This document shows positions 1 through 64,000 of a DNA stretch of 64,000 nt, one piece after another. The stretch lies in contig JAHBVL010000003.1 of the NCBI GenBank assembly GCA_019637585.1, positions 91,827 to 155,826 on the forward strand. Direction: 5' to 3'. The position numbers were made by a program, and so were the translations under genes. Positions within the stretch are counted from its first letter, which is position 1. Each line of letters starts with the position of its first letter. The notes below the pieces were generated by a model that ran no database searches, was not told where the DNA came from, and saw only the letters and a program-made list of their open reading frames with translations. This stretch comes from Thermomicrobiales bacterium (GTDB lineage: Bacteria > Chloroflexota > Chloroflexia > Thermomicrobiales > UBA6265).

Positions 1-18
1 GCCGGGTTCGAACCCGGC
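1..18. other. perfect 18-bp palindrome
   Basis: A perfect inverted repeat (GCCGGGTTC and its complement) lies 28 bp beyond the stop of the CocE-type gene. It could be the stem of a transcription terminator, but no T-tract follows on either strand. It resembles a tRNA T-arm (GTTCGAAC core), yet the stem register is wrong for a tRNA and no CCA end follows, so a tRNA is not supported. The window edge prevents a decision. Confidence 0.3.
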
Positions 19-46
19 ACCGAGAGGATGCTGCGCGGAATTCGCA

Positions 47-1780
47 TCAGAGCTGGCTCACCACCGGCAACACCAGCCGCGACGGATGCTCGCTGTCGTG
101 CAGCACGATCTGCGTGGCCACAACCGCATTGGCCATACCCTCGGTCCCAGTCGGATTGCCGGTATTCATGTTGCGGTCCCATTGCGGAAAGTCGCTGCTG
201 GAGATATCGAGCCGGAAACGGTGACCCGCCGGCACGAGAATGCCGACCGGACCAAGATCGATTCGGTACTGGTAGACCCTGTTCGGTTCGAGGAGCGTCG
301 GCGACTCAAGGGAGTCCCGGAACTGCGCCCGCACGATCCCTTCCTGCAGATTGACCGAGATTCCATCTTCGTCGACGATGCAGAGCCGGGCTGTCCAATC
401 GGTGTCGACCGCTGAGCTCGACGCATACAGCTCCACGTAGGGCTCGCCGATCAGCAGGATGTCCTCTTCGAGCTCCTCAGAGGTATAGACGAGCACCTGA
501 TTCCAGGACTCGCTCTCCTCCTGATCGGCCGGACCCATCGGGGCGACATCGGGGAAGCAGCAGGAATGCCCTCCCTCGATCTCGTTCGGCACACTGGGGT
601 CATAGGTGTAGATGTCGGCGATCTCGTCTTCGGGACTCTCCTGCGAAAGCCAGCCGTCGCCATACCGGGAGTTCGCTCGTCCCTGCGAGTGGAGGAAGAG
701 CGACTGCTCCACGACGCCGGGCGGGGGCCAGTCGGCCAGATCGATCCACTGCTCGGCGCCCATCAACCAGATCGTCACTGGCGATTCGAGAATGTCCGAG
801 GCGATTCCCTTCATGTGCAGATCGAACCAGGCGATTTGCAGATCGTCGACGAATGCCGGCGCCGCCTCGATTGGATCGCCATTGACCAACGGCTGCCACG
901 GGATGTGGTACCAGGGGCCGATGACCAGTTTCTGCTTCGCCTTCGCATCGCCGGATCCGGCATTGTCCCGCAGCCCTTGGTAGTTGCGAACGGTTCCGGT
1001 CAGGAAGACATCGTACCAGCCGGCGATGTGCATGGCTGGCACATCGATGCGGCTGTAGTCGCTGTCGATGCTCCAGCGCTTCCAGTAGTCGTCATAGGTC
1101 GAATGCGCCAGCCAGTCGAAGTAGTAGCGGGTGTCCTCACCCTGCAGCGGCGGATAGATGTTGATAGGCAGCACCCAATCCCAATCGCGCGACTTGGAGA
1201 AAGCCGCTCCCAGCGCACCAGCAGCGGCATCGTCTCCACGCCTCGCCGCGTTGGCAATCCCCAGGCTCATCGCCCACGACGCCGCGAATCCCAGCGCGAA
1301 TGCGCCCCGGTTGTAGGTCCAGCCCTCGTAGTACTGCGTGGCCGTCATACCGGGGCAAAGCGCCGCCAGACCCTTGGGTCGCTCGACCGCGGGGAGGAGC
1401 TGGGTGGCGCCGGCGTAGGAGAATCCGTACATCCCCACCTGACCGGTGGTGCCCGGAAGTTGCGCCGCCCATTCGATCGTCGCCACGCCGTCGCTCGCTT
1501 CATTGAGAAACGGGTACCACTCACCTTCGGATCGGTAGCGCCCCCGCACATCCTGTGAAACCACGACATATCCATGCCGCGCGTACCACGCCGGGTGGGC
1601 ATACGTGATGTTTTCACCCTGATTCTTGTCGTACGGAAGCCGGATCAGGATGACGGGAAACGGTCCTTCCCCTGCTGGCCGGTAGATATCCGAGTAGAGC
1701 GTCGTACCGTCGGCCATGGTCAACGGCACATTCCGCTCGACCGTCACACCACCCATACCTGCCAGGGTTTCCATCTGCAT
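47..1780 (-). CDS. CocE/NonD family serine hydrolase
   Basis: Predicted alpha/beta hydrolase of the CocE/NonD (X-Pro dipeptidyl-peptidase-like) family, which cleaves esters or peptide-like amides; the substrate cannot be read from sequence. The nucleophile elbow GFSYAG puts the catalytic serine near residue 121. The early strand motif VILIRLPYDK, the segment VVVSQDVRGRYRSEG and the C-terminal beta-sandwich ending SRLVLPVV are typical, and about 577 aa is the normal family length. No signal peptide is seen, so it is probably cytoplasmic. A TTG at 1795 is possible, but GGAAGGGA lies 5 nt before the ATG at 1780, which I chose. It is transcribed divergently from the LCP gene. Confidence 0.85.
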   Translation of the reverse strand: MQMETLAGMGGVTVERNVPLTMADGTTLYSDIYRPAGEGPFPVILIRLPYDKNQGENITYAHPAWYARHGYVVVSQDVRGRYRSEGEWYPFLNEASDGVATIEWAAQLPGTTGQVGMYGFSYAGATQLLPAVERPKGLAALCPGMTATQYYEGWTYNRGAFALGFAASWAMSLGIANAARRGDDAAAGALGAAFSKSRDWDWVLPINIYPPLQGEDTRYYFDWLAHSTYDDYWKRWSIDSDYSRIDVPAMHIAGWYDVFLTGTVRNYQGLRDNAGSGDAKAKQKLVIGPWYHIPWQPLVNGDPIEAAPAFVDDLQIAWFDLHMKGIASDILESPVTIWLMGAEQWIDLADWPPPGVVEQSLFLHSQGRANSRYGDGWLSQESPEDEIADIYTYDPSVPNEIEGGHSCCFPDVAPMGPADQEESESWNQVLVYTSEELEEDILLIGEPYVELYASSSAVDTDWTARLCIVDEDGISVNLQEGIVRAQFRDSLESPTLLEPNRVYQYRIDLGPVGILVPAGHRFRLDISSSDFPQWDRNMNTGNPTGTEGMANAVVATQIVLHDSEHPSRLVLPVVSQL

Positions 1781-1833
1781 TGCATTCCCTTCCAACTGAC
1801 GTGCTATCCGACTTCGCCGGGGTCCGGCAAAGT

Positions 1834-1880
1834 GTAGTTCGGGCGCCTGTGGCCCGACGCTGGCACCTGTGGCCCGACGC
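1834..1880 (+). repeat. GTAGTTCGGG...GGCCCGAC repeat, one copy plus partial copy
   Basis: A copy of a dispersed repeat of about 25 bp (GTAGTTCGGG, then CRCCTGTGGYCCGAC) at 1834-1859, followed directly by a second 3' half at 1862-1880. The core GGGC-N7-GCCC can fold into a hairpin. Other copies are at 18423, 20806 (inverted) and 59903. Together with the heptamers at 1899 it fills most of the 335-bp gap between the divergent CocE and LCP genes; I see no clear promoter there. Confidence 0.7.
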
Positions 1881-1898
1881 GGACTTCAACCCGCCCGG

Positions 1899-1926
1899 CT
1901 TCGGACTTCGGACTCCAAGCTTCGGA
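1899..1926 (+). repeat. heptamer tandem array (CTTCGGA family)
   Basis: Four consecutive 7-bp units: CTTCGGA, CTTCGGA, CTCCAAG, CTTCGGA. The unit is the reverse complement of the TCCGAAG heptamer found at 8370, 39400 and 59861. Confidence 0.75.
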
Positions 1927-2115
1927 CCCCTCCACCCGTCCGTCAGCATACGAGTCCCATCGAATACGGTCAACGCGCGAAAAAGAACTGGAACGGCTCC
2001 TGCTACGTAGGCAAAGCGGGAGCCAGTCGGTAGAATTGCCTCCGGGGTAATCTCCCCGGGGCAAGAACTGGCGATCACTCCAGACTCGTGCAGACCAGGA
2101 GCGCCATCCGTCCAC

Positions 2116-3369
2116 ATGCAACCAGCTCAACGTGTCGAGACTCGACAGTCGCCCAACTCCCGTCGTCGCGCCTTCAGCACGCGCAAACGGCGAGCCGGCT
2201 GGGCCGTGCTGGCAATGTTGTCGATCGTCCTTCTTGTGGGCGGCATCTACGGTTGGCAGGTGATCTCGGCGCTCGTCCATCTGGAGCAGGCGGCGGTGGT
2301 GCCCCTTCCCCCGTCGACCGTTTCCACCACGCAAAGTGGCCAGCCCGTCGTGTCGCTTCCTTCCACAGCTGCGTTGATGGGCGATTCCGAACCTGACTTT
2401 GGCGCCGACTACACCGATCAGGCGTCGGCGGAGGCTTCTCCCGTTGCTGAATCGACGCCAGCCGGCGATGCGCCGGCCAACGAGCATCTCTCCCGGCTGG
2501 AAGTCGCCCAGACACTGGTCGAAGCCAGCATGGACAACGGCGACCCCGGCAAATCGAGCATCTGGGAGGGACGTGATTCTCTGCTGATCATGGTCCTGGG
2601 GGTCGACCGCCGCCCCGACGGCGGCGACCAGAATGCCGACGTGATCATCATTGCCCGGCTAGACCTCATCGACAAAACACTGACTGGAGTCAGCATCCCG
2701 CGGGATCTCCTGGTGGAGATTCCTGGTGAAGGTGAGGGCAAAATCAACGGCGCCTACAACGCAGGGGTTCTCAACAATCCGGACGATCCCGCGGCCGGCG
2801 TGGCCAAAGTCCGCGACACGCTGGAATCCCTCTTTGGATTGCGGATCGACGGCTACGTCCTGGTCGACTTTTCAGGTTTCGAGAGCATCGTCGATGCCCT
2901 TGGCGGTATCGACGTGGTGGTCCCCTACGAGATCGTCGACACAAAGTACCCCACCGAGGACTATGGCGAGCAAACCATCACCTTCGCCGCTGGTCCGCAG
3001 CACATGGATGGCGATCAGGCGCTGAAGTACGTCCGAACGCGCCACGCCGACAGCGACGATGCTCGCCGCCAGCGCCAGATCGACGTGATCGGCGCGATTC
3101 TGAAACAGGGCCGCTCGCTCTCCTCGATCACCCGGGCGGACGATCTCATCGTCTCAGCGGCCGAAACCATTCAGACCAGCTTCACACTCGAAGAACAGCT
3201 GACGCTGGCCAGACTGGCGATGCAGATGTCGCCGGACAACGTCGCCATCACCACACTCGCCGAACCCCTCCTCCAGGCGGATTGGACCGACGATGGGGCA
3301 TGGGTCTACACCGCGGACCCGCAGGAGCTCTTCGACTTCGTCCAGGCGCATCTCTACCCTCAGTCCTGA
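2116..3369 (+). CDS. LytR-CpsA-Psr (LCP) family cell-wall ligase
   Basis: Membrane-anchored LCP protein of 417 aa. This family transfers undecaprenyl-linked glycopolymers to peptidoglycan or other acceptors on the outer membrane face. A basic N-terminus (RRRAFSTRKRR) precedes one transmembrane helix at about residues 28-48, then a Pro/Ser-rich linker. The LCP domain begins near LLIMVLGVDRRPDGGDQNAD and includes SIPRDLLVEIPG, KINGAYNAG and the arginine-rich KYVRTRHADSDDARRQRQ, the expected pyrophosphate-lipid contacts. No strong ribosome binding site sits close to the chosen ATG (CAGGAG is about 15 nt upstream), so the start is slightly uncertain. Its 3' end overlaps the convergent RNase Z gene by 10 bp. 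Confidence 0.9.
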   Translation: MQPAQRVETRQSPNSRRRAFSTRKRRAGWAVLAMLSIVLLVGGIYGWQVISALVHLEQAAVVPLPPSTVSTTQSGQPVVSLPSTAALMGDSEPDFGADYTDQASAEASPVAESTPAGDAPANEHLSRLEVAQTLVEASMDNGDPGKSSIWEGRDSLLIMVLGVDRRPDGGDQNADVIIIARLDLIDKTLTGVSIPRDLLVEIPGEGEGKINGAYNAGVLNNPDDPAAGVAKVRDTLESLFGLRIDGYVLVDFSGFESIVDALGGIDVVVPYEIVDTKYPTEDYGEQTITFAAGPQHMDGDQALKYVRTRHADSDDARRQRQIDVIGAILKQGRSLSSITRADDLIVSAAETIQTSFTLEEQLTLARLAMQMSPDNVAITTLAEPLLQADWTDDGAWVYTADPQELFDFVQAHLYPQS

Positions 3370-4277
3370 TCGGACGGAAACGCCAGCGACGCCTCCATAC
3401 CCGAATATCCGATGGTGGTGGTGGGAAAGATGGCTGTGGCGTTGTGCAGCCATTCGTGGGGCTCATTGACGGCCGGACTGAAATGCGTGAGCCAGAGCGC
3501 TCCCGCCTGAGCGTCAGCGGCAAGCGTTGCGGCCTCCGCGAAGGTCATATGCTTCTTGTCGATCGCTTTGTGCTGATCGGCTGAGTCCCCATAGGTCCCT
3601 TCGCAAACCAGCAAGTCGACGCCACGCAGAAAACCGGGCAGATTGGGGACCGGTCTGGTGTCGGTCACGAAACCGATGCTCAGCCCCTTTCGTTCCGGTC
3701 CGAGAAACCTGCCGGCCGGAATCCGCCGGCCGTCGATCTCAACATCGGTTCCCTTCTGAAGTGCGCTCCAGAACCGCTGAGGAATTCCCGCCTCCGCCGC
3801 CTCGTCCGCGAGAAACCGGCGACCTCGAGGCATGTCGATTCGATAGCAGAGCAGGGGCAGCGCATGGTCGCCCCGGATCACCGAACCTTCGGCTCCGCCG
3901 GGAAGGGCGAAGCGGACACCATCATCGATCTCCCGGATTCGCAGCTCGAATCCCAGCACCGGAGCGATTTCCCGCAACGCCTGCACGACATGCACCGTTC
4001 CCGGCGGTCCAAAGAGGGTGACCGGTTCCTGCCGCCCGGCATTGGCGATCGCGTGAAGCAGTCCGGGAATGCCAGCGACATGGTCGGCATGGAGATGGGA
4101 GAGGCAGATCGTACCCACCCGCCGAAAGCCCCAGCCGTAGAGTTGCCATGGAATCTGCGTTCCCTCGCCACAGTCGAACAGCACCAGATCGCCCTCGATG
4201 CGCATCAGCAGCGACGAAAGCCACCGGTTCGGCATTGGCATCATGCCACCCGTTCCGAGGAGCAAGAGATCGATCAT
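3360..4277 (-). CDS. rnz: ribonuclease Z
   Basis: Metallo-beta-lactamase-fold nuclease that trims tRNA 3' trailers. At 305 aa it has the short, dimeric RNase Z size. Signature motifs are the glycine-rich start LLLLGTGGMMPMPNR, the zinc motif SHLHADHVAG (HxHxDH), CEGTYGD followed by KKHMTFAEAA, and LTHFSPAV with the C-terminal histidine ligand. The family loop TYGDSADQHKAIDKKHMT supports rnz over a generic MBL hydrolase. It overlaps the 3' end of the LCP gene tail to tail. The start ATG lies just before the heptamer repeats at 4287. Confidence 0.9.
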   Translation of the reverse strand: MIDLLLLGTGGMMPMPNRWLSSLLMRIEGDLVLFDCGEGTQIPWQLYGWGFRRVGTICLSHLHADHVAGIPGLLHAIANAGRQEPVTLFGPPGTVHVVQALREIAPVLGFELRIREIDDGVRFALPGGAEGSVIRGDHALPLLCYRIDMPRGRRFLADEAAEAGIPQRFWSALQKGTDVEIDGRRIPAGRFLGPERKGLSIGFVTDTRPVPNLPGFLRGVDLLVCEGTYGDSADQHKAIDKKHMTFAEAATLAADAQAGALWLTHFSPAVNEPHEWLHNATAIFPTTTIGYSGMEASLAFPSDQD

Positions 4278-4286
4278 GGCGCTATT

Positions 4287-4356
4287 GGTGCATCGTGCAT
4301 AGTTGATAGTTCATAGTTCATAGTTGATGGTGCATAGTAGATGGTTGGTGGTTGAT
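4287..4356 (+). repeat. heptamer tandem array, ten units (AGTTSAT family)
   Basis: Ten back-to-back 7-bp units: GGTGCAT, CGTGCAT, AGTTGAT, AGTTCAT, AGTTCAT, AGTTGAT, GGTGCAT, AGTAGAT, GGTTGGT, GGTTGAT. It is strikingly AT-rich for this genome. Five units in inverted orientation follow at 4391-4425, so the pair could form a long hairpin. Confidence 0.85.
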
Positions 4357-4390
4357 CGAAGAGAGCAACCGGACAAGGCGCAGGAAATCT

Positions 4391-4425
4391 ATCAACTATC
4401 AACCATGAACTATGCACTATGAACT
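4391..4425 (-). repeat. inverted heptamer array running into the mannosyltransferase gene
   Basis: Five units (ATCAACT, ATCAACC, ATGAACT, ATGCACT, ATGAACT) are the reverse complement of the array at 4287-4356, separated from it by 34 bp. The array overlaps the last codons and the TAG stop (4410-4412) of the adjacent minus-strand gene. Confidence 0.85.
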
Positions 4426-5132
4426 ATCCTCAACTTCCACACCACCACCACCGCCTCGAACACGATCTTCCGCGACAGCTTCGACTTCCCGGCCACGCGG
4501 TCGACGAATCGAATCGGAATTTCCCGGACGCGTAGCCCTTTCTGGTGAATATAGAACGTTGTCTCGATCTGGAAGACGTAGCCATCCGACTGAATCTCGC
4601 TGCGCGGCAGCGCTTCCAGCGCCGCCCGGCGGTAGAGTTTGAACCCACCGGTCAGATCGGAAATGGGCACACCGAGCACCAGGCGGGCGTAGTGCCCGCC
4701 GATCCAGCTCAGGATTTTGCGGCTGCGCGGCCATCCCTCGGTCGATCCACCTTCGACGTAGCGGGAACCGAGCACCAGGTCGGCATCGTGGCTTTCCGCC
4801 AGGAGTCGAGGCAAGTCGTCTGGATCGTGGGAGAAGTCGGCATCCATCGTCGCGACATGCGTATAGTCACGCGCCAGCGCCCAGTCAAACCCCGCCAGGT
4901 AGGCCCGGCCGATCCCCTGCTTGTCTGGACGGTGCAGCACCTGCACGCGATCTGGATGCTCGCTGGCAGCGCGATCGGCCAGCGTTCCGGTTCCATCAGG
5001 TGATGAATCGTCGACGATGAGCACCGAGAACTCCGGTCCCGCACCGAGCACGGCATCGATCAGCGACAGAACGTTCGCCGCTTCGTTGTAGGTGGGAACG
5101 ATCACCAGTACGCGAACTGGCGAACGCGCCAC
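4410..5132 (-). CDS. polyprenol monophosphomannose synthase-like GT2 glycosyltransferase
   Basis: GT-A fold family 2 transferase of 240 aa, close to bacterial Dpm1-type enzymes that move mannose from GDP-mannose to polyprenyl phosphate on the inner membrane face. Visible motifs are VIVPTYNEAANV, VDDSSPDGTG, the metal-binding ATMDADFSHDPDDLP (DAD) and GSRYVEGG, then ISDLTGGFKLYRR and a late amphipathic region; no C-terminal GtrA-like membrane domain is present. GTG start. The final residues IVHSA and the TAG stop are encoded inside a heptamer repeat array, so the native C-terminus may have been replaced. It lies 36 bp downstream of the response regulator gene. Confidence 0.85.
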   Translation of the reverse strand: MARSPVRVLVIVPTYNEAANVLSLIDAVLGAGPEFSVLIVDDSSPDGTGTLADRAASEHPDRVQVLHRPDKQGIGRAYLAGFDWALARDYTHVATMDADFSHDPDDLPRLLAESHDADLVLGSRYVEGGSTEGWPRSRKILSWIGGHYARLVLGVPISDLTGGFKLYRRAALEALPRSEIQSDGYVFQIETTFYIHQKGLRVREIPIRFVDRVAGKSKLSRKIVFEAVVVVWKLRIVHSA

Positions 5133-5168
5133 CGCCGGTGCTCTGGTGTCGGTCCTGCTGGATATCGC

Positions 5169-5555
5169 TCAGACCTGTTCTTCCGGCGGGCGCCGCGAGA
5201 GATGAAACGCCACCTGGGCGAGGAGCGCATCGATATCGAAGGGTTTGGCCAGCGCCGCATCGGCGTGGGCCAGCGCTTCCGACTGACTGCGGATCGTGCG
5301 TCCGGCCGACATCGCCACGATCGGAATCTCGGCGGTTTCCGGATCGGCCTTCAGACGGCGTATCGCGGTGGAACCATCGACAGCCGGCAGCATGATGTCC
5401 ATCAGGATCAAATCGGGACTCCAGTCGCGCGCCAGCATCAACCCCTGGGCGCCGTCCCGGGCGATGGCCACGGTGTACCCCTCACCCGACAGAACAGCTT
5501 CGATCAGGTCAGCCACGCTCGGCTCGTCGTCGACCACAAGAATTCGGGGTGGCAT
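5169..5555 (-). CDS. single-domain response regulator (CheY-like receiver)
   Basis: Receiver domain alone, 128 aa. The acidic pair is in VVDDEPSV (residues 9-10), the phospho-acceptor Asp in LILMDIMLP (near 53), the switch Ser in IVAMSAG and the conserved Lys in ALAKPFD. No output domain or partner histidine kinase is nearby. It sits between murA and the mannosyltransferase on the same strand (42-bp and 36-bp gaps), suggesting cotranscription with envelope genes. A GGAAGAAG sequence precedes the ATG. Confidence 0.9.
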   Translation of the reverse strand: MPPRILVVDDEPSVADLIEAVLSGEGYTVAIARDGAQGLMLARDWSPDLILMDIMLPAVDGSTAIRRLKADPETAEIPIVAMSAGRTIRSQSEALAHADAALAKPFDIDALLAQVAFHLSRRPPEEQV

Positions 5556-5597
5556 CGTTACTTCTTCCAGCTCCAGATTGGCCCAATCGCCAATGAA

Positions 5598-6953
5598 TCA
5601 GGCCGCGACATTCCGCTCCTCGATCTGCGCGCCAAGCGACGACAGCTTTCCGACCAGATCCTCATAACCGCGCGCCAGGTGGTGGATGTTGTGCACCCGG
5701 GTCTCGCCCTCGGCAATCAAACCCGCCAGCACCATCCCCGCCCCCGCTCGGATGTCGATCGCTTTCACATCGGTTCCGATGAGGGGTGTTGGACCGACAA
5801 TCCGCGCTTCGTTGCCGAGGCGTTGGGCATTCAGCCGTTCCACAGAGGCGTTCGCACCCAACAGCGTGAGTTGTTCGACATAGCGGAGGCGGTCTTCGAA
5901 CACCCGCTCCTTGATCCGCGACACACCCTGCGCCTGGGTCAGGAGCACGGCGAACGCCGCCTGCAGATCGGTGGGGAAACCGGGATAGGGCAGCGTCTGC
6001 ACCTCCACGGCCCTCAGCTCGCTCCCCGGCCGCACCATCATCGAGTCGCCGCGCGTCCAGACTTCGGCGCCGGCTTCCTCGAGTTTGGCCCGAACCGGCA
6101 GCATATCCGCTTCGACAACGCGATCGAGGGTGACTTCGCCACCCGTGATCACCGCGGCGATGGCGTAGGTGCCGGCCTCGAGACGATCGGGAAGAATGAC
6201 TTCCGAAACGCCATTCAGACGGTCGACCCCATCGACAGTGATCACCGGCGACCCGAGCCCCTTGATCCTGGCGCCCATGCGCATCAGCATGGAGCCGAGC
6301 GCGACGATTTCCGGTTCGCAGGAGGCATTGATGATCGTCGACCGCCCCTCGGCCAGCGTCGCGGCCATGAGCAGGTTCTCCGTGCCGGTGTGGCTGGGGT
6401 AGTCCATGAAGATACTGGAGCCCCGCAGTCGCGATGTTTCGACTGCGGCGCTGATCACCGAATCGGAGACGTCGACGCGCGACCGCATCTGCCGGAACCC
6501 GCGAACGTCGACATCGACCGGCCGCACGCCCAGCTGGCATCCCCCCGGCGTCGACGCCCGCATCGAGCCCATTCGGGCCAGGAGCGGACCAGCAACCAAA
6601 AACGACGCTCGCATGCGCTCGACCAAATGGGGAGGGGCGTCGGTGGTCGCGATGTGAGCGGCCCGCACCCGCACCTGGCCACCAGCCGGATCGAACTCCG
6701 CTTCGGCGCCAAGGGCCTGCAGAAGCTCGACCATGGTCCGGATGTCGCTGAGATCGGGCACATTGGTCAGGATGACGTCGTCACGAGTCAGCAGCGTGGC
6801 GGCCAGAATCGGCAACGCGGCGTTTTTCGACCCGCTGATCGTCACGTTGCCGCGAAGCGGCACGCCTCCCTGGATAGCCAATACCCGATCGGCGCTATCT
6901 GGCGCTCCGGCGAAAGCCGCCGGCGGAGAAGGAACGAGCTGCGGAAGCGTCAT
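5598..6953 (-). CDS. murA: UDP-N-acetylglucosamine 1-carboxyvinyltransferase
   Basis: First committed step of peptidoglycan synthesis: transfers enolpyruvate from PEP to UDP-GlcNAc in the cytoplasm. The EPSP-synthase-like double domain is complete: GNVTISGSKNAALPILAA near the N-terminus, the catalytic-loop cysteine in STPGGCQLGVRPVD (the fosfomycin-target cysteine is present), LPYPGFPTDLQAAF and a C-terminal RAGAGMVLAGL. An ATG at 6986 would give 462 aa, but GGAAAGA sits 6 nt before the ATG at 6953 (451 aa), which I prefer. It heads a probable transcript with the response regulator and mannosyltransferase genes. Confidence 0.95.
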   Translation of the reverse strand: MTLPQLVPSPPAAFAGAPDSADRVLAIQGGVPLRGNVTISGSKNAALPILAATLLTRDDVILTNVPDLSDIRTMVELLQALGAEAEFDPAGGQVRVRAAHIATTDAPPHLVERMRASFLVAGPLLARMGSMRASTPGGCQLGVRPVDVDVRGFRQMRSRVDVSDSVISAAVETSRLRGSSIFMDYPSHTGTENLLMAATLAEGRSTIINASCEPEIVALGSMLMRMGARIKGLGSPVITVDGVDRLNGVSEVILPDRLEAGTYAIAAVITGGEVTLDRVVEADMLPVRAKLEEAGAEVWTRGDSMMVRPGSELRAVEVQTLPYPGFPTDLQAAFAVLLTQAQGVSRIKERVFEDRLRYVEQLTLLGANASVERLNAQRLGNEARIVGPTPLIGTDVKAIDIRAGAGMVLAGLIAEGETRVHNIHHLARGYEDLVGKLSSLGAQIEERNVAA

Positions 6954-7218
6954 CGAGGATCTTTCCAACCTGGAATGCTGAAACATGCATGGGCCGACCC
7001 GCCATCGCGGAATCGACTGCTGAGACTATATCCGAAACTGGCCCCGCCAAACGACGAATTCGCCCCTCACCCGTCCACCGATCCGCAATTGCTCTAACCG
7101 ATCGCCTGCGGCGGAGCATGCCTCCACATCCTGCGCGGGTGGTCATATCCCGCTGATGGGAACGCACCTTGCTAGACTTGCCCACAGGTGGGTGGACGAT
7201 CTGAAAGGAGCTCGCATC

Positions 7219-8001
7219 ATGGCGCCACGTTCAGCTTCAGACAACGACGCACGACTCTCTCGCCGCCTGGCTCTGGCGCTTATTGCCGGTATGGGCGGCG
7301 CCCTGGGCATCTCGCGACTGATCAGCGCAGACGATGACGACAATAGCGGCCATGGCAACGATCATGACGACGATACCGACACGCCCGATACGCCAGATGA
7401 CGAGGGCAAGTTGGCGCCGTTGGGCACAGTTCCACCCGGATCGTTCGAGGTCAGAATTGTCGACGACGATGCCGACGCCTTCCGTCCCGGCACGGTCTCC
7501 GTCATGCCCGGGCAGCCCGTCACCTTCGTCAATCTCGATGACGACCCCCACACCGCAACCGGAGCGAGTTTCGACACCGGCATCATGCAACCCGGAGAAC
7601 AAGCGACGGTCACCTTCGACCGTCCGGGCGTTCATCCATTCGCCTGTCAGATTCATCCGGTCATGACCGGGGTCGTCGAAGTGCTGGGCACGGTTGGACC
7701 GACGATTGGCACGCCGGTCGCCTCCCCTGTCGCGTCTCCTGCTGCAGTGGGGGCATCGTTCGAAGTCACGATCGCCGACTTCAGCTTCGACCCCGCCGAG
7801 ATCACCGTCCCAGCCGGGTCCGTCGTCACCTGGGTCAACAGCGGCGCGGCGCCGCACACCGCGTCAGCCTCGGATCAGACATTTGACACTGGCGTGATCG
7901 ATCCGGGCACGGAGGCAAGCCACACATTCGCGGAAACGGGAGCGTTCTCCTACTTCTGCGCGTTCCACCCGAGCATGACCGGGACCGTGACGGTGACCTG
8001 A
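7219..8001 (+). CDS. TAT-exported protein with two cupredoxin domains
   Basis: Predicted secreted blue-copper-like protein, 260 aa. AAAGGAG lies 8 nt before the ATG at 7219. The N-terminus has a twin-arginine-like signal (LSRRLALALIAGMGGALGIS) and then an Asp/His-rich stretch (residues about 35-60). Two plastocyanin/pseudoazurin-like domains follow, each with a first His (DPHTA; APHTA) and a C-x2-H-x2-M cluster (ACQIHPVM; FCAFHPSM), joined by a Pro/Ala/Ser linker. The ligand sets look complete for type 1 copper. Role: probably extracellular electron transfer or copper handling; the partner is unknown. It is a single-gene unit. Confidence 0.85.
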   Translation: MAPRSASDNDARLSRRLALALIAGMGGALGISRLISADDDDNSGHGNDHDDDTDTPDTPDDEGKLAPLGTVPPGSFEVRIVDDDADAFRPGTVSVMPGQPVTFVNLDDDPHTATGASFDTGIMQPGEQATVTFDRPGVHPFACQIHPVMTGVVEVLGTVGPTIGTPVASPVASPAAVGASFEVTIADFSFDPAEITVPAGSVVTWVNSGAAPHTASASDQTFDTGVIDPGTEASHTFAETGAFSYFCAFHPSMTGTVTVT

Positions 8002-8050
8002 TCTCGATTGTTCAAAAGGCGCGAAGAGGACGCTCGTGCCACCTGAGGCA

Positions 8051-8115
8051 GCGTGACCGCGACGCCGTGAACGGCTCCGCTCACGGCGCCATGCCCCTGG
8101 CGGGTCTCTCACGGA
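8051..8115 (+). repeat. partial copy of ~110-bp palindromic repeat
   Basis: The first 65 bp match the repeats at 62610-62722 (same orientation) and 40921-41030 (inverted): ACGCCGTGAACGGCTCCGC, then TCACGG and ATGCCCCTGG. The copy then diverges, so it is truncated. It lies in the 382-bp gap between the cupredoxin gene and atpC. Confidence 0.7.
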
Positions 8116-8144
8116 CCACAGATGGGGCGCGCACTCTCTTCACC

Positions 8145-8261
8145 TGTAGCCGCAGACCCCCGTGTCTGCTTCGTATGGGGAAACGACTATCGGCGATGAC
8201 CGCGGATGCCAATTCCGGCCATCTCCCTCACAGTCCGCAGACACGGGGGTCTGCAGCTACA
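8145..8261. repeat. 117-bp element with 25-bp inverted ends
   Basis: Terminal inverted repeats at 8145-8169 and 8237-8261 match at 24 of 25 positions (TGTAGCYGCAGAC, then CCCCGTGTCTGC). Each end is itself a hairpin (GCAGAC...GTCTGC). The interior of 67 bp has no ORF. A sister element with the same ends but unrelated interior is at 55114-55275. It looks like a small non-autonomous mobile or REP-pair unit. Confidence 0.65.
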
Positions 8262-8369
8262 AGTGATCGGCAAGGGGGCCAGAATGAACGCCGCTTCCCA
8301 AGATTCGGCAGGAGTCTGCAACTACTGGGGGAAGAGGAGATGCCAATGAGGCGCCGTATTCGCCTCTGG

Positions 8370-8383
8370 CTTCGGACTTCGGA
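8370..8383. repeat. two heptamers (CTTCGGA) abutting the atpC stop
   Basis: Two perfect CTTCGGA units end exactly at the base next to the atpC TAG stop (8384-8386 on the minus strand). This is the same heptamer family as at 1899, 39400 and 59861. Confidence 0.6.
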
Positions 8384-8821
8384 CTAAGTTCCTGGTAGCT
8401 CCGAGCGGCGTCCGCTGCGGCGGCGTTCCGCGGTGCGCAGGCGGATGTTGGCCCGTCGCAGCGACGCCTGAGCGGCCGCGAGATCCTCGGTGGCGCCCCG
8501 CTTCGAGATTTCGTCCTCGGCGCGTTTTCGCGCGTCTTCGGCGCGAGAGGCATCGATTTCCTCGACCCGCTCGGCAGCGTCGGCCAGGATGATCACCTTG
8601 TCCGGCGTCACTTCCATGAAGCCGCCGAAGACGACCATCGCGTACTCCTGGCCACTCTTCTTGACCCGGAGTTCGCCACCGGCGAGGGTGGTGATCAGGG
8701 GTGCGTGATTCGGCAGAATGCCCAGCGTGCCGGAAGCGCCCGGCGCGATCACCATATCGACCTCATCGTCGGTAAAGACGATGCGCTCGCCGGTAACCAC
8801 TTCGACGGTGAGCTTTGCCAT
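8384..8821 (-). CDS. atpC: F1Fo ATP synthase subunit epsilon
   Basis: Central-stalk and regulatory subunit, 145 aa. The N-terminal beta-sandwich is clear (LTVEVVTGERIVF, GTLGILPNHAPLIT, GGFMEVTPDKVIILAD) and is followed by the two-helix C-terminal region that can inhibit ATP hydrolysis, here rich in Glu, Ala and Arg. It is last in the atp operon, 78 bp downstream of atpD. AAGGGGC precedes the ATG. Confidence 0.95.
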   Translation of the reverse strand: MAKLTVEVVTGERIVFTDDEVDMVIAPGASGTLGILPNHAPLITTLAGGELRVKKSGQEYAMVVFGGFMEVTPDKVIILADAAERVEEIDASRAEDARKRAEDEISKRGATEDLAAAQASLRRANIRLRTAERRRSGRRSELPGT

Positions 8822-8899
8822 GGAACTTGCCCCTTATGGTCGGACGTATCAGTGGGGAACGAGGGGGATTTCGCATCACCCCTCGCCCCATTCGACGAT

Positions 8900-11223
<2,324 letters not shown>

Positions 11224-11282
11224 CCTTGCCTCCTCATCTGCTCAGCCCGCCGAACCGGCGAGCCGGGCAGGATGATCGCTGT

Positions 11283-12824
<1,542 letters not shown>

Positions 12825-12920
12825 TCAATCACCGTCCTCCCGGGCTGTTCGGCCGGGTGCAAGAGACGCTTCCTCCGCGGCTGGGACCGAACACTGATCT
12901 GAACTCATCTGAACACTGTG

Positions 12921-13454
12921 CTAGTTGGCCGCCGCCAGTCGCTCGTGCAACCGGCGAAGACTGTTCGCCACACTTCCATCGATCAGGTTGTCGCCAACGC
13001 GCACAACCACACCGCCGATCAGGGCGGGATCGACATTGGTCTCCAACACAACCTCTTTGCCAAAGAGCTCGCTGAGCTGATCCCGGACCTGCTTCTCACC
13101 GGCCGTGTCCAGCGCGACAGCGGTGGTCACATTGGCCACCAGCACGCCGCTCCGCTCCAGAACCGCGGCCCGGTAGGCCTGGACCATATCGGAGATGATC
13201 GGCAGTCGCCGGCGGCGAACCAGCATCTGACCGAGGCGCCGCGCCTCCGGCTGCGCATCAGCCAGCGCTTTGTCGATCAGCGCCAGCTTGTCGGCTTCGC
13301 TTGTCTTTGGACTTGCCAGAAATTCCGCTAGCTCGGCATCCGCAGCCAGCGCTTCCAGAATGGCCAGATCATCATTCCAGCGTTCGATCGCTCCCTGCTC
13401 GCTGGCAAGTTCGAACACTGCCTGTGCGTATCGTTTTGCTGCCCCACTGGCCAC
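12921..13454 (-). CDS. atpH: F1Fo ATP synthase subunit delta
   Basis: Peripheral-stalk (OSCP) subunit of 177 aa linking F1 to subunit b. The start AKRYAQAVFELASEQ and the C-terminal motif ALIGGVVVRVGDNLIDGSVANSLRRL are family hallmarks. GTG start with AAGGGGA upstream. It is separated from atpA by 96 bp. Confidence 0.95.
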   Translation of the reverse strand: MASGAAKRYAQAVFELASEQGAIERWNDDLAILEALAADAELAEFLASPKTSEADKLALIDKALADAQPEARRLGQMLVRRRRLPIISDMVQAYRAAVLERSGVLVANVTTAVALDTAGEKQVRDQLSELFGKEVVLETNVDPALIGGVVVRVGDNLIDGSVANSLRRLHERLAAAN

Positions 13455-13499
13455 GCTGTTGTTCCCCTTCTGAAAGCTTCTTAGGCGATCAAACGATTC

Positions 13500-14018
13500 T
13501 TACGACTTGTCCGCGGCGCCACCCTGGCCCGCGATTGCTTCGCTGAGAGTCGCCTCGATCAATGAAGCCTGTGTGGCTGGATCGAGCTCCTTGCGAACGA
13601 TTTTCGATGCGACGAGGACGGCCAGATCGGCGGCTTCTTTCCGCAGCTCCTGGCGAGCCTGCTCAGTTTCCGCCCGAATGGCGGCCTGAGCGCGAGCCAT
13701 ATACTCGTCCGACTGCTTGCCCGCTTCCTCCCGAGCTCGCTCGACCAGGGCATCCCCCGATTCGCGCGACTGGGCCAGAATCGACTGCGCCTCACGGCGA
13801 GCCTCGGCGAGCACTTCCTCGTTGCGTGCAGCCGTTGCTTCCAGCTGCGACTGCATTCTGGAAGCCGCCTCCATCCCTTCCCGAACCTTCTCCTGGCGCT
13901 CGTCGAGAATCTTGACGATCGGACCAGAGGCGTAACGCCACAGAAGGAACAGAAACGCCAGGAAGGCGATGATCTGCACGAGCAGTTTTGTTAAGTCAAC
14001 CCCAAAGGATTCCAACAT
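13500..14018 (-). CDS. atpF: F1Fo ATP synthase subunit b
   Basis: Peripheral-stalk subunit, 172 aa. It has a short N-terminus, one membrane helix (about residues 8-26, LLVQIIAFLAFLFLLWRYA), then a long highly charged helix rich in Ala, Glu, Arg and Gln that forms the stator dimer. Only one b-type gene is present, so a b2 homodimer is expected rather than b/b'. Confidence 0.95.
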   Translation of the reverse strand: MLESFGVDLTKLLVQIIAFLAFLFLLWRYASGPIVKILDERQEKVREGMEAASRMQSQLEATAARNEEVLAEARREAQSILAQSRESGDALVERAREEAGKQSDEYMARAQAAIRAETEQARQELRKEAADLAVLVASKIVRKELDPATQASLIEATLSEAIAGQGGAADKS

Positions 14019-14148
14019 TGTTATGCGCTCCTGGCCGGGCCCGACATGCTGCCCCGTCCATACGTGGAATGCCGCCGCCTGGCCTCCGTCGCCTCAGGCA
14101 GGTTGCCCCGGTCTGCGAACCAGCGTCCGCGCCCGGGGATCGAACCCA

Positions 14149-14391
14149 CTAGACGAACAGAATAATGATCGCGATAACGAATGCGTAGATGGCGACAGCT
14201 TCGGCGAGCGCCGCACCGATGATCATGGTCGAGCGAATGTCGCCGGCTGCTTCAGGATTGCGACCGAGCGCCTGCATGGCGCCATTGACTGCCCAACCGA
14301 GACCGAGTCCTGGACCAAGTGCCCCAATGCCGATCGCGAGGGCGCCGCCGATGTAGCGAACTGCATCTGGATCTGTAATTCCACCGAACAC
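14149..14391 (-). CDS. atpE: F1Fo ATP synthase subunit c
   Basis: Membrane ring subunit, 80 aa, two helices joined by the polar loop GRNPEAA. The ion-binding carboxylate is the Glu in ALAEAVAIYAF on helix 2. I do not see the Gln/Ser set of known Na+-binding rings, so proton coupling is inferred. An upstream ATG would add 21 unlikely residues; AGGAGG stands 6 nt before the GTG at 14391, which fixes the start. Confidence 0.95.
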   Translation of the reverse strand: MFGGITDPDAVRYIGGALAIGIGALGPGLGLGWAVNGAMQALGRNPEAAGDIRSTMIIGAALAEAVAIYAFVIAIIILFV

Positions 14392-14546
14392 GAGCTTCCT
14401 CCTCTGTCCCGGACGGCAACCGCTTTTCCGTCCGCTTGTGTGAGAAGCCGGCACTCGCCGGCCTTCTGACCATAGTTCTTGGCCCCGGTGTCCAGCCGCC
14501 GGCTCAGACGAACCGGCTCGTTGAAGCCCCGGGCATGCTTCCCTGA

Positions 14547-15470
14547 TTAGTCACCCGCTCCATGAGCGGGGGCATGTGCGCCTTCCTTCTTATGCGCGTC
14601 CTCATGTTCGTCATCGTGACCATGAGCAGCAGCCACCGCGATGTAGATCAATGTCAGCATCGCAAAGACCAATGCCTGAATGGTTCCGAACATCAACTCC
14701 AGGAAAAGGAAGATGACCGGCACGAAGATCGGGATCACGGCGATGCTCACCTTGGCCCCGATCGCGTACATCACGCCCAACAGCGCTTCTCCGGCAAAGA
14801 CATTGCCGAAAAGTCGAGCGGAGAGCGAGATGATTCGCGAGAATTCAGAAATGAGCTCAATTGGAAAGAGAAAGGGCGGATCCGCCATGTGCTTGAGACG
14901 CCCGACCACGCCATGCGCCCGGATGCCGTAGACCTGCACCGCAACGAAGGTCACCAGCGCCATCGCCAGCGTCATGTTCAGGTCGGCTGTCGGCGGACGC
15001 AGGAACGGCACGAGCACTTCACCATGCTCTTCATCGGCGGCGCCGGTGACAAAGCTCTGCGGCGTATCCGAACCAGCAGCGGCCAGCGTGTAGACCGCTG
15101 CCTCTTCTGTGTGCTCGCCGGCTTCTTCCGCGTGATCGCTTTCCTTATTGATGCCGACCGTGCCGACACCCGGCAGCAAACCCGAGTAGTTCGCCAGCAT
15201 GATGAAAATGAACAATCCCGAAACCAGCGGGAAAATCCGCCGCCCCAGCGACTTGCCGCCCGCGCTCTCGGTCATGCCCAGCAGGAACTCGAGAATCAGC
15301 TCGACCATCGCCTGCAAGCGCCCTGGCACCAGGGTTGCCCGGCGCGCCACAAACGCCCCGACCAGAAGAATCAACGCCATGACCAGAAGCATCGTCAGGA
15401 AGGAGTTCGTAATCGAAAAAGGGCCGATCTTGAACAACTCTTCGGCTGCAAGCTCGATATGGACTTCCAT
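14547..15470 (-). CDS. atpB: F1Fo ATP synthase subunit a with acidic/His-rich insertion and tail
   Basis: Proton-channel stator subunit, 307 aa, longer than the usual 230-270. The essential arginine is in ISLSARLFGNVFAGE. After the second membrane helix an extramembrane insertion of about 60 residues (roughly 110-170) is rich in Glu, His and Ala. The C-terminus ends in a His/Asp/Glu-rich tail (AHGHDDEHEDAHKKEGAHA). Both segments could bind metal or buffer protons, which is inference only. It lies second in the operon after the atpI/Z gene. Confidence 0.95.
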   Translation of the reverse strand: MEVHIELAAEELFKIGPFSITNSFLTMLLVMALILLVGAFVARRATLVPGRLQAMVELILEFLLGMTESAGGKSLGRRIFPLVSGLFIFIMLANYSGLLPGVGTVGINKESDHAEEAGEHTEEAAVYTLAAAGSDTPQSFVTGAADEEHGEVLVPFLRPPTADLNMTLAMALVTFVAVQVYGIRAHGVVGRLKHMADPPFLFPIELISEFSRIISLSARLFGNVFAGEALLGVMYAIGAKVSIAVIPIFVPVIFLFLELMFGTIQALVFAMLTLIYIAVAAAHGHDDEHEDAHKKEGAHAPAHGAGD

Positions 15471-15496
15471 CGATACTGATGCTCCCGTCGTACCTG

Positions 15497-15805
15497 TCAG
15501 CCGTCAGCGGCCGATTTCGAATTCGACCGCTTGCTGGCAAACCTGGTGATCTGCCGAGTGACCACCTTCGGCTCACGATCTTTCTGTCCCAGCATCGCCA
15601 ACTCATAGAGCTGATATGCCGCGACGATCAACCCCAACGCGACCCCCAAAAGGGTGAACCAGGGACTCGTCTCGAGCCACTCGTCGAGAAGAATACCGCC
15701 GACAATGCAAATGATGATGCTCACCACAATAGAGCAGCCAAGCCCTGCTGCGACTCCGGCTGCTCGTGCATCGTCATTATCGACGGGTGAAGGGGGGTTC
15801 TGCAC
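15497..15805 (-). CDS. AtpI/AtpZ-type F1Fo ATP synthase accessory protein
   Basis: Small protein of 102 aa with two membrane helices (GCSIVVSIIICIVGGILLDEWL and FTLLGVALGLIVAAYQLYELAM). It matches the AtpI/AtpZ group that precedes atpB in many operons and helps c-ring assembly or Mg2+/Ca2+ uptake. The C-terminal 30 residues are basic. An upstream TTG lies directly against the AAGGAGG, so the GTG at 15805, 9 nt after it, is the better start. Confidence 0.8.
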   Translation of the reverse strand: MQNPPSPVDNDDARAAGVAAGLGCSIVVSIIICIVGGILLDEWLETSPWFTLLGVALGLIVAAYQLYELAMLGQKDREPKVVTRQITRFASKRSNSKSAADG

Positions 15806-15834
15806 TCCGGCCAACCTCCTTCATTCGATTGCGC

Positions 15835-15863
15835 ATTTTATCACAATCTCGGGGGAGTGTGCA
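15835..15863 (-). promoter_or_regulatory. possible promoter of the atp operon
   Basis: On the minus strand TGCACA (15858-15863), a 17-bp spacer and TAAAAT (15835-15840) give a weak sigma-70-like promoter about 30 bp before the first atp gene. It lies in the divergent gap shared with the MATE gene. The match is partial, four of six bases at the -35. Confidence 0.35.
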
Positions 15864-15939
15864 TCTCCCCTCCAGTGTTGGATGATCGTGCTGGCGTCGA
15901 TCACAATTCCAGCCGGATCACGTTTTCTGAGAGTACCCT

Positions 15940-17349
15940 GTGCAGGAATCCGACGCATCCACAGACGACAAAACCGACGACCACGCCAGCCAGTTGACGG
16001 TGATGAACCGGCAGCGCGTGTTCGGTCTGGCGTTGCCGATCATCGGCGAACAGCTTCTTCACACCCTGGTCGTGGCCGTCGACACCATCCTGGTGGCCCG
16101 GTTGGGGAAAGAAGCCGTCGCCGGCGTCGGAACAGCGGTCGAGCTCATCTATTTCATCATCGCCATTCTGATCGCGCTGGAGATCGGCGCGACAGTCCTC
16201 ATCTCGCAGGCGTTCGGCGCCGGAAAAACCGATCGCGTCGTGCTGCTGGCTCGTCAGGCTCTCTCCTGGGCCGTCGCAATCTCCATACCGGTTTCGATCC
16301 TCGGGTACATCGCCGCGCCGCGAGTCATTTCGCTCTTCGGGCTCGAACCGGAGGTCGCCGCGCACGCCAACGCCTATCTCCGCATTACCGCGGCATCGGC
16401 GATTGCGCTCCTTCTTACCTTTGTGAGTGGCTCGATCTTCCGGGGGCGCGGTGACAGCCGTACCCCACTGATGGCCGCGGTTGTGGCCAACATCGTCAAT
16501 GTCTTCGCCTCGTATGCCCTCATCTTCGGCAAGTTCGGTCTTCCCGAGCTGGGTGTGGAGGGCAGCGCCTGGGGCGCTGCGCTCGGGCGCTCCGCCGCCG
16601 CCGTGATCATGATCTGGCTGCTCTACACCGGGAAGCGGGGTATCACCATTCGGGGCGACGCATCCTGGATACCCAGGCTGGATGTCGGCAAATCCCTCTT
16701 CCGGCTTGGCGTGCCGGCGTCGCTCGAGCAAATCGTGGCGTCGTCGGGGTTTGTCACGATGCTCGCCGTCGTGGCCATGATCGGCACCCCGGCGCTGGCC
16801 GCCCAGCAGATCGCCTTCACCGCGCTGTCGATGGCCTTCATGCCCGGATTCGGGTTCGGTCTTGCCGCGACCGCGCTGATCGGCCAAAGCGTCGGAGCCA
16901 AACAGCTCGGCCACGCGGCTGAGGCATCCCGAATCGCTGAACGCTGGGCGATCATCTGGATGGCCACAGGAGGGGTCATCTACTTCCTGTTCGCGCCCCA
17001 GATCATGAGCATCTTCACCGACGAAACCGACGTGGTGAACCATGGCGTCAATGCGCTCCGGGCGTTGGCTATCGGATTGCCGATCTGGGCGGTTTGGTCG
17101 GTCTATGCCGGGTCGCTGCGCGGCATCGGGGACACGATTTCACCCCTCATCTCGGATGGAACCACCGTCTGGGCATCGGTCTTGCTGGCCTTCATCTGGG
17201 TGCGCTGGTTCGATGCCGGTCTCGGCACGGTCTGGCTCACCTATGTCGCCTCGGCTCCATTCGCCGCCGGGTTCAACCGGTGGCGGTACTGGCGACAGCT
17301 CAACTCTGGCAAAATCAGACCGGCAGGTGGACTCGAAGCCTTCCACTGA
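15940..17349 (+). CDS. MATE family multidrug/Na+(H+) antiporter
   Basis: Polytopic exporter of 469 aa with about twelve helices in two homologous halves. The first half begins RVFGLALPIIGEQLLHTLVVAVDTILVARLGKEAVAGVG, the second SLFRLGVPASLEQIVASSGFVTMLAVV, both typical of MATE proteins. Start: GTG at 15940 with only a weak GAGAG upstream; an ATG at 16003 (residue 22) is an alternative. It is followed after 16 bp by a C45-type hydrolase gene on the same strand, so the two are probably cotranscribed. The transported substrate is unknown. Confidence 0.9.
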   Translation: MQESDASTDDKTDDHASQLTVMNRQRVFGLALPIIGEQLLHTLVVAVDTILVARLGKEAVAGVGTAVELIYFIIAILIALEIGATVLISQAFGAGKTDRVVLLARQALSWAVAISIPVSILGYIAAPRVISLFGLEPEVAAHANAYLRITAASAIALLLTFVSGSIFRGRGDSRTPLMAAVVANIVNVFASYALIFGKFGLPELGVEGSAWGAALGRSAAAVIMIWLLYTGKRGITIRGDASWIPRLDVGKSLFRLGVPASLEQIVASSGFVTMLAVVAMIGTPALAAQQIAFTALSMAFMPGFGFGLAATALIGQSVGAKQLGHAAEASRIAERWAIIWMATGGVIYFLFAPQIMSIFTDETDVVNHGVNALRALAIGLPIWAVWSVYAGSLRGIGDTISPLISDGTTVWASVLLAFIWVRWFDAGLGTVWLTYVASAPFAAGFNRWRYWRQLNSGKIRPAGGLEAFH

Positions 17350-17365
17350 GCGCCGGAGCACGGGC

Positions 17366-18406
17366 ATGATCGATCTGATCGAAACAGGCGGCACACCGTT
17401 CGACATCGGCCACGATGTCGGAACCGCGCAGCGCGAGGTCATTCGGCAGGCGCTCGCCGACACGCACGCCCTCTTCGCCGAAGCCGGCGATCCCGCCGCG
17501 TTCGACCGAACCGGCCCGTTCGCCGAAGCGATCGAGCAGCATGCTCTCCCGGTGGCGGCCGAAATGCGAGGCATGGCCGCAGGGAGCGGATTGACCTACG
17601 AGGAAATCGTCTTCATCAATGCCACTGCCGAGCTCGATCTGGATGCCGGCCGGCACACCGCCTGCACCATCGCCGGGATCACGGGACACGGCACCACAGA
17701 CGGCCATGTCCTCGTTGCCCACAATGAGGACGAAACGGCGGGACTGGACAAAACCACCTACCTCGTCAAAGCCGAACCGGACGGCGCACCGGCGTTCGTC
17801 GCCTTCACGTATGCCGGATTGATGCTCCACCAGGGGGTGAATGCCGCCGGGATCGCATCAGTCGGCAATGCGCTCAACGCGCCCGACGCAACGCCCGGCG
17901 GCGTGCCGAAGCTCATCCAGTACCGTCGCGCCCTGGCCGAATCGACCATCGAGGCCGCCATTCGGGCAGTCACCATCCCCGAGCGAGGGTTCGGCAACAA
18001 CCACCTCCTGGCCACGGCTGATGGCGACATCTACGACCTGGAGGTGAGCGGCTCCGACTGGCGGATGATGCCGGCTGGCAACCGCTTTCTCGTTCACGCC
18101 AATCACTTCACCCATCCGGACCTCCTGCCGCTCGACACCGGCGACGACCTCCTGAACTCGCGACTCCGCGAACAGCGGCTCCACAACCTGATCGACGCCG
18201 CCTTCGGCACGATCACGCCCGACTCGCTCCGGACCATGATGTCCGACCACGCCAACTACCCGAAATCGATCTGCAAACACGCCACCCCCGACAGCGACCT
18301 CGACTACGGCACCATCGGCAGCGTCGTCATCGACGTCACCACCCGAACCTTGTGGGCCTGCGCGGGGAATCCATGCCGGTCGGAGTGGCGGAAGGTGGGG
18401 TTGTAG
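17366..18406 (+). CDS. C45-type N-terminal nucleophile hydrolase (acyl-CoA:6-APA acyltransferase-like)
   Basis: 346 aa, similar to the peptidase C45 / isopenicillin N acyltransferase-like family of Ntn hydrolases, which self-cleave before a cysteine and hydrolyse amides. The candidate nucleophile is Cys100 in GRHTACTIAG; around it are INATAELD, VLVAHNEDE and VTPGGVPKLIQYRR-type segments, and late DHANYPKSICKH. No signal peptide. GGAG lies 8 nt before the ATG. The partner MATE exporter suggests handling of an amide compound, but the natural substrate is not known. Confidence 0.75.
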   Translation: MIDLIETGGTPFDIGHDVGTAQREVIRQALADTHALFAEAGDPAAFDRTGPFAEAIEQHALPVAAEMRGMAAGSGLTYEEIVFINATAELDLDAGRHTACTIAGITGHGTTDGHVLVAHNEDETAGLDKTTYLVKAEPDGAPAFVAFTYAGLMLHQGVNAAGIASVGNALNAPDATPGGVPKLIQYRRALAESTIEAAIRAVTIPERGFGNNHLLATADGDIYDLEVSGSDWRMMPAGNRFLVHANHFTHPDLLPLDTGDDLLNSRLREQRLHNLIDAAFGTITPDSLRTMMSDHANYPKSICKHATPDSDLDYGTIGSVVIDVTTRTLWACAGNPCRSEWRKVGL

Positions 18407-18422
18407 CGGCCCGCCTACGCTC

Positions 18423-18448
18423 GTAGTTCGGGCACCTGTGGCCCGACG
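18423..18448 (+). repeat. GTAGTTCGGG...GGCCCGAC repeat copy
   Basis: Near-identical to the copy at 59903-59927. It lies 16 bp after the stop of the C45 hydrolase and 4 bp before a heptamer array. At both 18.4 kb and 59.9 kb this repeat is joined to a heptamer array. Confidence 0.75.
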
Positions 18449-18452
18449 TTAG

Positions 18453-18508
18453 CAGTCGGCAGTCGGCAGTCGGCAGTCGGCAGTCGGCAGTCGGCAGTCG
18501 GCAGTCGG
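18453..18508 (+). repeat. CAGTCGG heptamer, eight perfect tandem copies
   Basis: Exactly eight head-to-tail copies of CAGTCGG (56 bp) without a mismatch. The reverse-complement unit, CCGACTG, is also found as GACTGCY units at 39463-39490. The array forms the 3' boundary of a decayed minus-strand gene. Confidence 0.95.
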
Positions 18509-18760
18509 ATAGAGCATCGATTGCCTTCCCACGCGCCGATGGCGGTCAGCGCACGCGGCTTCTTCTCCGTCAGCGGAATGCCCAGCCATTCCGGCCAGAG
18601 CCGCCGATCGAACCCGTGCTCGTACGGATGCCCTGGCACACCGCGAAAACGCTCGGCAAAGACCTTTGGGTAGCAGTGGTCGCAACCAGCCAATACCCGG
18701 GCATCCGGTCATCGGATTCCAAGTAGCGTCGGTCTGTTTGATGGGCGTAACAAGTAGCAT
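18509..18760 (-). pseudogene. remnant of DUF5131 (phage Gp37/Gp68-like) gene
   Basis: Translation from 18760 gives TPIKQTDATWNPMTGC, then the reading frame shifts and continues as GCDHCYPKVFAERFRG and VPGHPYEHGFDRRLWPEW to LTEKKPR. These pieces match in order the start of DUF5131/Gp37-Gp68 proteins (TDATWNPVTGC...GCDHCYAERFAERF...KPR), phage-associated proteins with a cysteine cluster. Between the two conserved cysteines 16 nt remain where about 18 are expected, a 2-nt deletion. The rest of the gene is gone, cut off at the CAGTCGG array. Family assignment is by recalled motif similarity. Confidence 0.6.
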
Positions 18761-18982
18761 GTCTTCTCCTGAACGCCCGCGCTACGTGGCGATGCCAGCG
18801 AACACCGACGCAGTTAGTCAGAAAAGAACATTTGTACTATACTGCATCCAAAGAGCGGACCTATAGGATGTGCTGTCACGGCTCCCGTGCCTGACCGCTC
18901 CCCACCACTAGTCTTTCGGTCGCCGAATTCACGGTGCAACTTGCTATCTTCTCTTTGCTGCATCAATATGACGGTGTTATGA

Positions 18983-19789
18983 ATGGAATCGGTTGCCATG
19001 CAGCAATCTAGTACCAGACAGTTCGTCATTCAATTGGATGACACAACGTCGCTTCAGCGCCTCGCTCGCGCTATGGAGGCTTGGGATGAAGCGATGTCCA
19101 AGACGACCGAGATGATCGGACCTGATCATGTTCTCGGCATTGAAGTAGAGGATTTGTCTCCAGGTAGTGCAATGATTTCGTTGCTTGGAACGTTTGACAG
19201 CGACCAATCGGCCAACGATTTCACGGCGGAGATCGTTCGCTTCAATCGTGCTGTAGGCAGTGGAAAGATCGACGCCTTGCCACCGAAGTTGCAGTCGACA
19301 GCAATTCGAATGAGAAAAGTTTCGGAGCTGGACAATGGTGCCGGAATGGTACTAGCGACCCAGGATGAAGATGTCTACGTGGCTCCCACGAGAGATGGAG
19401 GGGGCAACATCGTTCCTTTCCGTTACGAAGCGAGGAAGTCCGAATCGTATGGTGTGCTAACAGGTCGACTTCAGCAGATTACCAGTCGCTCGGGCGTTCG
19501 AGGGTCGCTCTACGACGTCGTTTTCGACCGAGCGGTTCGAATCTACTTCAACCCGGATGCCGCTGAGGAACTGCGCCAGAAGTGGAACAAGGAGGTACAG
19601 GTAACAGGACTGATTCGGCGGGACCCAGCTTCTGGTCTGCCTCTGTCAGTGCGAGATGTCACCTCTACTGTTGAACTCGAATCGAAGGTCAACCCAGACG
19701 CATGGCGGGTTGCGTATGGTGTGCTCTCGGGCCAACTTCCTGATGTACCCTCTGCCGAGCTCGTAAGGCGACTTCGCGAGAATGACTAG
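18983..19789 (+). CDS. unrecognised 268-aa protein, possible antitoxin partner of PIN protein
   Basis: I do not recognise this family. It is soluble-looking with no signal or membrane segment. The first half (about residues 10-120) is mixed alpha/beta with many acidic residues; the middle (about 150-225) contains GVLTGRLQQIT, SLYDVVFDRAVRIYFNP and VQVTGLIRRDP, which suggests a small beta-barrel or OB-like fold. Its stop overlaps the start of the PIN gene by 8 bp, so the two are translationally coupled. Local GC and codon use are clearly lower than in neighbours, suggesting transfer. Start ATG 18983 or 18998; neither has a strong ribosome binding site. Confidence 0.75.
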   Translation: MESVAMQQSSTRQFVIQLDDTTSLQRLARAMEAWDEAMSKTTEMIGPDHVLGIEVEDLSPGSAMISLLGTFDSDQSANDFTAEIVRFNRAVGSGKIDALPPKLQSTAIRMRKVSELDNGAGMVLATQDEDVYVAPTRDGGGNIVPFRYEARKSESYGVLTGRLQQITSRSGVRGSLYDVVFDRAVRIYFNPDAAEELRQKWNKEVQVTGLIRRDPASGLPLSVRDVTSTVELESKVNPDAWRVAYGVLSGQLPDVPSAELVRRLREND

Positions 19790-20273
19790 CAGGATATACC
19801 TCGATACGTCGACGATTATTAGCTATCTCAACAGCGAGGGCAGGCGTGGCAATGTGATGAAGACCGCGCTAGAATCGGCAGCGAGCAACTCTTCATTTCT
19901 TCTGTATACTTCTGTCGCATCAATTGCAGAAGTAGTACACATCCTTGAGGCGAACCGGGTTCGTCCCGAATCTGGTCCCACGATCGACATGTTCTGGGAC
20001 ACAGCGCCCATCACGAAAGTCGAAATCAACGAGATATCTGCAAGAGAGTGTCGATCGTTGACGCGATTTCGATACTTCGGGAACGGCAATCGGGCCAAGA
20101 CCGACGTCAGCAAACGCTATACGATTGATGCGATTCACTTGGCGGTAGCGCGCTGGTTGCAGTGCGACGAACTGTGGACATATGATCCAAAGCATTTCCA
20201 AGCATTCAATGAACCGCCAGAGCTCGCAATTCGCGAACCGCACATGGACCAGCTGATGCTAGAAGGAATCTAG
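19782..20273 (+). CDS. PIN-domain protein (VapC-like ribonuclease toxin candidate)
   Basis: 163 aa. The four PIN acidic positions are visible: Asp in RIYLDTSTIISYL, Glu in SIAEVVHIL, Asp in TIDAIHLAVA and Asp in LWTYDPKHF, consistent with a Mg2+-dependent ribonuclease. It is longer than classical VapC (about 130 aa). The preceding gene overlaps it by 8 bp, the layout of type II toxin-antitoxin operons, but that partner is twice or three times the size of a usual VapB and shows no AbrB, RHH or Phd motif. Confidence 0.8.
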   Translation: MTSRIYLDTSTIISYLNSEGRRGNVMKTALESAASNSSFLLYTSVASIAEVVHILEANRVRPESGPTIDMFWDTAPITKVEINEISARECRSLTRFRYFGNGNRAKTDVSKRYTIDAIHLAVARWLQCDELWTYDPKHFQAFNEPPELAIREPHMDQLMLEGI

Positions 20274-20805
20274 CCAAACGCATCAAAGTGAAACAACTGA
20301 TCTTCCCGCACGAATCACCATCGGGAATCGGTACTGTTTCGACATCGCGCAAGCGACTATCCCGCCCGCTCCCCCCATCGACCTCCTAAACACGAACTCC
20401 TCCTCCATCTCGGCCGTCGACCAGCCATGCGCATCTCACACCGCAGGGCCGAGCGCTGCGTGCAGATGCTACGGTCAGTTGGGAAGTCGGTTGTACGAAG
20501 TCGTGAGGGTTCGCTTCCTCAACTCCGCCTCCTCAACGCAGAGTCCGTGCGACATTTCCTGGCCAACTCCGGGCGCCCGCCAGCAGCTTAGACAGGGATG
20601 ATTCATATCGCCAGGAGTCTATCATTCAAAGCGTGCCGGTTCATCTCACTGGCCTCTACCTGACCACCTGTGCGCCGGCGGAGTTGTCCCTCTCCCCTGC
20701 CCCTCTCCCGACCGCGGGAGAGGGCGTTATGGACCAGCTTGCCCTTCGCGATGTCGCAGCCATGCCGCCTCGCTGATTCCTTCTCGCCTTTCCACCTTCC
20801 ACCGC

Positions 20806-20830
20806 GTCGGACCACAGGTGCCCGAACTAC
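20806..20830 (-). repeat. GTAGTTCGGG...GGYCCGAC repeat copy, inverted
   Basis: Reverse-orientation copy of the 25-bp repeat found at 1834, 18423 and 59903, with one difference (GGTCCGAC for GGCCCGAC). Confidence 0.75.
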
Positions 20831-20974
20831 AGTTGCTTGATGCCGCCCCCGCCCTCCTCTTCACCCATCCGTCACGTTCGGCCATGGGCGCAAGAACGAC
20901 GTTTCCCGCCGCCCTTTCCGCGTCTCGCCTTTTCGCCTCGCCGAGCCACAGGCGCCCGATCGACGTTCCCCGTC

Positions 20975-21064
20975 GTCCTCTCCGCCTTTCCGCCTCTCCG
21001 CCTCTTCGCCTCTTCGCCTCTCCCCGTCTGGCCGTCTTGCCGACTCGCCGTCTCGCCGTCTCCG
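20975..21064 (+). repeat. pyrimidine-rich octamer-like tandem array
   Basis: Successive CGCCTTTC, CGCCTCTC, CGCCTCTT, CGCCTCTT, CGCCTCTC units are followed by CCGTCTYG-type units. A shorter version (CGCCTCTCCGCC) occurs at about 59935-59960. It ends about 150 bp before rny. Confidence 0.6.
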
Positions 21065-21210
21065 CCCCTCCCCCTCGTTTGGTATCATCGCTGCGGGGAA
21101 AGGTCGGGGGGTTTACGGGCGTACGGCGCTTCTCAGCGCTTTGCCTCATCACTCCTCGCCTGCGTTAACAACTGAGCGGTTCCCTCAGGGAGCCATACCA
21201 AAGGAGCGAA

Positions 21211-22779
21211 ATGATGGAGGGTGCATTGCCCTTCATCCTCGAAGCGGTCTTGCTCATCGGCCTGACAGCTTTGGTCACCTATCTCTTTCTGGAGCGTCGC
21301 GCGCAATCTCGCGTGCGGCTCTCCCAGAGTGAGGCAGATCAGATCATTGCCGATGCCGAAGAGCGAAAACGACAATCCGCTATCGAGGCGAAGGACGAAG
21401 CGATGCGGCTCCGCGCGGAGCTGGATCGCGAACTAGCCAACCGGCGTAAAGAAATCGATCGAATCGAACGCCGGGTTGAGCAGAAAGAAGAAAACATCGA
21501 CCGCAAACTGCAGTCGGTCGAACAACGGGATCAAAACGTCCGCAAGGGGGAACAGGGCCTCGAACGTTCGCGGGAACAGTGGGAAACGGAACGAGTCCGC
21601 CAGCAGGCACAGCTCGATCAGGAACGCAACCGGCACATCCAGGAACTGGAGCGCGTTGCGGGACTGACAGCCGAAGAAGCCCGCCAGGAGCTTGTCGCGG
21701 AAGTCGAAGCAGAAGCGCGCGCCCAGGCGGCACGCCGCCTCCACGCGATCGAGCAGGAGATTCACGAAGAGGCCGACCGGCGCTCGCGGAAGATCCTCGC
21801 CACCACGATTCAGCGCATTGCCACGGACTACATCGCCGAATCAACGGTCGCCGTGGTTCCCCTCCCCAGTGATGACATGAAGGGCCGGATCATCGGTCGA
21901 GAGGGCCGCAACATCCGCGCACTCGAACAGGCAACCGGTGTCGACCTCATCGTCGACGACACGCCGGAAGTCATCATGATCTCAGCCTATGACCCACTCC
22001 GCCGGGAGCTGGCCCGCAGGGTGCTCTCCCGGTTGCTGCAGGATGGCCGAATCCATCCCACCCGCATCGAGGAAGTGGTGAACAAGGCTCAGGTCGAGCT
22101 CGATCAGACCATTCGGGAAGAAGGAGAGCGGATCGCGTTCGAAGCGAACGTGGCCGGGCTTCATCCTGATCTGATCAAGCTGCTCGGACGTCTCAAGTAC
22201 CGGACAAGCTACGGACAGAACGTCCTGGCCCACTCGCTCGAGGTGTCGGTCATCGCCGGGGCGCTCGCCGCGGAAATCGGTGCGGACATCAATGTCAGCA
22301 AAACCGCTGGGCTGTTGCACGACATCGGCAAAGCCGTCGATCATGAGGTCGAAGGACCCCACGCCCTCATTGGCGCCGATATCGCCAAACGGCTCGGCCG
22401 TTCCGCCAAGATCGTTCACGCGATCGCGGCGCACCACGGCGAGGAAGAGCCCGTAACGGTCGAAGCGTTCATCGTGGCAACGGCGGACGCGATCTCCGGC
22501 GCCCGTCCCGGCGCTCGCCGGGAAATGGTCGAGACCTATGTCAAGCGACTGGAAGCACTGGAAGGTGTGGCCAACTCGTTCGACGGCGTCGAGAAATCGT
22601 TCGCCATTCAGGCCGGACGCGAAGTTCGGGTTTTGGTCTCGCCAAACAAGATCGACGACCTGGCCGCCAGCCGGCTGGCTCAGGACGTCGTGAAGAAGAT
22701 CGAGGAAACCCTGGAGTACCCAGGCCAGATCAAGGTCACGGTGATCCGGGAAACACGATCGGTCGAGTACGCTCGATAG
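21211..22779 (+). CDS. rny: ribonuclease Y
   Basis: Membrane-anchored endoribonuclease that starts mRNA decay. 522 aa with the usual order: one N-terminal membrane helix (about residues 5-27), a long charged coiled coil (30-210), KH domain ([31 protein letters not shown]) and HD domain with [13 protein letters not shown] and [14 protein letters not shown] lies 4 nt before the first ATG and 7 nt before the ATG at 21214, so the start could be one codon later. A strong terminator follows. It neighbours spoVS, as in Bacillus (rny-ymdB-spoVS). Confidence 0.97.
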
Positions 22780-22789
22780 CATCGCAACA

Positions 22790-22826
22790 AAAAAGGGAGT
22801 CATGCGGATTGCATGGCTCCCTTTTT
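22790..22826 (+). terminator. rho-independent terminator after rny
   Basis: Stem GGGAG-T-CATGC / GCATG-G-CTCCC with loop GGATT, flanked by an A-run and followed by TTTTT. Eleven bp after the rny stop. The A-run could let it work on the other strand as well. Beyond it, 22827-23100 (about 270 bp) holds no gene I can support. Confidence 0.9.
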
Positions 22827-23100
22827 CTTTCGCGAATTGTCGCAGGAATGACATGCCAGCGACTCTTGCGGTATCCTTTGGCCGGTCGCAGGTCGGATAG
22901 GGGCTGCCTGGCGCGCCAACACGAGTCCAGACGCATTGCGCGTTTGGCGGTTTTGCGCGAACTCGGGTGGCCTTTGCTTTTAGCCCTTCCGTCTCGGCAC
23001 GGGAGAGCGGATCTTTCGGCTATGTGCGTCATCGCGATTCCAGGAGTAATCGCGCCAGTGATTCAGACATGCGCCTTTGAACGCGCAGACGGAGAGCTCA

Positions 23101-23697
23101 ATGGATCGGTTCTTTAGCAAGCTCGACCTCCGTGACATCAAGATCAAGCCGGAGGGAACCCGATTCCTGCCGACTGATGACGATCTCGACGCCACCGAGC
23201 CAAGCAGTGAGGACCTGTCTCGCGGGTACGTGGCGGACTCCCCTCTCTCCTCAGCGCCAACATTCGAGCGCACCTGGCAACCAACCGAACCCGCGTCCCA
23301 CTATGTGGAAACGATCGAGGTCGAGACACTGGAAGTCGTCGAGTTCGTCGAAGTCTCCAGTGAGCCCGAGCCCGTTGCACAGAATGGCCGGGCGCACGCC
23401 CAGGCGATCGACAGCTCCCAACCCCTTTTCGACAACGGCGAAGTCCTGAAGGTTTCCGCCAAGTCGCGGCCAAGCGCCGTCGCCGGCGCTATCGCCGGTG
23501 TGGTTCGGGATGCCGGCCGGGCCGAAGTCCAGGCGATCGGCGCCGGAGCAACCAATCAGGCTGTCAAAGCGGTGGCGATTGCCCGGGATTACCTCCTCGA
23601 GTCGGGAATCGATGCTGTTTGCGTGCCGGCATTCATCGATGTCGTCATCGACAACGAGGAACGAACCGCCATTCGTCTGGTCGTCGAAACCCGGTAG
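23101..23697 (+). CDS. SpoVS-domain protein with N-terminal extension
   Basis: 198 aa. The last 85 residues (EVLKVSAKSRPSAVAGAIAG through AVKAVAIARDYL to IRLVVETR) are a complete SpoVS domain, an Alba-like fold linked to sporulation in Bacillus and found widely in non-sporulating phyla. Canonical SpoVS is about 86 aa; here an acidic, probably disordered region of about 110 residues precedes it, with repeated VE/EV motifs. GGAGAG lies 4 nt before the ATG at 23101; a TTG at 23077 is less likely. It is next to rny and followed 3 bp later by the PHP gene. Confidence 0.85.
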   Translation: MDRFFSKLDLRDIKIKPEGTRFLPTDDDLDATEPSSEDLSRGYVADSPLSSAPTFERTWQPTEPASHYVETIEVETLEVVEFVEVSSEPEPVAQNGRAHAQAIDSSQPLFDNGEVLKVSAKSRPSAVAGAIAGVVRDAGRAEVQAIGAGATNQAVKAVAIARDYLLESGIDAVCVPAFIDVVIDNEERTAIRLVVETR

Positions 23698-23700
23698 CCA

Positions 23701-24570
23701 TTGTCTGACGCCTCGCTTTCCATCCATCTCACTCCCGGCGCAGTCGATCTTCACTGCCATACCAACGCCTCAGATGGCTTTCTGGCGCCTGCTGACCTGA
23801 TCGCGCTCGCATCAGCTCAGCAGATGCGGACGCTGGCCATCACCGATCACGACACGACCGACGGTCTCGCCGAAGCGACGGCCGCCGGTCTGAAACAGGG
23901 CGTGGAAGTCGTCCCGGGTGTCGAGATCAGCTCCAATACCGGCGGTTCCGAGATCCACATGCTGGGCTACTTTATCGACCCCGCATCGCCAATCCTGAGC
24001 GACCATCTTCGCTGGTGCATCGAATCACGCATCACACGCGTGGAACAGATCTGCCGGCGACTGACCGCCGCGGGTCTCCCCCTGACGGTCGACGAAGTCC
24101 TTGCGGTCGCCGGATCGGGATCGGTCGGTCGCCCTCATGTGGCGCAGGTGATGATCGCTCGCGGCTATGTCGACTCGATCGGCGATGCCTTCGCCCGCTA
24201 TCTGGGTCGCGGCAAACCGGGATTCGTTCAACGGGAAAATGTGGCGCCAGCCAAAGCGGTGGGAATCATCATCGAGTCTGGTGGAGCCGCCGTGCTGGCT
24301 CACCCCTATGCGACAGGAGCGGCGCTGGAGGTCCTTCCCGACCTGATCGACGCTGGACTCGCCGGTCTGGAAGCCTGGTATGGCGAATATGACCAGCGTA
24401 CGCGCGAGCGGCTCGCCGCAATGGCCGAAAAGCTGGGGTTGATCGCCACCGGCGGCAGCGATTTTCATGGCACGGGCTTCAAAGAGGGCCGCAACCTAGG
24501 CAGCGTTGCTGTCGACCACGACGTCGTGGACCAGCTGCGCCGCGCCGCGGGCTCCCGGCCCCGCGCCTGA
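23701..24570 (+). CDS. PHP-domain phosphoesterase (RNase AM / nucleoside bisphosphate phosphatase type)
   Basis: 289 aa. Metal-binding PHP motifs are complete: VDLHCHTNASDG, ITDHDTTDG, VVPGVEIS, AHPYATG and GGSDFHGTG. The closest described group (YciV/TrpH) hydrolyses 3',5'-nucleoside bisphosphates and the 5' ends of short RNAs, which would fit the neighbour rny, but specificity cannot be proven here. The TTG start lies 3 bp after the spoVS stop with no clear ribosome binding site, suggesting coupled translation. Confidence 0.85.
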   Translation: MSDASLSIHLTPGAVDLHCHTNASDGFLAPADLIALASAQQMRTLAITDHDTTDGLAEATAAGLKQGVEVVPGVEISSNTGGSEIHMLGYFIDPASPILSDHLRWCIESRITRVEQICRRLTAAGLPLTVDEVLAVAGSGSVGRPHVAQVMIARGYVDSIGDAFARYLGRGKPGFVQRENVAPAKAVGIIIESGGAAVLAHPYATGAALEVLPDLIDAGLAGLEAWYGEYDQRTRERLAAMAEKLGLIATGGSDFHGTGFKEGRNLGSVAVDHDVVDQLRRAAGSRPRA

Positions 24571-24594
24571 CGCGCTTCCCGCTATGATCTCCGC

Positions 24595-25779
24595 ATGAGC
24601 AACAGCACCTCGGCCATCATCGTTGCCGCAGGCAGCGGCGTTCGTTTTGGTTCTGCCGGCAAAGTCTTTTCGCCACTGGCGGGCCGCCCAATGGTCGCCT
24701 GGTCGCTCGATGCGCTCTCCGCGTCGGCAGCGGTCGCGGAGATCATCCTCGTCGCCGGCGAACACACCCTCGATCAGGCGAACGCGTTGCTGGCCTCTGG
24801 CCACTGGCCCAAACTCCGCGCTGTCGTGCCGGGCGGTCTGCTGCGACAGGACTCGGTAAGACTCGGGATGCAGGCGGCGAATCCGGACATTCCCCTGCTG
24901 GCTATTCACGACGCTGCCCGCCCGCTCATCACCACCAGCGACATCGATCGGTGCATTCAACAAGCAGCCGAGACCGGCGCCGCCATTCTTGGCTCACCGG
25001 TTGCCGACACACTGAAGCAAACGGACGCTGGCAGAGCCATCACGGCGACCATCCCGCGGGATGGGGTCTGGGCCGCACAGACACCCCAGGTCTTTCGTCG
25101 CGATCTGCTCACCGCCGCCTTCGATCGCGCCGCAGAGCAGGGCTGGACGGTAACCGACGACGCCTCGATGCTCGAGCTCGCCGGAGAAGCGGTCGTCATG
25201 GTTCGGTCGATTGCGGAGAACTTCAAAATCACAACGCAGGAGGATGTCCAACTGGCCAGCCAGATTCTCGCCAACCGTTCTGGCAGCGATCGCCTGATTG
25301 CTCGCACCGGTCTTGGCTACGACGTCCACCGCTTCGTCGCCGGCCGCCCGCTGATGCTGGGCGGGGTCGCCATTCCGTCGGAGATGGGACTGGACGGCCA
25401 CTCCGACGCCGATGTCCTTCTCCACGCGATCACCGACGCTCTGCTCGGCTCCGCGGCGCTGGGCGATATCGGTCAGCACTTTCCACCAGGCGACGATCGT
25501 TGGAAAAACGCCGACAGCCTGATCTTCCTCGCGCAAGCCAACGCCATGCTCACCGGTCTGGGTGGATATGTGGTGAACGTGGATGCCACCATCGTCGCCG
25601 AAGCACCCAAGATCATGCCGCACGCCGCCGCCATCCGGGAGTCGATCGCATCGGCGCTGGGTCTGCACATCAACGCCGTGAACGTCAAAGCCACCACCAA
25701 CGAAGGCATGGGTTTCATCGGCCGGGCGGAAGGAATGGCCGCGCTGGCCACTGTCACATCGATGGCGCCCAGCCAATGA
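24595..25779 (+). CDS. ispDF: bifunctional MEP cytidylyltransferase / MECDP synthase
   Basis: Fusion of two enzymes of the non-mevalonate isoprenoid pathway, 394 aa. The IspD half (1-230) has [21 protein letters not shown] and IHDAARPLI; the IspF half (about 236-394) has [30 protein letters not shown], the zinc-ligand histidines and [11 protein letters not shown]. It converts MEP to CDP-ME and CDP-ME-2-phosphate to the cyclodiphosphate; IspE would be separate. The stop overlaps the dtd start (ATGA). Confidence 0.95.
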
Positions 25780-26249
25780 GGGTGTTGGTGCAACGGGTGA
25801 GCCGGGCGAGCGTCACCGTCGCGACCGAAGTCGTCGGGGCTATCGGTCAGGGCATGCTGGCGCTGGTGGGCATCACCGGGAGCGACACACCGGCGATCGC
25901 CGAGCAGATGGCGAACAAGTGCGTCAATCTTCGGATTTTCGACGACGAGGGAGGCGTCATGAATCGCTCGATCGCCGACCTCCTGGCGGACGGGCAGGAC
26001 GCCGGCATTCTCGCCGTTTCGCAATTCACCCTGTATGCGGATACGCGCAAGGGACGCCGTCCCAGCTATGTCGACGCGGCCCCTCCCGGCGTTGCATTGC
26101 CCCTTTTCGAGCATTTCGTCACGACGCTGGAGACGCTCGGGATCCCCGTCCAGACCGGCAGATTCGGTGCGGAAATGGCGGTCGAGCTGGTCAACGACGG
26201 TCCGGTCACCATCTGGCTCGATTCGGACATCCTGCGGCGTGGTGTGTGA
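25776..26249 (+). CDS. dtd: D-aminoacyl-tRNA deacylase
   Basis: 157 aa. It removes D-amino acids (and glycine) mischarged on tRNA. Diagnostic motifs are the start [30 protein letters not shown] and the cross-subunit Gly-cisPro motif in [14 protein letters not shown]. The 4-bp ATGA overlap with ispDF shows operon membership and fixes the start. Confidence 0.95.
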
Positions 26250-26291
26250 CAATGTGGCCACGTTTGTGACCGAACGACCACAGGAATCCGC

Positions 26292-26801
26292 GTGACCTCC
26301 ACTCCTCCTCCCAATCCGGCATCTGACACCGATCCCCGGCTCCTTTTGCCAGAGTGGCTCCGGGACGAACCGGCCGCGGAACGAGCGGCCGCTGCGGCGG
26401 CGCCTTCCCGAACGGCAGAGGCCGTGACACAGCCGGCTCCGTCGGAGCCCGATTCACCGAAGTCCGGCTGGCAGGAACCTCCCCGAGCCGTTGAACGCTA
26501 CGATCCAAGCGGCCTGATCGCATCCGACGATTTGCCGGCATGGATTCGCGGGGTTGTCGATTCGGGCGAGGCAAGAGCGGAGCCTCCACCGGCAACCGGC
26601 GCAGCTGCGGCGGTGGCCGCTGCAGAGACACCACCGCAGCAAGTGGAAGCAGTCGCAGAGCGATCTGCGGCCGTTACGGAGCCCGAACCTGACAGAGCGC
26701 AACCGGCGAAGCAATCCGACTTGACGGAGACGCGATTCGTACTGCTGGCCGGCGCCGCGTTGGTGATCCTCCTGGCGCTGCTGGCGAGGTTCTATCTCTA
26801 G
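26292..26801 (+). CDS. small Ala/Pro-rich protein with C-terminal membrane anchor
   Basis: 169 aa, no family recognised. Residues 1-135 are low complexity (Ala, Pro, Glu) with a motif LLLPEWLRDEP early on and DLPAWIRGVVDSG in the middle; such PEWL/PAWI motifs recur in Chloroflexota tail-anchored proteins. A single hydrophobic helix (FVLLAGAALVILLALLARFYL) ends the protein, so it is probably tail-anchored with its bulk in the cytoplasm. GTG start. The TAG stop is the first part of an inverted-repeat element at 26798. Confidence 0.7.
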   Translation: MTSTPPPNPASDTDPRLLLPEWLRDEPAAERAAAAAAPSRTAEAVTQPAPSEPDSPKSGWQEPPRAVERYDPSGLIASDDLPAWIRGVVDSGEARAEPPPATGAAAAVAAAETPPQQVEAVAERSAAVTEPEPDRAQPAKQSDLTETRFVLLAGAALVILLALLARFYL

Positions 26802-26937
26802 AGCGGTTGCGAGAACTTGTGCTCGACCACCGCGCTCCCTGGACCAATTGATCCGTCATTCTGAGCGCAAGCGAAGAATCTCCCGCCGCAGCGGTGCCCT
26901 CAACCACGCGGTGCATAACGTTGCGCAACCGCTCTAG
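26798..26937. mobile_element. 140-bp MITE-like element with 14-bp terminal inverted repeats
   Basis: Perfect inverted ends CTAGAGCGGTTGCG (26798-26811) and CGCAACCGCTCTAG (26924-26937) enclose 112 bp with no ORF. The interior holds a copy of the GTCATTCTGAGCGCAAGCGA repeat (26854 onward). The left end supplies the TAG stop of the preceding gene. No clear target duplication is seen. Confidence 0.65.
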
Positions 26938-27045
26938 TCCAACAGTTTCATGTGACCGCGCTGTGGTGAACTGCCGCTGCTGATGCAACCGGCAAAGAAT
27001 TGTGAGCCCGGCACAATCTCAACAGTCTGATTTCAACATCCTGCC

Positions 27046-27074
27046 TTGACACCCACCGATTGACCTCGTATTCT
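27046..27074 (+). promoter_or_regulatory. sigma-70 promoter of the lacI-type gene
   Basis: TTGACA (27046-27051), a 17-bp spacer and TATTCT (27069-27074). It is perfectly placed upstream of the LacI-family gene, and the palindromic operator at 27088 falls at about +7 to +20. Confidence 0.7.
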
Positions 27075-27087
27075 TCGCCCAATTCTT

Positions 27088-27101
27088 TGGGAGCGCTCTC
27101 A
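27088..27101. promoter_or_regulatory. LacI-family operator
   Basis: TGGGAGCGCTCTCA, a near-perfect palindrome with the central CG typical of LacI/PurR-type sites. The same 14 bases in reverse orientation occur at 28120-28133. Position just after the -10 box predicts repression by blocking RNA polymerase. Confidence 0.65.
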
Positions 27102-27175
27102 TATTTCAAGCCCTCAGGGGCCGGATTCAGCCGTATCAGGCTTGGTTGCGCTCCCAGACTCTATGGGTGACTGGA

Positions 27176-28237
27176 ATGACGATCGAGGAAATCGCCAAAC
27201 TCGCCGGAGTCTCCAGATCGACCGTTTCCCGGGTCGTCAATGGTGATCCGCACGTGCGCGACGAAGTGCGGATTCACGTCCAACAGATCATCGACGACAA
27301 CGGCTACCACCCAAACGCCGCCGCCCGCAGTCTGGCTTCCCGGCGGACGCGGATCATCGGTCTGCTTGTGCCGCGCGCGATCGGCGTTGTGCTTCAAGAC
27401 CCCTTCTTCCTCCATCTGATCCAGGGCGCGGTGGAAGGCTGCAACGAAACCGACTACCTCCTGACGATGCTCCTCGAAAGCGCCGATGTCGATATCAGCA
27501 ACCAGCGCGTCTACGACCGGGTGATTCGCGGCCGGCATATCGATGGAGTCGTGATCGCGTCCAGCGTCGTCGAGGACCCCATCGTCGAGCGATTGCAGCA
27601 GGACGGTTTTCCCTTCGCGCTGGTCGGCCGCCACCCACATCACGATGTCAGTTTTGTCGATGTGAACAACGTCGATTCGGCGAAACTGGCCGTGCAACAC
27701 CTGATCGAGCACGGGTACCGGCGAATCGGCTGTATCACCGGTCCCCCGAACATGATCGCTTCCATCGACCGTTACGCCGGCTACGTGATGGCGCTGCAGG
27801 AGTCGGGGCGGGCGCCCGACCGGTCGTTGACGGCGGAGGGGGATTTCACTCGCCGGGGCGGTTACCGGGCGATGCAGGAACTCCTGAACAACGGCAATCG
27901 CCCCGATGCGATGTTCGTGGCCAGCGACACGATGGCCTCCGGCGCGTTGCAGGCGTTGCGCGATGCGGGACTCCGCGCGCCAGACGATGTGGCCGTTTTT
28001 GGATTCGACGGTCTCGATCACCAGCTGGTATCGCAACCGGTGCTCTCGACGATGGTGCAACCGATTCGGGAACTTGGACGAGAAGCGGTAAAGATCGTCC
28101 TGAGTCGAGTGGCTTCGAATGAGAGCGCTCCCACCCAGCGATACCTCCCCACTGAAATGGCGTTGCGCGCGTCGTGCGGTTGTGGCGCGGCTGACGCCGC
28201 GGCCGGCAACGGCGCAGGAAGAGGAGGTGACGCGTAA
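27176..28237 (+). CDS. LacI family transcriptional regulator
   Basis: 353 aa. The N-terminal helix-turn-helix is textbook (MTIEEIAKLAGVSRSTVSRVVNGDPHV), followed by a hinge (NAAARSLASRRTRIIGLLVP) and a periplasmic-binding-like sensor domain (PDAMFVASDTMASGALQALRDAG, DDVAVFGFDGLD). It probably represses itself and the downstream ABC operon in response to a sugar. TTG 27146 and GTG 27167 are alternative starts. Its C-terminus is Gly/Ala-rich and contains CGCG. A copy of its probable operator lies within its own 3' end. Confidence 0.92.
   Translation: MTIEEIAKLAGVSRSTVSRVVNGDPHVRDEVRIHVQQIIDDNGYHPNAAARSLASRRTRIIGLLVPRAIGVVLQDPFFLHLIQGAVEGCNETDYLLTMLLESADVDISNQRVYDRVIRGRHIDGVVIASSVVEDPIVERLQQDGFPFALVGRHPHHDVSFVDVNNVDSAKLAVQHLIEHGYRRIGCITGPPNMIASIDRYAGYVMALQESGRAPDRSLTAEGDFTRRGGYRAMQELLNNGNRPDAMFVASDTMASGALQALRDAGLRAPDDVAVFGFDGLDHQLVSQPVLSTMVQPIRELGREAVKIVLSRVASNESAPTQRYLPTEMALRASCGCGAADAAAGNGAGRGGDA
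28120..28133. promoter_or_regulatory. second LacI-family operator inside the regulator gene
   Basis: TGAGAGCGCTCCCA is the exact reverse complement of the site at 27088-27101. It lies within the last 120 bp of the regulator gene, about 200 bp before the binding-protein gene, so it may control the transporter genes or form a loop with the first site. Confidence 0.6.
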
Positions 28238-28327
28238 CAGCATCCCCGATCGAACGTGCCACGGCAGGGCGCCGCGTGCACCGATTCCGCCCAGTTCGGG
28301 CGGGCTTTGATGATCAGGAGGCCACAC

Positions 28328-30091
28328 GTGATCGATAAACACGAAGCCGTGGAAATTCTCGAGGGTCTCGTTCGCAAAGGAACCATCAGCCGGCGGCGGA
28401 TGGTGCAGGCGATGGCCGGTATGGGACTCTCGGTGGCCGGCGCGGCCGCCGTTGGCACCGCAGTTCAGCCGCGGCCCGTCTCGGCGGCGCAGGACAGCGA
28501 CCTCAAGCTCCTGACTGTCTCTGAAGAGCAGCAGGCAACCTGGATCAAGAACTTCAATCCCCTTCTGCCCGTTGGGCAGAGCCGCTGGCCGGCACAGGCC
28601 GGCATCTACGAGCCGATGGCGATTCACAGCATGTTCGAAGGCGTCGTGCATCCCTGGCTGGCGACCGAGTGGTCGTACAGCGAGGATCTCCTCACCCTGA
28701 CATTCAAACTGCGCGAAGGCGTGCAGTGGTCGGACGGCACGCCGTTCACCTCGGCTGACGTCAAATTCACATTCGAGCTGCTGATCGCCAATGAAGCGCT
28801 GCCGGGTAGTGGCGCCATTCGCAGCACCCTGCCATTGGTCACCAGCATCGAAGCACCGGACGATCTGACCGTTTCGATCACCCTCTCGGAAGTGAACACG
28901 CTCACGCTCTACGACTTCGCCGAGCAGATGATCGTGCCGAAGCACATCTGGGAGAATGTCGAGGATCCGGTCACCTTCCTGAACGACGAAGGCGACCCGG
29001 TCGGCACCGGTCCGTTCACGGTCATCGCCCAGTTCGAAGCGCAGTACTGGGAACTGCACAAGAATCCCAACTACTGGCAGGAAGGCAAGCCAGCCTTCGA
29101 TGGTCTCCGCTTCCCATCCTATCCAACCAACGACGCGGCGAATCTGGCGAACGTCAACGGCGAAAATGACTGGGGTGGCAACTTCATTCCTGATGCCGCG
29201 AACGTCTTCGTGGCGCAGGATCCGGAGCACTTTCACTTCTGGTTCGCCGAGAGTGGGGATATGACCCACCTCTTCATGAACACCACCACCGCGCCGTTTG
29301 ACAACGTGGACGTCCGCAAAGCGATCAGCATGGCGCTCGACCGCGAGCTGGCGTTGGAAATCGGGATGTACAACTATCCCTTCATCGCCGATTCCTCGGG
29401 CCTGACCGGTGGATACGGCGGATTCAAGGTCATGGACGAGTCGACCGAAGCGGCATGGGTGAAACGGGATGTCGAGGCGGCAGGCGCGCTCCTCGACGCG
29501 GCCGGCTACACGCTCGATGGCGATGTCCGCGTTGGCCCGGACGGTCCGATGGAGTATGAGCTCAACGTGGTGACCGGTTGGTCCGACTGGGTGTCGAGTG
29601 TGCAGATCTTCTCCAAGAATCTGGAGGAAATCGGGGTCAAGGCGACGGTCACGCCGCTCGACTTTGCCGCCTGGTTCGACAGGATCCAGAAGGGCGAGTT
29701 CCAGATGTCGCTCGGCTGGAGCGGTCAGGGCCCGACCCCGTTCAACTACTACCGCAACGTGATGGCGACATCGACCGTTCTTCCGGTCGGTGAAGTCAGC
29801 GCCGTCAACTGGCACCGCTTCGGGCTCCCGGAGGCTGACGAGCTCTTGACGGCGTTGGGCCAGACCTCCGAGCTCGAGGAGCAGCGAGGCATCGTCGCCC
29901 AGCTGCAAGCCCTCTACAACGAGCACGCGCCAGGGGCTCCCCTCTGGAACGGTCCCATGTGGGGCGAATACACGACCTTCCGCTTCGAAGGTTTCCCGAA
30001 CGAGGAGAATCCGTGGTCGGCTCTCCCCACCTGGGACAACCCGGAACGACTCCGCGTTCTCACTGCCCTGACACCAGTCCAGGAATCCTAG
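28328..30091 (+). CDS. ABC transporter family-5 substrate-binding protein, TAT-exported
   Basis: 587 aa, extracytoplasmic solute receptor of the peptide/nickel/opine class (SBP_bac_5), which in many bacteria also binds oligosaccharides. AGGAGG is 7 nt before the GTG at 28328. A twin-arginine signal (TISRRRMVQAMAGMGLSVAG) precedes an AXA-type cleavage site; there is no lipobox cysteine. Domain markers are YEPMAIHSMFEGVVHPWLATEWSYSED, LREGVQWSDGTPFTSADVKF and VRKAISMALDR. With a LacI regulator and a Gfo/Idh oxidoreductase in the same operon, a glycoside ligand is more likely than peptides (inference). Confidence 0.92.
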   Translation: MIDKHEAVEILEGLVRKGTISRRRMVQAMAGMGLSVAGAAAVGTAVQPRPVSAAQDSDLKLLTVSEEQQATWIKNFNPLLPVGQSRWPAQAGIYEPMAIHSMFEGVVHPWLATEWSYSEDLLTLTFKLREGVQWSDGTPFTSADVKFTFELLIANEALPGSGAIRSTLPLVTSIEAPDDLTVSITLSEVNTLTLYDFAEQMIVPKHIWENVEDPVTFLNDEGDPVGTGPFTVIAQFEAQYWELHKNPNYWQEGKPAFDGLRFPSYPTNDAANLANVNGENDWGGNFIPDAANVFVAQDPEHFHFWFAESGDMTHLFMNTTTAPFDNVDVRKAISMALDRELALEIGMYNYPFIADSSGLTGGYGGFKVMDESTEAAWVKRDVEAAGALLDAAGYTLDGDVRVGPDGPMEYELNVVTGWSDWVSSVQIFSKNLEEIGVKATVTPLDFAAWFDRIQKGEFQMSLGWSGQGPTPFNYYRNVMATSTVLPVGEVSAVNWHRFGLPEADELLTALGQTSELEEQRGIVAQLQALYNEHAPGAPLWNGPMWGEYTTFRFEGFPNEENPWSALPTWDNPERLRVLTALTPVQES

Positions 30092-30110
30092 GACGCTCCG
30101 TGGGGTATAT

Positions 30111-30183
30111 GAGCGGCATATCGGTCTGACCGCGATGCCGCTCCAAGATCGGGTAGGATGGGTTGTGCACAGACAACCCATCC
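30111..30183 (+). promoter_or_regulatory. two stem-loops between binding protein and permease genes
   Basis: Stem 1: GAGCGGCAT (30111-30119) with ATGCCGCTC (30135-30143). Stem 2: GGATGGGTTGT (30156-30166) with ACAACCCATCC (30173-30183), perfect 11 bp with a 6-nt loop. No T-tract, so a simple terminator is unlikely. In ABC operons such structures often protect the binding-protein mRNA and lower permease expression. Confidence 0.55.
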
Positions 30184-30219
30184 GGCCCGACCCACAACCT
30201 TGGTGAGAAGGGAAACGGT

Positions 30220-31197
30220 GTGAGATTCATCCTCCGCAGACTCGGTTTCTACGCACTGGCGTTCTGGGCCTCGATCACGCTGAACTTTTTTCTGCCGCGA
30301 TTGATGCCCGGCGATCCGGCGTCGGCCATGTTTGCGCGATTTCAGGGCCGGCTCGATCCGGCCACGATCGATGCCATGCGTGCCGCCTATGGACTTTCCG
30401 ACGCTCCGCTGTGGCGGCAATATCTGACCTATCTGCAAAGTGTGCTGACCGGCGATTTTGGACTCTCGATCTCCTACTTTCCATCTCCCGTCATCGATGT
30501 CATTCGCACCAGCATGTGGTGGACGGTCGTGCTCGGCTCGGTGGCGCTGCTGCTCAGCTTCACGATCGGCACCGTGCTGGGCATTTTCGGCGCCTGGCGG
30601 CGCAGCGGCTGGGTTGATTCGGTGCTGCCGCCAATGTTGCTCTTTACAGGGTCATTCCCCTATTTCTGGCTGGCCACCCTGGCGCTCTTTCTCCTTGGCT
30701 TCAAATACGATCTCCTGCCACTCCGGCACGCCTATCAGGCTGGGCTCTCTCCAGAGCTCAGCTGGGAGTTCTTTCGGAGTGTGCTCACGCATCTGATCAT
30801 GCCGGCGGGCACGATCATCCTCGTCTCGATCGGCGGCTGGATGCTCGGTATGCGCAATGCCATGATCTCGGTGCTTTCCGAGGACTACATCACCATGGCC
30901 GACGCCAAGGGGCTTTCCGACCGCCGGGTGATGTTCAGCTACGCCGCCCGCAATGCCATGTTGCCGAGTGTGACCGCGTTCGGCATGGCCCTCGGCTTTG
31001 TGATCAGTGGGGCGTTGGTTACCGAGACTGTCTTCTCGTACCCAGGACTCGGCTGGTCGCTGTTGACCGCGGTCCGCCAGCTCGACTATCCGCTCATGCA
31101 GGGAATTTTCCTGATGATCACCCTCGCGGTGCTCGTCGCGAACTTCATTGTCGATTTGATCTACCTGCGGCTCGATCCGCGCGTGCGCACTGGCTGA
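30220..31197 (+). CDS. ABC transporter permease (DppB/OppB type)
   Basis: Inner-membrane permease of 325 aa with six predicted helices. N-terminus FILRRLGFYALAFWASITLNFFLPRLMPGDP and the EAA-loop region (EDYITMADAKGLSDRRVMFSYAARNAMLPSVT) are typical of DppB. GTG start with GAGAAGGGA about 7 nt upstream. It pairs with the next permease to form the membrane channel. Confidence 0.93.
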   Translation: MRFILRRLGFYALAFWASITLNFFLPRLMPGDPASAMFARFQGRLDPATIDAMRAAYGLSDAPLWRQYLTYLQSVLTGDFGLSISYFPSPVIDVIRTSMWWTVVLGSVALLLSFTIGTVLGIFGAWRRSGWVDSVLPPMLLFTGSFPYFWLATLALFLLGFKYDLLPLRHAYQAGLSPELSWEFFRSVLTHLIMPAGTIILVSIGGWMLGMRNAMISVLSEDYITMADAKGLSDRRVMFSYAARNAMLPSVTAFGMALGFVISGALVTETVFSYPGLGWSLLTAVRQLDYPLMQGIFLMITLAVLVANFIVDLIYLRLDPRVRTG

Positions 31198-31212
31198 TCG
31201 GAGCACCGAATC

Positions 31213-32259
31213 GTGGCCATAGACGTGAAAGTCACCACTGAGGTCGAGCAGGCGGGCCTGGATGCCCCCGTTGCTGTCGCCAATGACGCGTCGTACGGGC
31301 TCCGGCGTCTGCCGCCCTGGCTGCACACCATTGTCGGCAGCAAGAAGTCGATCGTCGGGATCCTGATCCTGATTCTCTTCGTGTTGATGGCCGTTTTCGC
31401 TCCGCAGATAGCGCCAGGCGATCCATCTGATTTCCTTGCCCGGCCCCATCTGGCGCCGTCGAGTGAACACTGGTTCGGCACCACCGGACAGGGGCAGGAT
31501 GTCTTCGCCCAGACCGTCTGGGGCGCCCGGTTTACCTTGCAGGTTGGCTTTCTTGTCGGCGCGATTACGACGTTGATCGGGACCACCGTCGGCATGACCG
31601 CCGGCTATTTCCGCGGGTGGATCGACGAAGTCCTGTCGGTGATCACCAATGTCTTCCTGATCGTGCCCAGCCTGCCCCTGCTGGTCGTTCTGGCCGCTTT
31701 CCTGGGTGGCGGCGACCTCTGGATCTTCAGCGACGACATGTGGTTCTTCGTCTTCGTCTTGTCGATCACCGGATGGGCATGGCCGGCCCGGGTCATTCGC
31801 TCCCAGACACTCTCCTTACGGGAAAAGGACTTCGTCTCGGCCGCGGTGGTCACCGGCGAGCGAACCTGGCGGATCGTTTTCCGGGAAATGCTGCCGAACA
31901 TGTTGTCGATCATCGTCGCCGGGTTCATCGGCTCGACGATCTTCGCCATCGGGGCATCGGCGGCGCTCGAGTTTCTCGGTCTCGGCAATCCGAGTCGCGT
32001 GACCTGGGGCACGAATCTCTACTGGGCGGCGAACAATGCCGGTCTGCTCACCGGCGCCTGGTGGACATTCGTTCCCGCCGGCGTGTGCATCGCGCTGGTG
32101 GCGTTCGCCATGGCGCTCCTCAACTACGGCATCGATGAAATCACCAACCCGCGCTTGCGGGCACGGCAAGGCATCGTTCGGGCACTGAAGGAGAGTGGGG
32201 TGCGACGCACAAACAGCAGAGCTACGCCGGTTGTCCGGCCCACGAGCCCCACGCCATGA
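31213..32259 (+). CDS. ABC transporter permease (DppC/OppC type)
   Basis: 348 aa, six membrane helices. The N-terminal cytoplasmic stretch is followed by KKSIVGILILILFVLMAVFAPQIAPGDPSD, then HWFGTTGQGQDVFAQTVWGARFTL and the EAA loop with EKDFVSAAVVTGERTWRIVFREMLPNMLSII. GTG start. Its stop overlaps the ATPase start (ATGA), showing translational coupling. Confidence 0.93.
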   Translation: MAIDVKVTTEVEQAGLDAPVAVANDASYGLRRLPPWLHTIVGSKKSIVGILILILFVLMAVFAPQIAPGDPSDFLARPHLAPSSEHWFGTTGQGQDVFAQTVWGARFTLQVGFLVGAITTLIGTTVGMTAGYFRGWIDEVLSVITNVFLIVPSLPLLVVLAAFLGGGDLWIFSDDMWFFVFVLSITGWAWPARVIRSQTLSLREKDFVSAAVVTGERTWRIVFREMLPNMLSIIVAGFIGSTIFAIGASAALEFLGLGNPSRVTWGTNLYWAANNAGLLTGAWWTFVPAGVCIALVAFAMALLNYGIDEITNPRLRARQGIVRALKESGVRRTNSRATPVVRPTSPTP

Positions 32260-33272
32260 CCGAACCACTGCTCGACGTTCGCGATCTGCGCGTGGAATAC
32301 AAGGCCCTCCGCGGTTCCGTGCGCGCGGTGAACGACGTGTCGTTTCAGATCATGCCGGGCGAGGTCTACGGGCTGGCCGGGGAGTCAGGGTGCGGCAAAA
32401 GCACGATCGCGTTGTCGATTCTGCGGGTGCTCAATCCACCCGCCGTGATCACCGGTGGACAGGTGCTGTTCAAGGGCCGTGATGTACTCGATATGAACGA
32501 CGACCAGCTCGAGCAGTTTCGCTGGAGCGAGGTCGCGATGGTCTTCCAGAGCGCGATGAATTCGCTGAATCCCGTCATGCGGATCGGCGATCAAATTGCC
32601 GATGCGATCCAGGCGCACGAGCGCGTTTCAGATAAGGACGCTGAAGAACGCTCGGTCGAGCTGCTCAAGGTCGTCGGTATCGATCCCAACCGGCGACGAG
32701 CCTATCCGCATGAGCTCTCTGGCGGCATGCGGCAACGCGCAGTGATCGCTATTGCGCTTTCATTGAATCCGCCGATGCTGATCATGGACGAGCCCACCAC
32801 CGCGCTCGACGTCGTCGTGCAGCAGGAAATCATGATGCAGCTGCGGGAACTGAAGGAACAATTCGGATTCTCCGTGCTTTTCATCACGCACGATCTGTCG
32901 CTGCTGGTCGAGTTCAGCGACCGCATTGGCATCATGTACGCCGGTGACATCGTCGAGGAGGCGCCCTCTTCGCAGCTCTTCGACGATCCCCAGCATCCTT
33001 ACACGTGGGGACTGATGCATTCCTTCCCGCTCGTGCACGGGCCGCGCATGGCGCTGACTGGCATTCCCGGTTCGCCGCCCGACCTGCTCTCACCTCCACC
33101 AGGATGCCGGTTTGCGCCGCGCTGTTCGTTGGTGATGCCCCAGTGCTCGACGTCGAGACCGCTGCTGACCCCGACCGGCAACCGGCGAAACGTCGCCTGC
33201 TATCTGCACGAGCAGGGCCGGCCGGTGACGATCAGTCCGCTGATGGAATCGAGAGGAACGGTGACCGTATGA
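32256..33272 (+). CDS. ABC transporter ATP-binding protein (DppD/OppD type)
   Basis: 338 aa ATPase. Walker A GESGCGKST, Q-loop VFQSAMNSLNP, signature LSGGMRQR, Walker B LIMDEPTTALD and H-loop FITHDLSLL are intact. The C-terminal oligopeptide/dipeptide transporter extension with clustered cysteines (PPGCRFAPRCSLVMPQCS) is present and may bind an Fe-S cluster, as seen in related DppD/OppD proteins. The ATGA overlaps on both sides mark the operon. Confidence 0.93.
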   Translation: MTEPLLDVRDLRVEYKALRGSVRAVNDVSFQIMPGEVYGLAGESGCGKSTIALSILRVLNPPAVITGGQVLFKGRDVLDMNDDQLEQFRWSEVAMVFQSAMNSLNPVMRIGDQIADAIQAHERVSDKDAEERSVELLKVVGIDPNRRRAYPHELSGGMRQRAVIAIALSLNPPMLIMDEPTTALDVVVQQEIMMQLRELKEQFGFSVLFITHDLSLLVEFSDRIGIMYAGDIVEEAPSSQLFDDPQHPYTWGLMHSFPLVHGPRMALTGIPGSPPDLLSPPPGCRFAPRCSLVMPQCSTSRPLLTPTGNRRNVACYLHEQGRPVTISPLMESRGTVTV

Positions 33273-34312
33273 CCGAGCAATCGCACGCCGCCGATCCACC
33301 GATTCTCGAAGTCCGGGATCTGCAGAAGTTCTTTCCGGTCGGCACGATGTTCGCCCGCCGCAATCTGCGAGCGCTCCATCATGTCTCCTTCACGCTGCGG
33401 CGCGGCAAAGTGCTGGCGCTGGTGGGGGAATCGGGCAGTGGCAAGAGTACGGCGGCTCGCTGCGTGGCGCGCTTGATCGAGCCTTCGGCGGGCCAGATTC
33501 TCTTCAAGGGGAAGGATATGCTGGCGGAGGAGCGGCGCGGGGCCTCCTTGCAGTATCGCGGCGACGTGCAGATGATTTTTCAGGATCCCTTCGGATCGCT
33601 GAATCCCGTCAAGAGCATCGCGCATCATCTTGCCCGGCCGCTGCGCATCCACAAGAAATCGTCGGGAACAAAGGAAACCGCGGAGCGGGTCGATCAGCTG
33701 CTGGAAAGCGTTGGTCTGGCGCCGGCCCGCCAGTTCAGCGACAAGTACCCCTATGAGCTGTCCGGCGGACAACGACAGCGCGTCTCCTTCGCGCGAGCCC
33801 TGGCGGTCGAACCTGAAGTCGTTCTGGCGGATGAGCCGATTTCGATGCTCGACGTCTCGATCCGTATGGGCATTCTGAATCTGATGGAGCGGCTGAAGGA
33901 CGAGCATGGCATCGCTTATCTCTACATCACGCACGACCTGGCCAGCGCGCGCTATTTCGCGGACGAAACGATCGTCATGTACGCCGGTCAGATCGTCGAA
34001 GGCGCCGCCAGCGAAGAGCTCATCCAGCACCCCGCCCATCCCTACACCCAGCGGCTGCTCGACGCCGTACCCGATCCGAAAGCCGAGCATGGTTTCAAAC
34101 AGGGCGCCGGCGGGTGGCAACCGCCGATCCTCGTCGACCCGCCGCCCGGATGCCCATTTGCCGACCGGTGCCCGCACGCGATGCCGGTCTGCCGTGAGAT
34201 CATGCCCGGCCGGACCACCCTGAACGCAGTGCATTGGGTCCGTTGCCACCTGCATGGAAGTGGAGAATCGTCTCCTGGACTGTCTGAACCGAATCTGCCT
34301 TTGAGCGCTTGA
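33269..34312 (+). CDS. ABC transporter ATP-binding protein (DppF/OppF type)
   Basis: 347 aa, second ATPase of the heterodimer. Walker A GESGSGKST, Q-loop IFQDPFGSLNP, signature LSGGQRQR, Walker B VLADEPISMLD and H-loop YITHDLASA are intact, with the C-terminal PPGCPFADRCPHAMPVC cysteine motif. An upstream in-frame extension exists but the ATG at 33269 overlaps the previous stop by four bases (ATGA), fixing the start. Confidence 0.93.
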   Translation: MTEQSHAADPPILEVRDLQKFFPVGTMFARRNLRALHHVSFTLRRGKVLALVGESGSGKSTAARCVARLIEPSAGQILFKGKDMLAEERRGASLQYRGDVQMIFQDPFGSLNPVKSIAHHLARPLRIHKKSSGTKETAERVDQLLESVGLAPARQFSDKYPYELSGGQRQRVSFARALAVEPEVVLADEPISMLDVSIRMGILNLMERLKDEHGIAYLYITHDLASARYFADETIVMYAGQIVEGAASEELIQHPAHPYTQRLLDAVPDPKAEHGFKQGAGGWQPPILVDPPPGCPFADRCPHAMPVCREIMPGRTTLNAVHWVRCHLHGSGESSPGLSEPNLPLSA

Positions 34313-34326
34313 GAGGAACGAGAACT

Positions 34327-35424
34327 GTGATCCAGCTTGGCATCATTGCGTGCGGCGATGTCGCGTTTCGAACGTATATCCCCGGTATCCAGAATGTTCG
34401 CGACAGGGCGACCGTGGCCGCGACGTTCGATCCGCTGGCCGAACGAGCTGAACGAGCCGCGGCGATGTTCGAGGGAGCCGTGGCCTACACCAGTCTGGAG
34501 GCGTTTCTCGCGCATCCGGGCCTGCAGGGCGTCCTGAATCTGACTCCTGCGAATTTCCACACGTTGGTCAGTCAGGCGGTGCTCGACGCGGGATTGCACC
34601 TGCTCTCCGAGAAACCGATCGCCTCAACGGTGGAAGAAGGACAAGCGCTGGCGCGACAGGCGGCAAAAGACGGGCTCATCTTTCTCTGCGCTCCGGCAAC
34701 GATGGCCACCGGACGGTTTCAGTGGCTGAAGTCGCTGATCGACAAGGGCGCGTTCGGGCAATTGACCGTCGCCACCGGTCAGATGGTGAACATGGGTCCG
34801 GCCGGCTGGAAGGACTACACCGGCGATCCGCGCGTTTTCTACTCAGCGGCGGTCGGACCGGTGCTCGATACCGGCGTCTATGTGCTGCATGGCATTACCG
34901 GACTGCTAGGTCCGGCCAGGCGCGTTCAGGCGTTTGCGGGAATCGCATTGCCGGAGCGCATTTCGACGATTCCCCGCATCGAAGGAGAGCGGATCAGCGT
35001 CGAGTCGCCAGATGTGAACATGATTCACCTCGACTTTGGCGACAACCGGTTCGCCCAAATCCTCAGCAGCTTCGCGGTTCCGGCCAGCAACGGTCCGTCG
35101 ACGGAGATTCATGGTTCACTCGGCAGCGCCTCGATTCTCGACAGCACCTGGTACGACGCGAATGGCCCAGCCGATCTCTTCTTCCGGAGCGACAACGAGT
35201 ATGGTCAGGCGGGATGGAATCGTCAGGAGCGGAGCCCCGCTCCTCCAGTCGTTGATGGTGAGCATCTGATTGGCGCCGGCGCCCGGCACTTCGTGGATTG
35301 CATCGACGGAACGAGCGCTCCGATCATGACCGCGGATCACGCGATTCATATTCTCGAAATCATCCACCAGGCCCAGGAATCCGCCAGAACCGGCAAAGCT
35401 ATCGATCTGACGACGACGTTCTGA
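34327..35424 (+). CDS. Gfo/Idh/MocA family NAD(P)-dependent oxidoreductase
   Basis: 365 aa, two-domain dehydrogenase acting on sugars, inositols or glycosides. The Rossmann start is QLGIIACGDVAFRTYIPG, the conserved catalytic-region motif is SEKPIAST (EKP), and the C-terminal domain holds VGPVLDTGVYVLHGITGLLGPAR. GTG start preceded by GAGAGGA. It is the last gene of the LacI-ABC operon, implying that it oxidises the imported sugar or a product of it; exact substrate unknown. Confidence 0.9.
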   Translation: MIQLGIIACGDVAFRTYIPGIQNVRDRATVAATFDPLAERAERAAAMFEGAVAYTSLEAFLAHPGLQGVLNLTPANFHTLVSQAVLDAGLHLLSEKPIASTVEEGQALARQAAKDGLIFLCAPATMATGRFQWLKSLIDKGAFGQLTVATGQMVNMGPAGWKDYTGDPRVFYSAAVGPVLDTGVYVLHGITGLLGPARRVQAFAGIALPERISTIPRIEGERISVESPDVNMIHLDFGDNRFAQILSSFAVPASNGPSTEIHGSLGSASILDSTWYDANGPADLFFRSDNEYGQAGWNRQERSPAPPVVDGEHLIGAGARHFVDCIDGTSAPIMTADHAIHILEIIHQAQESARTGKAIDLTTTF

Positions 35425-35430
35425 GTCACC

Positions 35431-35571
35431 ATGCCGGGCGCCGGCACCAGCGCGGCATGAAAAGCACCGTCATCCTGAGCGAAGCGAAGGATCTCCTGCC
35501 GCAGCAGTCTCCAGGGAGACGACGGTCGCGCAGGAGACGACGGAGAGATCTTTCACTTCGTTCAGGATGAC
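35431..35571 (+). repeat. composite palindromic repeat (CATGCCGGG + GTCATCCTGAGC)
   Basis: A palindromic unit (CATGCCGGGCGCCGGCAC..., ending GCGGCATG) is followed by GCACCGTCATCCTGAGCGA and ends, inverted, in TTCGTTCAGGATGAC, so the whole can fold into a long hairpin. The same composite is at 55353-55497, an inverted relative at 47503-47680 and a part at 26853. Confidence 0.8.
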
Positions 35572-35660
35572 TGGACGATTTGCACCGCAGAATCTGGCGC
35601 ATGGAAAACGGTAGATGGGAGGATCGCGACTGGTCGCGCTTCGTAGCACACAGAGGCGAC

Positions 35661-35690
35661 ACAAAAAGGGCGGCCAGTGGCCGCCCTTCC
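35661..35690 (-). terminator. rho-independent terminator of the hrcA-grpE-dnaK operon
   Basis: Perfect 10-bp stem AAGGGCGGCC / GGCCGCCCTT with a 3-nt loop, about 20 bp after the dnaK stop; on the minus strand the stem is followed by a T-run. Confidence 0.85.
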
Positions 35691-35710
35691 TGCTTGCATG
35701 GTGCTGCTGA

Positions 35711-37624
35711 CTAGTTGCCGACTTCTCGGAACTCGCCCTCGACTGTCGCATCGTCGGCGGCTTCATCGGCTTCCGGCATTTCGGCGTCATAGACGCCATT
35801 CGACTCCGCTCCCGCGGCCGATTCATACACCGACGTACCAACCTTGGTCAGCGCCGCGACCATCTCTTCGTGAGCGGTCTTCAGCTCGTCGGTGTTGTCG
35901 CCCTCCTGCTTGAGGATGTCGCGAACCGCCTGAACCTTGTTCTCCAGGTCGGCTTTCACCTCAGCCGGGATCTTGTCTCCATACTCGGTGAGGACGCTGT
36001 CCGCCTGATAGGTCATCGACTCAGCATCGTTGCGCAGCTGAATGGCTTCGCGCCGGGCCCGGTCCTCTTCGGCATGCGATTCGGCATCCTTGACCATCCG
36101 CTGCACTTCGTCGTCCGACAATCCGGACGAACCAGTGATGGTGATCTTCTGCTCTTTGCTCGTCGCCTGATCGCGAGCCGTGACATTGAGGATGCCGTTG
36201 GCATCGATGTCGAAGGTCACTTCGATCTTCGGCAAGCCACGTGGGGCCGGCAGAATGCCATCCAGGATGAACTTGCCGAGACTCTTGTTGTCGTTGGCCA
36301 TCGGCCGCTCGCCCTGGAGCACGTTGATCTCCACCTGCGGCTGGTTGTCAGCAGCGGTGGTGAAGACCTGGCTCTTGCGGGTCGGGATCGTGGTGTTTCG
36401 CTCGATCAATGGCGTCGCCACACCACCCAGCGTCTCGATCGAAAGGGTGAGAGGGGTGACATCGAGGAGGAGGATGTCCTTCACCTCGCCGCCGAGCACA
36501 CCACCCTGGATCGCCGCGCCAATCGCCACCACTTCGTCCGGATTGATCCCCTTGTGCGGTTCCTTGCCGAAGTAGTCGTGGACCTTCTTCTGGACCGCGG
36601 GCATGCGGGTCTGGCCACCGACCAAAATCGCTTCGTCGACCGCAGTCTTCTTCAGCTCGGCATCCTTGAGCGCCGCATCCATGGGCGGCACGGTCCGGTC
36701 GATGAGTGAACCAGTCAGCTGCTCGAGCTTGCTCCGGGTCAGCGTTTCCTGCAGGTGCTTGGGTCCGCTGGCATCCGCCGTGACGAACGGCAGGTTGACT
36801 TCGGTCTGCTGCGTGCTGGAAAGCTCGATCTTGGCCTTCTCGGCAGCTTCCTTCAATCGCTGCAGCGCCATGCGATCGCTCCGCAGGTCGATCCCTTCCT
36901 TGCGCTTGAACTCATCCGCCAGCCAGTCGATGATCTTCTGGTCGAAGTCATCGCCACCGAGGTGGGTGTCACCATTCGTCGAAAGAACCTGGAAAACGCC
37001 CTCCGACAGATCGAGAATCGAGATGTCGTAGGTGCCGCCACCGAGGTCGTAGACCGCGAGTTTCTCGTCACCCTTCCGGTCGAGGCCATAGGCCAGCGCA
37101 GACGCGGTCGGCTCGTTGATGATTCGCTCGACGTTCAGACCGGCGATCTTGCCGGCGTCTTTGGTCGCCTGCCGCTGCGAGTCGTCGAAATAGGCGGGCA
37201 CGGTCACGACGGCCCGGTCGACCGTTTCGCCCAGATAGGCCTCCGCGTCGGCTTTCAGCTTCTGCAGGATCATGGCCGACACTTCCGGCGGGCTGTACCA
37301 CCGGTCGCCCATCTTTACCTCGACGCCGCCGTTTTTCGCTTCACGCACCTGATAGGGAACGATCTTGATGTCGTCCTGCACGTGCGAATCAGTGAATTTG
37401 CGGCCCATGAACCGCTTGATCGAGGAGATGGTGTTCTCCGGGTTCGTTACCGCCTGCCGCCGGGCAAACCGGCCAACGAGACGCTCGCCCGTGCTGGTCA
37501 TCGCCACCACGGAGGGAGTCAGTCTCTCCCCTTCTGCATTGGGAATGACAACCGGCTCGCCACCTTCGATGGTGGCCATCACCGAGTTGGTCGTTCCGAG
37601 GTCGATTCCAATCATTCTCGCCAT
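35711..37624 (-). CDS. dnaK: chaperone DnaK (Hsp70)
   Basis: 637 aa ATP-dependent chaperone. Nucleotide-binding domain: [39 protein letters not shown] and [13 protein letters not shown]. Substrate-binding domain starts near [23 protein letters not shown]; the C-terminus is acidic and ends [16 protein letters not shown] lies upstream of the ATG. It is the last gene of the CIRCE-controlled operon; no dnaJ follows, in contrast to many grpE-dnaK-dnaJ operons. Confidence 0.98.
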
Positions 37625-37667
37625 TGTGTTGTTGCTCCCTTCGCAATGAATATCGAACGAGAATCGG

Positions 37668-38225
37668 TTAGCTGTTCAGTTCTGTGTTCGGGTTGTTCGC
37701 CGGCGCATCGGGCGGATCTCCCACCTGGACCATCGCCGGTCGCAGGATCTGGTCGCCCTGCCAGTACCCATTCTGGAAAACGTTGACCACCGTGTTGCCG
37801 GATGAACCGGGCACTACCGCCACGGCTTCGTGCATGGCCGGATCGAATGGCTGCCCGAGCGCCTCGATCGGCCGCACACCCTCGCGCTCGAGGAAGGTGG
37901 TCAGGTTGCGTTCGATCAGGCCCATACCGGTCACCCAGGGTTCGTCCCGGCTCTCGTCAGGAATGGTGTCGAACGCCCGCCGGAAATCGTCGGCGATCGG
38001 CAGCAATCGCAGCAACAGATCGCGCGTGGCGACCTGCCGGGCGATGGCTCGCTCCTGATCGACCCGTTTCCGGTAATTAGCAAACTCCGCCATGCTCCGC
38101 TGCAGCTGATCGAGATACTGATCCCGTTCTGCCTGGATGACCGCCCAGTCGGGCGCATCCTCGACGAGAGGCGGCTCCTCGACGGCATCAGCGGCAGGCG
38201 GGTCGTGAAATAAGTTCATACTCAC
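37668..38225 (-). CDS. grpE: nucleotide exchange factor GrpE
   Basis: 185 aa. It exchanges ADP on DnaK. A long N-terminal helix ([28 protein letters not shown]) is followed by the beta domain with [43 protein letters not shown]. The ATG overlaps the hrcA stop by 4 bp (ATGA), so expression is coupled to the repressor. Confidence 0.95.
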
Positions 38226-39298
38226 TCATGCTCCATAGGACCGGGGTACAGATCGGCGACCAGATCGCTGATCAGGCGCGACATGTACCGAACGGTCGAA
38301 ATCGTTCTCCAGTACGACATTCGTGTTGGTCCGACCACTCCCAGCAGACCAGATACGTGTCCTTCCACTCCGTAGGTCGATACGATGACGCCCAGGCGCT
38401 TCAGTTCGCCGGGCAATTGGTCGTCCCCGATGAAAACGCTCAGGTTCGACCCTGTTTCCATCCTGGGCAGCAATGCATGAAGAATGCCGCCGCCATAGGC
38501 CAGATCGAGCACTGCCTGGATGTCTGGATTCTCCACGCCAGGTTGCCCCAGCATGTTCTCCAGACCCGACGCCCGCACGGGGGTCTGCCGGGCCGCATCG
38601 GCCATTCGGAGCGTACTCTCGATCTGGTCGATCACCGTTGCGGCCAGTGCCGAGGGGCGTTCGATGGCGAAGCGCAGCTCGTCGGCGGACCGCCCCCGCA
38701 ACCGCATGTTCAGGTCATCGGCAAGCGCGCTCAACTCTTCCTGTGTGGCCTCGTCCGGCAGGTGCAGCATCAGCTGCCTGACCGTGCTTTCCAGCGTCAC
38801 CAGAATCAGCAACGCCAGGCGAGACTGCAATGAGATGAGTTCCATGTGCCTGAGCCGCGTGATCGGCGCCCGGGGCGCGGTCACCACGGAAACATTCCCG
38901 GCGATCCCAGCCAGAATCGACGCCGCCAGTTCCGGCCAGTCTTCCAGCTGCGATTCCATTTGCTTGAACTGGTGGCGAATCATGATCTGATCGCCCGGCG
39001 GCACTTCGACGTCCGACATCAGATTCCGGACGAAGTAGCGATAGCCGGCATCGGTCGGCACCCGTCCACCGGAGGTATGCAGGTGCTCCACATACCCCTT
39101 CTGTTCGAGCTCGGACATCTCATTGCGGATCGTCGCCGAAGAGACGCCGATCGGGTACTGCTCAGTCAGATGCTTCGATCCAACCGGCCGTCCGCTCGAG
39201 ACATATTCATGGATGATCAGACGCAGAACGCCCTGCTGTCGCTCGGTGAGTTCAATGGATGAAACGCCGTCTGATGTGTTGGGAATGTGCTCTGGCAT
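38222..39298 (-). CDS. hrcA: heat-inducible transcription repressor HrcA
   Basis: 358 aa. The winged-helix domain begins LTERQQGVLRLIIHEYVSSGRPVGSKHL and contains VSSATIRNEMSELEQKGYVEHLHTSGGRVPTDAGYR; the C-terminal GAF-like domain includes IFIGDDQ- and GVVGPTRMSYWRTISTVRYMS-type motifs. It represses its own operon through CIRCE, with GroE as classic modulator. A GTG at 39310 is possible; the ATG at 39298 has GAGAAG close upstream. Confidence 0.95.
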   Translation of the reverse strand: MPEHIPNTSDGVSSIELTERQQGVLRLIIHEYVSSGRPVGSKHLTEQYPIGVSSATIRNEMSELEQKGYVEHLHTSGGRVPTDAGYRYFVRNLMSDVEVPPGDQIMIRHQFKQMESQLEDWPELAASILAGIAGNVSVVTAPRAPITRLRHMELISLQSRLALLILVTLESTVRQLMLHLPDEATQEELSALADDLNMRLRGRSADELRFAIERPSALAATVIDQIESTLRMADAARQTPVRASGLENMLGQPGVENPDIQAVLDLAYGGGILHALLPRMETGSNLSVFIGDDQLPGELKRLGVIVSTYGVEGHVSGLLGVVGPTRMSYWRTISTVRYMSRLISDLVADLYPGPMEHE

Positions 39299-39313
39299 TC
39301 GTCTTCTCACAAA

Positions 39314-39340
39314 TTAGCACTCTTCAGAGGAGAGTGCTAA
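39314..39340. promoter_or_regulatory. CIRCE operator (HrcA binding site)
   Basis: Perfect consensus TTAGCACTC-N9-GAGTGCTAA, 15 bp before the hrcA ATG and 8 bp downstream of the -10 box. This is direct evidence for HrcA-type heat-shock control of hrcA-grpE-dnaK. Confidence 0.97.
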
Positions 39341-39348
39341 CGGCGAGA

Positions 39349-39378
39349 ATAATAGCCTCCTTGAGCGGTGCGTGTCAA
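39349..39378 (-). promoter_or_regulatory. promoter of the hrcA operon
   Basis: On the minus strand TTGACA (39373-39378), an 18-bp spacer and TATTAT (39349-39354): a strong sigma-70 promoter whose transcription start would lie inside or at the edge of CIRCE. Confidence 0.85.
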
Positions 39379-39399
39379 GGTTGGGGACGTGGGTGCGAG

Positions 39400-39490
39400 G
39401 TCCGAAGTCCGGCGTCCGGAGACGATCGAGGAAGAGGTCGGACCAACCCGGAACGTAAAGCTGACTGCCGACTGCTGACTACCGACTGCT
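39400..39490 (+). repeat. two short heptamer arrays (GTCCGRM and GACTGCY)
   Basis: Three units GTCCGAA, GTCCGGC, GTCCGGA at 39400-39420, and four units GACTGCC, GACTGCT, GACTACC, GACTGCT at 39463-39490. The second ends 9 bp beyond the stop of the minus-strand gene at 39500. They belong to the same families as the arrays at 59861 and 18453. Confidence 0.7.
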
Positions 39491-39499
39491 CGCTCCCCC

Positions 39500-40147
39500 T
39501 CAGCCAGAGAAACGGCCAAGCAACTTCGAAAGCCTTCCCGGCTTCGGTTCGGGTTTGAGAGCCAGTGCCACACGCTGCTGGACATCTCGATCGGAGGGCA
39601 TGACAACCACGCGCCCGCTGCGGGGCCAGGAGGCGGGTTCCGTATCCACCACCACGCCGATCGCTTCGAACAGTCCCAGGTTGTGCGCATCCGCATACTG
39701 GACGGCTTCGGTCATCAGTCCCTGCAACCGGGCGGCGTCCATTTCCGCTTCGGCCATGCGCCGCACGCTCCGCTCGAGGTTGCGATCGAGCAGCGCGGCC
39801 GCGTCGCCCGCCAGACGAGCAGGGAGATATCCCCCGCCCATCTGTCCCTCGTGCAAATCGAGGCGGATGGGCAGTTTCCGGGCAACCTCGGCGGGCAGAC
39901 CCACATCCCCAAACAGCCGGGAAGGGGGTCGCAGCAGCATCGCCAGTCCCCGGTCGATTCTTGCTTCCCAGGCCGTGAGCGACAGTCCATCGGCGGCGAA
40001 GGTGGGTCCATGCTCGGCGAGGAATCGGGCAAAGCCGCTGCTCAGATCGCGCAGTCCCCGGTCGCTGAGGTCCAGCTCATCAGGCAACTGATCGACGTAT
40101 GCTTTCGCCAGTTCTTCCGAATAGGGATGCAACGAACAAGGTTCCAC
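39500..40147 (-). CDS. uncharacterised 215-aa protein
   Basis: Not recognised. A soluble, largely helical protein with no signal or membrane segment. Notable stretches are ELDLSDRGLRDLSSGFARFL, RIDRGLAMLLRPPSRLFGDVGLPAE, GGGYLPARLAGDAAALLDRNLERSVRRM and a C-terminal VVMPSDRDVQQRVALAL with a basic tail. Codon use matches neighbours. It is divergent from the methyltransferase-like gene, sharing a 54-bp intergenic gap. Confidence 0.65.
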   Translation of the reverse strand: MEPCSLHPYSEELAKAYVDQLPDELDLSDRGLRDLSSGFARFLAEHGPTFAADGLSLTAWEARIDRGLAMLLRPPSRLFGDVGLPAEVARKLPIRLDLHEGQMGGGYLPARLAGDAAALLDRNLERSVRRMAEAEMDAARLQGLMTEAVQYADAHNLGLFEAIGVVVDTEPASWPRSGRVVVMPSDRDVQQRVALALKPEPKPGRLSKLLGRFSG

Positions 40148-40201
40148 GCGGGTCTCTCCTGGAGATCGGCAACTCGCGAAGATTGTGCCAGAGAATCAAC
40201 T

Positions 40202-40858
40202 ATGTCTTCTTCGTCCATCCATCTTCGTCTCGATGTCGCTGACCTGGAGGCGCTTCCACCGCGGCCGCGCGACGGCTGGACCAGACAAACCGTACCCCTG
40301 TTCCAGCTTCCCCTGGCGGGAAAAGTTGGGACAGGATCATTTGCGACCGGCACGAACGCCATCCCCCTCCGGTCGGGTTCGGTCGACAGCGTCGAACTCG
40401 GTCCTCTTCTGGAGTTCATCCTCGACGAATCAGCGCTTCTCCGCGAGTGTGCCAGAGTCCTTCGTGCTGAAGGCATTCTTCGGGGCCTTGTGCCAAACGC
40501 GCGTGGGTTTGGGATTTTCGATTCCATCAATGTCATGCGCTATGCCCGGGATGTGATTGGCCGTGGTCCCGCTCTTCCGGAGCTTGCCGAAAGCGGCTGG
40601 CGACGTCACTACGCAGCCGGCGAGATGACATCCCTCCTCCGCGAGTCGGGATTCGCGGAGGTCGAGATCGCGAGTGTGGGGTTCCTCGGATCTGAGATGA
40701 AACTGGGCTGGCATCTGCTTGGCCGGTGGGTTCGAGGAAGCGCCGAGCCCCTGAATCAACCCATGTCTCAGCCGTGGCCAGAGGGCGGCACACCGTCACG
40801 AGCGAGCTGGACCATGGGCTCGACACTCCTCTTCCAGGCTCGCAAGCCATCCCAGTAG
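40202..40858 (+). CDS. methyltransferase-like protein lacking the SAM-binding motif
   Basis: 218 aa. The order SVDSVELGPLLEFILDESALLRECARVLRAEGILRGLVPNARG and HYAAGEMTSLLRESGFAEVEIASVGF resembles the second half of class I SAM-dependent methyltransferases of the UbiE/Methyltransf_11 type (expression of a reaction-product strand followed by a helix-rich C-terminus). The glycine-rich motif I (GxGxG) near the start is absent; residues 38-50 instead read LAGKVGTGSFATG. It may be inactive or use another fold start. Function unknown. Confidence 0.6.
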   Translation: MSSSSIHLRLDVADLEALPPRPRDGWTRQTVPLFQLPLAGKVGTGSFATGTNAIPLRSGSVDSVELGPLLEFILDESALLRECARVLRAEGILRGLVPNARGFGIFDSINVMRYARDVIGRGPALPELAESGWRRHYAAGEMTSLLRESGFAEVEIASVGFLGSEMKLGWHLLGRWVRGSAEPLNQPMSQPWPEGGTPSRASWTMGSTLLFQARKPSQ

Positions 40859-40920
40859 TCGCAGCCCCTCCGGTGTCTGCTCCTCCCGCTCAGCCTATTC
40901 ATCTGCGACTCCATGGACCC

Positions 40921-41030
40921 GCCCGGCCGTGAACGGACCGGGCTCACGGCGCGAAGGTCCTTCGGACCTGTCGTTCAGCCCCGTTAGGGGCATCGCTCCG
41001 TGAGCGACGCCGTTCACGGCGTTGCGGTCG
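40921..41030 (-). repeat. full ~110-bp palindromic repeat, inverted
   Basis: Full-length copy in the opposite orientation to 62610-62722. It contains several nested stems: GGCCGTGAACGG.., AGGTCCTTCGGACCT, CCCCGTTAGGGG and CCGTGAGCGACGCCGTTCACGG. It fills about a third of the 310-bp gap 40859-41168, in which I see no gene. Confidence 0.8.
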
Positions 41031-41168
41031 AAGGGCCAGTGCTCCCCACAATCTGCCGGAACCACACAACAGAAACCCGCAAACACAGAGAGGGGTCTCC
41101 GGAGGGGAAACGAAAGCGGGCGGTCCGGAAATCCGGACCGCCCGTTCCTGATGCCTGTCTGGGAGTCG

Positions 41169-42653
41169 CTACTCCGCAGTCAGCGTCATGGTCATTCCGG
41201 CTTCTTTGTGGCCAGGAATGTCGCATTCGATCTCATGCTCGCCCGCCGGCGCGTTCACGGTGATGACACGCGTTTCACCCGGATCGAGCTTCTCGTTGAT
41301 GCCGAGATCGGCACTGACGAAGCTGTGCTCGGCGGCCGCGCCCGAGTTGTCGAGCAGGATGGTCACATCCTGATCCGCCGGGATGGTCAGTTCGTCAGGC
41401 TCGAAGAAGATGTCGTGCATCTCGATCGTGAAGTCGGCGGCGGCCACAGGAGAAGCAGCCGGGGATCCGACCGGCGATGCCTCGGGAGTCGCGGCTTCGG
41501 GCGACGCAGCTGCGGCAACGTCTTCGATCGGTGTGGCCTCGGCCATGCCAGCGGCCGGGCTTGCTTCGGCCATACCGACAGCCGGCGTGGCCTCTTCTTC
41601 GTCAGCACCAGCCATCGGCGACGCCGCACTGGCCATTCCGGCAGCAGGAGACGCTGCCTCCTCCTCTTCACCCGCGGCGGCAACAGGCGAACCCTCCTCG
41701 CCCATGGCCCCGGTCTCCGCATCCGGAGTGGCGGCCTCGACTTCTTCGACCGTCGCCGTTGCGGCCACCGTCGGAGTCGGCTCTTCCTCGTCATCGTCCT
41801 GCGTGTACCACCAGGCGCCCGCAGCGATGGCGCCGAGAATGATCAACGGAATGAGCCACTTCCAGGGGCCGGAGCCGCCAGCTGACGCCGCAGCCGCGGG
41901 TGGCGGCGGGGGTGGTGGCGGAGGCGGTGGCGGCGGCGGTGGAGCCGCCGTCGTCCGCACTGGTTCGGTGGCCCGAACCTCCTGCTTGGCTGGTTCGGTA
42001 TTCTTCACCGGTTCCTCCCGAACAGTCGCCGCTACAGCGGCCTTCGTGAAACCAGCTTTACCGGCTTCAGCAACACTCGCAAAACAGACCTCCGGGATGA
42101 CCTGGGCATAACCCGCATCCGTCGGCTCGTAGTAGATATTCGAAGGTTCGTTGCCCTTCACGGGATAGCCCGCCGGACAATCGCGTCCACCTGGCCCCTT
42201 GACGAACCCAGCGGCCGCAGCCGCGGCGACTCCGGCCGCTGCTCCCGCAGCCCCGGTGCGCTTCGTCCGCGTGAACCCGGCGGCCTCAGCATCCTTCGCC
42301 GAAGCGAAACACTTCTCCGGGATCACCTGCGCGAACCCGGGATCGTCTGCCTCATAGTAGATATTCGAGGGCTCGTTGCCCTTTACCGGGTACGCGGGGG
42401 GGCAATCACGGCCACCCGGACCAGTGACCCAACCAGTCGACTCTGCCACGGCTCCACTCCGAACGCGAAGAAACCCCTGCTTGTCGGCGACAGCAGTATT
42501 CTCAAAACACATCTCCGGAATCACCTGGGCGTAGCCAGTATCCTCCGGGAGATAGTAGACATTGCCCGGCTCGTTTCCCTTGACTGGATAACCCGGAGGA
42601 CATTCTCGGCGGCCAGTACCCCTGACCCACCCGGTCCCCGAACGATCTGCCAT
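41169..42653 (-). CDS. membrane protein with three CPxxYPVKGN repeats and an extracellular cupredoxin domain
   Basis: 494 aa with an unusual layout. Residues about 7-64, 72-128 and 148-204 are three copies of a domain of the form GRxCPxxYPVKGNEPxNxYY...YAQVIPExCF...A...GF, resembling 'sunset'-type domains. Next come a proline run (about 238-253), one membrane helix (265-284, WKWLIPLIILGAIAAGAWWY), an Ala/Glu/Pro linker (285-407) and a C-terminal cupredoxin (408-494) with His in AEHSF and the C-x4-H-x4-M cluster CDIPGHKEAGM. Charges flanking the helix (K before, DDDEEE after) predict the repeats inside and copper domain outside. Function unknown. Confidence 0.85.
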   Translation of the reverse strand: MADRSGTGWVRGTGRRECPPGYPVKGNEPGNVYYLPEDTGYAQVIPEMCFENTAVADKQGFLRVRSGAVAESTGWVTGPGGRDCPPAYPVKGNEPSNIYYEADDPGFAQVIPEKCFASAKDAEAAGFTRTKRTGAAGAAAGVAAAAAAGFVKGPGGRDCPAGYPVKGNEPSNIYYEPTDAGYAQVIPEVCFASVAEAGKAGFTKAAVAATVREEPVKNTEPAKQEVRATEPVRTTAAPPPPPPPPPPPPPPPAAAASAGGSGPWKWLIPLIILGAIAAGAWWYTQDDDEEEPTPTVAATATVEEVEAATPDAETGAMGEEGSPVAAAGEEEEAASPAAGMASAASPMAGADEEEATPAVGMAEASPAAGMAEATPIEDVAAAASPEAATPEASPVGSPAASPVAAADFTIEMHDIFFEPDELTIPADQDVTILLDNSGAAAEHSFVSADLGINEKLDPGETRVITVNAPAGEHEIECDIPGHKEAGMTMTLTAE

Positions 42654-42796
42654 AGCGTTCCTCCCGATTCTCGTACGGCAAACGGCTTCGCACGCGGCGC
42701 TGCCGGACCGTTACCCCGGCCTAGTGTACCGCATCATCTTTGCGGAAAAGTCTGATTTCCCCATGCCTTCGCGTGAATTGCACACCGTCGAAGCGG

Positions 42797-43336
42797 CTAC
42801 TCGACGATCAGCGTACCCACCATGCCGGCTTCCCGGTGACCGGGCACATTGCAGTAGAACTCATACGTGCCGGCGGGCGCGTTGATCTCGACTTCATACG
42901 ATTCGCCAGCAACCTGATCGACGCTGATATCGAGCTCATCGATGGAGAAGTTGTGCGGCGCCGCGCCTTCATTGGGGATGGAGATCGTCACAGCGGTGTC
43001 CGCCGGGATCGTCAGCTCATCCGGGTCGAAGAAGATGTCGTGCGACACGATCTTCAGTTCGCCAGCTGGTTCGTCCCCTTCGGGAGCCACGGCCTCCGGC
43101 GAAGCAGCAGCTTCGGGAGATGCGGCCACTGGTGACTCAGCAACGGGAGTCGCGGCTTCCGGCGAGGCGGTCTCTTCGTCTTCGCCAGGCGTCGGCGAAA
43201 GCACCGGCGCGTTCGGGGGGTTCGGAATACGGGTGACCGTTGGATGAGCCTCCTCGCTGCCGCCACTGCCACATGCAGCCAGAACGACTCCGAGCAGAAG
43301 CACCATGCTCATCATCGAGATAAGCCGCTTTCCCAT
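42797..43336 (-). CDS. cupredoxin-domain lipoprotein
   Basis: 179 aa. Signal peptide with lipobox (VVLAAC, Cys about residue 22), then a Pro/Ala/Glu-rich tether and a C-terminal cupredoxin domain (about 95-179) carrying His in APHNFS and the cluster CNVPGHREAGM. It would be a surface-anchored copper protein, possibly an electron carrier. It is related in sequence to the C-terminal domain of the next gene at 41169 (DIFFDPDELTIPAD in both), indicating duplication. GGAAGGA lies 8 nt before the ATG. Confidence 0.88.
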   Translation of the reverse strand: MGKRLISMMSMVLLLGVVLAACGSGGSEEAHPTVTRIPNPPNAPVLSPTPGEDEETASPEAATPVAESPVAASPEAAASPEAVAPEGDEPAGELKIVSHDIFFDPDELTIPADTAVTISIPNEGAAPHNFSIDELDISVDQVAGESYEVEINAPAGTYEFYCNVPGHREAGMVGTLIVE

Positions 43337-43497
43337 CGACCCAGTCCTTCCTTCCGATCCCCAGTGCATTGCCAGACCCGACGCCCACCCACCACCGTGG
43401 TTCGACGCAGGTCGCGGTCTTGCCGATCAGCGCCCGGCGGCGCCTCGCACACACGCCATTCTAGTCCCTTGCGCTCCTGTCCGCCCTGCGCGGAGCG

Positions 43498-43809
43498 CTA
43501 CCACATACCGAGTTCGTCTTTGGCGTCCTCGCTCATCAGATCCGGCGTCCACGGCGGGCTCCAGACCAGCTTGACATCGACATCCCGAATTCCCGGGAAA
43601 TCGCGCAGCGCGGTTTGCACTTCCTGCACGATCACCGGACCGAGCGGGCAGCCCAGCGATGTCAACGTCATGGTGACGAGAACGTCGCCGTCGTCCGAGA
43701 TATCGGCGCCATAAACGAGACCCAAGTCCACGATATTGATCCCGATCTCAGGGTCGTAGACCTGCTTCAACCCCTCACGAACATCATCGCGGGTGAATGT
43801 AACGGACAT
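43498..43809 (-). CDS. DUF59/MIP18-family Fe-S cluster assembly factor (SufT/PaaD-like)
   Basis: 103 aa. Family motifs: VYDPEIGINIVDLGLVYG, VTMTLTSLGCPLGPVIVQEVQTAL with the conserved cysteine, and VDVKLVWSPPWTPDLMSEDAKDELGMW. Members help maturation of [Fe-S] proteins or oxygenases. No suf genes are beside it. AAGGAG is 9 nt before the ATG at 43809; a longer upstream reading is unlikely. Confidence 0.9.
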   Translation of the reverse strand: MSVTFTRDDVREGLKQVYDPEIGINIVDLGLVYGADISDDGDVLVTMTLTSLGCPLGPVIVQEVQTALRDFPGIRDVDVKLVWSPPWTPDLMSEDAKDELGMW

Positions 43810-43921
43810 GTACTCGTACTCCTTGACCGGTATCGAGGCGAGCAGCGCCCGCCGATCACGGTCCAACAACATTGTCATGCATCAGTGTACCCGCCTCCCG
43901 ACCGGGAGACACCCTTCCCGC

Positions 43922-44704
43922 CTACAGGAAGATGACCATCGCCCCGGCCACAACCGGCACGACCACGATCGCCACGCGCAACACCCGCACCGGCAGCCTT
44001 CGCGTCAACTTGGCCCCCAGAAATGTCCCCGCGGAGAGTCCCACCACCGAACCGACGAGATGCGGTCCTGAAACGTCGCCGTGCCTGGCCAGCACAGTCG
44101 CCGCCGACGCGCTGATGAAAACCAGCGCCCACATCGTGGTCCCCACCGTTTGCCGCAATGACAACCGGTGCATCGTCAGAAACCCAAGCTGCAGATAAGG
44201 CGCCATGCCCACGCCCAGAAATCCAGCAGCGACGCCACCGGTCGATCCGAGCCCGATCGAGGTGGCGACTTCCCGTTTCAGCGACAGCGGCTCGCCGGCG
44301 TCATCGAGTCCGGCGGCGGATGATTTCACCACGCGAGTCCGGATCCAGACCAGCACGGCCAGCCCCCAGAGCGCCAGTCCGGACGCCAGCCGCAAGGTGT
44401 TCTCCGCCACACCCTGACTCGCGTTGGCTCCGGCGATGCCGCCGATGATCCCCGCGCATCCGGTGACGAGTCCCACCCGGAGGGCGACATTCCCTTCCCG
44501 GAAATGGGAAAACGCTCCCGAGAGGGTGACGACGCACATGGCGGCCAGCGCGGTTCCGATTGCCTGGTCGATGGGGAGATCGAACACCCCGGCGAGGAGT
44601 CCGAGGAGCACACCGGCTCCACCGGCTCCGATGAATCCGAGAATGATGCCGATCAGGAAGGTCGTCAGAATCAGCAGGACCAGCGTCGCTGGTTCGACAC
44701 TCAT
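43922..44704 (-). CDS. TSUP family transporter (TauE/SafE)
   Basis: 260 aa, about eight helices in two repeats, each starting with a glycine-rich motif (GIILGFIGAGGAGVLLG; GLGSTGGVAAGFLGVGMAPYLQL). The family exports or imports sulfite, sulfonates or other organic anions; no sulfur gene nearby identifies the substrate. The start overlaps the stop of the small membrane protein gene by 4 bp. Confidence 0.88.
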   Translation of the reverse strand: MSVEPATLVLLILTTFLIGIILGFIGAGGAGVLLGLLAGVFDLPIDQAIGTALAAMCVVTLSGAFSHFREGNVALRVGLVTGCAGIIGGIAGANASQGVAENTLRLASGLALWGLAVLVWIRTRVVKSSAAGLDDAGEPLSLKREVATSIGLGSTGGVAAGFLGVGMAPYLQLGFLTMHRLSLRQTVGTTMWALVFISASAATVLARHGDVSGPHLVGSVVGLSAGTFLGAKLTRRLPVRVLRVAIVVVPVVAGAMVIFL

Positions 44705-44952
44705 GAACGATGGCGACGATTCAAATCTCGCCAGTCCGCCTCGGGAATATCCGGGGGACCAGGACGCTTCGACTTACTCCACCAGTTGTAGATATAGAGC
44801 GCCGCCGCAATGACCAGCACAATCATGCCCAACCGGATCAGCGTGCCGATGATGCCCTGAAAGACCCAGCCAAGCACGATTCCGGTGATGACCCCTGCCA
44901 GATAGATGTAGAGGCGCGGCCAACCCGATGACGTTTGAGGTTCGTAATACAT
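44701..44952 (-). CDS. small membrane protein with two transmembrane segments
   Basis: 83 aa, no family recognised. Two hydrophobic helices (LYIYLAGVITGIVLGWVFQGII and LIRLGMIVLVIAAALYIYNWW) and a basic tail with DIPEADWRDLNRRHRS. The 4-bp ATGA overlap with the TSUP gene supports coupled expression and perhaps partnership. A TTG at 44961 is an alternative start. Confidence 0.7.
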   Translation of the reverse strand: MYYEPQTSSGWPRLYIYLAGVITGIVLGWVFQGIIGTLIRLGMIVLVIAAALYIYNWWSKSKRPGPPDIPEADWRDLNRRHRS

Positions 44953-45043
44953 TGAATCCAACCCCGGAAAAAGGAGTTCACCAGGCAGCTCCGATCTGGC
45001 CGGAGTCTGCTGCGCCTATGCTACACTCGCCGGCCTTCCCTTT

Positions 45044-45141
45044 GGGGGCGGATGGGGCCCGGTGGCCTCCCCGGTCTTCAAAACCGTGCGGGCGTCGGTG
45101 ATCCCGGCGCTGGTGGGTTCGACTCCCATGCGCCCTCGCCA
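45044..45141 (+). tRNA. selC: selenocysteine tRNA (anticodon UCA)
   Basis: 98 nt with encoded CCA. Features special to tRNA-Sec: anticodon loop CTTCAAA with UCA at 45078-45080; a 6-bp D stem (GGGGCC / GGCCTC) closed by the short loop CGGT; a long variable arm (GCGTCGG / CCCGGCGC); a TTCGACT T-loop; discriminator G. The acceptor GGGGGCG pairs with CGCCCTC (one G-U), with a G opposite G at the eighth pair. It lies between the small membrane protein gene and the RpiR gene. Confidence 0.92.
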
Positions 45142-45175
45142 CCTCCCGGCCGATCGCCGCCGGAGAGCGCATTGC

Positions 45176-46075
45176 TCAGGTCGGAAGCGGCCCGATGCGA
45201 AGGTGCGTTTCGATCCACTCGACAACCGGCGCGCGGTTGGGCGGCGTACCACTCCATTTTTCGTCGGAGACGGCCGCCGCCAGCACATCGGCGAGAAGAT
45301 TGAGCGCGTCGAGGGCGATCAGGAAGGTCCCGGCTCTGGCCACTTCCGGGGTGAGCACCGCCAGCTGGATGTCAGCGACCGATCCCAGCGGGGAACTCGG
45401 CACCGTCGTCACGCTGATCGTGGTCGCGCCGAACCCTCTGGCCAGACGCAACATCTCGATGACTTCTTTCGTTCTTCCCTGATGCGAAATGCCGATGACC
45501 ACATCATCAGCGGTCGCCGACATCACCTGATTCGAGTAGAGATCGGGGGTCGAGGCATAAGCGGCCACTCCGGCCCAGTTCAGCTTGATGGCCATTCCGA
45601 GCGACGGCACATACGCGCCACCATGCCCGATGATGGTGCACCGGTACGCCCGGGCGATCGCCCCGGCCGCGTCCCGCAACGCTTCCTGATCGATCGTCCG
45701 CGCCGCTGTCTGCAGCGCATCGATCTGGCGCCGCACCACCGCGCCGACCAGCCCCGGCACCATTCCATCGCTCGAGGAAGCATCCGAGAGCGCATCGAGA
45801 TCCATCGTCTCGATGCGGCCCAGCGACTGCGCGATTCCCTGCACCAGCTCGCGGAATCCAGGATATCCGACCGCTCTGCTGAACCGGGTCACCGATGGCA
45901 GACTCACATCCGCCACTTCGGCGACCTCGTAGATCGTCATCCCCAGAATCGCCCAGGGATCCCGGACGATGGCATCAGCCACCTTCCTGCTCGCTCCCCG
46001 CAGCGCGGGCAAGCGCTGCTCGATCATCGTCAAACAATCAATTGTTCGGTATTTTGCTGAACTTTCGACGCTCAC
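45176..46075 (-). CDS. MurR/RpiR family transcriptional regulator
   Basis: 299 aa. N-terminal HTH_6 domain (MIEQRLPALRGASRKVADAIVRDP, IYEVAEVADVSLPSVTRFSRAVGYPGF) and C-terminal SIS sugar-phosphate-binding domain (TIIGHGGAYVPSLGMAIKL, VVIGISHQGRTKEVIEM, ATTISVTTVPSSPLG). Members sense phosphosugars. GTG start with GGGGAGG upstream. It is divergent from larC, and its promoter overlaps an inverted repeat, suggesting autoregulation. Confidence 0.93.
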   Translation of the reverse strand: MSVESSAKYRTIDCLTMIEQRLPALRGASRKVADAIVRDPWAILGMTIYEVAEVADVSLPSVTRFSRAVGYPGFRELVQGIAQSLGRIETMDLDALSDASSSDGMVPGLVGAVVRRQIDALQTAARTIDQEALRDAAGAIARAYRCTIIGHGGAYVPSLGMAIKLNWAGVAAYASTPDLYSNQVMSATADDVVIGISHQGRTKEVIEMLRLARGFGATTISVTTVPSSPLGSVADIQLAVLTPEVARAGTFLIALDALNLLADVLAAAVSDEKWSGTPPNRAPVVEWIETHLRIGPLPT

Positions 46076-46113
46076 TGAGTCCTCCCCGCTTCATCGAGGG
46101 TTGACAATCGCCG

Positions 46114-46163
46114 CTCCTGTAAGAAAGTTTCGCACATTGTAACAGGAGACTTTATTTCGTCAA
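46114..46163 (-). promoter_or_regulatory. rpiR-type gene promoter overlapped by an inverted repeat
   Basis: On the minus strand TTGACG (46158-46163), a 16-bp spacer and TACAAT (46136-46141) form a strong promoter. Arms CTCCTGT (46114-46120) and ACAGGAG (46142-46148) enclose the -10 box and a GAAAGTTTC core, resembling the GAAA...TTTC sites of RpiR-type regulators. Confidence 0.6.
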
Positions 46164-46263
46164 CATGGTTCATCGAGAGCGTCAATTCGCCGCTTTCGAG
46201 CGAGCGGATATCCTTACTGTTCGGCCCCCTGAAGGGTCCAGCCACCCCAGGTTGTGGAGCATC

Positions 46264-47475
46264 ATGGCAACACTGCATTTCGATCCATTTTCAGGCGCCA
46301 GCGGCGACATGGTGCTCGGCGCGCTCATCGACGCCGGTCTCGACCTCGACTTCTTACGCCAGCAGCTCGCGCTGCTGCCCGTGGGCGGCTACACCATCGA
46401 AACCGAACAGATCGAGCAGCATGCGGTCAACGGCACGCGGCTCACCGTCTCGGTTGTCGAGGATCAACCCGCCCGCTCCTGGACCGAGATTCAGCAGATC
46501 ATCAGCACGTCGGCGCTGTCCCCCGAGGTCAGGGCAACGGCGCTGGCCATCTTCGAACGCCTGGCCGTGGCCGAATCAGCGGTGCACAATCAACCACTCG
46601 CAACCGTGCATTTCCACGAAGTCGGAGCCGTCGACGCGATCGTCGATATCTGTGGCGCCGCCATCGGGTTTCACGCGCTCGCGATCAGTGCGGCCACGAG
46701 TGCGCCCGTCCGGACCGGCGCCGGGTTCGTGCGTGCCCAGCACGGTCTCATGCCGGTGCCTGCGCCGGCCACCGCCCAATTGATCGCCACGGCCTCGATA
46801 CCCATGCTGCCGATGCCGGAGGGGTTCGAAACGGTCCAGGCGGAACTCCTCACCCCGACCGGCGCCGCCATTCTGGCCACATTGGCCTCGTTCGAGCCGG
46901 CTCCGGTCCGGCCAGGCAGAATCGCTCACGGATTTGGCCGCAAAGCGCTTCCCTGGCCCAATGCCCTCCGCATCTGGATCGGCGATGAAACCGATCGGGC
47001 GGCCACCGAACCCGAATCAGTCCTCCTGCTCGAAACCAACATCGACGACATGAACCCGCAGGGATACGAGATCGTCTTCGAACGATTGCTCGCCGCCGGA
47101 GCACTCGATTGCTGGTTGACGCCGATTCAGATGAAGAAGAATCGCCCGGCTACCAAGCTCTCGGTGCTGGCCGGCATGGATCTACGGTCGGAGATCGAGC
47201 GCATCATCTTCGCTAACACCACGACGCTCGGTGTCCGGTCGGCGCCATTCGCCCGCACGACACTCGACCGGCAGGAATTCCTCGTTTCGACCCGATTCGG
47301 CGATATCCGCCTGAAACTGGCGATCGACAATGGCCGGGTCATTCGCGCTCGTCCCGAATATGACGACTGCGCCACCCTCGCCCGCCGGCACGAAGCGCCA
47401 TTCCCCGAGGTCTGGGACGAAGCCCACCGTCTGGGGGACAGTCTCATCGGCCGGGACGCGGCGACATTGCGCTGA
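46264..47475 (+). CDS. larC: LarC, nickel-pincer cofactor nickel-insertion protein
   Basis: 403 aa, DUF111/TIGR00299 family. LarC inserts Ni into pyridinium-3,5-bisthiocarboxylate mononucleotide to make the cofactor of lactate racemase and relatives, using CTP. Motifs: HFDPFSGASGDMVLGALIDAGLDLD, VHFHEVGAVDAIVDICG, RTGAGFVRAQHGLMPVPAPAT and LLETNIDDMNPQGYEIVFERLLAAGALDCWLTPIQMKKNRP. The single uninterrupted frame shows no LarC1/LarC2 frameshift. GGAG lies just before the ATG at 46264. larB, larE and a racemase are not in the window. Confidence 0.92.
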   Translation: MATLHFDPFSGASGDMVLGALIDAGLDLDFLRQQLALLPVGGYTIETEQIEQHAVNGTRLTVSVVEDQPARSWTEIQQIISTSALSPEVRATALAIFERLAVAESAVHNQPLATVHFHEVGAVDAIVDICGAAIGFHALAISAATSAPVRTGAGFVRAQHGLMPVPAPATAQLIATASIPMLPMPEGFETVQAELLTPTGAAILATLASFEPAPVRPGRIAHGFGRKALPWPNALRIWIGDETDRAATEPESVLLLETNIDDMNPQGYEIVFERLLAAGALDCWLTPIQMKKNRPATKLSVLAGMDLRSEIERIIFANTTTLGVRSAPFARTTLDRQEFLVSTRFGDIRLKLAIDNGRVIRARPEYDDCATLARRHEAPFPEVWDEAHRLGDSLIGRDAATLR

Positions 47476-47502
47476 AACAGCCTGTACGGCCGGCGCAGGT
47501 GT

Positions 47503-47680
47503 CGTCATTCCGACCGGAGCGAAGCGGAGTGCAGGAATCTCTCGTTCGAGTCTGGCGACGCCGCAAATCGGCAACCCGGCCTGCCCCACGGAGAGATCCC
47601 TCGACTGCGCTTGGGATGACCGTCAGCGGTTTGACCTGGCCCGAATTTCATGCCGCGGTGGTGCCGGGGCGCCGGTATGG
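47503..47680 (-). repeat. composite palindromic repeat, inverted and divergent
   Basis: GTCATTCCGACCGGAGCGAA at the left is matched by GCGCTTGGGATGAC at 47608-47620, and the CATGCCGCGGTGGTGCCGGG unit follows at 47649. Order and orientation are reversed compared with 35431 and 55353. It fills the gap between larC and the convergent murJ gene. Confidence 0.65.
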
Positions 47681-47705
47681 ATGCAGTGGTGAGTGTCGCG
47701 ATGCG

Positions 47706-49310
47706 TCATCGTTTCAGAACCGCGGCGCGGATGTCATCCAGCTCCCCGATCCCAATGACCTTGCAGGCGACCAGATAGGCCACCCCACTCGCGACGAGCG
47801 CGGCCAGCACGACGATCAACTCATCTGCCTGACCCGACACACCGAGCGCGTCCGTAGCTCTGCCGGTCGCTTGCCATGCCAGCACCCCGGCTCCGGCCAT
47901 GACTGCCGCGCCACCGGCTGACTTGCCGATCGTCTCCGGCAGTTGGGCAAACGCCGGGCCGCCGAACCGTTTCCACCCCAGCCAGATCATGATCAGGGTG
48001 TGCACGACGAGCTGCAGACTGTTCGCCGCTACCAATCCGGCCATGCCGTGTCGCTCAGCGAGTAGGGGCGCCGAAACCAAGTAGACCGAAGCGGCCCCGA
48101 CGCCAACCAGCACCGGCAAGATCGTGTTCTGTTGCGCGTAGAAGGCAAAAATCAACACCTGGTCGTACGCGGCCAGCAAGTGCCCGGGCAGATAGAAAAG
48201 GAGCGCCAGAACGATCAGATCGGCGGCCTCCCGGTCGGTCGCCCCATGCTCGAACAGGAGCGCCACAATCGGCCGGGCCAGAACGCCGAGCGCGACAACC
48301 GCTGGAATCATCAAGACGGTCACCAGCCGCAGCGCGCGGCTGAGCTCCCGGTCGAACATCGAGCGGTCCTCGCCTACGGCGTGCGCGTGGGCGAGCCTGG
48401 GCAATGCCGCTACCGACACTGCCGCCGCAACCAGACCCAGCACCAACTGCACCAACGTAGTGGCATACCGCATCGCCCCGATCGCGTTCTCTTCCGCACC
48501 CCAGGCCAGATTGCGGTCGATCACGACCACCACCGACGAGACCAGGAATCCGGCGAACACGGGCAGCGCCAGTGCGCTCATTTTCCGGACATGCGGGTCG
48601 CGGGCGCTGAATGCGGGAACCGGTAGCGCATCATGACGGCGCAACGCGGCCACCATCACCACCAGCATCGCGGCAGCGCCGGCCACAACCCCGACCGCCA
48701 TGCTCCGGACACCCATCGACCCGCTCAGCAGGAGCATGGAGATGACGATTGCGCCGTTGCGCATCGTGGCCCCGATGGCCGGGCCTGCGGGCCGTTGCAA
48801 CGCGTAGAGCGACGCCGAGAGCACGGCCGCCGCCGCCAGGAGCGGCAGACTGATGAGAATGATCCGCAGGTTGTCGATGGCCAGCGTTCGCGTCTGATCC
48901 CCTCGGGATGCGGCGTCACCCGTCAACGTCGTGATCAGCGAGATGAATGCCGGCGCCGCCGCAATCCCCGCCACTGCCACAAGACCGGCCAATCCGGCAA
49001 CACCGACCAGCACAATGCCGCTGGCTCGCCGGAACTCGGCCGTCGCCAACCCTCCCAGCACCAGCAGCGCCAGCACCGGCACGATCGCGGCCTGGAGCAT
49101 GCCGTTGACGATGAGGTCGAAGAGAAGGGTGTTGAGGTTGTCCGCCACGGTGAAGGCGGCGATGTCGTTGCCGGCGCCGAACCTGCTCGCCGCGAGCTGC
49201 TCGCGGACCAGGCCAAGCACCCGGCTGGCCACATTGCCCAGGAAGATGACCGATGCGGCCAGTACCAGCGGTTGCGTCGCCGTTGATGCGGACGGGCGCG
49301 GCTCGCTCAT
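47706..49310 (-). CDS. murJ: lipid II flippase MurJ (MviN)
   Basis: 534 aa with about fourteen helices, MOP-superfamily. It flips lipid II across the membrane for peptidoglycan synthesis. Typical segments: ASVIFLGNVASRVLGLVREQLAASRFGAGNDIAAFTVADNLNTLLFDLIVNGML, the charged central cavity region and ALLFEHGATDREAADLIVLALLFYLPGHLLAAYDQVLIFAFYAQQNT. It follows the zinc-finger membrane protein gene by 15 bp in an envelope operon. Confidence 0.93.
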   Translation of the reverse strand: MSEPRPSASTATQPLVLAASVIFLGNVASRVLGLVREQLAASRFGAGNDIAAFTVADNLNTLLFDLIVNGMLQAAIVPVLALLVLGGLATAEFRRASGIVLVGVAGLAGLVAVAGIAAAPAFISLITTLTGDAASRGDQTRTLAIDNLRIILISLPLLAAAAVLSASLYALQRPAGPAIGATMRNGAIVISMLLLSGSMGVRSMAVGVVAGAAAMLVVMVAALRRHDALPVPAFSARDPHVRKMSALALPVFAGFLVSSVVVVIDRNLAWGAEENAIGAMRYATTLVQLVLGLVAAAVSVAALPRLAHAHAVGEDRSMFDRELSRALRLVTVLMIPAVVALGVLARPIVALLFEHGATDREAADLIVLALLFYLPGHLLAAYDQVLIFAFYAQQNTILPVLVGVGAASVYLVSAPLLAERHGMAGLVAANSLQLVVHTLIMIWLGWKRFGGPAFAQLPETIGKSAGGAAVMAGAGVLAWQATGRATDALGVSGQADELIVVLAALVASGVAYLVACKVIGIGELDDIRAAVLKR

Positions 49311-49325
49311 CGGTGCGAGACCCGG

Positions 49326-49877
49326 TTAGCGGAACCGGATGTAGACGATCAGGAAAGGAATGAGGGCGAAGAGCCCGTCCGGCACGAGCTCCAGATGCAT
49401 CGCCCGCTCGACAAAGGGTGAGAGCTGGTTGATGTCCGACCACTCGAGGGAGAGTCGCTGTCCAAGCACCACCCGGGAGACGATCAACCCCAGCGCGACG
49501 GAAACCCACCCGACAAGCTGCAGGTCGAGTCCCCGTTTCCCTCCGGTCAGATACGCCATCGTTTCGGCCACGCCGAACCCGAGCAGCAACGCCAGATAGA
49601 ACCCCCAGGAGGGGAGATAGCCCCAGAGCAACCCGACCCCGATGCCCACCGCAAGCGCGGCTGCCGCCCCTTTGGCCAGGCTGCCGGTGGCGGTCGGATA
49701 GGTCGGCAGTCCCCGTACCCCGGCGCATTCCGGGCATCGCATGCCGACCGGCGTGCGCACGGCGCACTGAGGGCAGATCGGCTTGCCACATCGCGAACAG
49801 CGCAACAACGTCATCACCTTCGGGTGATGGCTGCAAGGCACCTCACCGGGCGCCATTCGCTCCGCCTGGTCGGTCAC
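49326..49877 (-). CDS. B-box-like zinc-finger membrane protein
   Basis: 183 aa. The first 55 residues hold a zinc-ribbon/B-box-like cluster (CSHHP..LLRCSRCGKPICPQCAVRTPVGMRCPEC) as found at the N-terminus of some bacterial rhomboid-like proteins. Four or five membrane helices follow (AAALAVGIGVGLLWGYLP, FYLALLLGFGVAETMAYL, LVGWVSVALGLIVSRVVL, LFALIPFLIVYIRF). No rhomboid Ser/His pair is visible. GTG start overlaps the previous stop by 4 bp (GTGA). Function unknown; the operon suggests envelope assembly. Confidence 0.8.
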   Translation of the reverse strand: MTDQAERMAPGEVPCSHHPKVMTLLRCSRCGKPICPQCAVRTPVGMRCPECAGVRGLPTYPTATGSLAKGAAAALAVGIGVGLLWGYLPSWGFYLALLLGFGVAETMAYLTGGKRGLDLQLVGWVSVALGLIVSRVVLGQRLSLEWSDINQLSPFVERAMHLELVPDGLFALIPFLIVYIRFR

Positions 49878-50740
49878 TGTTCGGAATCCTGTCTACGATC
49901 ATCCGGCGAAACAGGGCCAAGGATACGGTAAGTCCGCCGGGTGCGGATCGCGTCGCCAACGGCCAGCAGCGCAAAAGGCAGGAGACGGAGCTGACGTTTC
50001 CATCGCCACGGTTCGTGCATCAGCCGCCAGAGCCACTCCAGTCCAACCCGCCGCAGGAGAGGAGGCGCCGGTTTGGCGTGTCCTGAGAGATAGTCGAGCG
50101 CTCCGCCGATGCCAACGGCGACTCGCACCCCAATCCCCTCCAGGCGCTCCCGGTTTCTGTCGATCCAGAACACCTGGGCAGGGGCCCCATAGCCGACCAG
50201 CAGGATACTGGCGCCGGATGCCTCGATGCGCTGCAATGATTCGTCGTCCCACACCGGGTCGGGATGCCCACCCGACCATGCGCCGCACACTCGCGCCGCC
50301 GGAAAACGCTTCCCAAGCTCGATCGACGCGGCATCGGCATCTCGCCCTCCCAGCAGAAACACCCCACCCTGCTCGCTGAATCCGGAAAAGCGGGCCAGAT
50401 CGTCGATCAGCTCGACGCCGGTGTACCGCTCGATCCCGGCAAGACCAGCGAGTCGCGCGGCGACGAAGGTGCCGATCCCGTCACAGACGATCAGGTCTGC
50501 CCGGCCGATCGCTGCCAGAAAGCTGCTGTCTGCCCGTGCGGCCATCACATATTCGGGATTGAGGGTCAGCAGATGGAGCATCCCGGCCAGTTGGCCACCC
50601 AGATGAGCGTGGATGCGGTCGCGGACGACCTGCCGGCCGGCCAGGTCGACCGGCACACCGAGGATCGTGGCGCGCGTATGTCCGGCTCTAGCGGAAACCG
50701 CGGCCGCCTCCGCCCGAGGATCCGCCTCGCGATCCGCCAC
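49874..50740 (-). CDS. WecG/TagA/CpsF family glycosyltransferase
   Basis: GT26-family enzyme, about 288 aa, adding N-acetylmannosamine-type sugars to lipid-linked acceptors for wall polymers. Motifs: ILGVPVDLAGRQVV at the start, LNPEYVMAARAD, ADLIVCDGIGTFVAARLAG with the catalytic Asp, VFLLGGRDADAA and LLVGYGAPAQVFWIDRN, then GGALDYLSG and a basic C-terminus (RRVGLEWLWRLMHEPWRWKRQ) that contacts the membrane. The start is uncertain: no ATG fits, and I took the GTG at 50740, which overlaps the DUF2207 gene by 53 bp. Confidence 0.88.
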   Translation of the reverse strand: MADREADPRAEAAAVSARAGHTRATILGVPVDLAGRQVVRDRIHAHLGGQLAGMLHLLTLNPEYVMAARADSSFLAAIGRADLIVCDGIGTFVAARLAGLAGIERYTGVELIDDLARFSGFSEQGGVFLLGGRDADAASIELGKRFPAARVCGAWSGGHPDPVWDDESLQRIEASGASILLVGYGAPAQVFWIDRNRERLEGIGVRVAVGIGGALDYLSGHAKPAPPLLRRVGLEWLWRLMHEPWRWKRQLRLLPFALLAVGDAIRTRRTYRILGPVSPDDRRQDSEQ

Positions 50741-52751
50741 CACTGAAACCGCCACCCCCGCGAGAGCCGCCAAACCCACCACCCCGGCTCCCGCCGCCGC
50801 TGCCGCCGCTGCCGGAGCTCGACGCCAGCACCGTGGCGGCGGTTGCCAGCATCTTGAACAGGCTGTTGCTGGTATTGCCCAGTGTTCGGGCGGCGGTGTC
50901 GCTGGTTCGTTGCAGATCGCCCATGTTCGGCAGATCGATGCCTCCGCCGCCGGCATCGGGGTGCAAGCCTCCTCCCGAACCCCCTCCGGAGTATCCCTTG
51001 CCCCAGCTGTCGCCACTGCCACCCCGGCTCCTGCCGTCGCCCATGACAATCACTGGACCGCGGCCCCCGCCTGTCCAGGCGCCCCCTCCCGGCGCTGGTT
51101 CGAACCAGCTGGGCGACGGAGCCTGAACTGCGGCGAACTTCCGCACCCACGACTCTTCGATCCCGAACGCGACGACAAACGGCAGGTACGTGTCGAAGAT
51201 CTCGGTGTGGTTGGCGATCTTCTCGTACTTCTCGATGTCGTCGAGGTAGCGCCGAAAGGCTTCCCAACGGCGAGCCGCTTCCGCGCCGGCCTGCGTTTTG
51301 CGTGGCATATGCTGGCTCAGGAAGCGCAACCCGATGCCCAGTCCGAAGAGCACGACCGGAATGAGCCAGATAGCCCCGGCATCCTGGGCATAGAGGAGAA
51401 TCAACACGGTCGACGCGATCGCCGAGACGATCAAACCCACACTGCTGCGCTGACGCCACATCTTGCGGACTTCGATGGGCCGTTTGTCGAAATATCCGCG
51501 CTGCACGACCTCGTCGTTCAGCTGCAGTTTCATATGATCGACAGTCGCGGTGAACCTGCTCTTCACTTCCGAGAACTTGACGCTCTTGCCGGGCTCGAGG
51601 TTGGAACCAAACAGCGCTTTCAGCATCGTCGACTCGAATGGCCGCAGATCCTCGGGAACCGAGGCGAGCGTCATGGCGAAGTCGCTCGAACCAAACCAGC
51701 CCTGTCCCGGTTGTTCGTCGAGTTTGAGCACGTCGCGCCGCGCCAGGTCGAGCAGCGTGGCGATGATGTCGGCGTCCTGGGCCTTCTCGTCGATCAGGGT
51801 GCCTGCGGCTCCGGGCGGCAGATCATCGGGGGGTGTGGCGACAAAGGTGGCAAACTCCGGGGCGTAGGGATCGCGCCCCACCGTGTACCAGAGACCGTAT
51901 AGGCCGATCGATCCGGCTACGGCGGCCAGACCGGCGATGGCCAGAAAAAGCAGATTGAGCAGCGCCGACCGTTTCTCAGCTGCTTCTTCGTCAGCGGCCT
52001 GCTGATCGATCCGCGCTTGCCAGCTCGGCGCGGGCGCCGACGTGATCGGCGGAAACTGGAGTCTGACGATGAGATCATCCCCGGAGGACATATTCTCCCG
52101 GGTCCACCGCCAGACCTGGTTGTCCAGGTTCGTTGCTTCGAGATCGACCATCTCCGATCCGGCGATCACCTCATCCGGATCGACCGCCTCCGGCAAGTGA
52201 ATCGCCACGCTCGCCGACCGGATGTCCGCGATGTCGGTGACTTCCTTGCCGATCGCAGTCCACCACAGCTGCTGGTTCGGCGGCGTTTCGTCCGGATAGA
52301 CCCGGATCACGCCACTCACCCGGTACTGGAGAAGGATGCCGATCGTGTCATTGCTGACTGGTTCGAACCCGTAATCGACGATCGCCTCGCTGGCGGTCTG
52401 CTCGACGGTGAAGGTGCCCGGCGACCCATCATAGGCCGACGGCCGAACGTAGACGAAGGAGGACACATTGTCCCCGTTGATTTGCGAAACGAGAACCTGG
52501 TCGAGCTGGTCGATCCGGTCGAGGGGAATCTCTGCGAATCCACCGGAAAACGGACCGCCTGTGAACTCGATGATCTGATACTCGGAAACATCGATGGAAC
52601 CGTCGGTCTGGACATCGAGGTTGACGTCGTACTGGAGCCATTCGACCGATCGCGATTGGGCGGTTGCACCAGACGGCACAAAACCGGCCAGCATCAGAAG
52701 CGCCAGCAGCACGACTGACAACAGTCCAGTTCGCCGGCTCATTGGGTTCAT
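50688..52751 (-). CDS. DUF2207 domain membrane protein
   Basis: 687 aa. It has a signal peptide (SRRTGLLSVVLLALLMLAGFVPSGATAQ), an extracellular beta-rich DUF2207 domain (SVEWLQYDVNLDVQTDGSIDVSEYQIIEFTGGPFSGGFAEIPL), a membrane helix near 265-285, a cytoplasmic region, two further helices near 430-470, and a Gly/Ser-rich tail (GGGSRGGGFGGSRGGGGFSGGG). This architecture is standard for DUF2207, whose function is unknown. AGGATC stands 8 nt before the ATG at 52751. It heads the envelope operon and is divergent from the Fur-family gene. Confidence 0.88.
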   Translation of the reverse strand: MNPMSRRTGLLSVVLLALLMLAGFVPSGATAQSRSVEWLQYDVNLDVQTDGSIDVSEYQIIEFTGGPFSGGFAEIPLDRIDQLDQVLVSQINGDNVSSFVYVRPSAYDGSPGTFTVEQTASEAIVDYGFEPVSNDTIGILLQYRVSGVIRVYPDETPPNQQLWWTAIGKEVTDIADIRSASVAIHLPEAVDPDEVIAGSEMVDLEATNLDNQVWRWTRENMSSGDDLIVRLQFPPITSAPAPSWQARIDQQAADEEAAEKRSALLNLLFLAIAGLAAVAGSIGLYGLWYTVGRDPYAPEFATFVATPPDDLPPGAAGTLIDEKAQDADIIATLLDLARRDVLKLDEQPGQGWFGSSDFAMTLASVPEDLRPFESTMLKALFGSNLEPGKSVKFSEVKSRFTATVDHMKLQLNDEVVQRGYFDKRPIEVRKMWRQRSSVGLIVSAIASTVLILLYAQDAGAIWLIPVVLFGLGIGLRFLSQHMPRKTQAGAEAARRWEAFRRYLDDIEKYEKIANHTEIFDTYLPFVVAFGIEESWVRKFAAVQAPSPSWFEPAPGGGAWTGGGRGPVIVMGDGRSRGGSGDSWGKGYSGGGSGGGLHPDAGGGGIDLPNMGDLQRTSDTAARTLGNTSNSLFKMLATAATVLASSSGSGGSGGGSRGGGFGGSRGGGGFSGGGSRGGSSGGGGRGFR

Positions 52752-52877
52752 CGATGGGATCCTCACGGGTGTCGTGCGCTCCGGGAACGAGGAGAGAGCG
52801 CCGGGCAGGTTTGCTCGTTCATTATCCCATGCCGGCCGGAGCGGCAACCGAATTCGCGAATGTGGTACTGTCGAGCC

Positions 52878-53327
52878 ATGAGCGCGCACGATCGTTCCAC
52901 TACCCTGAAACTGGATATCGAATCAGTCCTCGATCGGCTCGTGGAACTCGGATACCGAGCCACAAGCCCCCGGCGCGAAGTCGTGGCCACAGTCCTCGAT
53001 CAGGATCGGCCATTCACGTCCGAGCAGATCGTCCATCTCCTGCCCCACATCGGGCGAGCGACCGTCTACCGAACGTTGGAGATCCTCGCGTCGATCGACG
53101 TGGTGCATCGCCTCCTCAAACCCGGCGGTTTCCCTGCATACGTTGTGGGACACCCCGGACACCGGCACCATCTCGTCTGCAGCGGATGCGCAACGGTCGT
53201 CGAATTCAGCGACTGCCCGGTAGAGACCCTCGTTCAGGATCTGGCCGACCGGACCGAGTTCACCATCAGCACGCATCACCTCGAAATCACCGGCGTCTGT
53301 CCGACCTGCCAGCAAGCCGCTAATTGA
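52878..53327 (+). CDS. Fur family metal-responsive regulator (Fur/Zur/Mur type)
   Basis: 149 aa. Winged-helix part: VLDRLVELGYRATSPRREVVATVLDQDRPFTSEQIVHLLPHIGRATVYRTLEIL. The dimer domain has the sensor HPGHRHHLVCSGCATVVEF and two CxxC structural zinc motifs (CSGC, CPTC). The adjacent Zn/Mn-type ABC transporter suggests a Zur- or Mur-like role; residues cannot separate these by eye. ATG at 52878, after an in-frame upstream ATG at 52860 that lacks a ribosome binding site. Confidence 0.92.
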   Translation: MSAHDRSTTLKLDIESVLDRLVELGYRATSPRREVVATVLDQDRPFTSEQIVHLLPHIGRATVYRTLEILASIDVVHRLLKPGGFPAYVVGHPGHRHHLVCSGCATVVEFSDCPVETLVQDLADRTEFTISTHHLEITGVCPTCQQAAN

Positions 53328-53421
53328 CACAATGTATCACTGGGCCATAGAATCGGCTGGTTAACGCCGCTTTCGGTGTGCATGTCGCGATTCGCGTCGC
53401 TGAGGACGATCCTGCCCAGGT

Positions 53422-54189
53422 ATGAACACCACGCCGAATGGATCCTCCTGGCTGGAAACTGACTCGCTGTCCGTCCATTTTGGCGACCGCTCGGCGCTCG
53501 AGTCGGTCAGTTTGACCTTCGCCCCGAGTGAGATCGTGGCGCTGGCCGGTCCAAACGGCGCCGGCAAGAGCACATTGCTTCGTTGTCTGGCCGGCGTGCT
53601 CCAACCGTCGCACGGGGTGGTCAGACTGCATGGCGATGTCATCCATCGGCCATCGCCCGATGTGGTCTACGTTCCGCAGCGCACTGCAGTCGACTGGACA
53701 TTCCCCAGCAGCGTGATCGATGTCGTGCTGATGGTCCGCATGCGCCGCCGCAGTCGCTTTCGGCCCTATTCGAAAGAGGACCGTTCGCTGGCAATGGAGC
53801 ATCTGGCCATCGTCGGCATGGATCATCTGGCCAACGTCCAGATCAGCCAGCTCTCCGGAGGGCAGCAGCAACGCGTCTTCCTGGCCCGCGCTCTTCTGGC
53901 CGATGGGTCGATCTATCTCCTTGATGAGCCGTTCACCGGCATCGATGCCCCCACCCAGGAACTGATCTCCGGTTTGCTTGGACAGCTCTGCCAGTCCGGG
54001 AAAACGGTGATCTCAGCCACGCACGACCTGGAGCAGGCTGCCGCCACCTCCGATCGCATCATTCTGGTCAACCGCACGGTCGTTGCCGCCGGACCTCCCG
54101 ACGAGGTGCTCACCGCTGCGAACCTCGGCGCTGCGTATGGCGGCCATTTCAGTGCATTGGCGCGACTCGCCGGAAAAGACGCCGCCTGA
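53422..54189 (+). CDS. Zn/Mn-type metal ABC transporter ATP-binding protein
   Basis: 255 aa ATPase of the ZnuC/MntB class. Walker A GPNGAGKST, Q-loop YVPQRTAVDWTFP (the DW[ST]FP form seen in metal importers), signature LSGGQQQRVFLARAL, Walker B IYLLDEPFTGID and switch His in ATHDLEQAA. The stop overlaps the permease start by one base. It is 94 bp after the Fur-family gene on the same strand. Confidence 0.93.
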   Translation: MNTTPNGSSWLETDSLSVHFGDRSALESVSLTFAPSEIVALAGPNGAGKSTLLRCLAGVLQPSHGVVRLHGDVIHRPSPDVVYVPQRTAVDWTFPSSVIDVVLMVRMRRRSRFRPYSKEDRSLAMEHLAIVGMDHLANVQISQLSGGQQQRVFLARALLADGSIYLLDEPFTGIDAPTQELISGLLGQLCQSGKTVISATHDLEQAAATSDRIILVNRTVVAAGPPDEVLTAANLGAAYGGHFSALARLAGKDAA

Positions 54190-55070
54190 TGGAATGGCTG
54201 ACCGACCCCTGGGCGTATCCCTTCATGCAGAACGCTTTCCTGGCGGCAACGCTGGTCGGCTTGATCTGCGGCATCACCGGCACCTTCGTCACCCTCAAAG
54301 GGTTGGCCTTCATGGGGGACGCGCTCTCCCATGCCATCTTTCCCGGTGTCGTACTGGCCTACATCGTCGGCGGAAGTTTTCTGATCTGGGCGATGGTGGC
54401 GGCCGTGATTGTGGCGGTATTGATCGGCGTCGTGAGCAGCCACGCCCGGCTCAACAACGACACCGCCATCGGCGTCCTCTTTGTCGGTGCGTTTGCTGTG
54501 GGCATCGCCATCATTTCGACCCAGCAGACCTATGCCCGCGACCTGACTTCGCTGCTGATCGGGTCGATTCTCGGGGTCTCGCGGCGAGATCTCTACCTTA
54601 CGGCACTGGTCGGCGCGTTCGTCGTGACGGTCATTCTCCTGACTCGCCGCGAGCTGAGCGCCATCGCGTTCGATGCCGTCTTCGCCGAAGCATTCGGCAT
54701 CCGGGTCAGGTTCTACGAGCTCCTCTTTCTGGTCCTTCTCTCGCTGACCATCGTGATGTCGCTGCAGACCGTCGGCAACATCCTGGTGCTGGCATTGCTG
54801 GTCACGCCGTCGGCCACCGCCCGGCTTCTGACGGTCCGGCTGCCGGCGATGATCGGTCTCTCGGCCGCGATCGGCGCCTTCTCCGGACTGGCCGGACTCT
54901 ATCTCTCATACCACCTGGCGATCTCGAGTGGCGCCTCGATCGTCCTGGTGGCGACGGGCATCTTCGCCCTGGTCTTCCTCTTCAGCCCAAGAACCGGCAT
55001 CATCACCACCGCGATCCGGCAGCAACGCCACTACCCTCACCCGGAGCACGACACCTTCGCCTCGAGCTAG
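54189..55070 (+). CDS. Zn/Mn-type metal ABC transporter permease
   Basis: 293 aa, eight or nine helices, ABC-3 family (ZnuB/MntC). Starts WAYPFMQNAFLAATLVGLICGITGTFVTLKGLAFMGDALSHAIFPGVVLAYIVGG, which is diagnostic, and contains AFDAVFAEAFGI and VTPSATARLLTVRLPAMI. The TGATG junction couples it to the ATPase. No ZnuA/MntA-type solute-binding gene follows, so that part of the transporter must be encoded elsewhere. Confidence 0.93.
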   Translation: MEWLTDPWAYPFMQNAFLAATLVGLICGITGTFVTLKGLAFMGDALSHAIFPGVVLAYIVGGSFLIWAMVAAVIVAVLIGVVSSHARLNNDTAIGVLFVGAFAVGIAIISTQQTYARDLTSLLIGSILGVSRRDLYLTALVGAFVVTVILLTRRELSAIAFDAVFAEAFGIRVRFYELLFLVLLSLTIVMSLQTVGNILVLALLVTPSATARLLTVRLPAMIGLSAAIGAFSGLAGLYLSYHLAISSGASIVLVATGIFALVFLFSPRTGIITTAIRQQRHYPHPEHDTFASS

Positions 55071-55113
55071 CCTAGCGGTGATGATTCAATAAGGCACCCC
55101 CTCTGTGTTTGCC

Positions 55114-55275
55114 TGTAGTTGCAGACCCCCGTGTCTGCTTTCTCAGGGGGCACAACGCATCCATTGGCGGCTTTTCGTCACGTGCCGATGCGGGGTCACG
55201 GTGCTGTGCATGAGGTTGGTGCGAACGATCGTAGCGTCTCCCAGACGAGTGCAGACACGGTGGTCTGCGACTACA
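55114..55275. repeat. 162-bp element with 25-bp inverted ends
   Basis: Ends at 55114-55138 and 55251-55275 match at 23 of 25 positions and are the same sequence as the ends of the 117-bp element at 8145-8261. The interior (112 bp) differs and has no ORF. Together with the repeat at 55353 it fills the 471-bp gap 55071-55541, which has no gene. Confidence 0.65.
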
Positions 55276-55352
55276 TGGGGATGAGATCGCGGTCAAAGGC
55301 CGTGTTCGTCGCCCAATGAATCATCCAGGCTAGCCGGGTCATCCTGAGCCAA

Positions 55353-55497
55353 CATGCCGGGAGCCGGCACGACCGCGGCATGAAAAAGCACCGTCATCCC
55401 GAGCGCAGCCGAGGGACCTCCTGCCGCAGCAGTCGTCGGGGAGACGACCACCGCGGCAGAAGGACCGGCGAGATTCTTCACTTCGTTCAGAATGACG
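55353..55497 (+). repeat. composite palindromic repeat (CATGCCGGG + GTCATCCCGAGC)
   Basis: Same order as at 35431: CATGCCGGGAGCCGGCAC..., GCGGCATGAAAAAGCACC, GTCATCCCGAGCG and, inverted at the end, CTTCGTTCAGAATGAC. Left flank carries another half copy (GTCATCCTGAGC at 55338). Confidence 0.8.
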
Positions 55498-55541
55498 TGT
55501 GAGAGTGGCTGCCAGGCTCGACGGCTACGGCAGCCCGGCGG

Positions 55542-56291
55542 CTACCAGTGCACTTCCACCCGGGAGCCGATCGACAACCAGTTGTAGACGATCTCGGCAG
55601 CCCACAGCGGCAATGCCACGCATCCACCGGTGGCGCCGTCGCCATTCGGCAGCACATTGCCGGCCGAATCAAGCGAATAGGAATGGAATCCGTTGTACCG
55701 GCCGGGATCGAAACCCACCCAGTACTTGATGTACACCTGACCCCAATCGGTCCACGAGATTCCGGCGTACTTGCTGTAGACGTAGTAGGTGCCGATCGCG
55801 GTCGAATAGAAGCCGGAGCTCGACGTATCCCAGCCGAGCGACGCGTAGTAGCTCTCGATCGCGGTGCTCCCCTCGTAGAGGATGACCTTCCCGGTGCTGC
55901 GATTCACATCCACCCAGCGTTCGCCACCGGAACTGGATGACGGCGCTCCGCCGCCCCAGCCAAGCGACCCATTGACCGACAGGTAACTGCCGAACGCCCA
56001 GCCGCGCGTTCCCTGGTACTCGACCAGATACCAGCCATCATCGGTCGGACCATCCAGAACGCCGACATACTCGCCATCCCACATCTGATCGAGAATACCG
56101 GCCCAGGTGCCCGGCTCTTCGCGCAGATTGAGGACATCGGTCGCGATCCAGCCATCCGACCAGGCGCCGGCAGGCTCAGCCCGGCCCGCGATACCAAATA
56201 CCAGCCCAGCCATGAGCAGCATGACGGCGGCACAGCGAAACCAGGAGACTCGCCCCTGCGGACGGCTCGGCATAACGTTGACTTCGAACAT
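55542..56291 (-). CDS. secreted L,D-transpeptidase with SH3-like domain
   Basis: 249 aa. Signal peptide/anchor (CAAVMLLMAGLVFGIAGRAEPAGA), SH3-like domain (IATDVLNLREEPGTWAGILDQMWDGEYVGVLDG, GWYLVEYQGTRGWAFGSYL), Ser-rich linker, then a YkuD catalytic domain (RWVDVNRSTGKVILYEGSTAIESYYASLG). The catalytic part has His in GFHSYSLDS and the nucleophile Cys in ATGGCVALPLWAAEIVYNWL; the usual SHGC reads TGGC. It would form 3-3 cross-links or attach proteins to peptidoglycan. GGAAGGGA precedes the ATG at 56291. Confidence 0.85.
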   Translation of the reverse strand: MFEVNVMPSRPQGRVSWFRCAAVMLLMAGLVFGIAGRAEPAGAWSDGWIATDVLNLREEPGTWAGILDQMWDGEYVGVLDGPTDDGWYLVEYQGTRGWAFGSYLSVNGSLGWGGGAPSSSSGGERWVDVNRSTGKVILYEGSTAIESYYASLGWDTSSSGFYSTAIGTYYVYSKYAGISWTDWGQVYIKYWVGFDPGRYNGFHSYSLDSAGNVLPNGDGATGGCVALPLWAAEIVYNWLSIGSRVEVHW

Positions 56292-56681
56292 GGGATCCCT
56301 TCCCTCTCGTGAAACCTGACGGGATCGCGAATGCGGGATATTCGCCACCTTTGCCGCACGGTTGTGCTGCAACACCACCGTACGTTCAGGCATGTCCGGG
56401 AGACATGCCCCGTCAGTCCCTGGGACCCTCTGGCCTATTTGGGTGATTTGTCAGGAAGTCACACGCTGTGCCTCAAGCACGGCACAGCGATGGGACATCG
56501 TGCCGTCGAACCAGCATTCGGTGCGGCACTGCTTCCCTCCATCCCCGGTCGGGTGACCAGTGTCCCAGAGTTTTCTCGTCGTTCCTCCCGCGCCAGCTAG
56601 ACACCGTTGCGCTCGTTTGCGCACGAGCAGTATCCCAGACAACCGCCGGGAGCGTCCTGTGCCCTGGATGAAAAACCGCCG
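56292..56681. other. 390-bp gene-free stretch with one hairpin
   Basis: I see no gene. The only clear structure is a perfect 9-bp stem CGCTGTGCC (56464-56472) / GGCACAGCG (56481-56489) with an 8-nt loop and no T-tract. Confidence 0.5.
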
Positions 56682-57815
56682 TTAGCTGGTGATGACCGGC
56701 CACGTCGCCGACGCAACCCGCGCCGCCGCATCGATTGCGTCAATGGCGTCCTTGCCTGGCGCGATGTTGCTGGGCAACGTGTAGCTGCGGTCCCCGTAGG
56801 GTTCGCCAATCGGCAAAAATGCCTCGCCAGGCCCGGTCAGCGTTTCGGCCACGGAGGCCGAGCAGTAGGGCGCGTACTCGGGGGCATAGCCCCCTTCCTG
56901 ACTGACGATCAACCGGCCGTTGCAGACTTCGTCCGCAACCTCGATCAGCGTACGGGCCATCTCCCTGAACCCGAAGGTCGTCACTGTCATCCGCCCCAGG
57001 GGATCCATGACGTTCGGGTCCTGTCCCGCCGAGACGATGATCAGCTCTGGTTCGAACGCTTTGAGCGCGGGCACGATCACCCGCCGGTACGCCTCCAGAT
57101 ATCCGGCGTTGCCGGTGCCGGTCGGCAGCGGGATGTTCACCGTGTACCCCTCTCCGGCTCCCGTTCCCGTATCGGTCACCTTGCCCGAGCCGGTTGGAAA
57201 GAGGTTGTCCTGATGTAGCGAAAAGAAAAGAACACTGGGGTCATCGTAGAAACCCGATTGCGTGCCATTGCCATGGTGGACGTCCCAATCGACGATCGCC
57301 ACCCGTTTCAGACCATGCTGCCGCTGGGCATGTCTCGCGGCGATGACCACATTGCCGTAGACGCAAAACCCCATGCCCATATCCGCCAGCGCGTGGTGTC
57401 CGGGAGGACGGACCAGCGCGTACGCCTTGTTCACCGCACCCGTCACGACGGCATCGACCGCCGCCATCACGCCGCCCGCCGAGAGACGGGCGATGCGGTC
57501 TCCTCCGACGCCGATCGGCGCGCCTTCACCCGTATCTCCACCCACTCTGGCGATCTCAGCGACCCGTTTTAGATAGTCCGGGGTGTGGAATGCCAGGAGG
57601 TCGGCATCTGTTGCTTCATACGGGTCGATGCGCACCATTTTCTCGGTGACGCCCGCCAGGTCCATGAGATGCTTGGCCCGGCCGACCTGATCGGCGCTCG
57701 AATAGTGGGGAACTGGCGTGGCGAATGGGTACGGGTCCCTCTCCAGCACGAGGTAGAGTCCGGGATTGTGGAAGAGATACCGCTCGTCGAACACCAGGCC
57801 AATCTCTTGTCCCAC
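56682..57815 (-). CDS. histone-deacetylase-family zinc hydrolase (AcuC/HDAC-like)
   Basis: 377 aa arginase-fold deacetylase acting on acetyl-lysine, acetylpolyamines or similar amides. Catalytic motifs: ALVRPPGHHAL (His pair), AIVDWDVHHGNGTQSGFYDD (metal Asp and His), FFSLHQDNLFPTGSG and IIVSAGQDPNVMDPLG (second metal Asp), and SQEGGYAPEY with the tyrosine. AAGGAG is 6 nt before the GTG at 57815, which I chose over the ATG at 57842. The acs gene nearby makes acetyl-CoA metabolism or protein deacetylation a possible link. Confidence 0.88.
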   Translation of the reverse strand: MGQEIGLVFDERYLFHNPGLYLVLERDPYPFATPVPHYSSADQVGRAKHLMDLAGVTEKMVRIDPYEATDADLLAFHTPDYLKRVAEIARVGGDTGEGAPIGVGGDRIARLSAGGVMAAVDAVVTGAVNKAYALVRPPGHHALADMGMGFCVYGNVVIAARHAQRQHGLKRVAIVDWDVHHGNGTQSGFYDDPSVLFFSLHQDNLFPTGSGKVTDTGTGAGEGYTVNIPLPTGTGNAGYLEAYRRVIVPALKAFEPELIIVSAGQDPNVMDPLGRMTVTTFGFREMARTLIEVADEVCNGRLIVSQEGGYAPEYAPYCSASVAETLTGPGEAFLPIGEPYGDRSYTLPSNIAPGKDAIDAIDAAARVASATWPVITS

Positions 57816-57912
57816 CTGTCGCTCCTTCTTCACGATGCACACGTTGAAAACAGATCAGGGGTCGCGGCGATGCCGCAACCCCTGCATGATCACATGTTTG
57901 CCCGAGGAGGGT

Positions 57913-58953
57913 CTAGTATGGGGAAACCGCCAGACCCATTCCGTCCATGATCCCCCACATCCACATGAAATAGCCCCATTCGTAAAAGCGGTAGGTCCCT
58001 GTACCCGGATCGGAGAGATAGATGCCCGAGGCGTCATAGCCGTACGCCACCATGACATGCATACCAGCGGTAACCTGATAGGTCCGCCCGTTCAGCGTTT
58101 CGTGAATGTTGCCATCATCCCCCCACAGCGCCAGCCAGACCACAACGGGCTTGCCCTGATCGAGGAACGTGGTGAGTTGGGCAGCGCTGCCGGCTCCGTA
58201 GAAGGTTTCCCCGCGGAACCCGAATGTGTCGAGCGCCCAGGAAAGTGGTTCGGCATAGACGCCGTAGTCATCGGTCCGGCCCCAGGTGCCGTGGATATTG
58301 CCCCGGTAGCCCAGATGCGGATTGGGAGACCACCCCACGACATTGTCGAAGGAGTATTCGGAAATGCCTTCGCCAAATGCGCTGGTCGCGATGTACATGG
58401 CGGCGTATTCACAGGAGAGGTTGCGCTGCTGCGCGTAGCGAGGCACCCACACCTTGGTGTGGCTTCCCTCGATCAGCGAGCCGGAGGTTGACGCTTCAGG
58501 CGCGGCAGGAACGAAATCGACGTCGCCCGACGCTTCCAGCACCGTGTAGGCATTGCACCCTGACGAGCTGCCAGGCACGATGGCGAATCCGGTGAAATAG
58601 GATCCCCCGACATTGACGTCAATCCAGTAGGACACCCCGGCGGCGGCGCCCGACGAATCGAGCGCGAGGAACGCCACACCATTCGATCCGGTCACGCTTC
58701 TGTCAGCGCTGACCAGGTTGCCATCTTTATGGAGGGCGACCTCGACCGGCGCGGACGCCACGCCTTGTCCCCCACCGCGCAGCTCGACTGACAGATCGAC
58801 CGCGCACCCCACGCCAGGCGTCAACGAGCTGACCCCGATCCAGGAGTGAACCGAAATCGCTTCAGCTGATGCTGAAGACGGCTGAGCCAGCCACGGAGCA
58901 ACCAGCACGCTCAACATGGTCACGAGCAGGGCAATGGCGGGTCGGCGAAACAT
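57913..58953 (-). CDS. secreted C39-like cysteine peptidase
   Basis: 346 aa. Signal peptide (ALLVTMLSVLVAPWLAQPSSASA), a beta-sandwich N-terminal half (about 35-165; ISVHSWIGVSSLTPGVGCAVDLSVEL, PVEVALHKDG), then a papain-like C39_2 domain with Cys in QQRNLSCEYAAMYIATSAFG, His in AGMHVMVAYGYD and Asp in GIYLSDPGTGTYRF. Probably exported and active outside the cell; target unknown. The ATG at 58953 is clear. Confidence 0.85.
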   Translation of the reverse strand: MFRRPAIALLVTMLSVLVAPWLAQPSSASAEAISVHSWIGVSSLTPGVGCAVDLSVELRGGGQGVASAPVEVALHKDGNLVSADRSVTGSNGVAFLALDSSGAAAGVSYWIDVNVGGSYFTGFAIVPGSSSGCNAYTVLEASGDVDFVPAAPEASTSGSLIEGSHTKVWVPRYAQQRNLSCEYAAMYIATSAFGEGISEYSFDNVVGWSPNPHLGYRGNIHGTWGRTDDYGVYAEPLSWALDTFGFRGETFYGAGSAAQLTTFLDQGKPVVVWLALWGDDGNIHETLNGRTYQVTAGMHVMVAYGYDASGIYLSDPGTGTYRFYEWGYFMWMWGIMDGMGLAVSPY

Positions 58954-59379
58954 AGAACACTGACTCCTCGGATTGGTCCTCGGCTGGACTCCGCGCGGGG
59001 AACTCAGCGATCATCTGCCCGGTGCGACCCAGCGCAGGCGATCGATGTCCAGGGGAGCATCAGAGTGGAGCTTGGCTCGATGCCAGCGGGGGTTTAGCAG
59101 CCTCTGGACTCCCCTCAGATCCAGATACTCTGCAAAGACCATACCACACCCTGGGGCGCCCCTCAAAAGCGTACGTACACCTATTTTACGCAAAGAGACG
59201 CCGCTCCGCAACTCGGTCGATGGCGAGCCACGTCTCCGGTCCGCCACGAACCTACTCATCCAGCGAGATTTGGTAAACTGAATTGGCGGATCACGCCATT
59301 TTTCACCCGATTTGTCGCCGGCTCAGGTGGCGGGAAGATCGCTACGACACGCCTGCGCGTTTGCTGGAGAGTACCCGCC
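58954..59379. other. 426-bp divergent intergenic region
   Basis: Lies between the C39 peptidase (minus) and the Lrp-type regulator (plus). It contains a short palindrome GCGTACGTAC near 59168 followed by the AT-rich CTATTTTACGC, and GGTAAACTGAATTGG near 59270, either of which could include promoter elements. No gene is visible. Confidence 0.4.
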
Positions 59380-59844
59380 ATGCCTCGAACTGTTTCGTCG
59401 ACCGACCGCGCCATCATCCGACTGTTGCAGCAGAATGCGCGGGCGTCGTTTGCGGAGCTGAGTCGCCAAACCAACATCCCGGAATCGACCGTCCGCCGCC
59501 GCATGGAGCGGTTGCAGGAACTGGGGGTCATCGAGTTCTCGATGATCGCCGATCCGGCGAAACTCGGCTACCAGCTCCGGGCGATCATCGGCATCCGCGT
59601 GGATGTTCGCGATCTCGACGCCATTGCCGCCACCGTGCGGGAAATGGATGAAGTCGCATTCGCCGCATTCGTCACCGGCAGCGTCGACATCATCATCCAT
59701 GTCATCGTGCAGCATCAGGAAGGCCTCGTCGACCTCCTGCAGCGCCTCGCGGCCATCAGCGGCGTCCGCTCGACGGAAACCTTCGTCATGCCCTGGGTTA
59801 TCAAGCCGGCCACCGCGTGGCGGCTGCCGCAAGAGGTTGACTAG
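59380..59844 (+). CDS. Lrp/AsnC family transcriptional regulator
   Basis: 154 aa. N-terminal HTH (SSTDRAIIRLLQQNARASFAELSRQTNIPESTVRRRMERLQELGVIE) and C-terminal RAM domain (LRAIIGIRVDVRDLDAIAATVREMDEVAFAAFVTGSVDIIIHVIVQHQEGLVDLL). Such proteins respond to amino acids as octamers. Ligand and targets are not evident from neighbours. Confidence 0.92.
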   Translation: MPRTVSSTDRAIIRLLQQNARASFAELSRQTNIPESTVRRRMERLQELGVIEFSMIADPAKLGYQLRAIIGIRVDVRDLDAIAATVREMDEVAFAAFVTGSVDIIIHVIVQHQEGLVDLLQRLAAISGVRSTETFVMPWVIKPATAWRLPQEVD

Positions 59845-59860
59845 CAGGCGGACGGATCCG

Positions 59861-59927
<67 letters not shown>

Positions 59928-59969
59928 CCCCTTTCCGCCTCTCCGCCAATTCGCCTCTCCGCCTGGCCC

Positions 59970-60335
59970 TTACGCGTTCGACTCGCCAATCGCGTAAACG
60001 ATCAACACCAGCACCAATGCGACCAACGATGCGAAGAACGCGATCCGGTTGCGTTCGGCCGCCGGCCGCTCCGCAGTAGCGAACATGTGCTCGGCGCCGA
60101 CCGGAATGATGACGGCCAATGCCAGGATGTAGTGGACCGCGGTGATCTCGTGATCGCCGCCCAGCAACGAGAAGCCCAGCACATATTGAAGAAGAAGGAG
60201 CCCAGCCGCGGCGAACGACACACCGCGCAGCCACGTGAACTCCGTTCCCTTCGACCAGCGCAGATAGTTGGCAATCGTCGACACCAGAAACGCGATCACG
60301 ACAGCCAGGCCTACGATCATATGCACAGTCGTCAT
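59970..60335 (-). CDS. small integral membrane protein (four helices)
   Basis: 121 aa, family not recognised. Four hydrophobic segments: MIVGLAVVIAFLVSTIANYL, GVSFAAAGLLLLQYVLGFSLL, VHYILALAVIIPVGAEHMF and IAFFASLVALVLVLIVYAIG. Histidines in TTVHMI, AVHYILAL and GAEHMF sit inside or at the edge of helices, a pattern that could bind heme or metal (inference). AGGAG lies 6 nt before the ATG. Confidence 0.75.
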   Translation of the reverse strand: MTTVHMIVGLAVVIAFLVSTIANYLRWSKGTEFTWLRGVSFAAAGLLLLQYVLGFSLLGGDHEITAVHYILALAVIIPVGAEHMFATAERPAAERNRIAFFASLVALVLVLIVYAIGESNA

Positions 60336-60545
60336 CTCGTTCTCCTCGTCATAACTGCTCACACCACAGCGTGTCGTTCGGAATTGTACGGCGAATCACG
60401 TGCGCGACTGGCCAGGCGCAAATCAGCCGTGTTCCCCATCATCACCGGCCTTTGTATACTCACGCACAGAGCGTAGACGCGCAGTCTGGAACGGTTTCGC
60501 GGTCGTTGAAGCGAGATTCCAGCACTGCATCAGGAGGATCGAACA

Positions 60546-62513
<1,968 letters not shown>

Positions 62514-62609
62514 TCGCTGACATCATCGATCGAACGGAGGCGCCGGCTGGACTTCCAGCCGGCGCTCTCAGCTCATATGGGCTGAGCTTCCGGGACACAC
62601 CCTACCCGC

Positions 62610-62722
62610 GCAACCGCGACGCCGTAAACGGCTCCGCTCACGGTGCGATGCCCCTGGAGGGGCTCGATTTCAGGTCCGGAGGACCTTCGCACCGTGAGCC
62701 CGGTCCGTTCACGGCCGGGCGG
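62610..62722 (+). repeat. full ~110-bp palindromic repeat
   Basis: Full copy in the same orientation as the partial one at 8051. Nested stems: GCCGTAAACGGC, CCCCTGGAGGGG, AGGTCCGGAGGACCT and CACCGTGAGCCCGGTCCG with TTCACGGCC. It lies between acs and the convergent J-domain gene; the inverted sister copy is at 40921. Confidence 0.8.
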
Positions 62723-62773
62723 ATCTCGCGGAACCGCGAGTGGCCCCGGACACACATCGTAGAGAAACCCCGC

Positions 62774-63283
62774 CTAGACGAATCTCTCGACAATCGACGC
62801 CACAATCCCCCACAACAGCACGAGCACGATGCCGACCGCCAGCAGGACCGTGAACAAGCGCAGAAGGCTGGCCGTGGCGTGGCGGTCGTTCCTGCGGCGC
62901 TCTTGCCGGTTCTGCTCTCGTGCCACGGCCAGAATCTCTTCGTAGACATCATTCCGGCCGCCGGGCACGCCAAAACCGCCGAAGTACCGGTTCATCACCT
63001 CATCCTGGATCGCTGCGCTCCGCCGGTTGGTGTCGTACTGGCGGCGCTCGGCGGGATCGGTCAGCACCCGATACGCCTCGTTCAGGAAACGCGCCATCCG
63101 CTCCGATTCGGCCTTGGCCTCCAGTGATGCCCGGTCGGGGTGGACGCGCTTCATGGCCGCCCGGTAGGCGCGCTTGATCTGATCGGGCGTCGCGGTTTCG
63201 GCGATACCGAGCGCACCGTAGTAGTCGGGCAGAGTGCTCGCCGATCTGTCGGGATTCCAGTTGTCCGAATTCGGTGACCCCAC
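62774..63283 (-). CDS. J-domain protein with C-terminal membrane helix
   Basis: 169 aa. J domain at about residues 20-85 (DYYGALGIAETATPDQIKRAYRAAMKRVHPDRAS, EAYRVLTDPAERRQYD) with the HPD motif needed to stimulate DnaK ATPase. An Arg-rich stretch (NRQERRRNDR) precedes a single C-terminal helix (LLRLFTVLLAVGIVLVLLWGIVASIV), so it may recruit DnaK to the membrane. It lacks the Gly/Phe and zinc regions of DnaJ. GAGAGG lies 6 nt before the GTG at 63283; ATG 63304 is an alternative. Confidence 0.88.
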   Translation of the reverse strand: MGSPNSDNWNPDRSASTLPDYYGALGIAETATPDQIKRAYRAAMKRVHPDRASLEAKAESERMARFLNEAYRVLTDPAERRQYDTNRRSAAIQDEVMNRYFGGFGVPGGRNDVYEEILAVAREQNRQERRRNDRHATASLLRLFTVLLAVGIVLVLLWGIVASIVERFV

Positions 63284-63422
63284 CAAGAACCTCTCTCGCG
63301 CCATCCACCCGCCAGCGACCGGATGATCCATTCATTATTCTGCGCTGGCCGGCACAACGAGTACAATCGGCGCAATCGATGGTCAGTGTGATTCGCTGCA
63401 CGCAGCGCACGGGGATTTGGGG

Positions 63423-64000
63423 ATGGACGTCCAGCTCATAACGGTTCCATACCGCTACGACGAGTTGAATCAGGGTGTCGGGGGCGGTCCGAAAGCGCTC
63501 CTGGCCGCGGGGTTCGCCGACGATGCATCCAAAGCCGGCACACCGCTGACTACGGCCGGCGACGCATTTCTCGACCCCGCCGATCGTGAATCTGGCCGCA
63601 CCGCTATCAACATCGGAAAACTCGGTGCGTCGACCGCGGCGTTGATCGAGCAGGCACGCACCGCAGGACATCCCTGCCTCGTTCTGGCCGGAGACGACAC
63701 GGCCGCCATTGGCGTTGTTTCCGGGTTACAGGCCGCTCATGGCGCTGGCGCCCGGATTGGCGTCGTCTGGATCGATGCGCACGGCGACTTCAATACACCC
63801 GAAACCAGCTACAGCGGCATCCTCGCCGGCATGTCCCTGGCGATTGTGGCCGGTCTGGCCGGACCAAACTGGCGCGAAGCGGCCAAGCTGGCCGCGCCGA
63901 TCTCTACCGACAGGATCATTGTGGGCGGCGCTCGCGCGCTGGACGCCAAGGAGGCCGCCCTCCTGACGGTCACCGACGTGCGCCTCTTCAACACCGGCGA
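63423..64000 (+). CDS. arginase/agmatinase family protein, 3' end beyond the window
   Basis: 192 residues visible, open at the right edge. The arginase fold is recognisable from QGVGGGPKALLAAG, the metal motif VVWIDAHGDFNTPETSYSGILAGMSLAIVAG (DAHxD) and VGGARALDAKE. In arginases the segment before it reads GGDHS, with the His binding Mn; here it reads AGDDTAAIG, so that ligand is Asp. Catalysis on guanidino compounds is therefore uncertain. The weak ribosome binding site GGGGAT precedes the ATG. Confidence 0.8.
   Translation, partial: MDVQLITVPYRYDELNQGVGGGPKALLAAGFADDASKAGTPLTTAGDAFLDPADRESGRTAINIGKLGASTAALIEQARTAGHPCLVLAGDDTAAIGVVSGLQAAHGAGARIGVVWIDAHGDFNTPETSYSGILAGMSLAIVAGLAGPNWREAAKLAAPISTDRIIVGGARALDAKEAALLTVTDVRLFNTG

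What the first reader, a model, noticed from the sequence alone, without database searches (positions are those of the whole stretch)
18983..20273. Overlapping module of an unknown 268-aa protein and a PIN nuclease: candidate new toxin-antitoxin or defence pair
Seen: an 8-bp gene overlap, all four PIN acidic residues, lower GC than the flanks, and position beside phage-gene debris. Known: type II VapBC modules place the antitoxin first and overlap the toxin start. Odd: the first protein is 268 aa, has no recognisable AbrB, RHH, Phd or Xre motif, and its middle part looks like a beta-barrel fold rather than a DNA-binding domain. This could be a PIN system with an unusual neutraliser or a sensor.
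Basis: partly seen in the sequence, partly recalled or inferred. Interest (0 to 1): 0.65.

Follow-up and report, generated by a model that had tools for sequence, protein, structure and literature searches.

The report
OB-fold antitoxin paired with PIN toxin
Two overlapping genes encode a probable poison-and-antidote pair: the poison is an ordinary RNA-cutting (PIN) protein, while the antidote belongs to a widespread protein family we found in no database or paper searched and is built on folds not seen in known antidotes of this kind; the pair travels on phages and other mobile DNA.

Summary
Observation confirmed. ORF1 (18983-19789, 268 aa) and ORF2 (19782-20273, 163 aa; Pfam PIN) overlap by 8 bp in the lowest-GC stretch of the window, beside a phage-gene remnant. 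ORF1 matches no convincing Pfam, NCBIfam, PHROG or PADLOC model, but it is a real family: 35 core loci in Chloroflexota, one Methylomirabilota genome and viral contigs. Of 33 with readable downstream DNA, 30 have a PIN gene (27 intact) directly downstream; 24 of those 27 pairs overlap by exactly 8 or 11 bp. A PIN-only query of viral contigs found ten further pairs, all with ORF1 upstream. Gene distances co-vary (r=0.93); PIN catalytic acids are conserved. AlphaFold2 gives ORF1 an N-terminal alpha/beta domain, an OB-fold barrel and a flexible C-terminal tail. Distant ORF1 relatives sit before a different PIN group, and one sits before a RelE toxin and carries the C-terminal tail of RelN antitoxins: partner and tail swapping, the signature of an antitoxin. 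Best reading: a type II toxin-antitoxin module, VapC-like toxin, with a large antitoxin family unknown to us whose OB scaffold replaces the usual DNA-binding domain. Toxicity, neutralisation and phage defence are untested. New variant of a known kind.

The parts
18983..19789 (+). ORF1: predicted antitoxin, 268 aa (possible true start at 18998, M6)
   Evidence: conserved family in alignments A3/A7; AlphaFold2 model mean pLDDT 83.8
19010..19381 (+). ORF1 residues 10-133: N-terminal alpha/beta domain (b-a-b-b-a-a-b-b), ferredoxin-like by Foldseek matches, possibly a dimerisation domain
   Evidence: model secondary structure; Foldseek matches 2op5, 3fmb, 1q8b, weak and not tested on the domain alone
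19436..19678 (+). ORF1 residues 152-232: OB-fold barrel (b-b-b-a-b-b)
   Evidence: VIA-align Z 9.4, rmsd 3.6 over 79 residues to an SSB; PriB, RecG, AspRS OB domains close behind; 5 of 27 relatives hit Pfam tRNA_anti-codon OB-fold, best E 4e-4
19679..19786 (+). ORF1 residues 233-268: flexible C-terminal tail with terminal helix and conserved Arg (R262, R265); predicted toxin-neutralising segment
   Evidence: low pLDDT linker then helix 257-267; conserved 'E..IRrlRD' ending; RelN-type tail at the same position in L062
19782..19789 (+). 8-bp overlap of the two genes; 8 or 11 bp in 24 of 27 intact core pairs
19782..20273 (+). ORF2: PIN-domain nuclease, 163 aa, predicted toxin
   Evidence: Pfam PF01850 E 8.7e-8; nearest solved relatives by profile VapC and FitB
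19803..19805 (+). PIN catalytic D8
   Evidence: invariant 23/23
19929..19931 (+). PIN catalytic E50
   Evidence: invariant 23/23
20127..20129 (+). PIN catalytic D116
   Evidence: invariant 23/23
20184..20186 (+). PIN catalytic D135
   Evidence: 22/23, N in one
18415..18760 (-). Frameshifted remnant of a phage gene beside the module
   Evidence: 57-aa piece matches genes in 77 Mycobacterium/Gordonia phage records, 58-62% identity in the best

Best explanation
The two genes are a type II-like toxin-antitoxin module. ORF2 is a VapC-type PIN ribonuclease toxin. ORF1, translated first and coupled to the toxin by the overlap, is its antitoxin: an N-terminal alpha/beta domain (probably for dimerisation) and an OB-fold barrel form the scaffold, and a flexible C-terminal tail with a conserved Arg helix binds the PIN protein and blocks its acidic active site, as FitA/VapB tails do. 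The OB barrel takes the place of the usual AbrB/RHH/HTH DNA-binding domain; it probably binds nucleic acid (for autoregulation or to sense a cue that frees the toxin). Shown by sequence: the pairing, overlap, co-inheritance, catalytic residues, mobile context and partner swap. Inferred: toxicity, neutralisation, the role of the tail, the role of the OB barrel.
For: PIN gene or remnant directly downstream of 30 of 33 testable core family members, 27 intact, with 8- or 11-bp overlap in 24 of 27. Independent PIN-only query of viral contigs: 14 of 14 contigs, 10 of them new, have an ORF1 homologue immediately upstream. In 400 Chloroflexota genomes all PIN matches at E<=1e-25 lie beside ORF1 homologues; the next (3e-21 and weaker) were preceded by small 71-93-aa VapB-like proteins in most of the ten loci read. 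Distances co-vary, Mantel r 0.93, 0 of 2000 permutations. Catalytic acids conserved. Distant ORF1 relatives (hhalign E 1.4e-18 over 216 columns) precede a different PIN group (Pfam 1e-10 to 1e-12) and, in L062, a RelE toxin (PF06296, 7.5e-7), and L062's C-terminus matches the C-terminus of the RelN antitoxin model (residues 269-299, E 8e-6). Decay runs mostly one way: in L021, L024 and L064 the PIN is frameshifted while ORF1 is open, and in L023, L025, L029 the PIN is gone; no intact orphan PIN of this subfamily was seen. Mobile context: low GC, absent between MATE and rny in the closest relative compared, phage terminase/portal or integrase neighbours in several viral contigs.
Against: No experiment. 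No co-complex model could be run. Three pairs (L019, L020, L035) have short ORF1 tails and no overlap, so tail neutralisation may not be universal. The similarity of the core-family tail to ordinary VapB tails is weak (two of nine above all shuffles). The RelN match is one sequence and below that model's full-length cut-off, as expected for a tail-only match. ORF1 at about 268 aa is far larger than ordinary type II antitoxins. No inverted repeat that could be an operator was found upstream.
Confidence: 0.74

Rival explanations
1. A phage-defence (abortive infection) module in which ORF1 is mainly a sensor: the OB barrel recognises phage ssDNA, RNA or an SSB-like phage protein and thereby switches on the PIN nuclease.
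For: OB fold closest to SSB/PriB; modules in prophage and phage contigs beside terminase, portal or integrase genes; the best viral-structure matches to the model span both domains and include a phage DUF6575 protein, and DUF6575 occurs in an experimentally found E. coli anti-phage system (PMC9519451).
Against: No known defence gene was identified next to the module in the neighbourhoods read; PADLOC gives no convincing hit; DUF6575 relatives found in Chloroflexota are not next to PIN genes; the DUF6575 link is by structure only.
Confidence: 0.25
2. Not a toxin pair but a two-subunit housekeeping or regulatory RNase: the OB protein binds RNA and presents it to the PIN nuclease.
For: OB folds commonly bind RNA or ssDNA; stoichiometric, co-inherited operon.
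Against: Very patchy (33 of 400 Chloroflexota genomes even with the broader profile), mobile context, partner swap to RelE with a RelN tail, preferential loss of the nuclease.
Confidence: 0.12
3. An ordinary VapBC whose antitoxin has a conventional but highly diverged DNA-binding domain.
For: Gene order, overlap and PIN type are those of VapBC; weak tail resemblance to VapB tails.
Against: Two models show an alpha/beta domain plus OB fold, no AbrB/RHH/HTH; no Pfam or NCBIfam antitoxin domain in the relatives scanned apart from one RelN tail.
Confidence: 0.05

Closest known systems
VapBC type II toxin-antitoxin (PIN toxin)
   Same: PIN toxin with acidic catalytic set; antitoxin gene first, overlapping the toxin start; C-terminal tail as likely neutraliser; mobile
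   Different: Antitoxin of about 250-310 aa with alpha/beta plus OB-fold scaffold instead of a small AbrB/RHH/HTH protein
FitAB (Neisseria), solved 2h1o/2bsq
   Same: PIN toxin of related sequence by profile; model for active-site blocking by an antitoxin tail (own knowledge)
   Different: FitA is a small RHH protein
RelN/RelE (NCBIfam NF050107 antitoxin, PF06296 toxin)
   Same: RelN-type C-terminal tail and RelE partner found on a distant ORF1 relative, L062
   Different: RelN is a 79-position small antitoxin; L062 carries the tail on an OB scaffold
PIN-associated antitoxins COG2442, COG2886, COG1753, MerR-like (Makarova 2009, PMC2701414)
   Same: New antitoxin families recognised by linkage to PIN genes
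   Different: The ones described there are DNA-binding-type proteins; none has an OB fold
Panacea antitoxins (PMC10440598)
   Same: One antitoxin scaffold paired with several toxin types
   Different: Different domain; only PIN and RelE partners seen here
SSB, PriB, RecG and AspRS OB folds
   Same: OB fold of residues 152-232
   Different: No sequence relationship detected and no known link to toxins

Membership tests
VapBC type II toxin-antitoxin | Toxin is a PIN protein with conserved acidic active site | tested here: met
   PF01850 E 8.7e-8; D8, E50, D116 23/23, D135 22/23
VapBC type II toxin-antitoxin | Antitoxin gene directly upstream, usually overlapping | tested here: met
   8-bp overlap here; 8 or 11 bp in 24 of 27 intact core pairs
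VapBC type II toxin-antitoxin | Small antitoxin with an AbrB, RHH, HTH or Phd DNA-binding N-terminus | tested here: not met
   No such domain by Pfam (27 core members and 5 distant relatives) or NCBIfam (36 relatives); models show alpha/beta domain plus OB fold
VapBC type II toxin-antitoxin | Antitoxin C-terminal tail binds and blocks the toxin | tested here: inconclusive
   Tail conserved and flexible; weak VapB-tail resemblance; three pairs with short tails
VapBC type II toxin-antitoxin | Toxin is toxic alone and neutralised by the partner | not testable with these tools
   needs expression experiments
VapBC type II toxin-antitoxin | Operon autoregulation at an upstream operator | tested here: inconclusive
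   no inverted repeat in 18780-19000
RelN antitoxin (NF050107) | Full-length match above curated cut-off | tested here: not met
   no match for ORF1; L062 tail only, 26.4 bits against 70
OB-fold proteins | Five-stranded OB barrel with helix after strand 3 | tested here: met
   predicted only: strands and helix in order, Z 9.4, rmsd 3.6 over 79 residues; second family model Z about 10
DUF6575 | Pfam PF20215 match | tested here: not met
   no PF20215 match to ORF1 relatives or in the own genome; structural resemblance only
Known phage-defence systems (PADLOC) | Significant PADLOC match | tested here: not met
   best E 0.018 for ORF1 and 0.0042 in any relative, to candidate models

The most novel reading that the evidence does not exclude
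ORF1 founds a superfamily of modular OB-fold antitoxins that is also a phage sensor: exchangeable C-terminal tails neutralise PIN or RelE toxins, while the SSB-like barrel detects phage nucleic acid or phage SSB and releases the toxin, giving a widespread, unannotated class of prophage-borne abortive-infection systems.
Probability: 0.25. Interest if true: 0.82.

Novelty: new variant of a known kind. Interest (0 to 1): 0.62.

Why it matters
Antitoxin families are mostly small DNA-binding proteins. A 250-310-aa OB-fold antitoxin superfamily, unannotated in the family libraries searched yet found with the same gene order at about 40 loci, on phages and with two unrelated toxin types, would add a scaffold to the type II toxin-antitoxin network. 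It may also explain some VapC genes that seem to lack an antitoxin, and it makes a clear question testable: what an SSB/PriB-like fold does in an antitoxin (autoregulation or phage sensing).

Tried and rejected
Single-sequence scan of genome contigs found nothing; the alignment scan did. Plasmid and phage record searches with several members found no match, so no close relative lies in those plasmid and phage collections. PADLOC PDC-M07B (E 0.018) and other weak hits were set aside as chance. Sequence search of solved structures gave nothing for ORF1. DUF6575 was followed as a lead from the viral structure match: the two Chloroflexota DUF6575 loci have no adjacent PIN, so it was not adopted. 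The tail resemblance to ordinary VapB was tested with shuffles: strong for two of nine only, kept as suggestive. An alignment spanning the whole family was too diverse for a direct contig scan. A fused-chain model of the complex was considered and not run, because an unlinked fusion would not test the interface. The N-domain fold was not predicted alone; its ferredoxin-like assignment is tentative. The literature searches found no OB-fold antitoxin, but they cover open-licence papers only.

Full report
Observation. ORF1 (18983-19789, 268 aa) and ORF2 (19782-20273, 163 aa) overlap by 8 bp on the + strand. ORF2 is a PIN domain (Pfam E 8.7e-8). The module has 53.0% GC against 62.7% for the window, and the lowest-GC 1.3-kb stretch of the 64 kb begins at 18801. 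Just upstream on the other strand lies a frameshifted fragment that matches genes of myco- and gordoniaphages, 58-62% identical in the best.

Family. ORF1 has no convincing Pfam, NCBIfam, PHROG or PADLOC match. Whole-genome and contig searches nevertheless found a clear family: mostly Chloroflexota (Thermomicrobiales, Oscillochloris, Anaerolineales, Dehalococcoidia and others), one Methylomirabilota genome (L007), and viral contigs. It is patchy: with the broader profile 33 of 400 Chloroflexota genomes have a match, distant relatives included.

Linkage. I counted 35 core-family loci. Two end at a contig edge (L004, L012). Of the other 33, 30 have a PIN gene or PIN remnant directly downstream on the same strand; in 27 it is intact (frameshifted in L021 and L024, truncated in L037). 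The three without PIN (L023, L025, L029) come from one family of genomes and look decayed. In 24 of the 27 intact pairs the overlap is exactly 8 or 11 bp; the exceptions are L019, L020 (+9) and L035 (+5). The reverse test was run twice. In 400 Chloroflexota genomes the 21 PIN matches at E <= 1e-25 all lie beside ORF1 homologues, and the next ones (3e-21 and weaker) were in most of the ten loci read preceded by small VapB-like proteins. Most of these 21 had been used to build the profile, so this mainly shows that no orphan PIN of this group turned up. The stronger test is the PIN-only query of viral contigs: 14 contigs, ten of them new, and all 14 have an ORF1 homologue immediately upstream (HMM E 1e-7 to 1e-58). 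Pairwise distances of the two proteins correlate with r = 0.93, beyond all 2000 permutations; common descent with the host can contribute to this.

PIN. The acidic residues D8, E50 and D116 are present in 23 of 23 family PINs and D135 in 22 of 23. By profile the nearest solved chains are VapC and FitB. The nuclease is therefore probably active.

Structure of ORF1. AlphaFold2 on 36 sequences gives mean pLDDT 83.8 (pTM 0.58): an N-terminal alpha/beta domain (about residues 10-133), an OB-fold barrel (152-232) and a flexible tail ending in a helix (257-267). The barrel aligns with SSB, PriB, RecG and AspRS OB domains (best Z 9.4, rmsd 3.6 over 79 residues), and five relatives hit the Pfam OB-fold family tRNA_anti-codon (best E 4e-4). 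Ferredoxin-like structures appear among the weaker matches, presumably to the N-terminal region, but that domain was not searched alone. No AbrB, RHH, HTH or Phd domain is seen.

Wider superfamily and partner swap. Profile search reached relatives of about 305 aa (L062-L067; L067 is cut by its contig). Their alignment matches the core family at hhalign E 1.4e-18 over 216 columns, and a separate model of one (L063, pLDDT 75.8) has the same order of elements with an OB fold at Z about 10. L063, L065, L066 and L067 precede PIN genes of another group; in L064 the PIN is frameshifted. L062 precedes a RelE toxin (PF06296 E 7.5e-7), and its C-terminal residues 269-299 match the C-terminal end of the NCBIfam RelN antitoxin model (E 8e-6). 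So the scaffold is kept while the tail and the toxin change together. This is the strongest argument that ORF1 is an antitoxin and that the tail is the neutralising part. The RelN match is one sequence and below that model's full-length threshold.

Tail. In the core family the tail ends in a conserved 'E..IRrlRD' motif. Ordinary VapB tails of the next-closest PIN genes resemble it ('DYIRQERDSW'), strongly in two of nine and weakly in the rest. FitA is the known precedent for an Arg-bearing tail that blocks a PIN active site (own knowledge). Three pairs have short tails, so this is not proved for all.

Mobility. In G002, the relative with the most similar RNase Y (86%), the MATE gene lies directly before rny; in the window the same two genes are separated by an insert that includes this module. 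Judged by eye from the translations (not by a family search), several viral contigs carry the module next to terminase and portal genes (L037-L040, L068, L127) or an integrase (L123, L124).

Mechanism, graded. Shown: pairing, overlap, co-inheritance, intact catalytic residues, mostly one-way decay, partner swap, mobile context. Predicted: OB fold, flexible tail. Inferred: toxicity, neutralisation by the tail, autoregulation or sensing by the OB barrel. The main rival is that ORF1 senses phage and the pair is a defence system; this is compatible with the toxin-antitoxin reading rather than opposed to it.

Known or new. The PIN half is a known kind. The antitoxin half fails the defining VapB feature (a small DNA-binding protein), so I do not file it as VapBC but as a VapC-type toxin with a new antitoxin family. 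Makarova et al. 2009 (PMC2701414) describe several PIN-linked antitoxin families of DNA-binding type; the NetFlax survey (PMC10440598) does not mention an OB fold in its main text; no held paper that I found describes an OB-fold antitoxin. Supplementary tables and subscription papers were not searched, so it may have been listed somewhere as an unnamed cluster.

Noticed in passing
L062:1348-2253 (-) and downstream: A distant ORF1 relative paired with RelE and carrying a RelN-type tail; upstream lies another ORF that resembles a PemK/MazF toxin by eye.
   Followed up: partly
L037:4500-5412 (same contig as L069): In a phage contig the OB domain and tail are joined to an unrelated N-terminal sequence and the PIN is truncated; could be a recombination remnant or a phage-borne antidote.
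   Followed up: partly
L127:4983-6489: The ORF1 N-terminal domain is replaced by what looks by eye like the N-terminus of an IS1595-type transposase, in frame with the OB region, still followed by an intact PIN; L061 also has a similar transposase next to a broken ORF1 relative.
   Followed up: no
L019, L020, L035: ORF1 with a short C-terminal tail and no gene overlap although the PIN is intact; how these toxins are held in check is unexplained.
   Followed up: partly
L070, L071: DUF6575 proteins in Chloroflexota, preceded by another uncharacterised ORF with a similar sequence in both loci, possibly a separate two-gene module.
   Followed up: no
window 18440-18510: Short tandem repeat (reading GSRQSAV repeats) next to the phage-gene remnant.
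   Followed up: no

Follow-up and report, generated by a model that had tools for sequence, protein, structure and literature searches.

The gene considered here joins three cysteine-containing repeats to a cupredoxin through one membrane helix, which raises the question of what such a protein would do and of which side of the membrane each end would occupy. It lies in a 64,000-nucleotide stretch of a Thermomicrobiales genome, referred to below as the window. The original prediction, made from the letters of the window, described it as a possible transmembrane copper/redox sensor or tether.

Protein architecture

The 494-aa protein contains, from N- to C-terminus, three sunset domains, a polyproline stretch, one membrane helix, an acidic linker and a cupredoxin, which are located as follows.

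41169..42653, minus strand: whole gene, open reading frame with an ATG start, 494 aa
42468..42626, minus strand: sunset domain 1, residues 10-62, found by our own profile and NF051437
42267..42428, minus strand: sunset domain 2, residues 76-129, found by our own profile and NF051437
42042..42203, minus strand: sunset domain 3, residues 151-204, found by our own profile and NF051437, with an AlphaFold2 model
41898..41942, minus strand: run of 15 prolines, residues 238-252, also called as a tandem repeat
41799..41864, minus strand: membrane helix, residues 264-285, from hydropathy and a helix in the model
41439..41798, minus strand: acidic Ala/Pro/Glu linker, residues 286-405, low-confidence model without secondary structure
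41172..41438, minus strand: cupredoxin, residues 406-494, ligands H443, C477, H482 and M487

The repeats span residues 8-64, 74-130 and 149-205 (about 57 residues each), and each contains two cysteines (18/49, 84/115 and 159/190, respectively). Pairwise identities are 60-72% at the protein level and 62-65% at the DNA level, with BLOSUM62 scores of 202-228 for the repeat pairs and a mean of 24 and a maximum of 59 for 500 shuffles of one repeat. Thus, the three repeats with two cysteines each are as originally described, but at these identities "near-identical" is an overstatement. The proline run, the single helix, the acidic linker and the cupredoxin with a complete ligand set are all borne out by sequence, hydropathy and Pfam, the linker having 27 acidic residues and neither Lys nor Arg. 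As for structure prediction, AlphaFold2 folds repeat 3 (residues 145-206, 60 sequences) at pLDDT 93.8, and the full-length model has a mean pLDDT of 46.4 (3-row alignment), with the helix and the cupredoxin as its usable parts.

Identity and distribution of the repeats

All three repeats match the NCBIfam model NF051437, "sunset domain-containing protein" (6.9e-41 and 138 bits for the whole protein, cut-off 27), and the single copies score 59.6, 56.1 and 41.1 bits against the same curated cut-off. The repeat is therefore rejected as a new domain, and the combination involves not an unknown repeat but an NCBI-named one. Pfam gives no match to the repeat, the sunset domain being absent from that collection, and a literature search for the domain by name found no paper about it. 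In most sunset domains a His stands at a position that is Tyr in the window repeats (YH versus YY).

The domain is widespread. A match to the repeat region is present in 28 of 32 genomes of the window's family, and a phylum sample gives sunset matches in 46 of 400 genomes, 40 of them above the cut-off. The profile search of named genomes yielded 79 loci, from Thermomicrobiales, other Chloroflexi, Micrococcaceae, Microbacterium, Nesterenkonia and others. Plasmids contain the domain in 4 of 72,556 records, and phages in none of 50,697 (the query being one actinobacterial copy).

According to a survey of 115 distinct proteins taken from the collected loci, sunset hosts include ribosomal proteins, trigger factor, nucleases, and exported and membrane-anchored proteins. 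Pfam partners are SNase (7 proteins), the trigger factor C-terminus (6), ribosomal S6 and L4 (2 each), and L17 and S16 (1 each); the domain is also joined to surface-type domains (e.g., SdrD_B) and to one HEPN protein. Cupredoxin_1 accompanies it in 1 of the 115, the window protein itself. Among the 111 proteins whose 3' end is closed, the last sunset domain lies at most 5 residues from the C-terminus in 81, 6-40 residues in 27, and more than 40 residues in 3, so that 108 end within 40 residues of it. The window protein, with 290 residues beyond its third copy, is one of these 3, the others being L022 and L076; it thus departs from the C-terminal placement that prevails in these loci, which is not known to be part of the domain's definition. 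Like the window protein, both have sunset on the N-terminal side, followed by a proline-rich stretch and a helix; unlike it, they carry about 50-60 additional residues at the N-terminus and one sunset copy. L017 and L021, with the N-terminal addition, one sunset domain and a proline-rich stretch, probably belong with them. No cupredoxin is seen in these four, of which L017 and L021 are cut by contig ends and L076 is partly masked there. Besides the helix, L022 and L076 have an acidic or SPVA-rich linker.

Two further arrangements were observed in the survey. L031 (165-1331, minus strand) has a sunset domain at both ends of a long Lys/Ala/Pro-rich, histone H1-like middle, and L106 (328-3183, plus strand) has an open frame of 952 residues, with a membrane helix at the N-terminus and four sunset domains.

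Relation to the Ada metal-binding domain

Comparison of the repeat model with the PDB gives three matches, all of them the metal-binding N-terminal domain of Ada (1u8b, 1wpk and 1zgw), with no other family listed. These matches are weak (Foldseek E 0.98-1.9; VIA Z 3.2-4.4). Aligning the sunset profile with 13 Ada-type domains in hhalign gives P 3.5e-6 and a probability of 87.6. The Ada family in Pfam, PF02805, does not match the window repeat and matches 4 of 60 sunset domains (best E 0.035); the PF02805 and sunset models match the same DNA at G092:C162 (below the sunset cut-off), G092:C83 and G101:C82. However, no invariant Ada cysteine aligns to a sunset cysteine: the window repeat has Tyr, Asp and Ala opposite the first three, and the fourth lies beyond the end of the hhalign alignment. 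An Ada-type zinc site in the repeats is thus rejected. Based on the structural, profile and shared-DNA matches, together with the lost Ada cysteines, sunset likely has a fold related to that of Ada but lacks the zinc site.

Kinship with the DNA-binding Ada domain, weak as it is, and the fusions to trigger factor, S6, S16, L4, L17, SNase-type nucleases and one HEPN protein are what would speak for the repeats as cytoplasmic nucleic-acid- or ribosome-binding modules, by which the protein would anchor ribosomes or the nucleoid at the membrane. The repeats are, however, net acidic (−2 to −3 in the window, −3 to −4 in the ortholog from G024, described below). A sunset copy occurs in a single PDB sequence, Cutibacterium acnes L4 (1.4e-13), and in the report on the C. 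acnes ribosome the uL4 extension, the site of that copy, is without density and called likely disordered (PMC10085706). This role is accordingly held to be quite unlikely. Net charge speaks against nucleic-acid binding by the window repeats, which stand at −2 to −3; secreted actinobacterial copies average +3.8.

The cysteine pair

Both sunset cysteines are present in 106 domains, neither in 17, and 3 domains are discordant (126 domains; Fisher p 6.5e-18, with kinship ignored). This count takes in 126 of 133 domains, those without the [VIL]KG[ND] motif being skipped. With a narrower cysteine window, the 133 domains divide into 97 with both cysteines, 17 with neither, 9 discordant and 10 without the motif. 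Among these 9, 8 belong to a longer variant with Cys after Phe (WFC; WFR in one), and 7 of the 8 longer-variant domains show cysteines on both sides once the window is widened. A smaller count of 43 domains gives 33, 9 and 1, respectively. Cysteines that are kept and lost together fit a pair that works together, e.g., as a disulfide.

As a mark of an outside-only disulfide, however, the pair is not clean. According to a copy assignment read by hand, 10 of the 12 sunset copies attached to ribosomal proteins or trigger factor lack both cysteines and 2 have both; since such cytosolic copies exist, the pair is no proof of an outside location. C-terminal sunset domains with neither cysteine are found, for instance, on the trigger factor and ribosomal S6 proteins L020, L029, L030, L032, L035 and L037.

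Two testable ideas on sunset follow from its probable relation to Ada and from the coupled cysteines. Taken to their furthest, they would make the domain a worn-down Ada zinc module in which the cysteine pair took the place of the metal site, with three cytoplasmic dithiol modules wired through the helix to an outside copper domain as a thiol/copper redox relay or sensor across the membrane. We consider this very improbable; if true, the relay or sensor would be of an undescribed kind.

Membrane topology

The best hydrophobic window covers residues 266-284 (hydropathy 1.55). There are 25 Lys/Arg residues before the helix and 3 in the approximately 210 residues after it, and the 494-aa sequence has no signal peptide. 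These two results support the original placing of the repeats in the cytoplasm. As cupredoxins are usually located outside, they also support a single-pass protein in the N-in/C-out orientation, with the repeats probably inside and the cupredoxin probably outside.

An Ala/Gly-rich segment between repeats 2 and 3 (residues 133-151) reaches a hydropathy of 1.51, near that of the helix. It is probably a linker rather than a second helix, since related proteins show similar Ala-rich stretches after the sunset domain. As for the family itself, many actinobacterial copies come after an export signal and the ribosomal and trigger-factor copies are cytosolic, as read by hand. Sunset as a strictly cytoplasmic domain, and hence as proof of topology, is thus rejected: because it also sits on exported proteins, the family alone leaves the side unfixed.

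Cupredoxin domain and partner lipoprotein

Pfam Cupredoxin_1 matches residues 404-482 (4e-15, 56.1 bits, cut-off 27). The four ligands make up a full His/Cys/His/Met set in the form C-x4-H-x4-M, which is that of a type-1 copper site, and the best Foldseek matches of the domain model are 4hcg and 4hcf (prob 1.00). Fold, sequence and H/C/H/M ligands are shared with other Cupredoxin_1 proteins, such as the Bacillus cupredoxin (4hcf) and the auracyanins (2aan and 6kol). In contrast to these, the domain would here sit on the outside, at one end of a membrane protein whose sunset domains would lie in the cytoplasm.

In this genome the module is joined to a number of different partners, which we read as including cytochrome c-like and PQQ-dehydrogenase-like proteins. 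One carrier is encoded next to the sunset gene, in a row of conserved neighbours, and a terminator-like hairpin lies on the other side of the gene.

42797..43369, minus strand: partner lipoprotein with cupredoxin, ligands H139, C173, H178 and M183, conserved neighbour in L043
43498..43878, minus strand: FeS_assembly_P (PF01883) gene, conserved neighbour
43922..44704, minus strand: TauE/SafE-type permease, conserved neighbour
41117..41144, minus strand: terminator-like hairpin, 12 pairs, 24 bases past the stop codon

The lipoprotein has its own Cupredoxin_1 match (1.7e-14) and a lipobox-like LLGVVLAAC, and at 1e-18 it has matches in 28 of the order's 61 genomes, often in tandem. Proteins of this bacterial family with three or more tandem cupredoxin modules were observed at L173, G002:C496, G022:C52 and G024:C4.

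Conservation of the architecture

At E ≤ 1e-30, with up to 25 candidates scored per genome, 2 of the 61 genomes searched in the order match the whole protein, one being its source genome and the other the MAG Thermomicrobiales bacterium ACE_NR_CHLO10 (G024). The G024 copy is 57% identical over residues 71-430 of the window protein and shows two sunset domains (one fewer), a proline run, the helix, DDDxxxPTPTVAAT, a linker that has diverged and the first part of a cupredoxin, the rest of which is cut off by the contig end. The order of the TauE, FeS_assembly_P, cupredoxin lipoprotein and sunset protein genes is identical there, with identities of 63%, 77.5% and 49% for the permease, FeS_assembly_P and lipoprotein, respectively. 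Thus, the pairing proposed for the adjacent lipoprotein and its sister cupredoxin is supported: the lipoprotein of the window has the ligand set, and the adjacency is kept in a second genus. In G008, an FeS_assembly_P homologue (80.6%) adjoins a two-cupredoxin protein without sunset.

A first scan of genome contigs with the whole protein as query gave no match, and a phylum search over 301 genomes found it only in that of the window itself, a weak negative with 5 candidates scored per genome. Titles and abstract openings listed by literature searches on related systems contain nothing on a sunset-helix-cupredoxin architecture. Both domains are known, and tandem sunset domains at a probably cytoplasmic N-terminus with a presumably outside cupredoxin appear to be a rare combination of known parts; the unusual element is this combination, a rare variant in which sunset stands at the N-terminus.

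Proposed function

The domains, their order, the ligand set, the charge asymmetry and the conserved pairing with the lipoprotein are computed results. The reading that we prefer, and to which we give about an even chance, is a membrane-tethered type-1 cupredoxin, carrying electrons or, less likely, copper, with a cytoplasmic sunset adaptor. The long flexible acidic tether would hold the blue-copper-like domain at the outer membrane face, where together with the neighbouring cupredoxin lipoprotein it would carry electrons, or with lower probability copper ions. Electron transfer is favoured because the same module is fused to the cytochrome c-like and PQQ-dehydrogenase-like partners; the ten neighbours scanned include no electron-transfer gene. 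On the inner side, a proline-rich rod may set the three sunset domains off from the membrane, and these may, by analogy, bind a cytoplasmic partner as adaptor or anchor, rather than form a metal site. The side of each end, copper loading, electron transfer and the adaptor role are what we infer.

The two adjacent cupredoxins might instead form a copper-handling pair that buffers copper or delivers it to an outside cuproenzyme. This reading also draws on G024, whose lipoprotein adjoins a sunset protein with a visible cupredoxin start, and on both window proteins matching a CopI model, though weakly (2.4e-8 and 1.4e-9). The corresponding scores of 34 and 38 bits are, however, far under the cut-off of 280. 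The 494-aa protein is below the equivalog cut-offs of both CopI models (34 bits versus 280 for NF051440 and 12.3 versus 200 for NF047895), and the scan of the ten neighbours brought up no copper ATPase and no PCuAC- or Sco-like gene. Copper handling is therefore regarded as rather unlikely.

A transmembrane sensor, in which the outside cupredoxin would detect copper or redox state and thereby act on the cysteine pairs of the cytoplasmic repeats or on a partner of these, would profit from domains on both sides of one helix and from the coupled presence of the cysteines (106 both, 17 neither, 3 discordant). On the other hand, the long flexible linker outside and the proline-rich stretch inside would make poor signal relays, and the cysteines are also present where no cupredoxin is attached. 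The ten neighbours contain no signalling domain, kinase, cyclase or copper regulator, the sole regulator among them being of the rpiR type with a SIS domain. Given also the absence of the Ada zinc cysteines, the sensor part of the original prediction is not supported, its probability being low; the tether part is supported.

The favoured tethered-cupredoxin reading adds one more such protein to a lineage in which the module is found in many fusions. The architecture is also a natural construct for probing the function of sunset, a widespread, NCBI-named domain on which no paper was found.

As for the ends of the transcription unit, the hairpin past the stop codon may close it; the scan found 2 terminator-like sites versus 1.7 expected by chance. 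No RNA family was found near the gene, the only one in the surroundings being a tRNA-Sec farther away (45044-45141, plus strand; Rfam 65.5 bits, ARAGORN anticodon tca), which lies beside the rpiR-type regulator gene.
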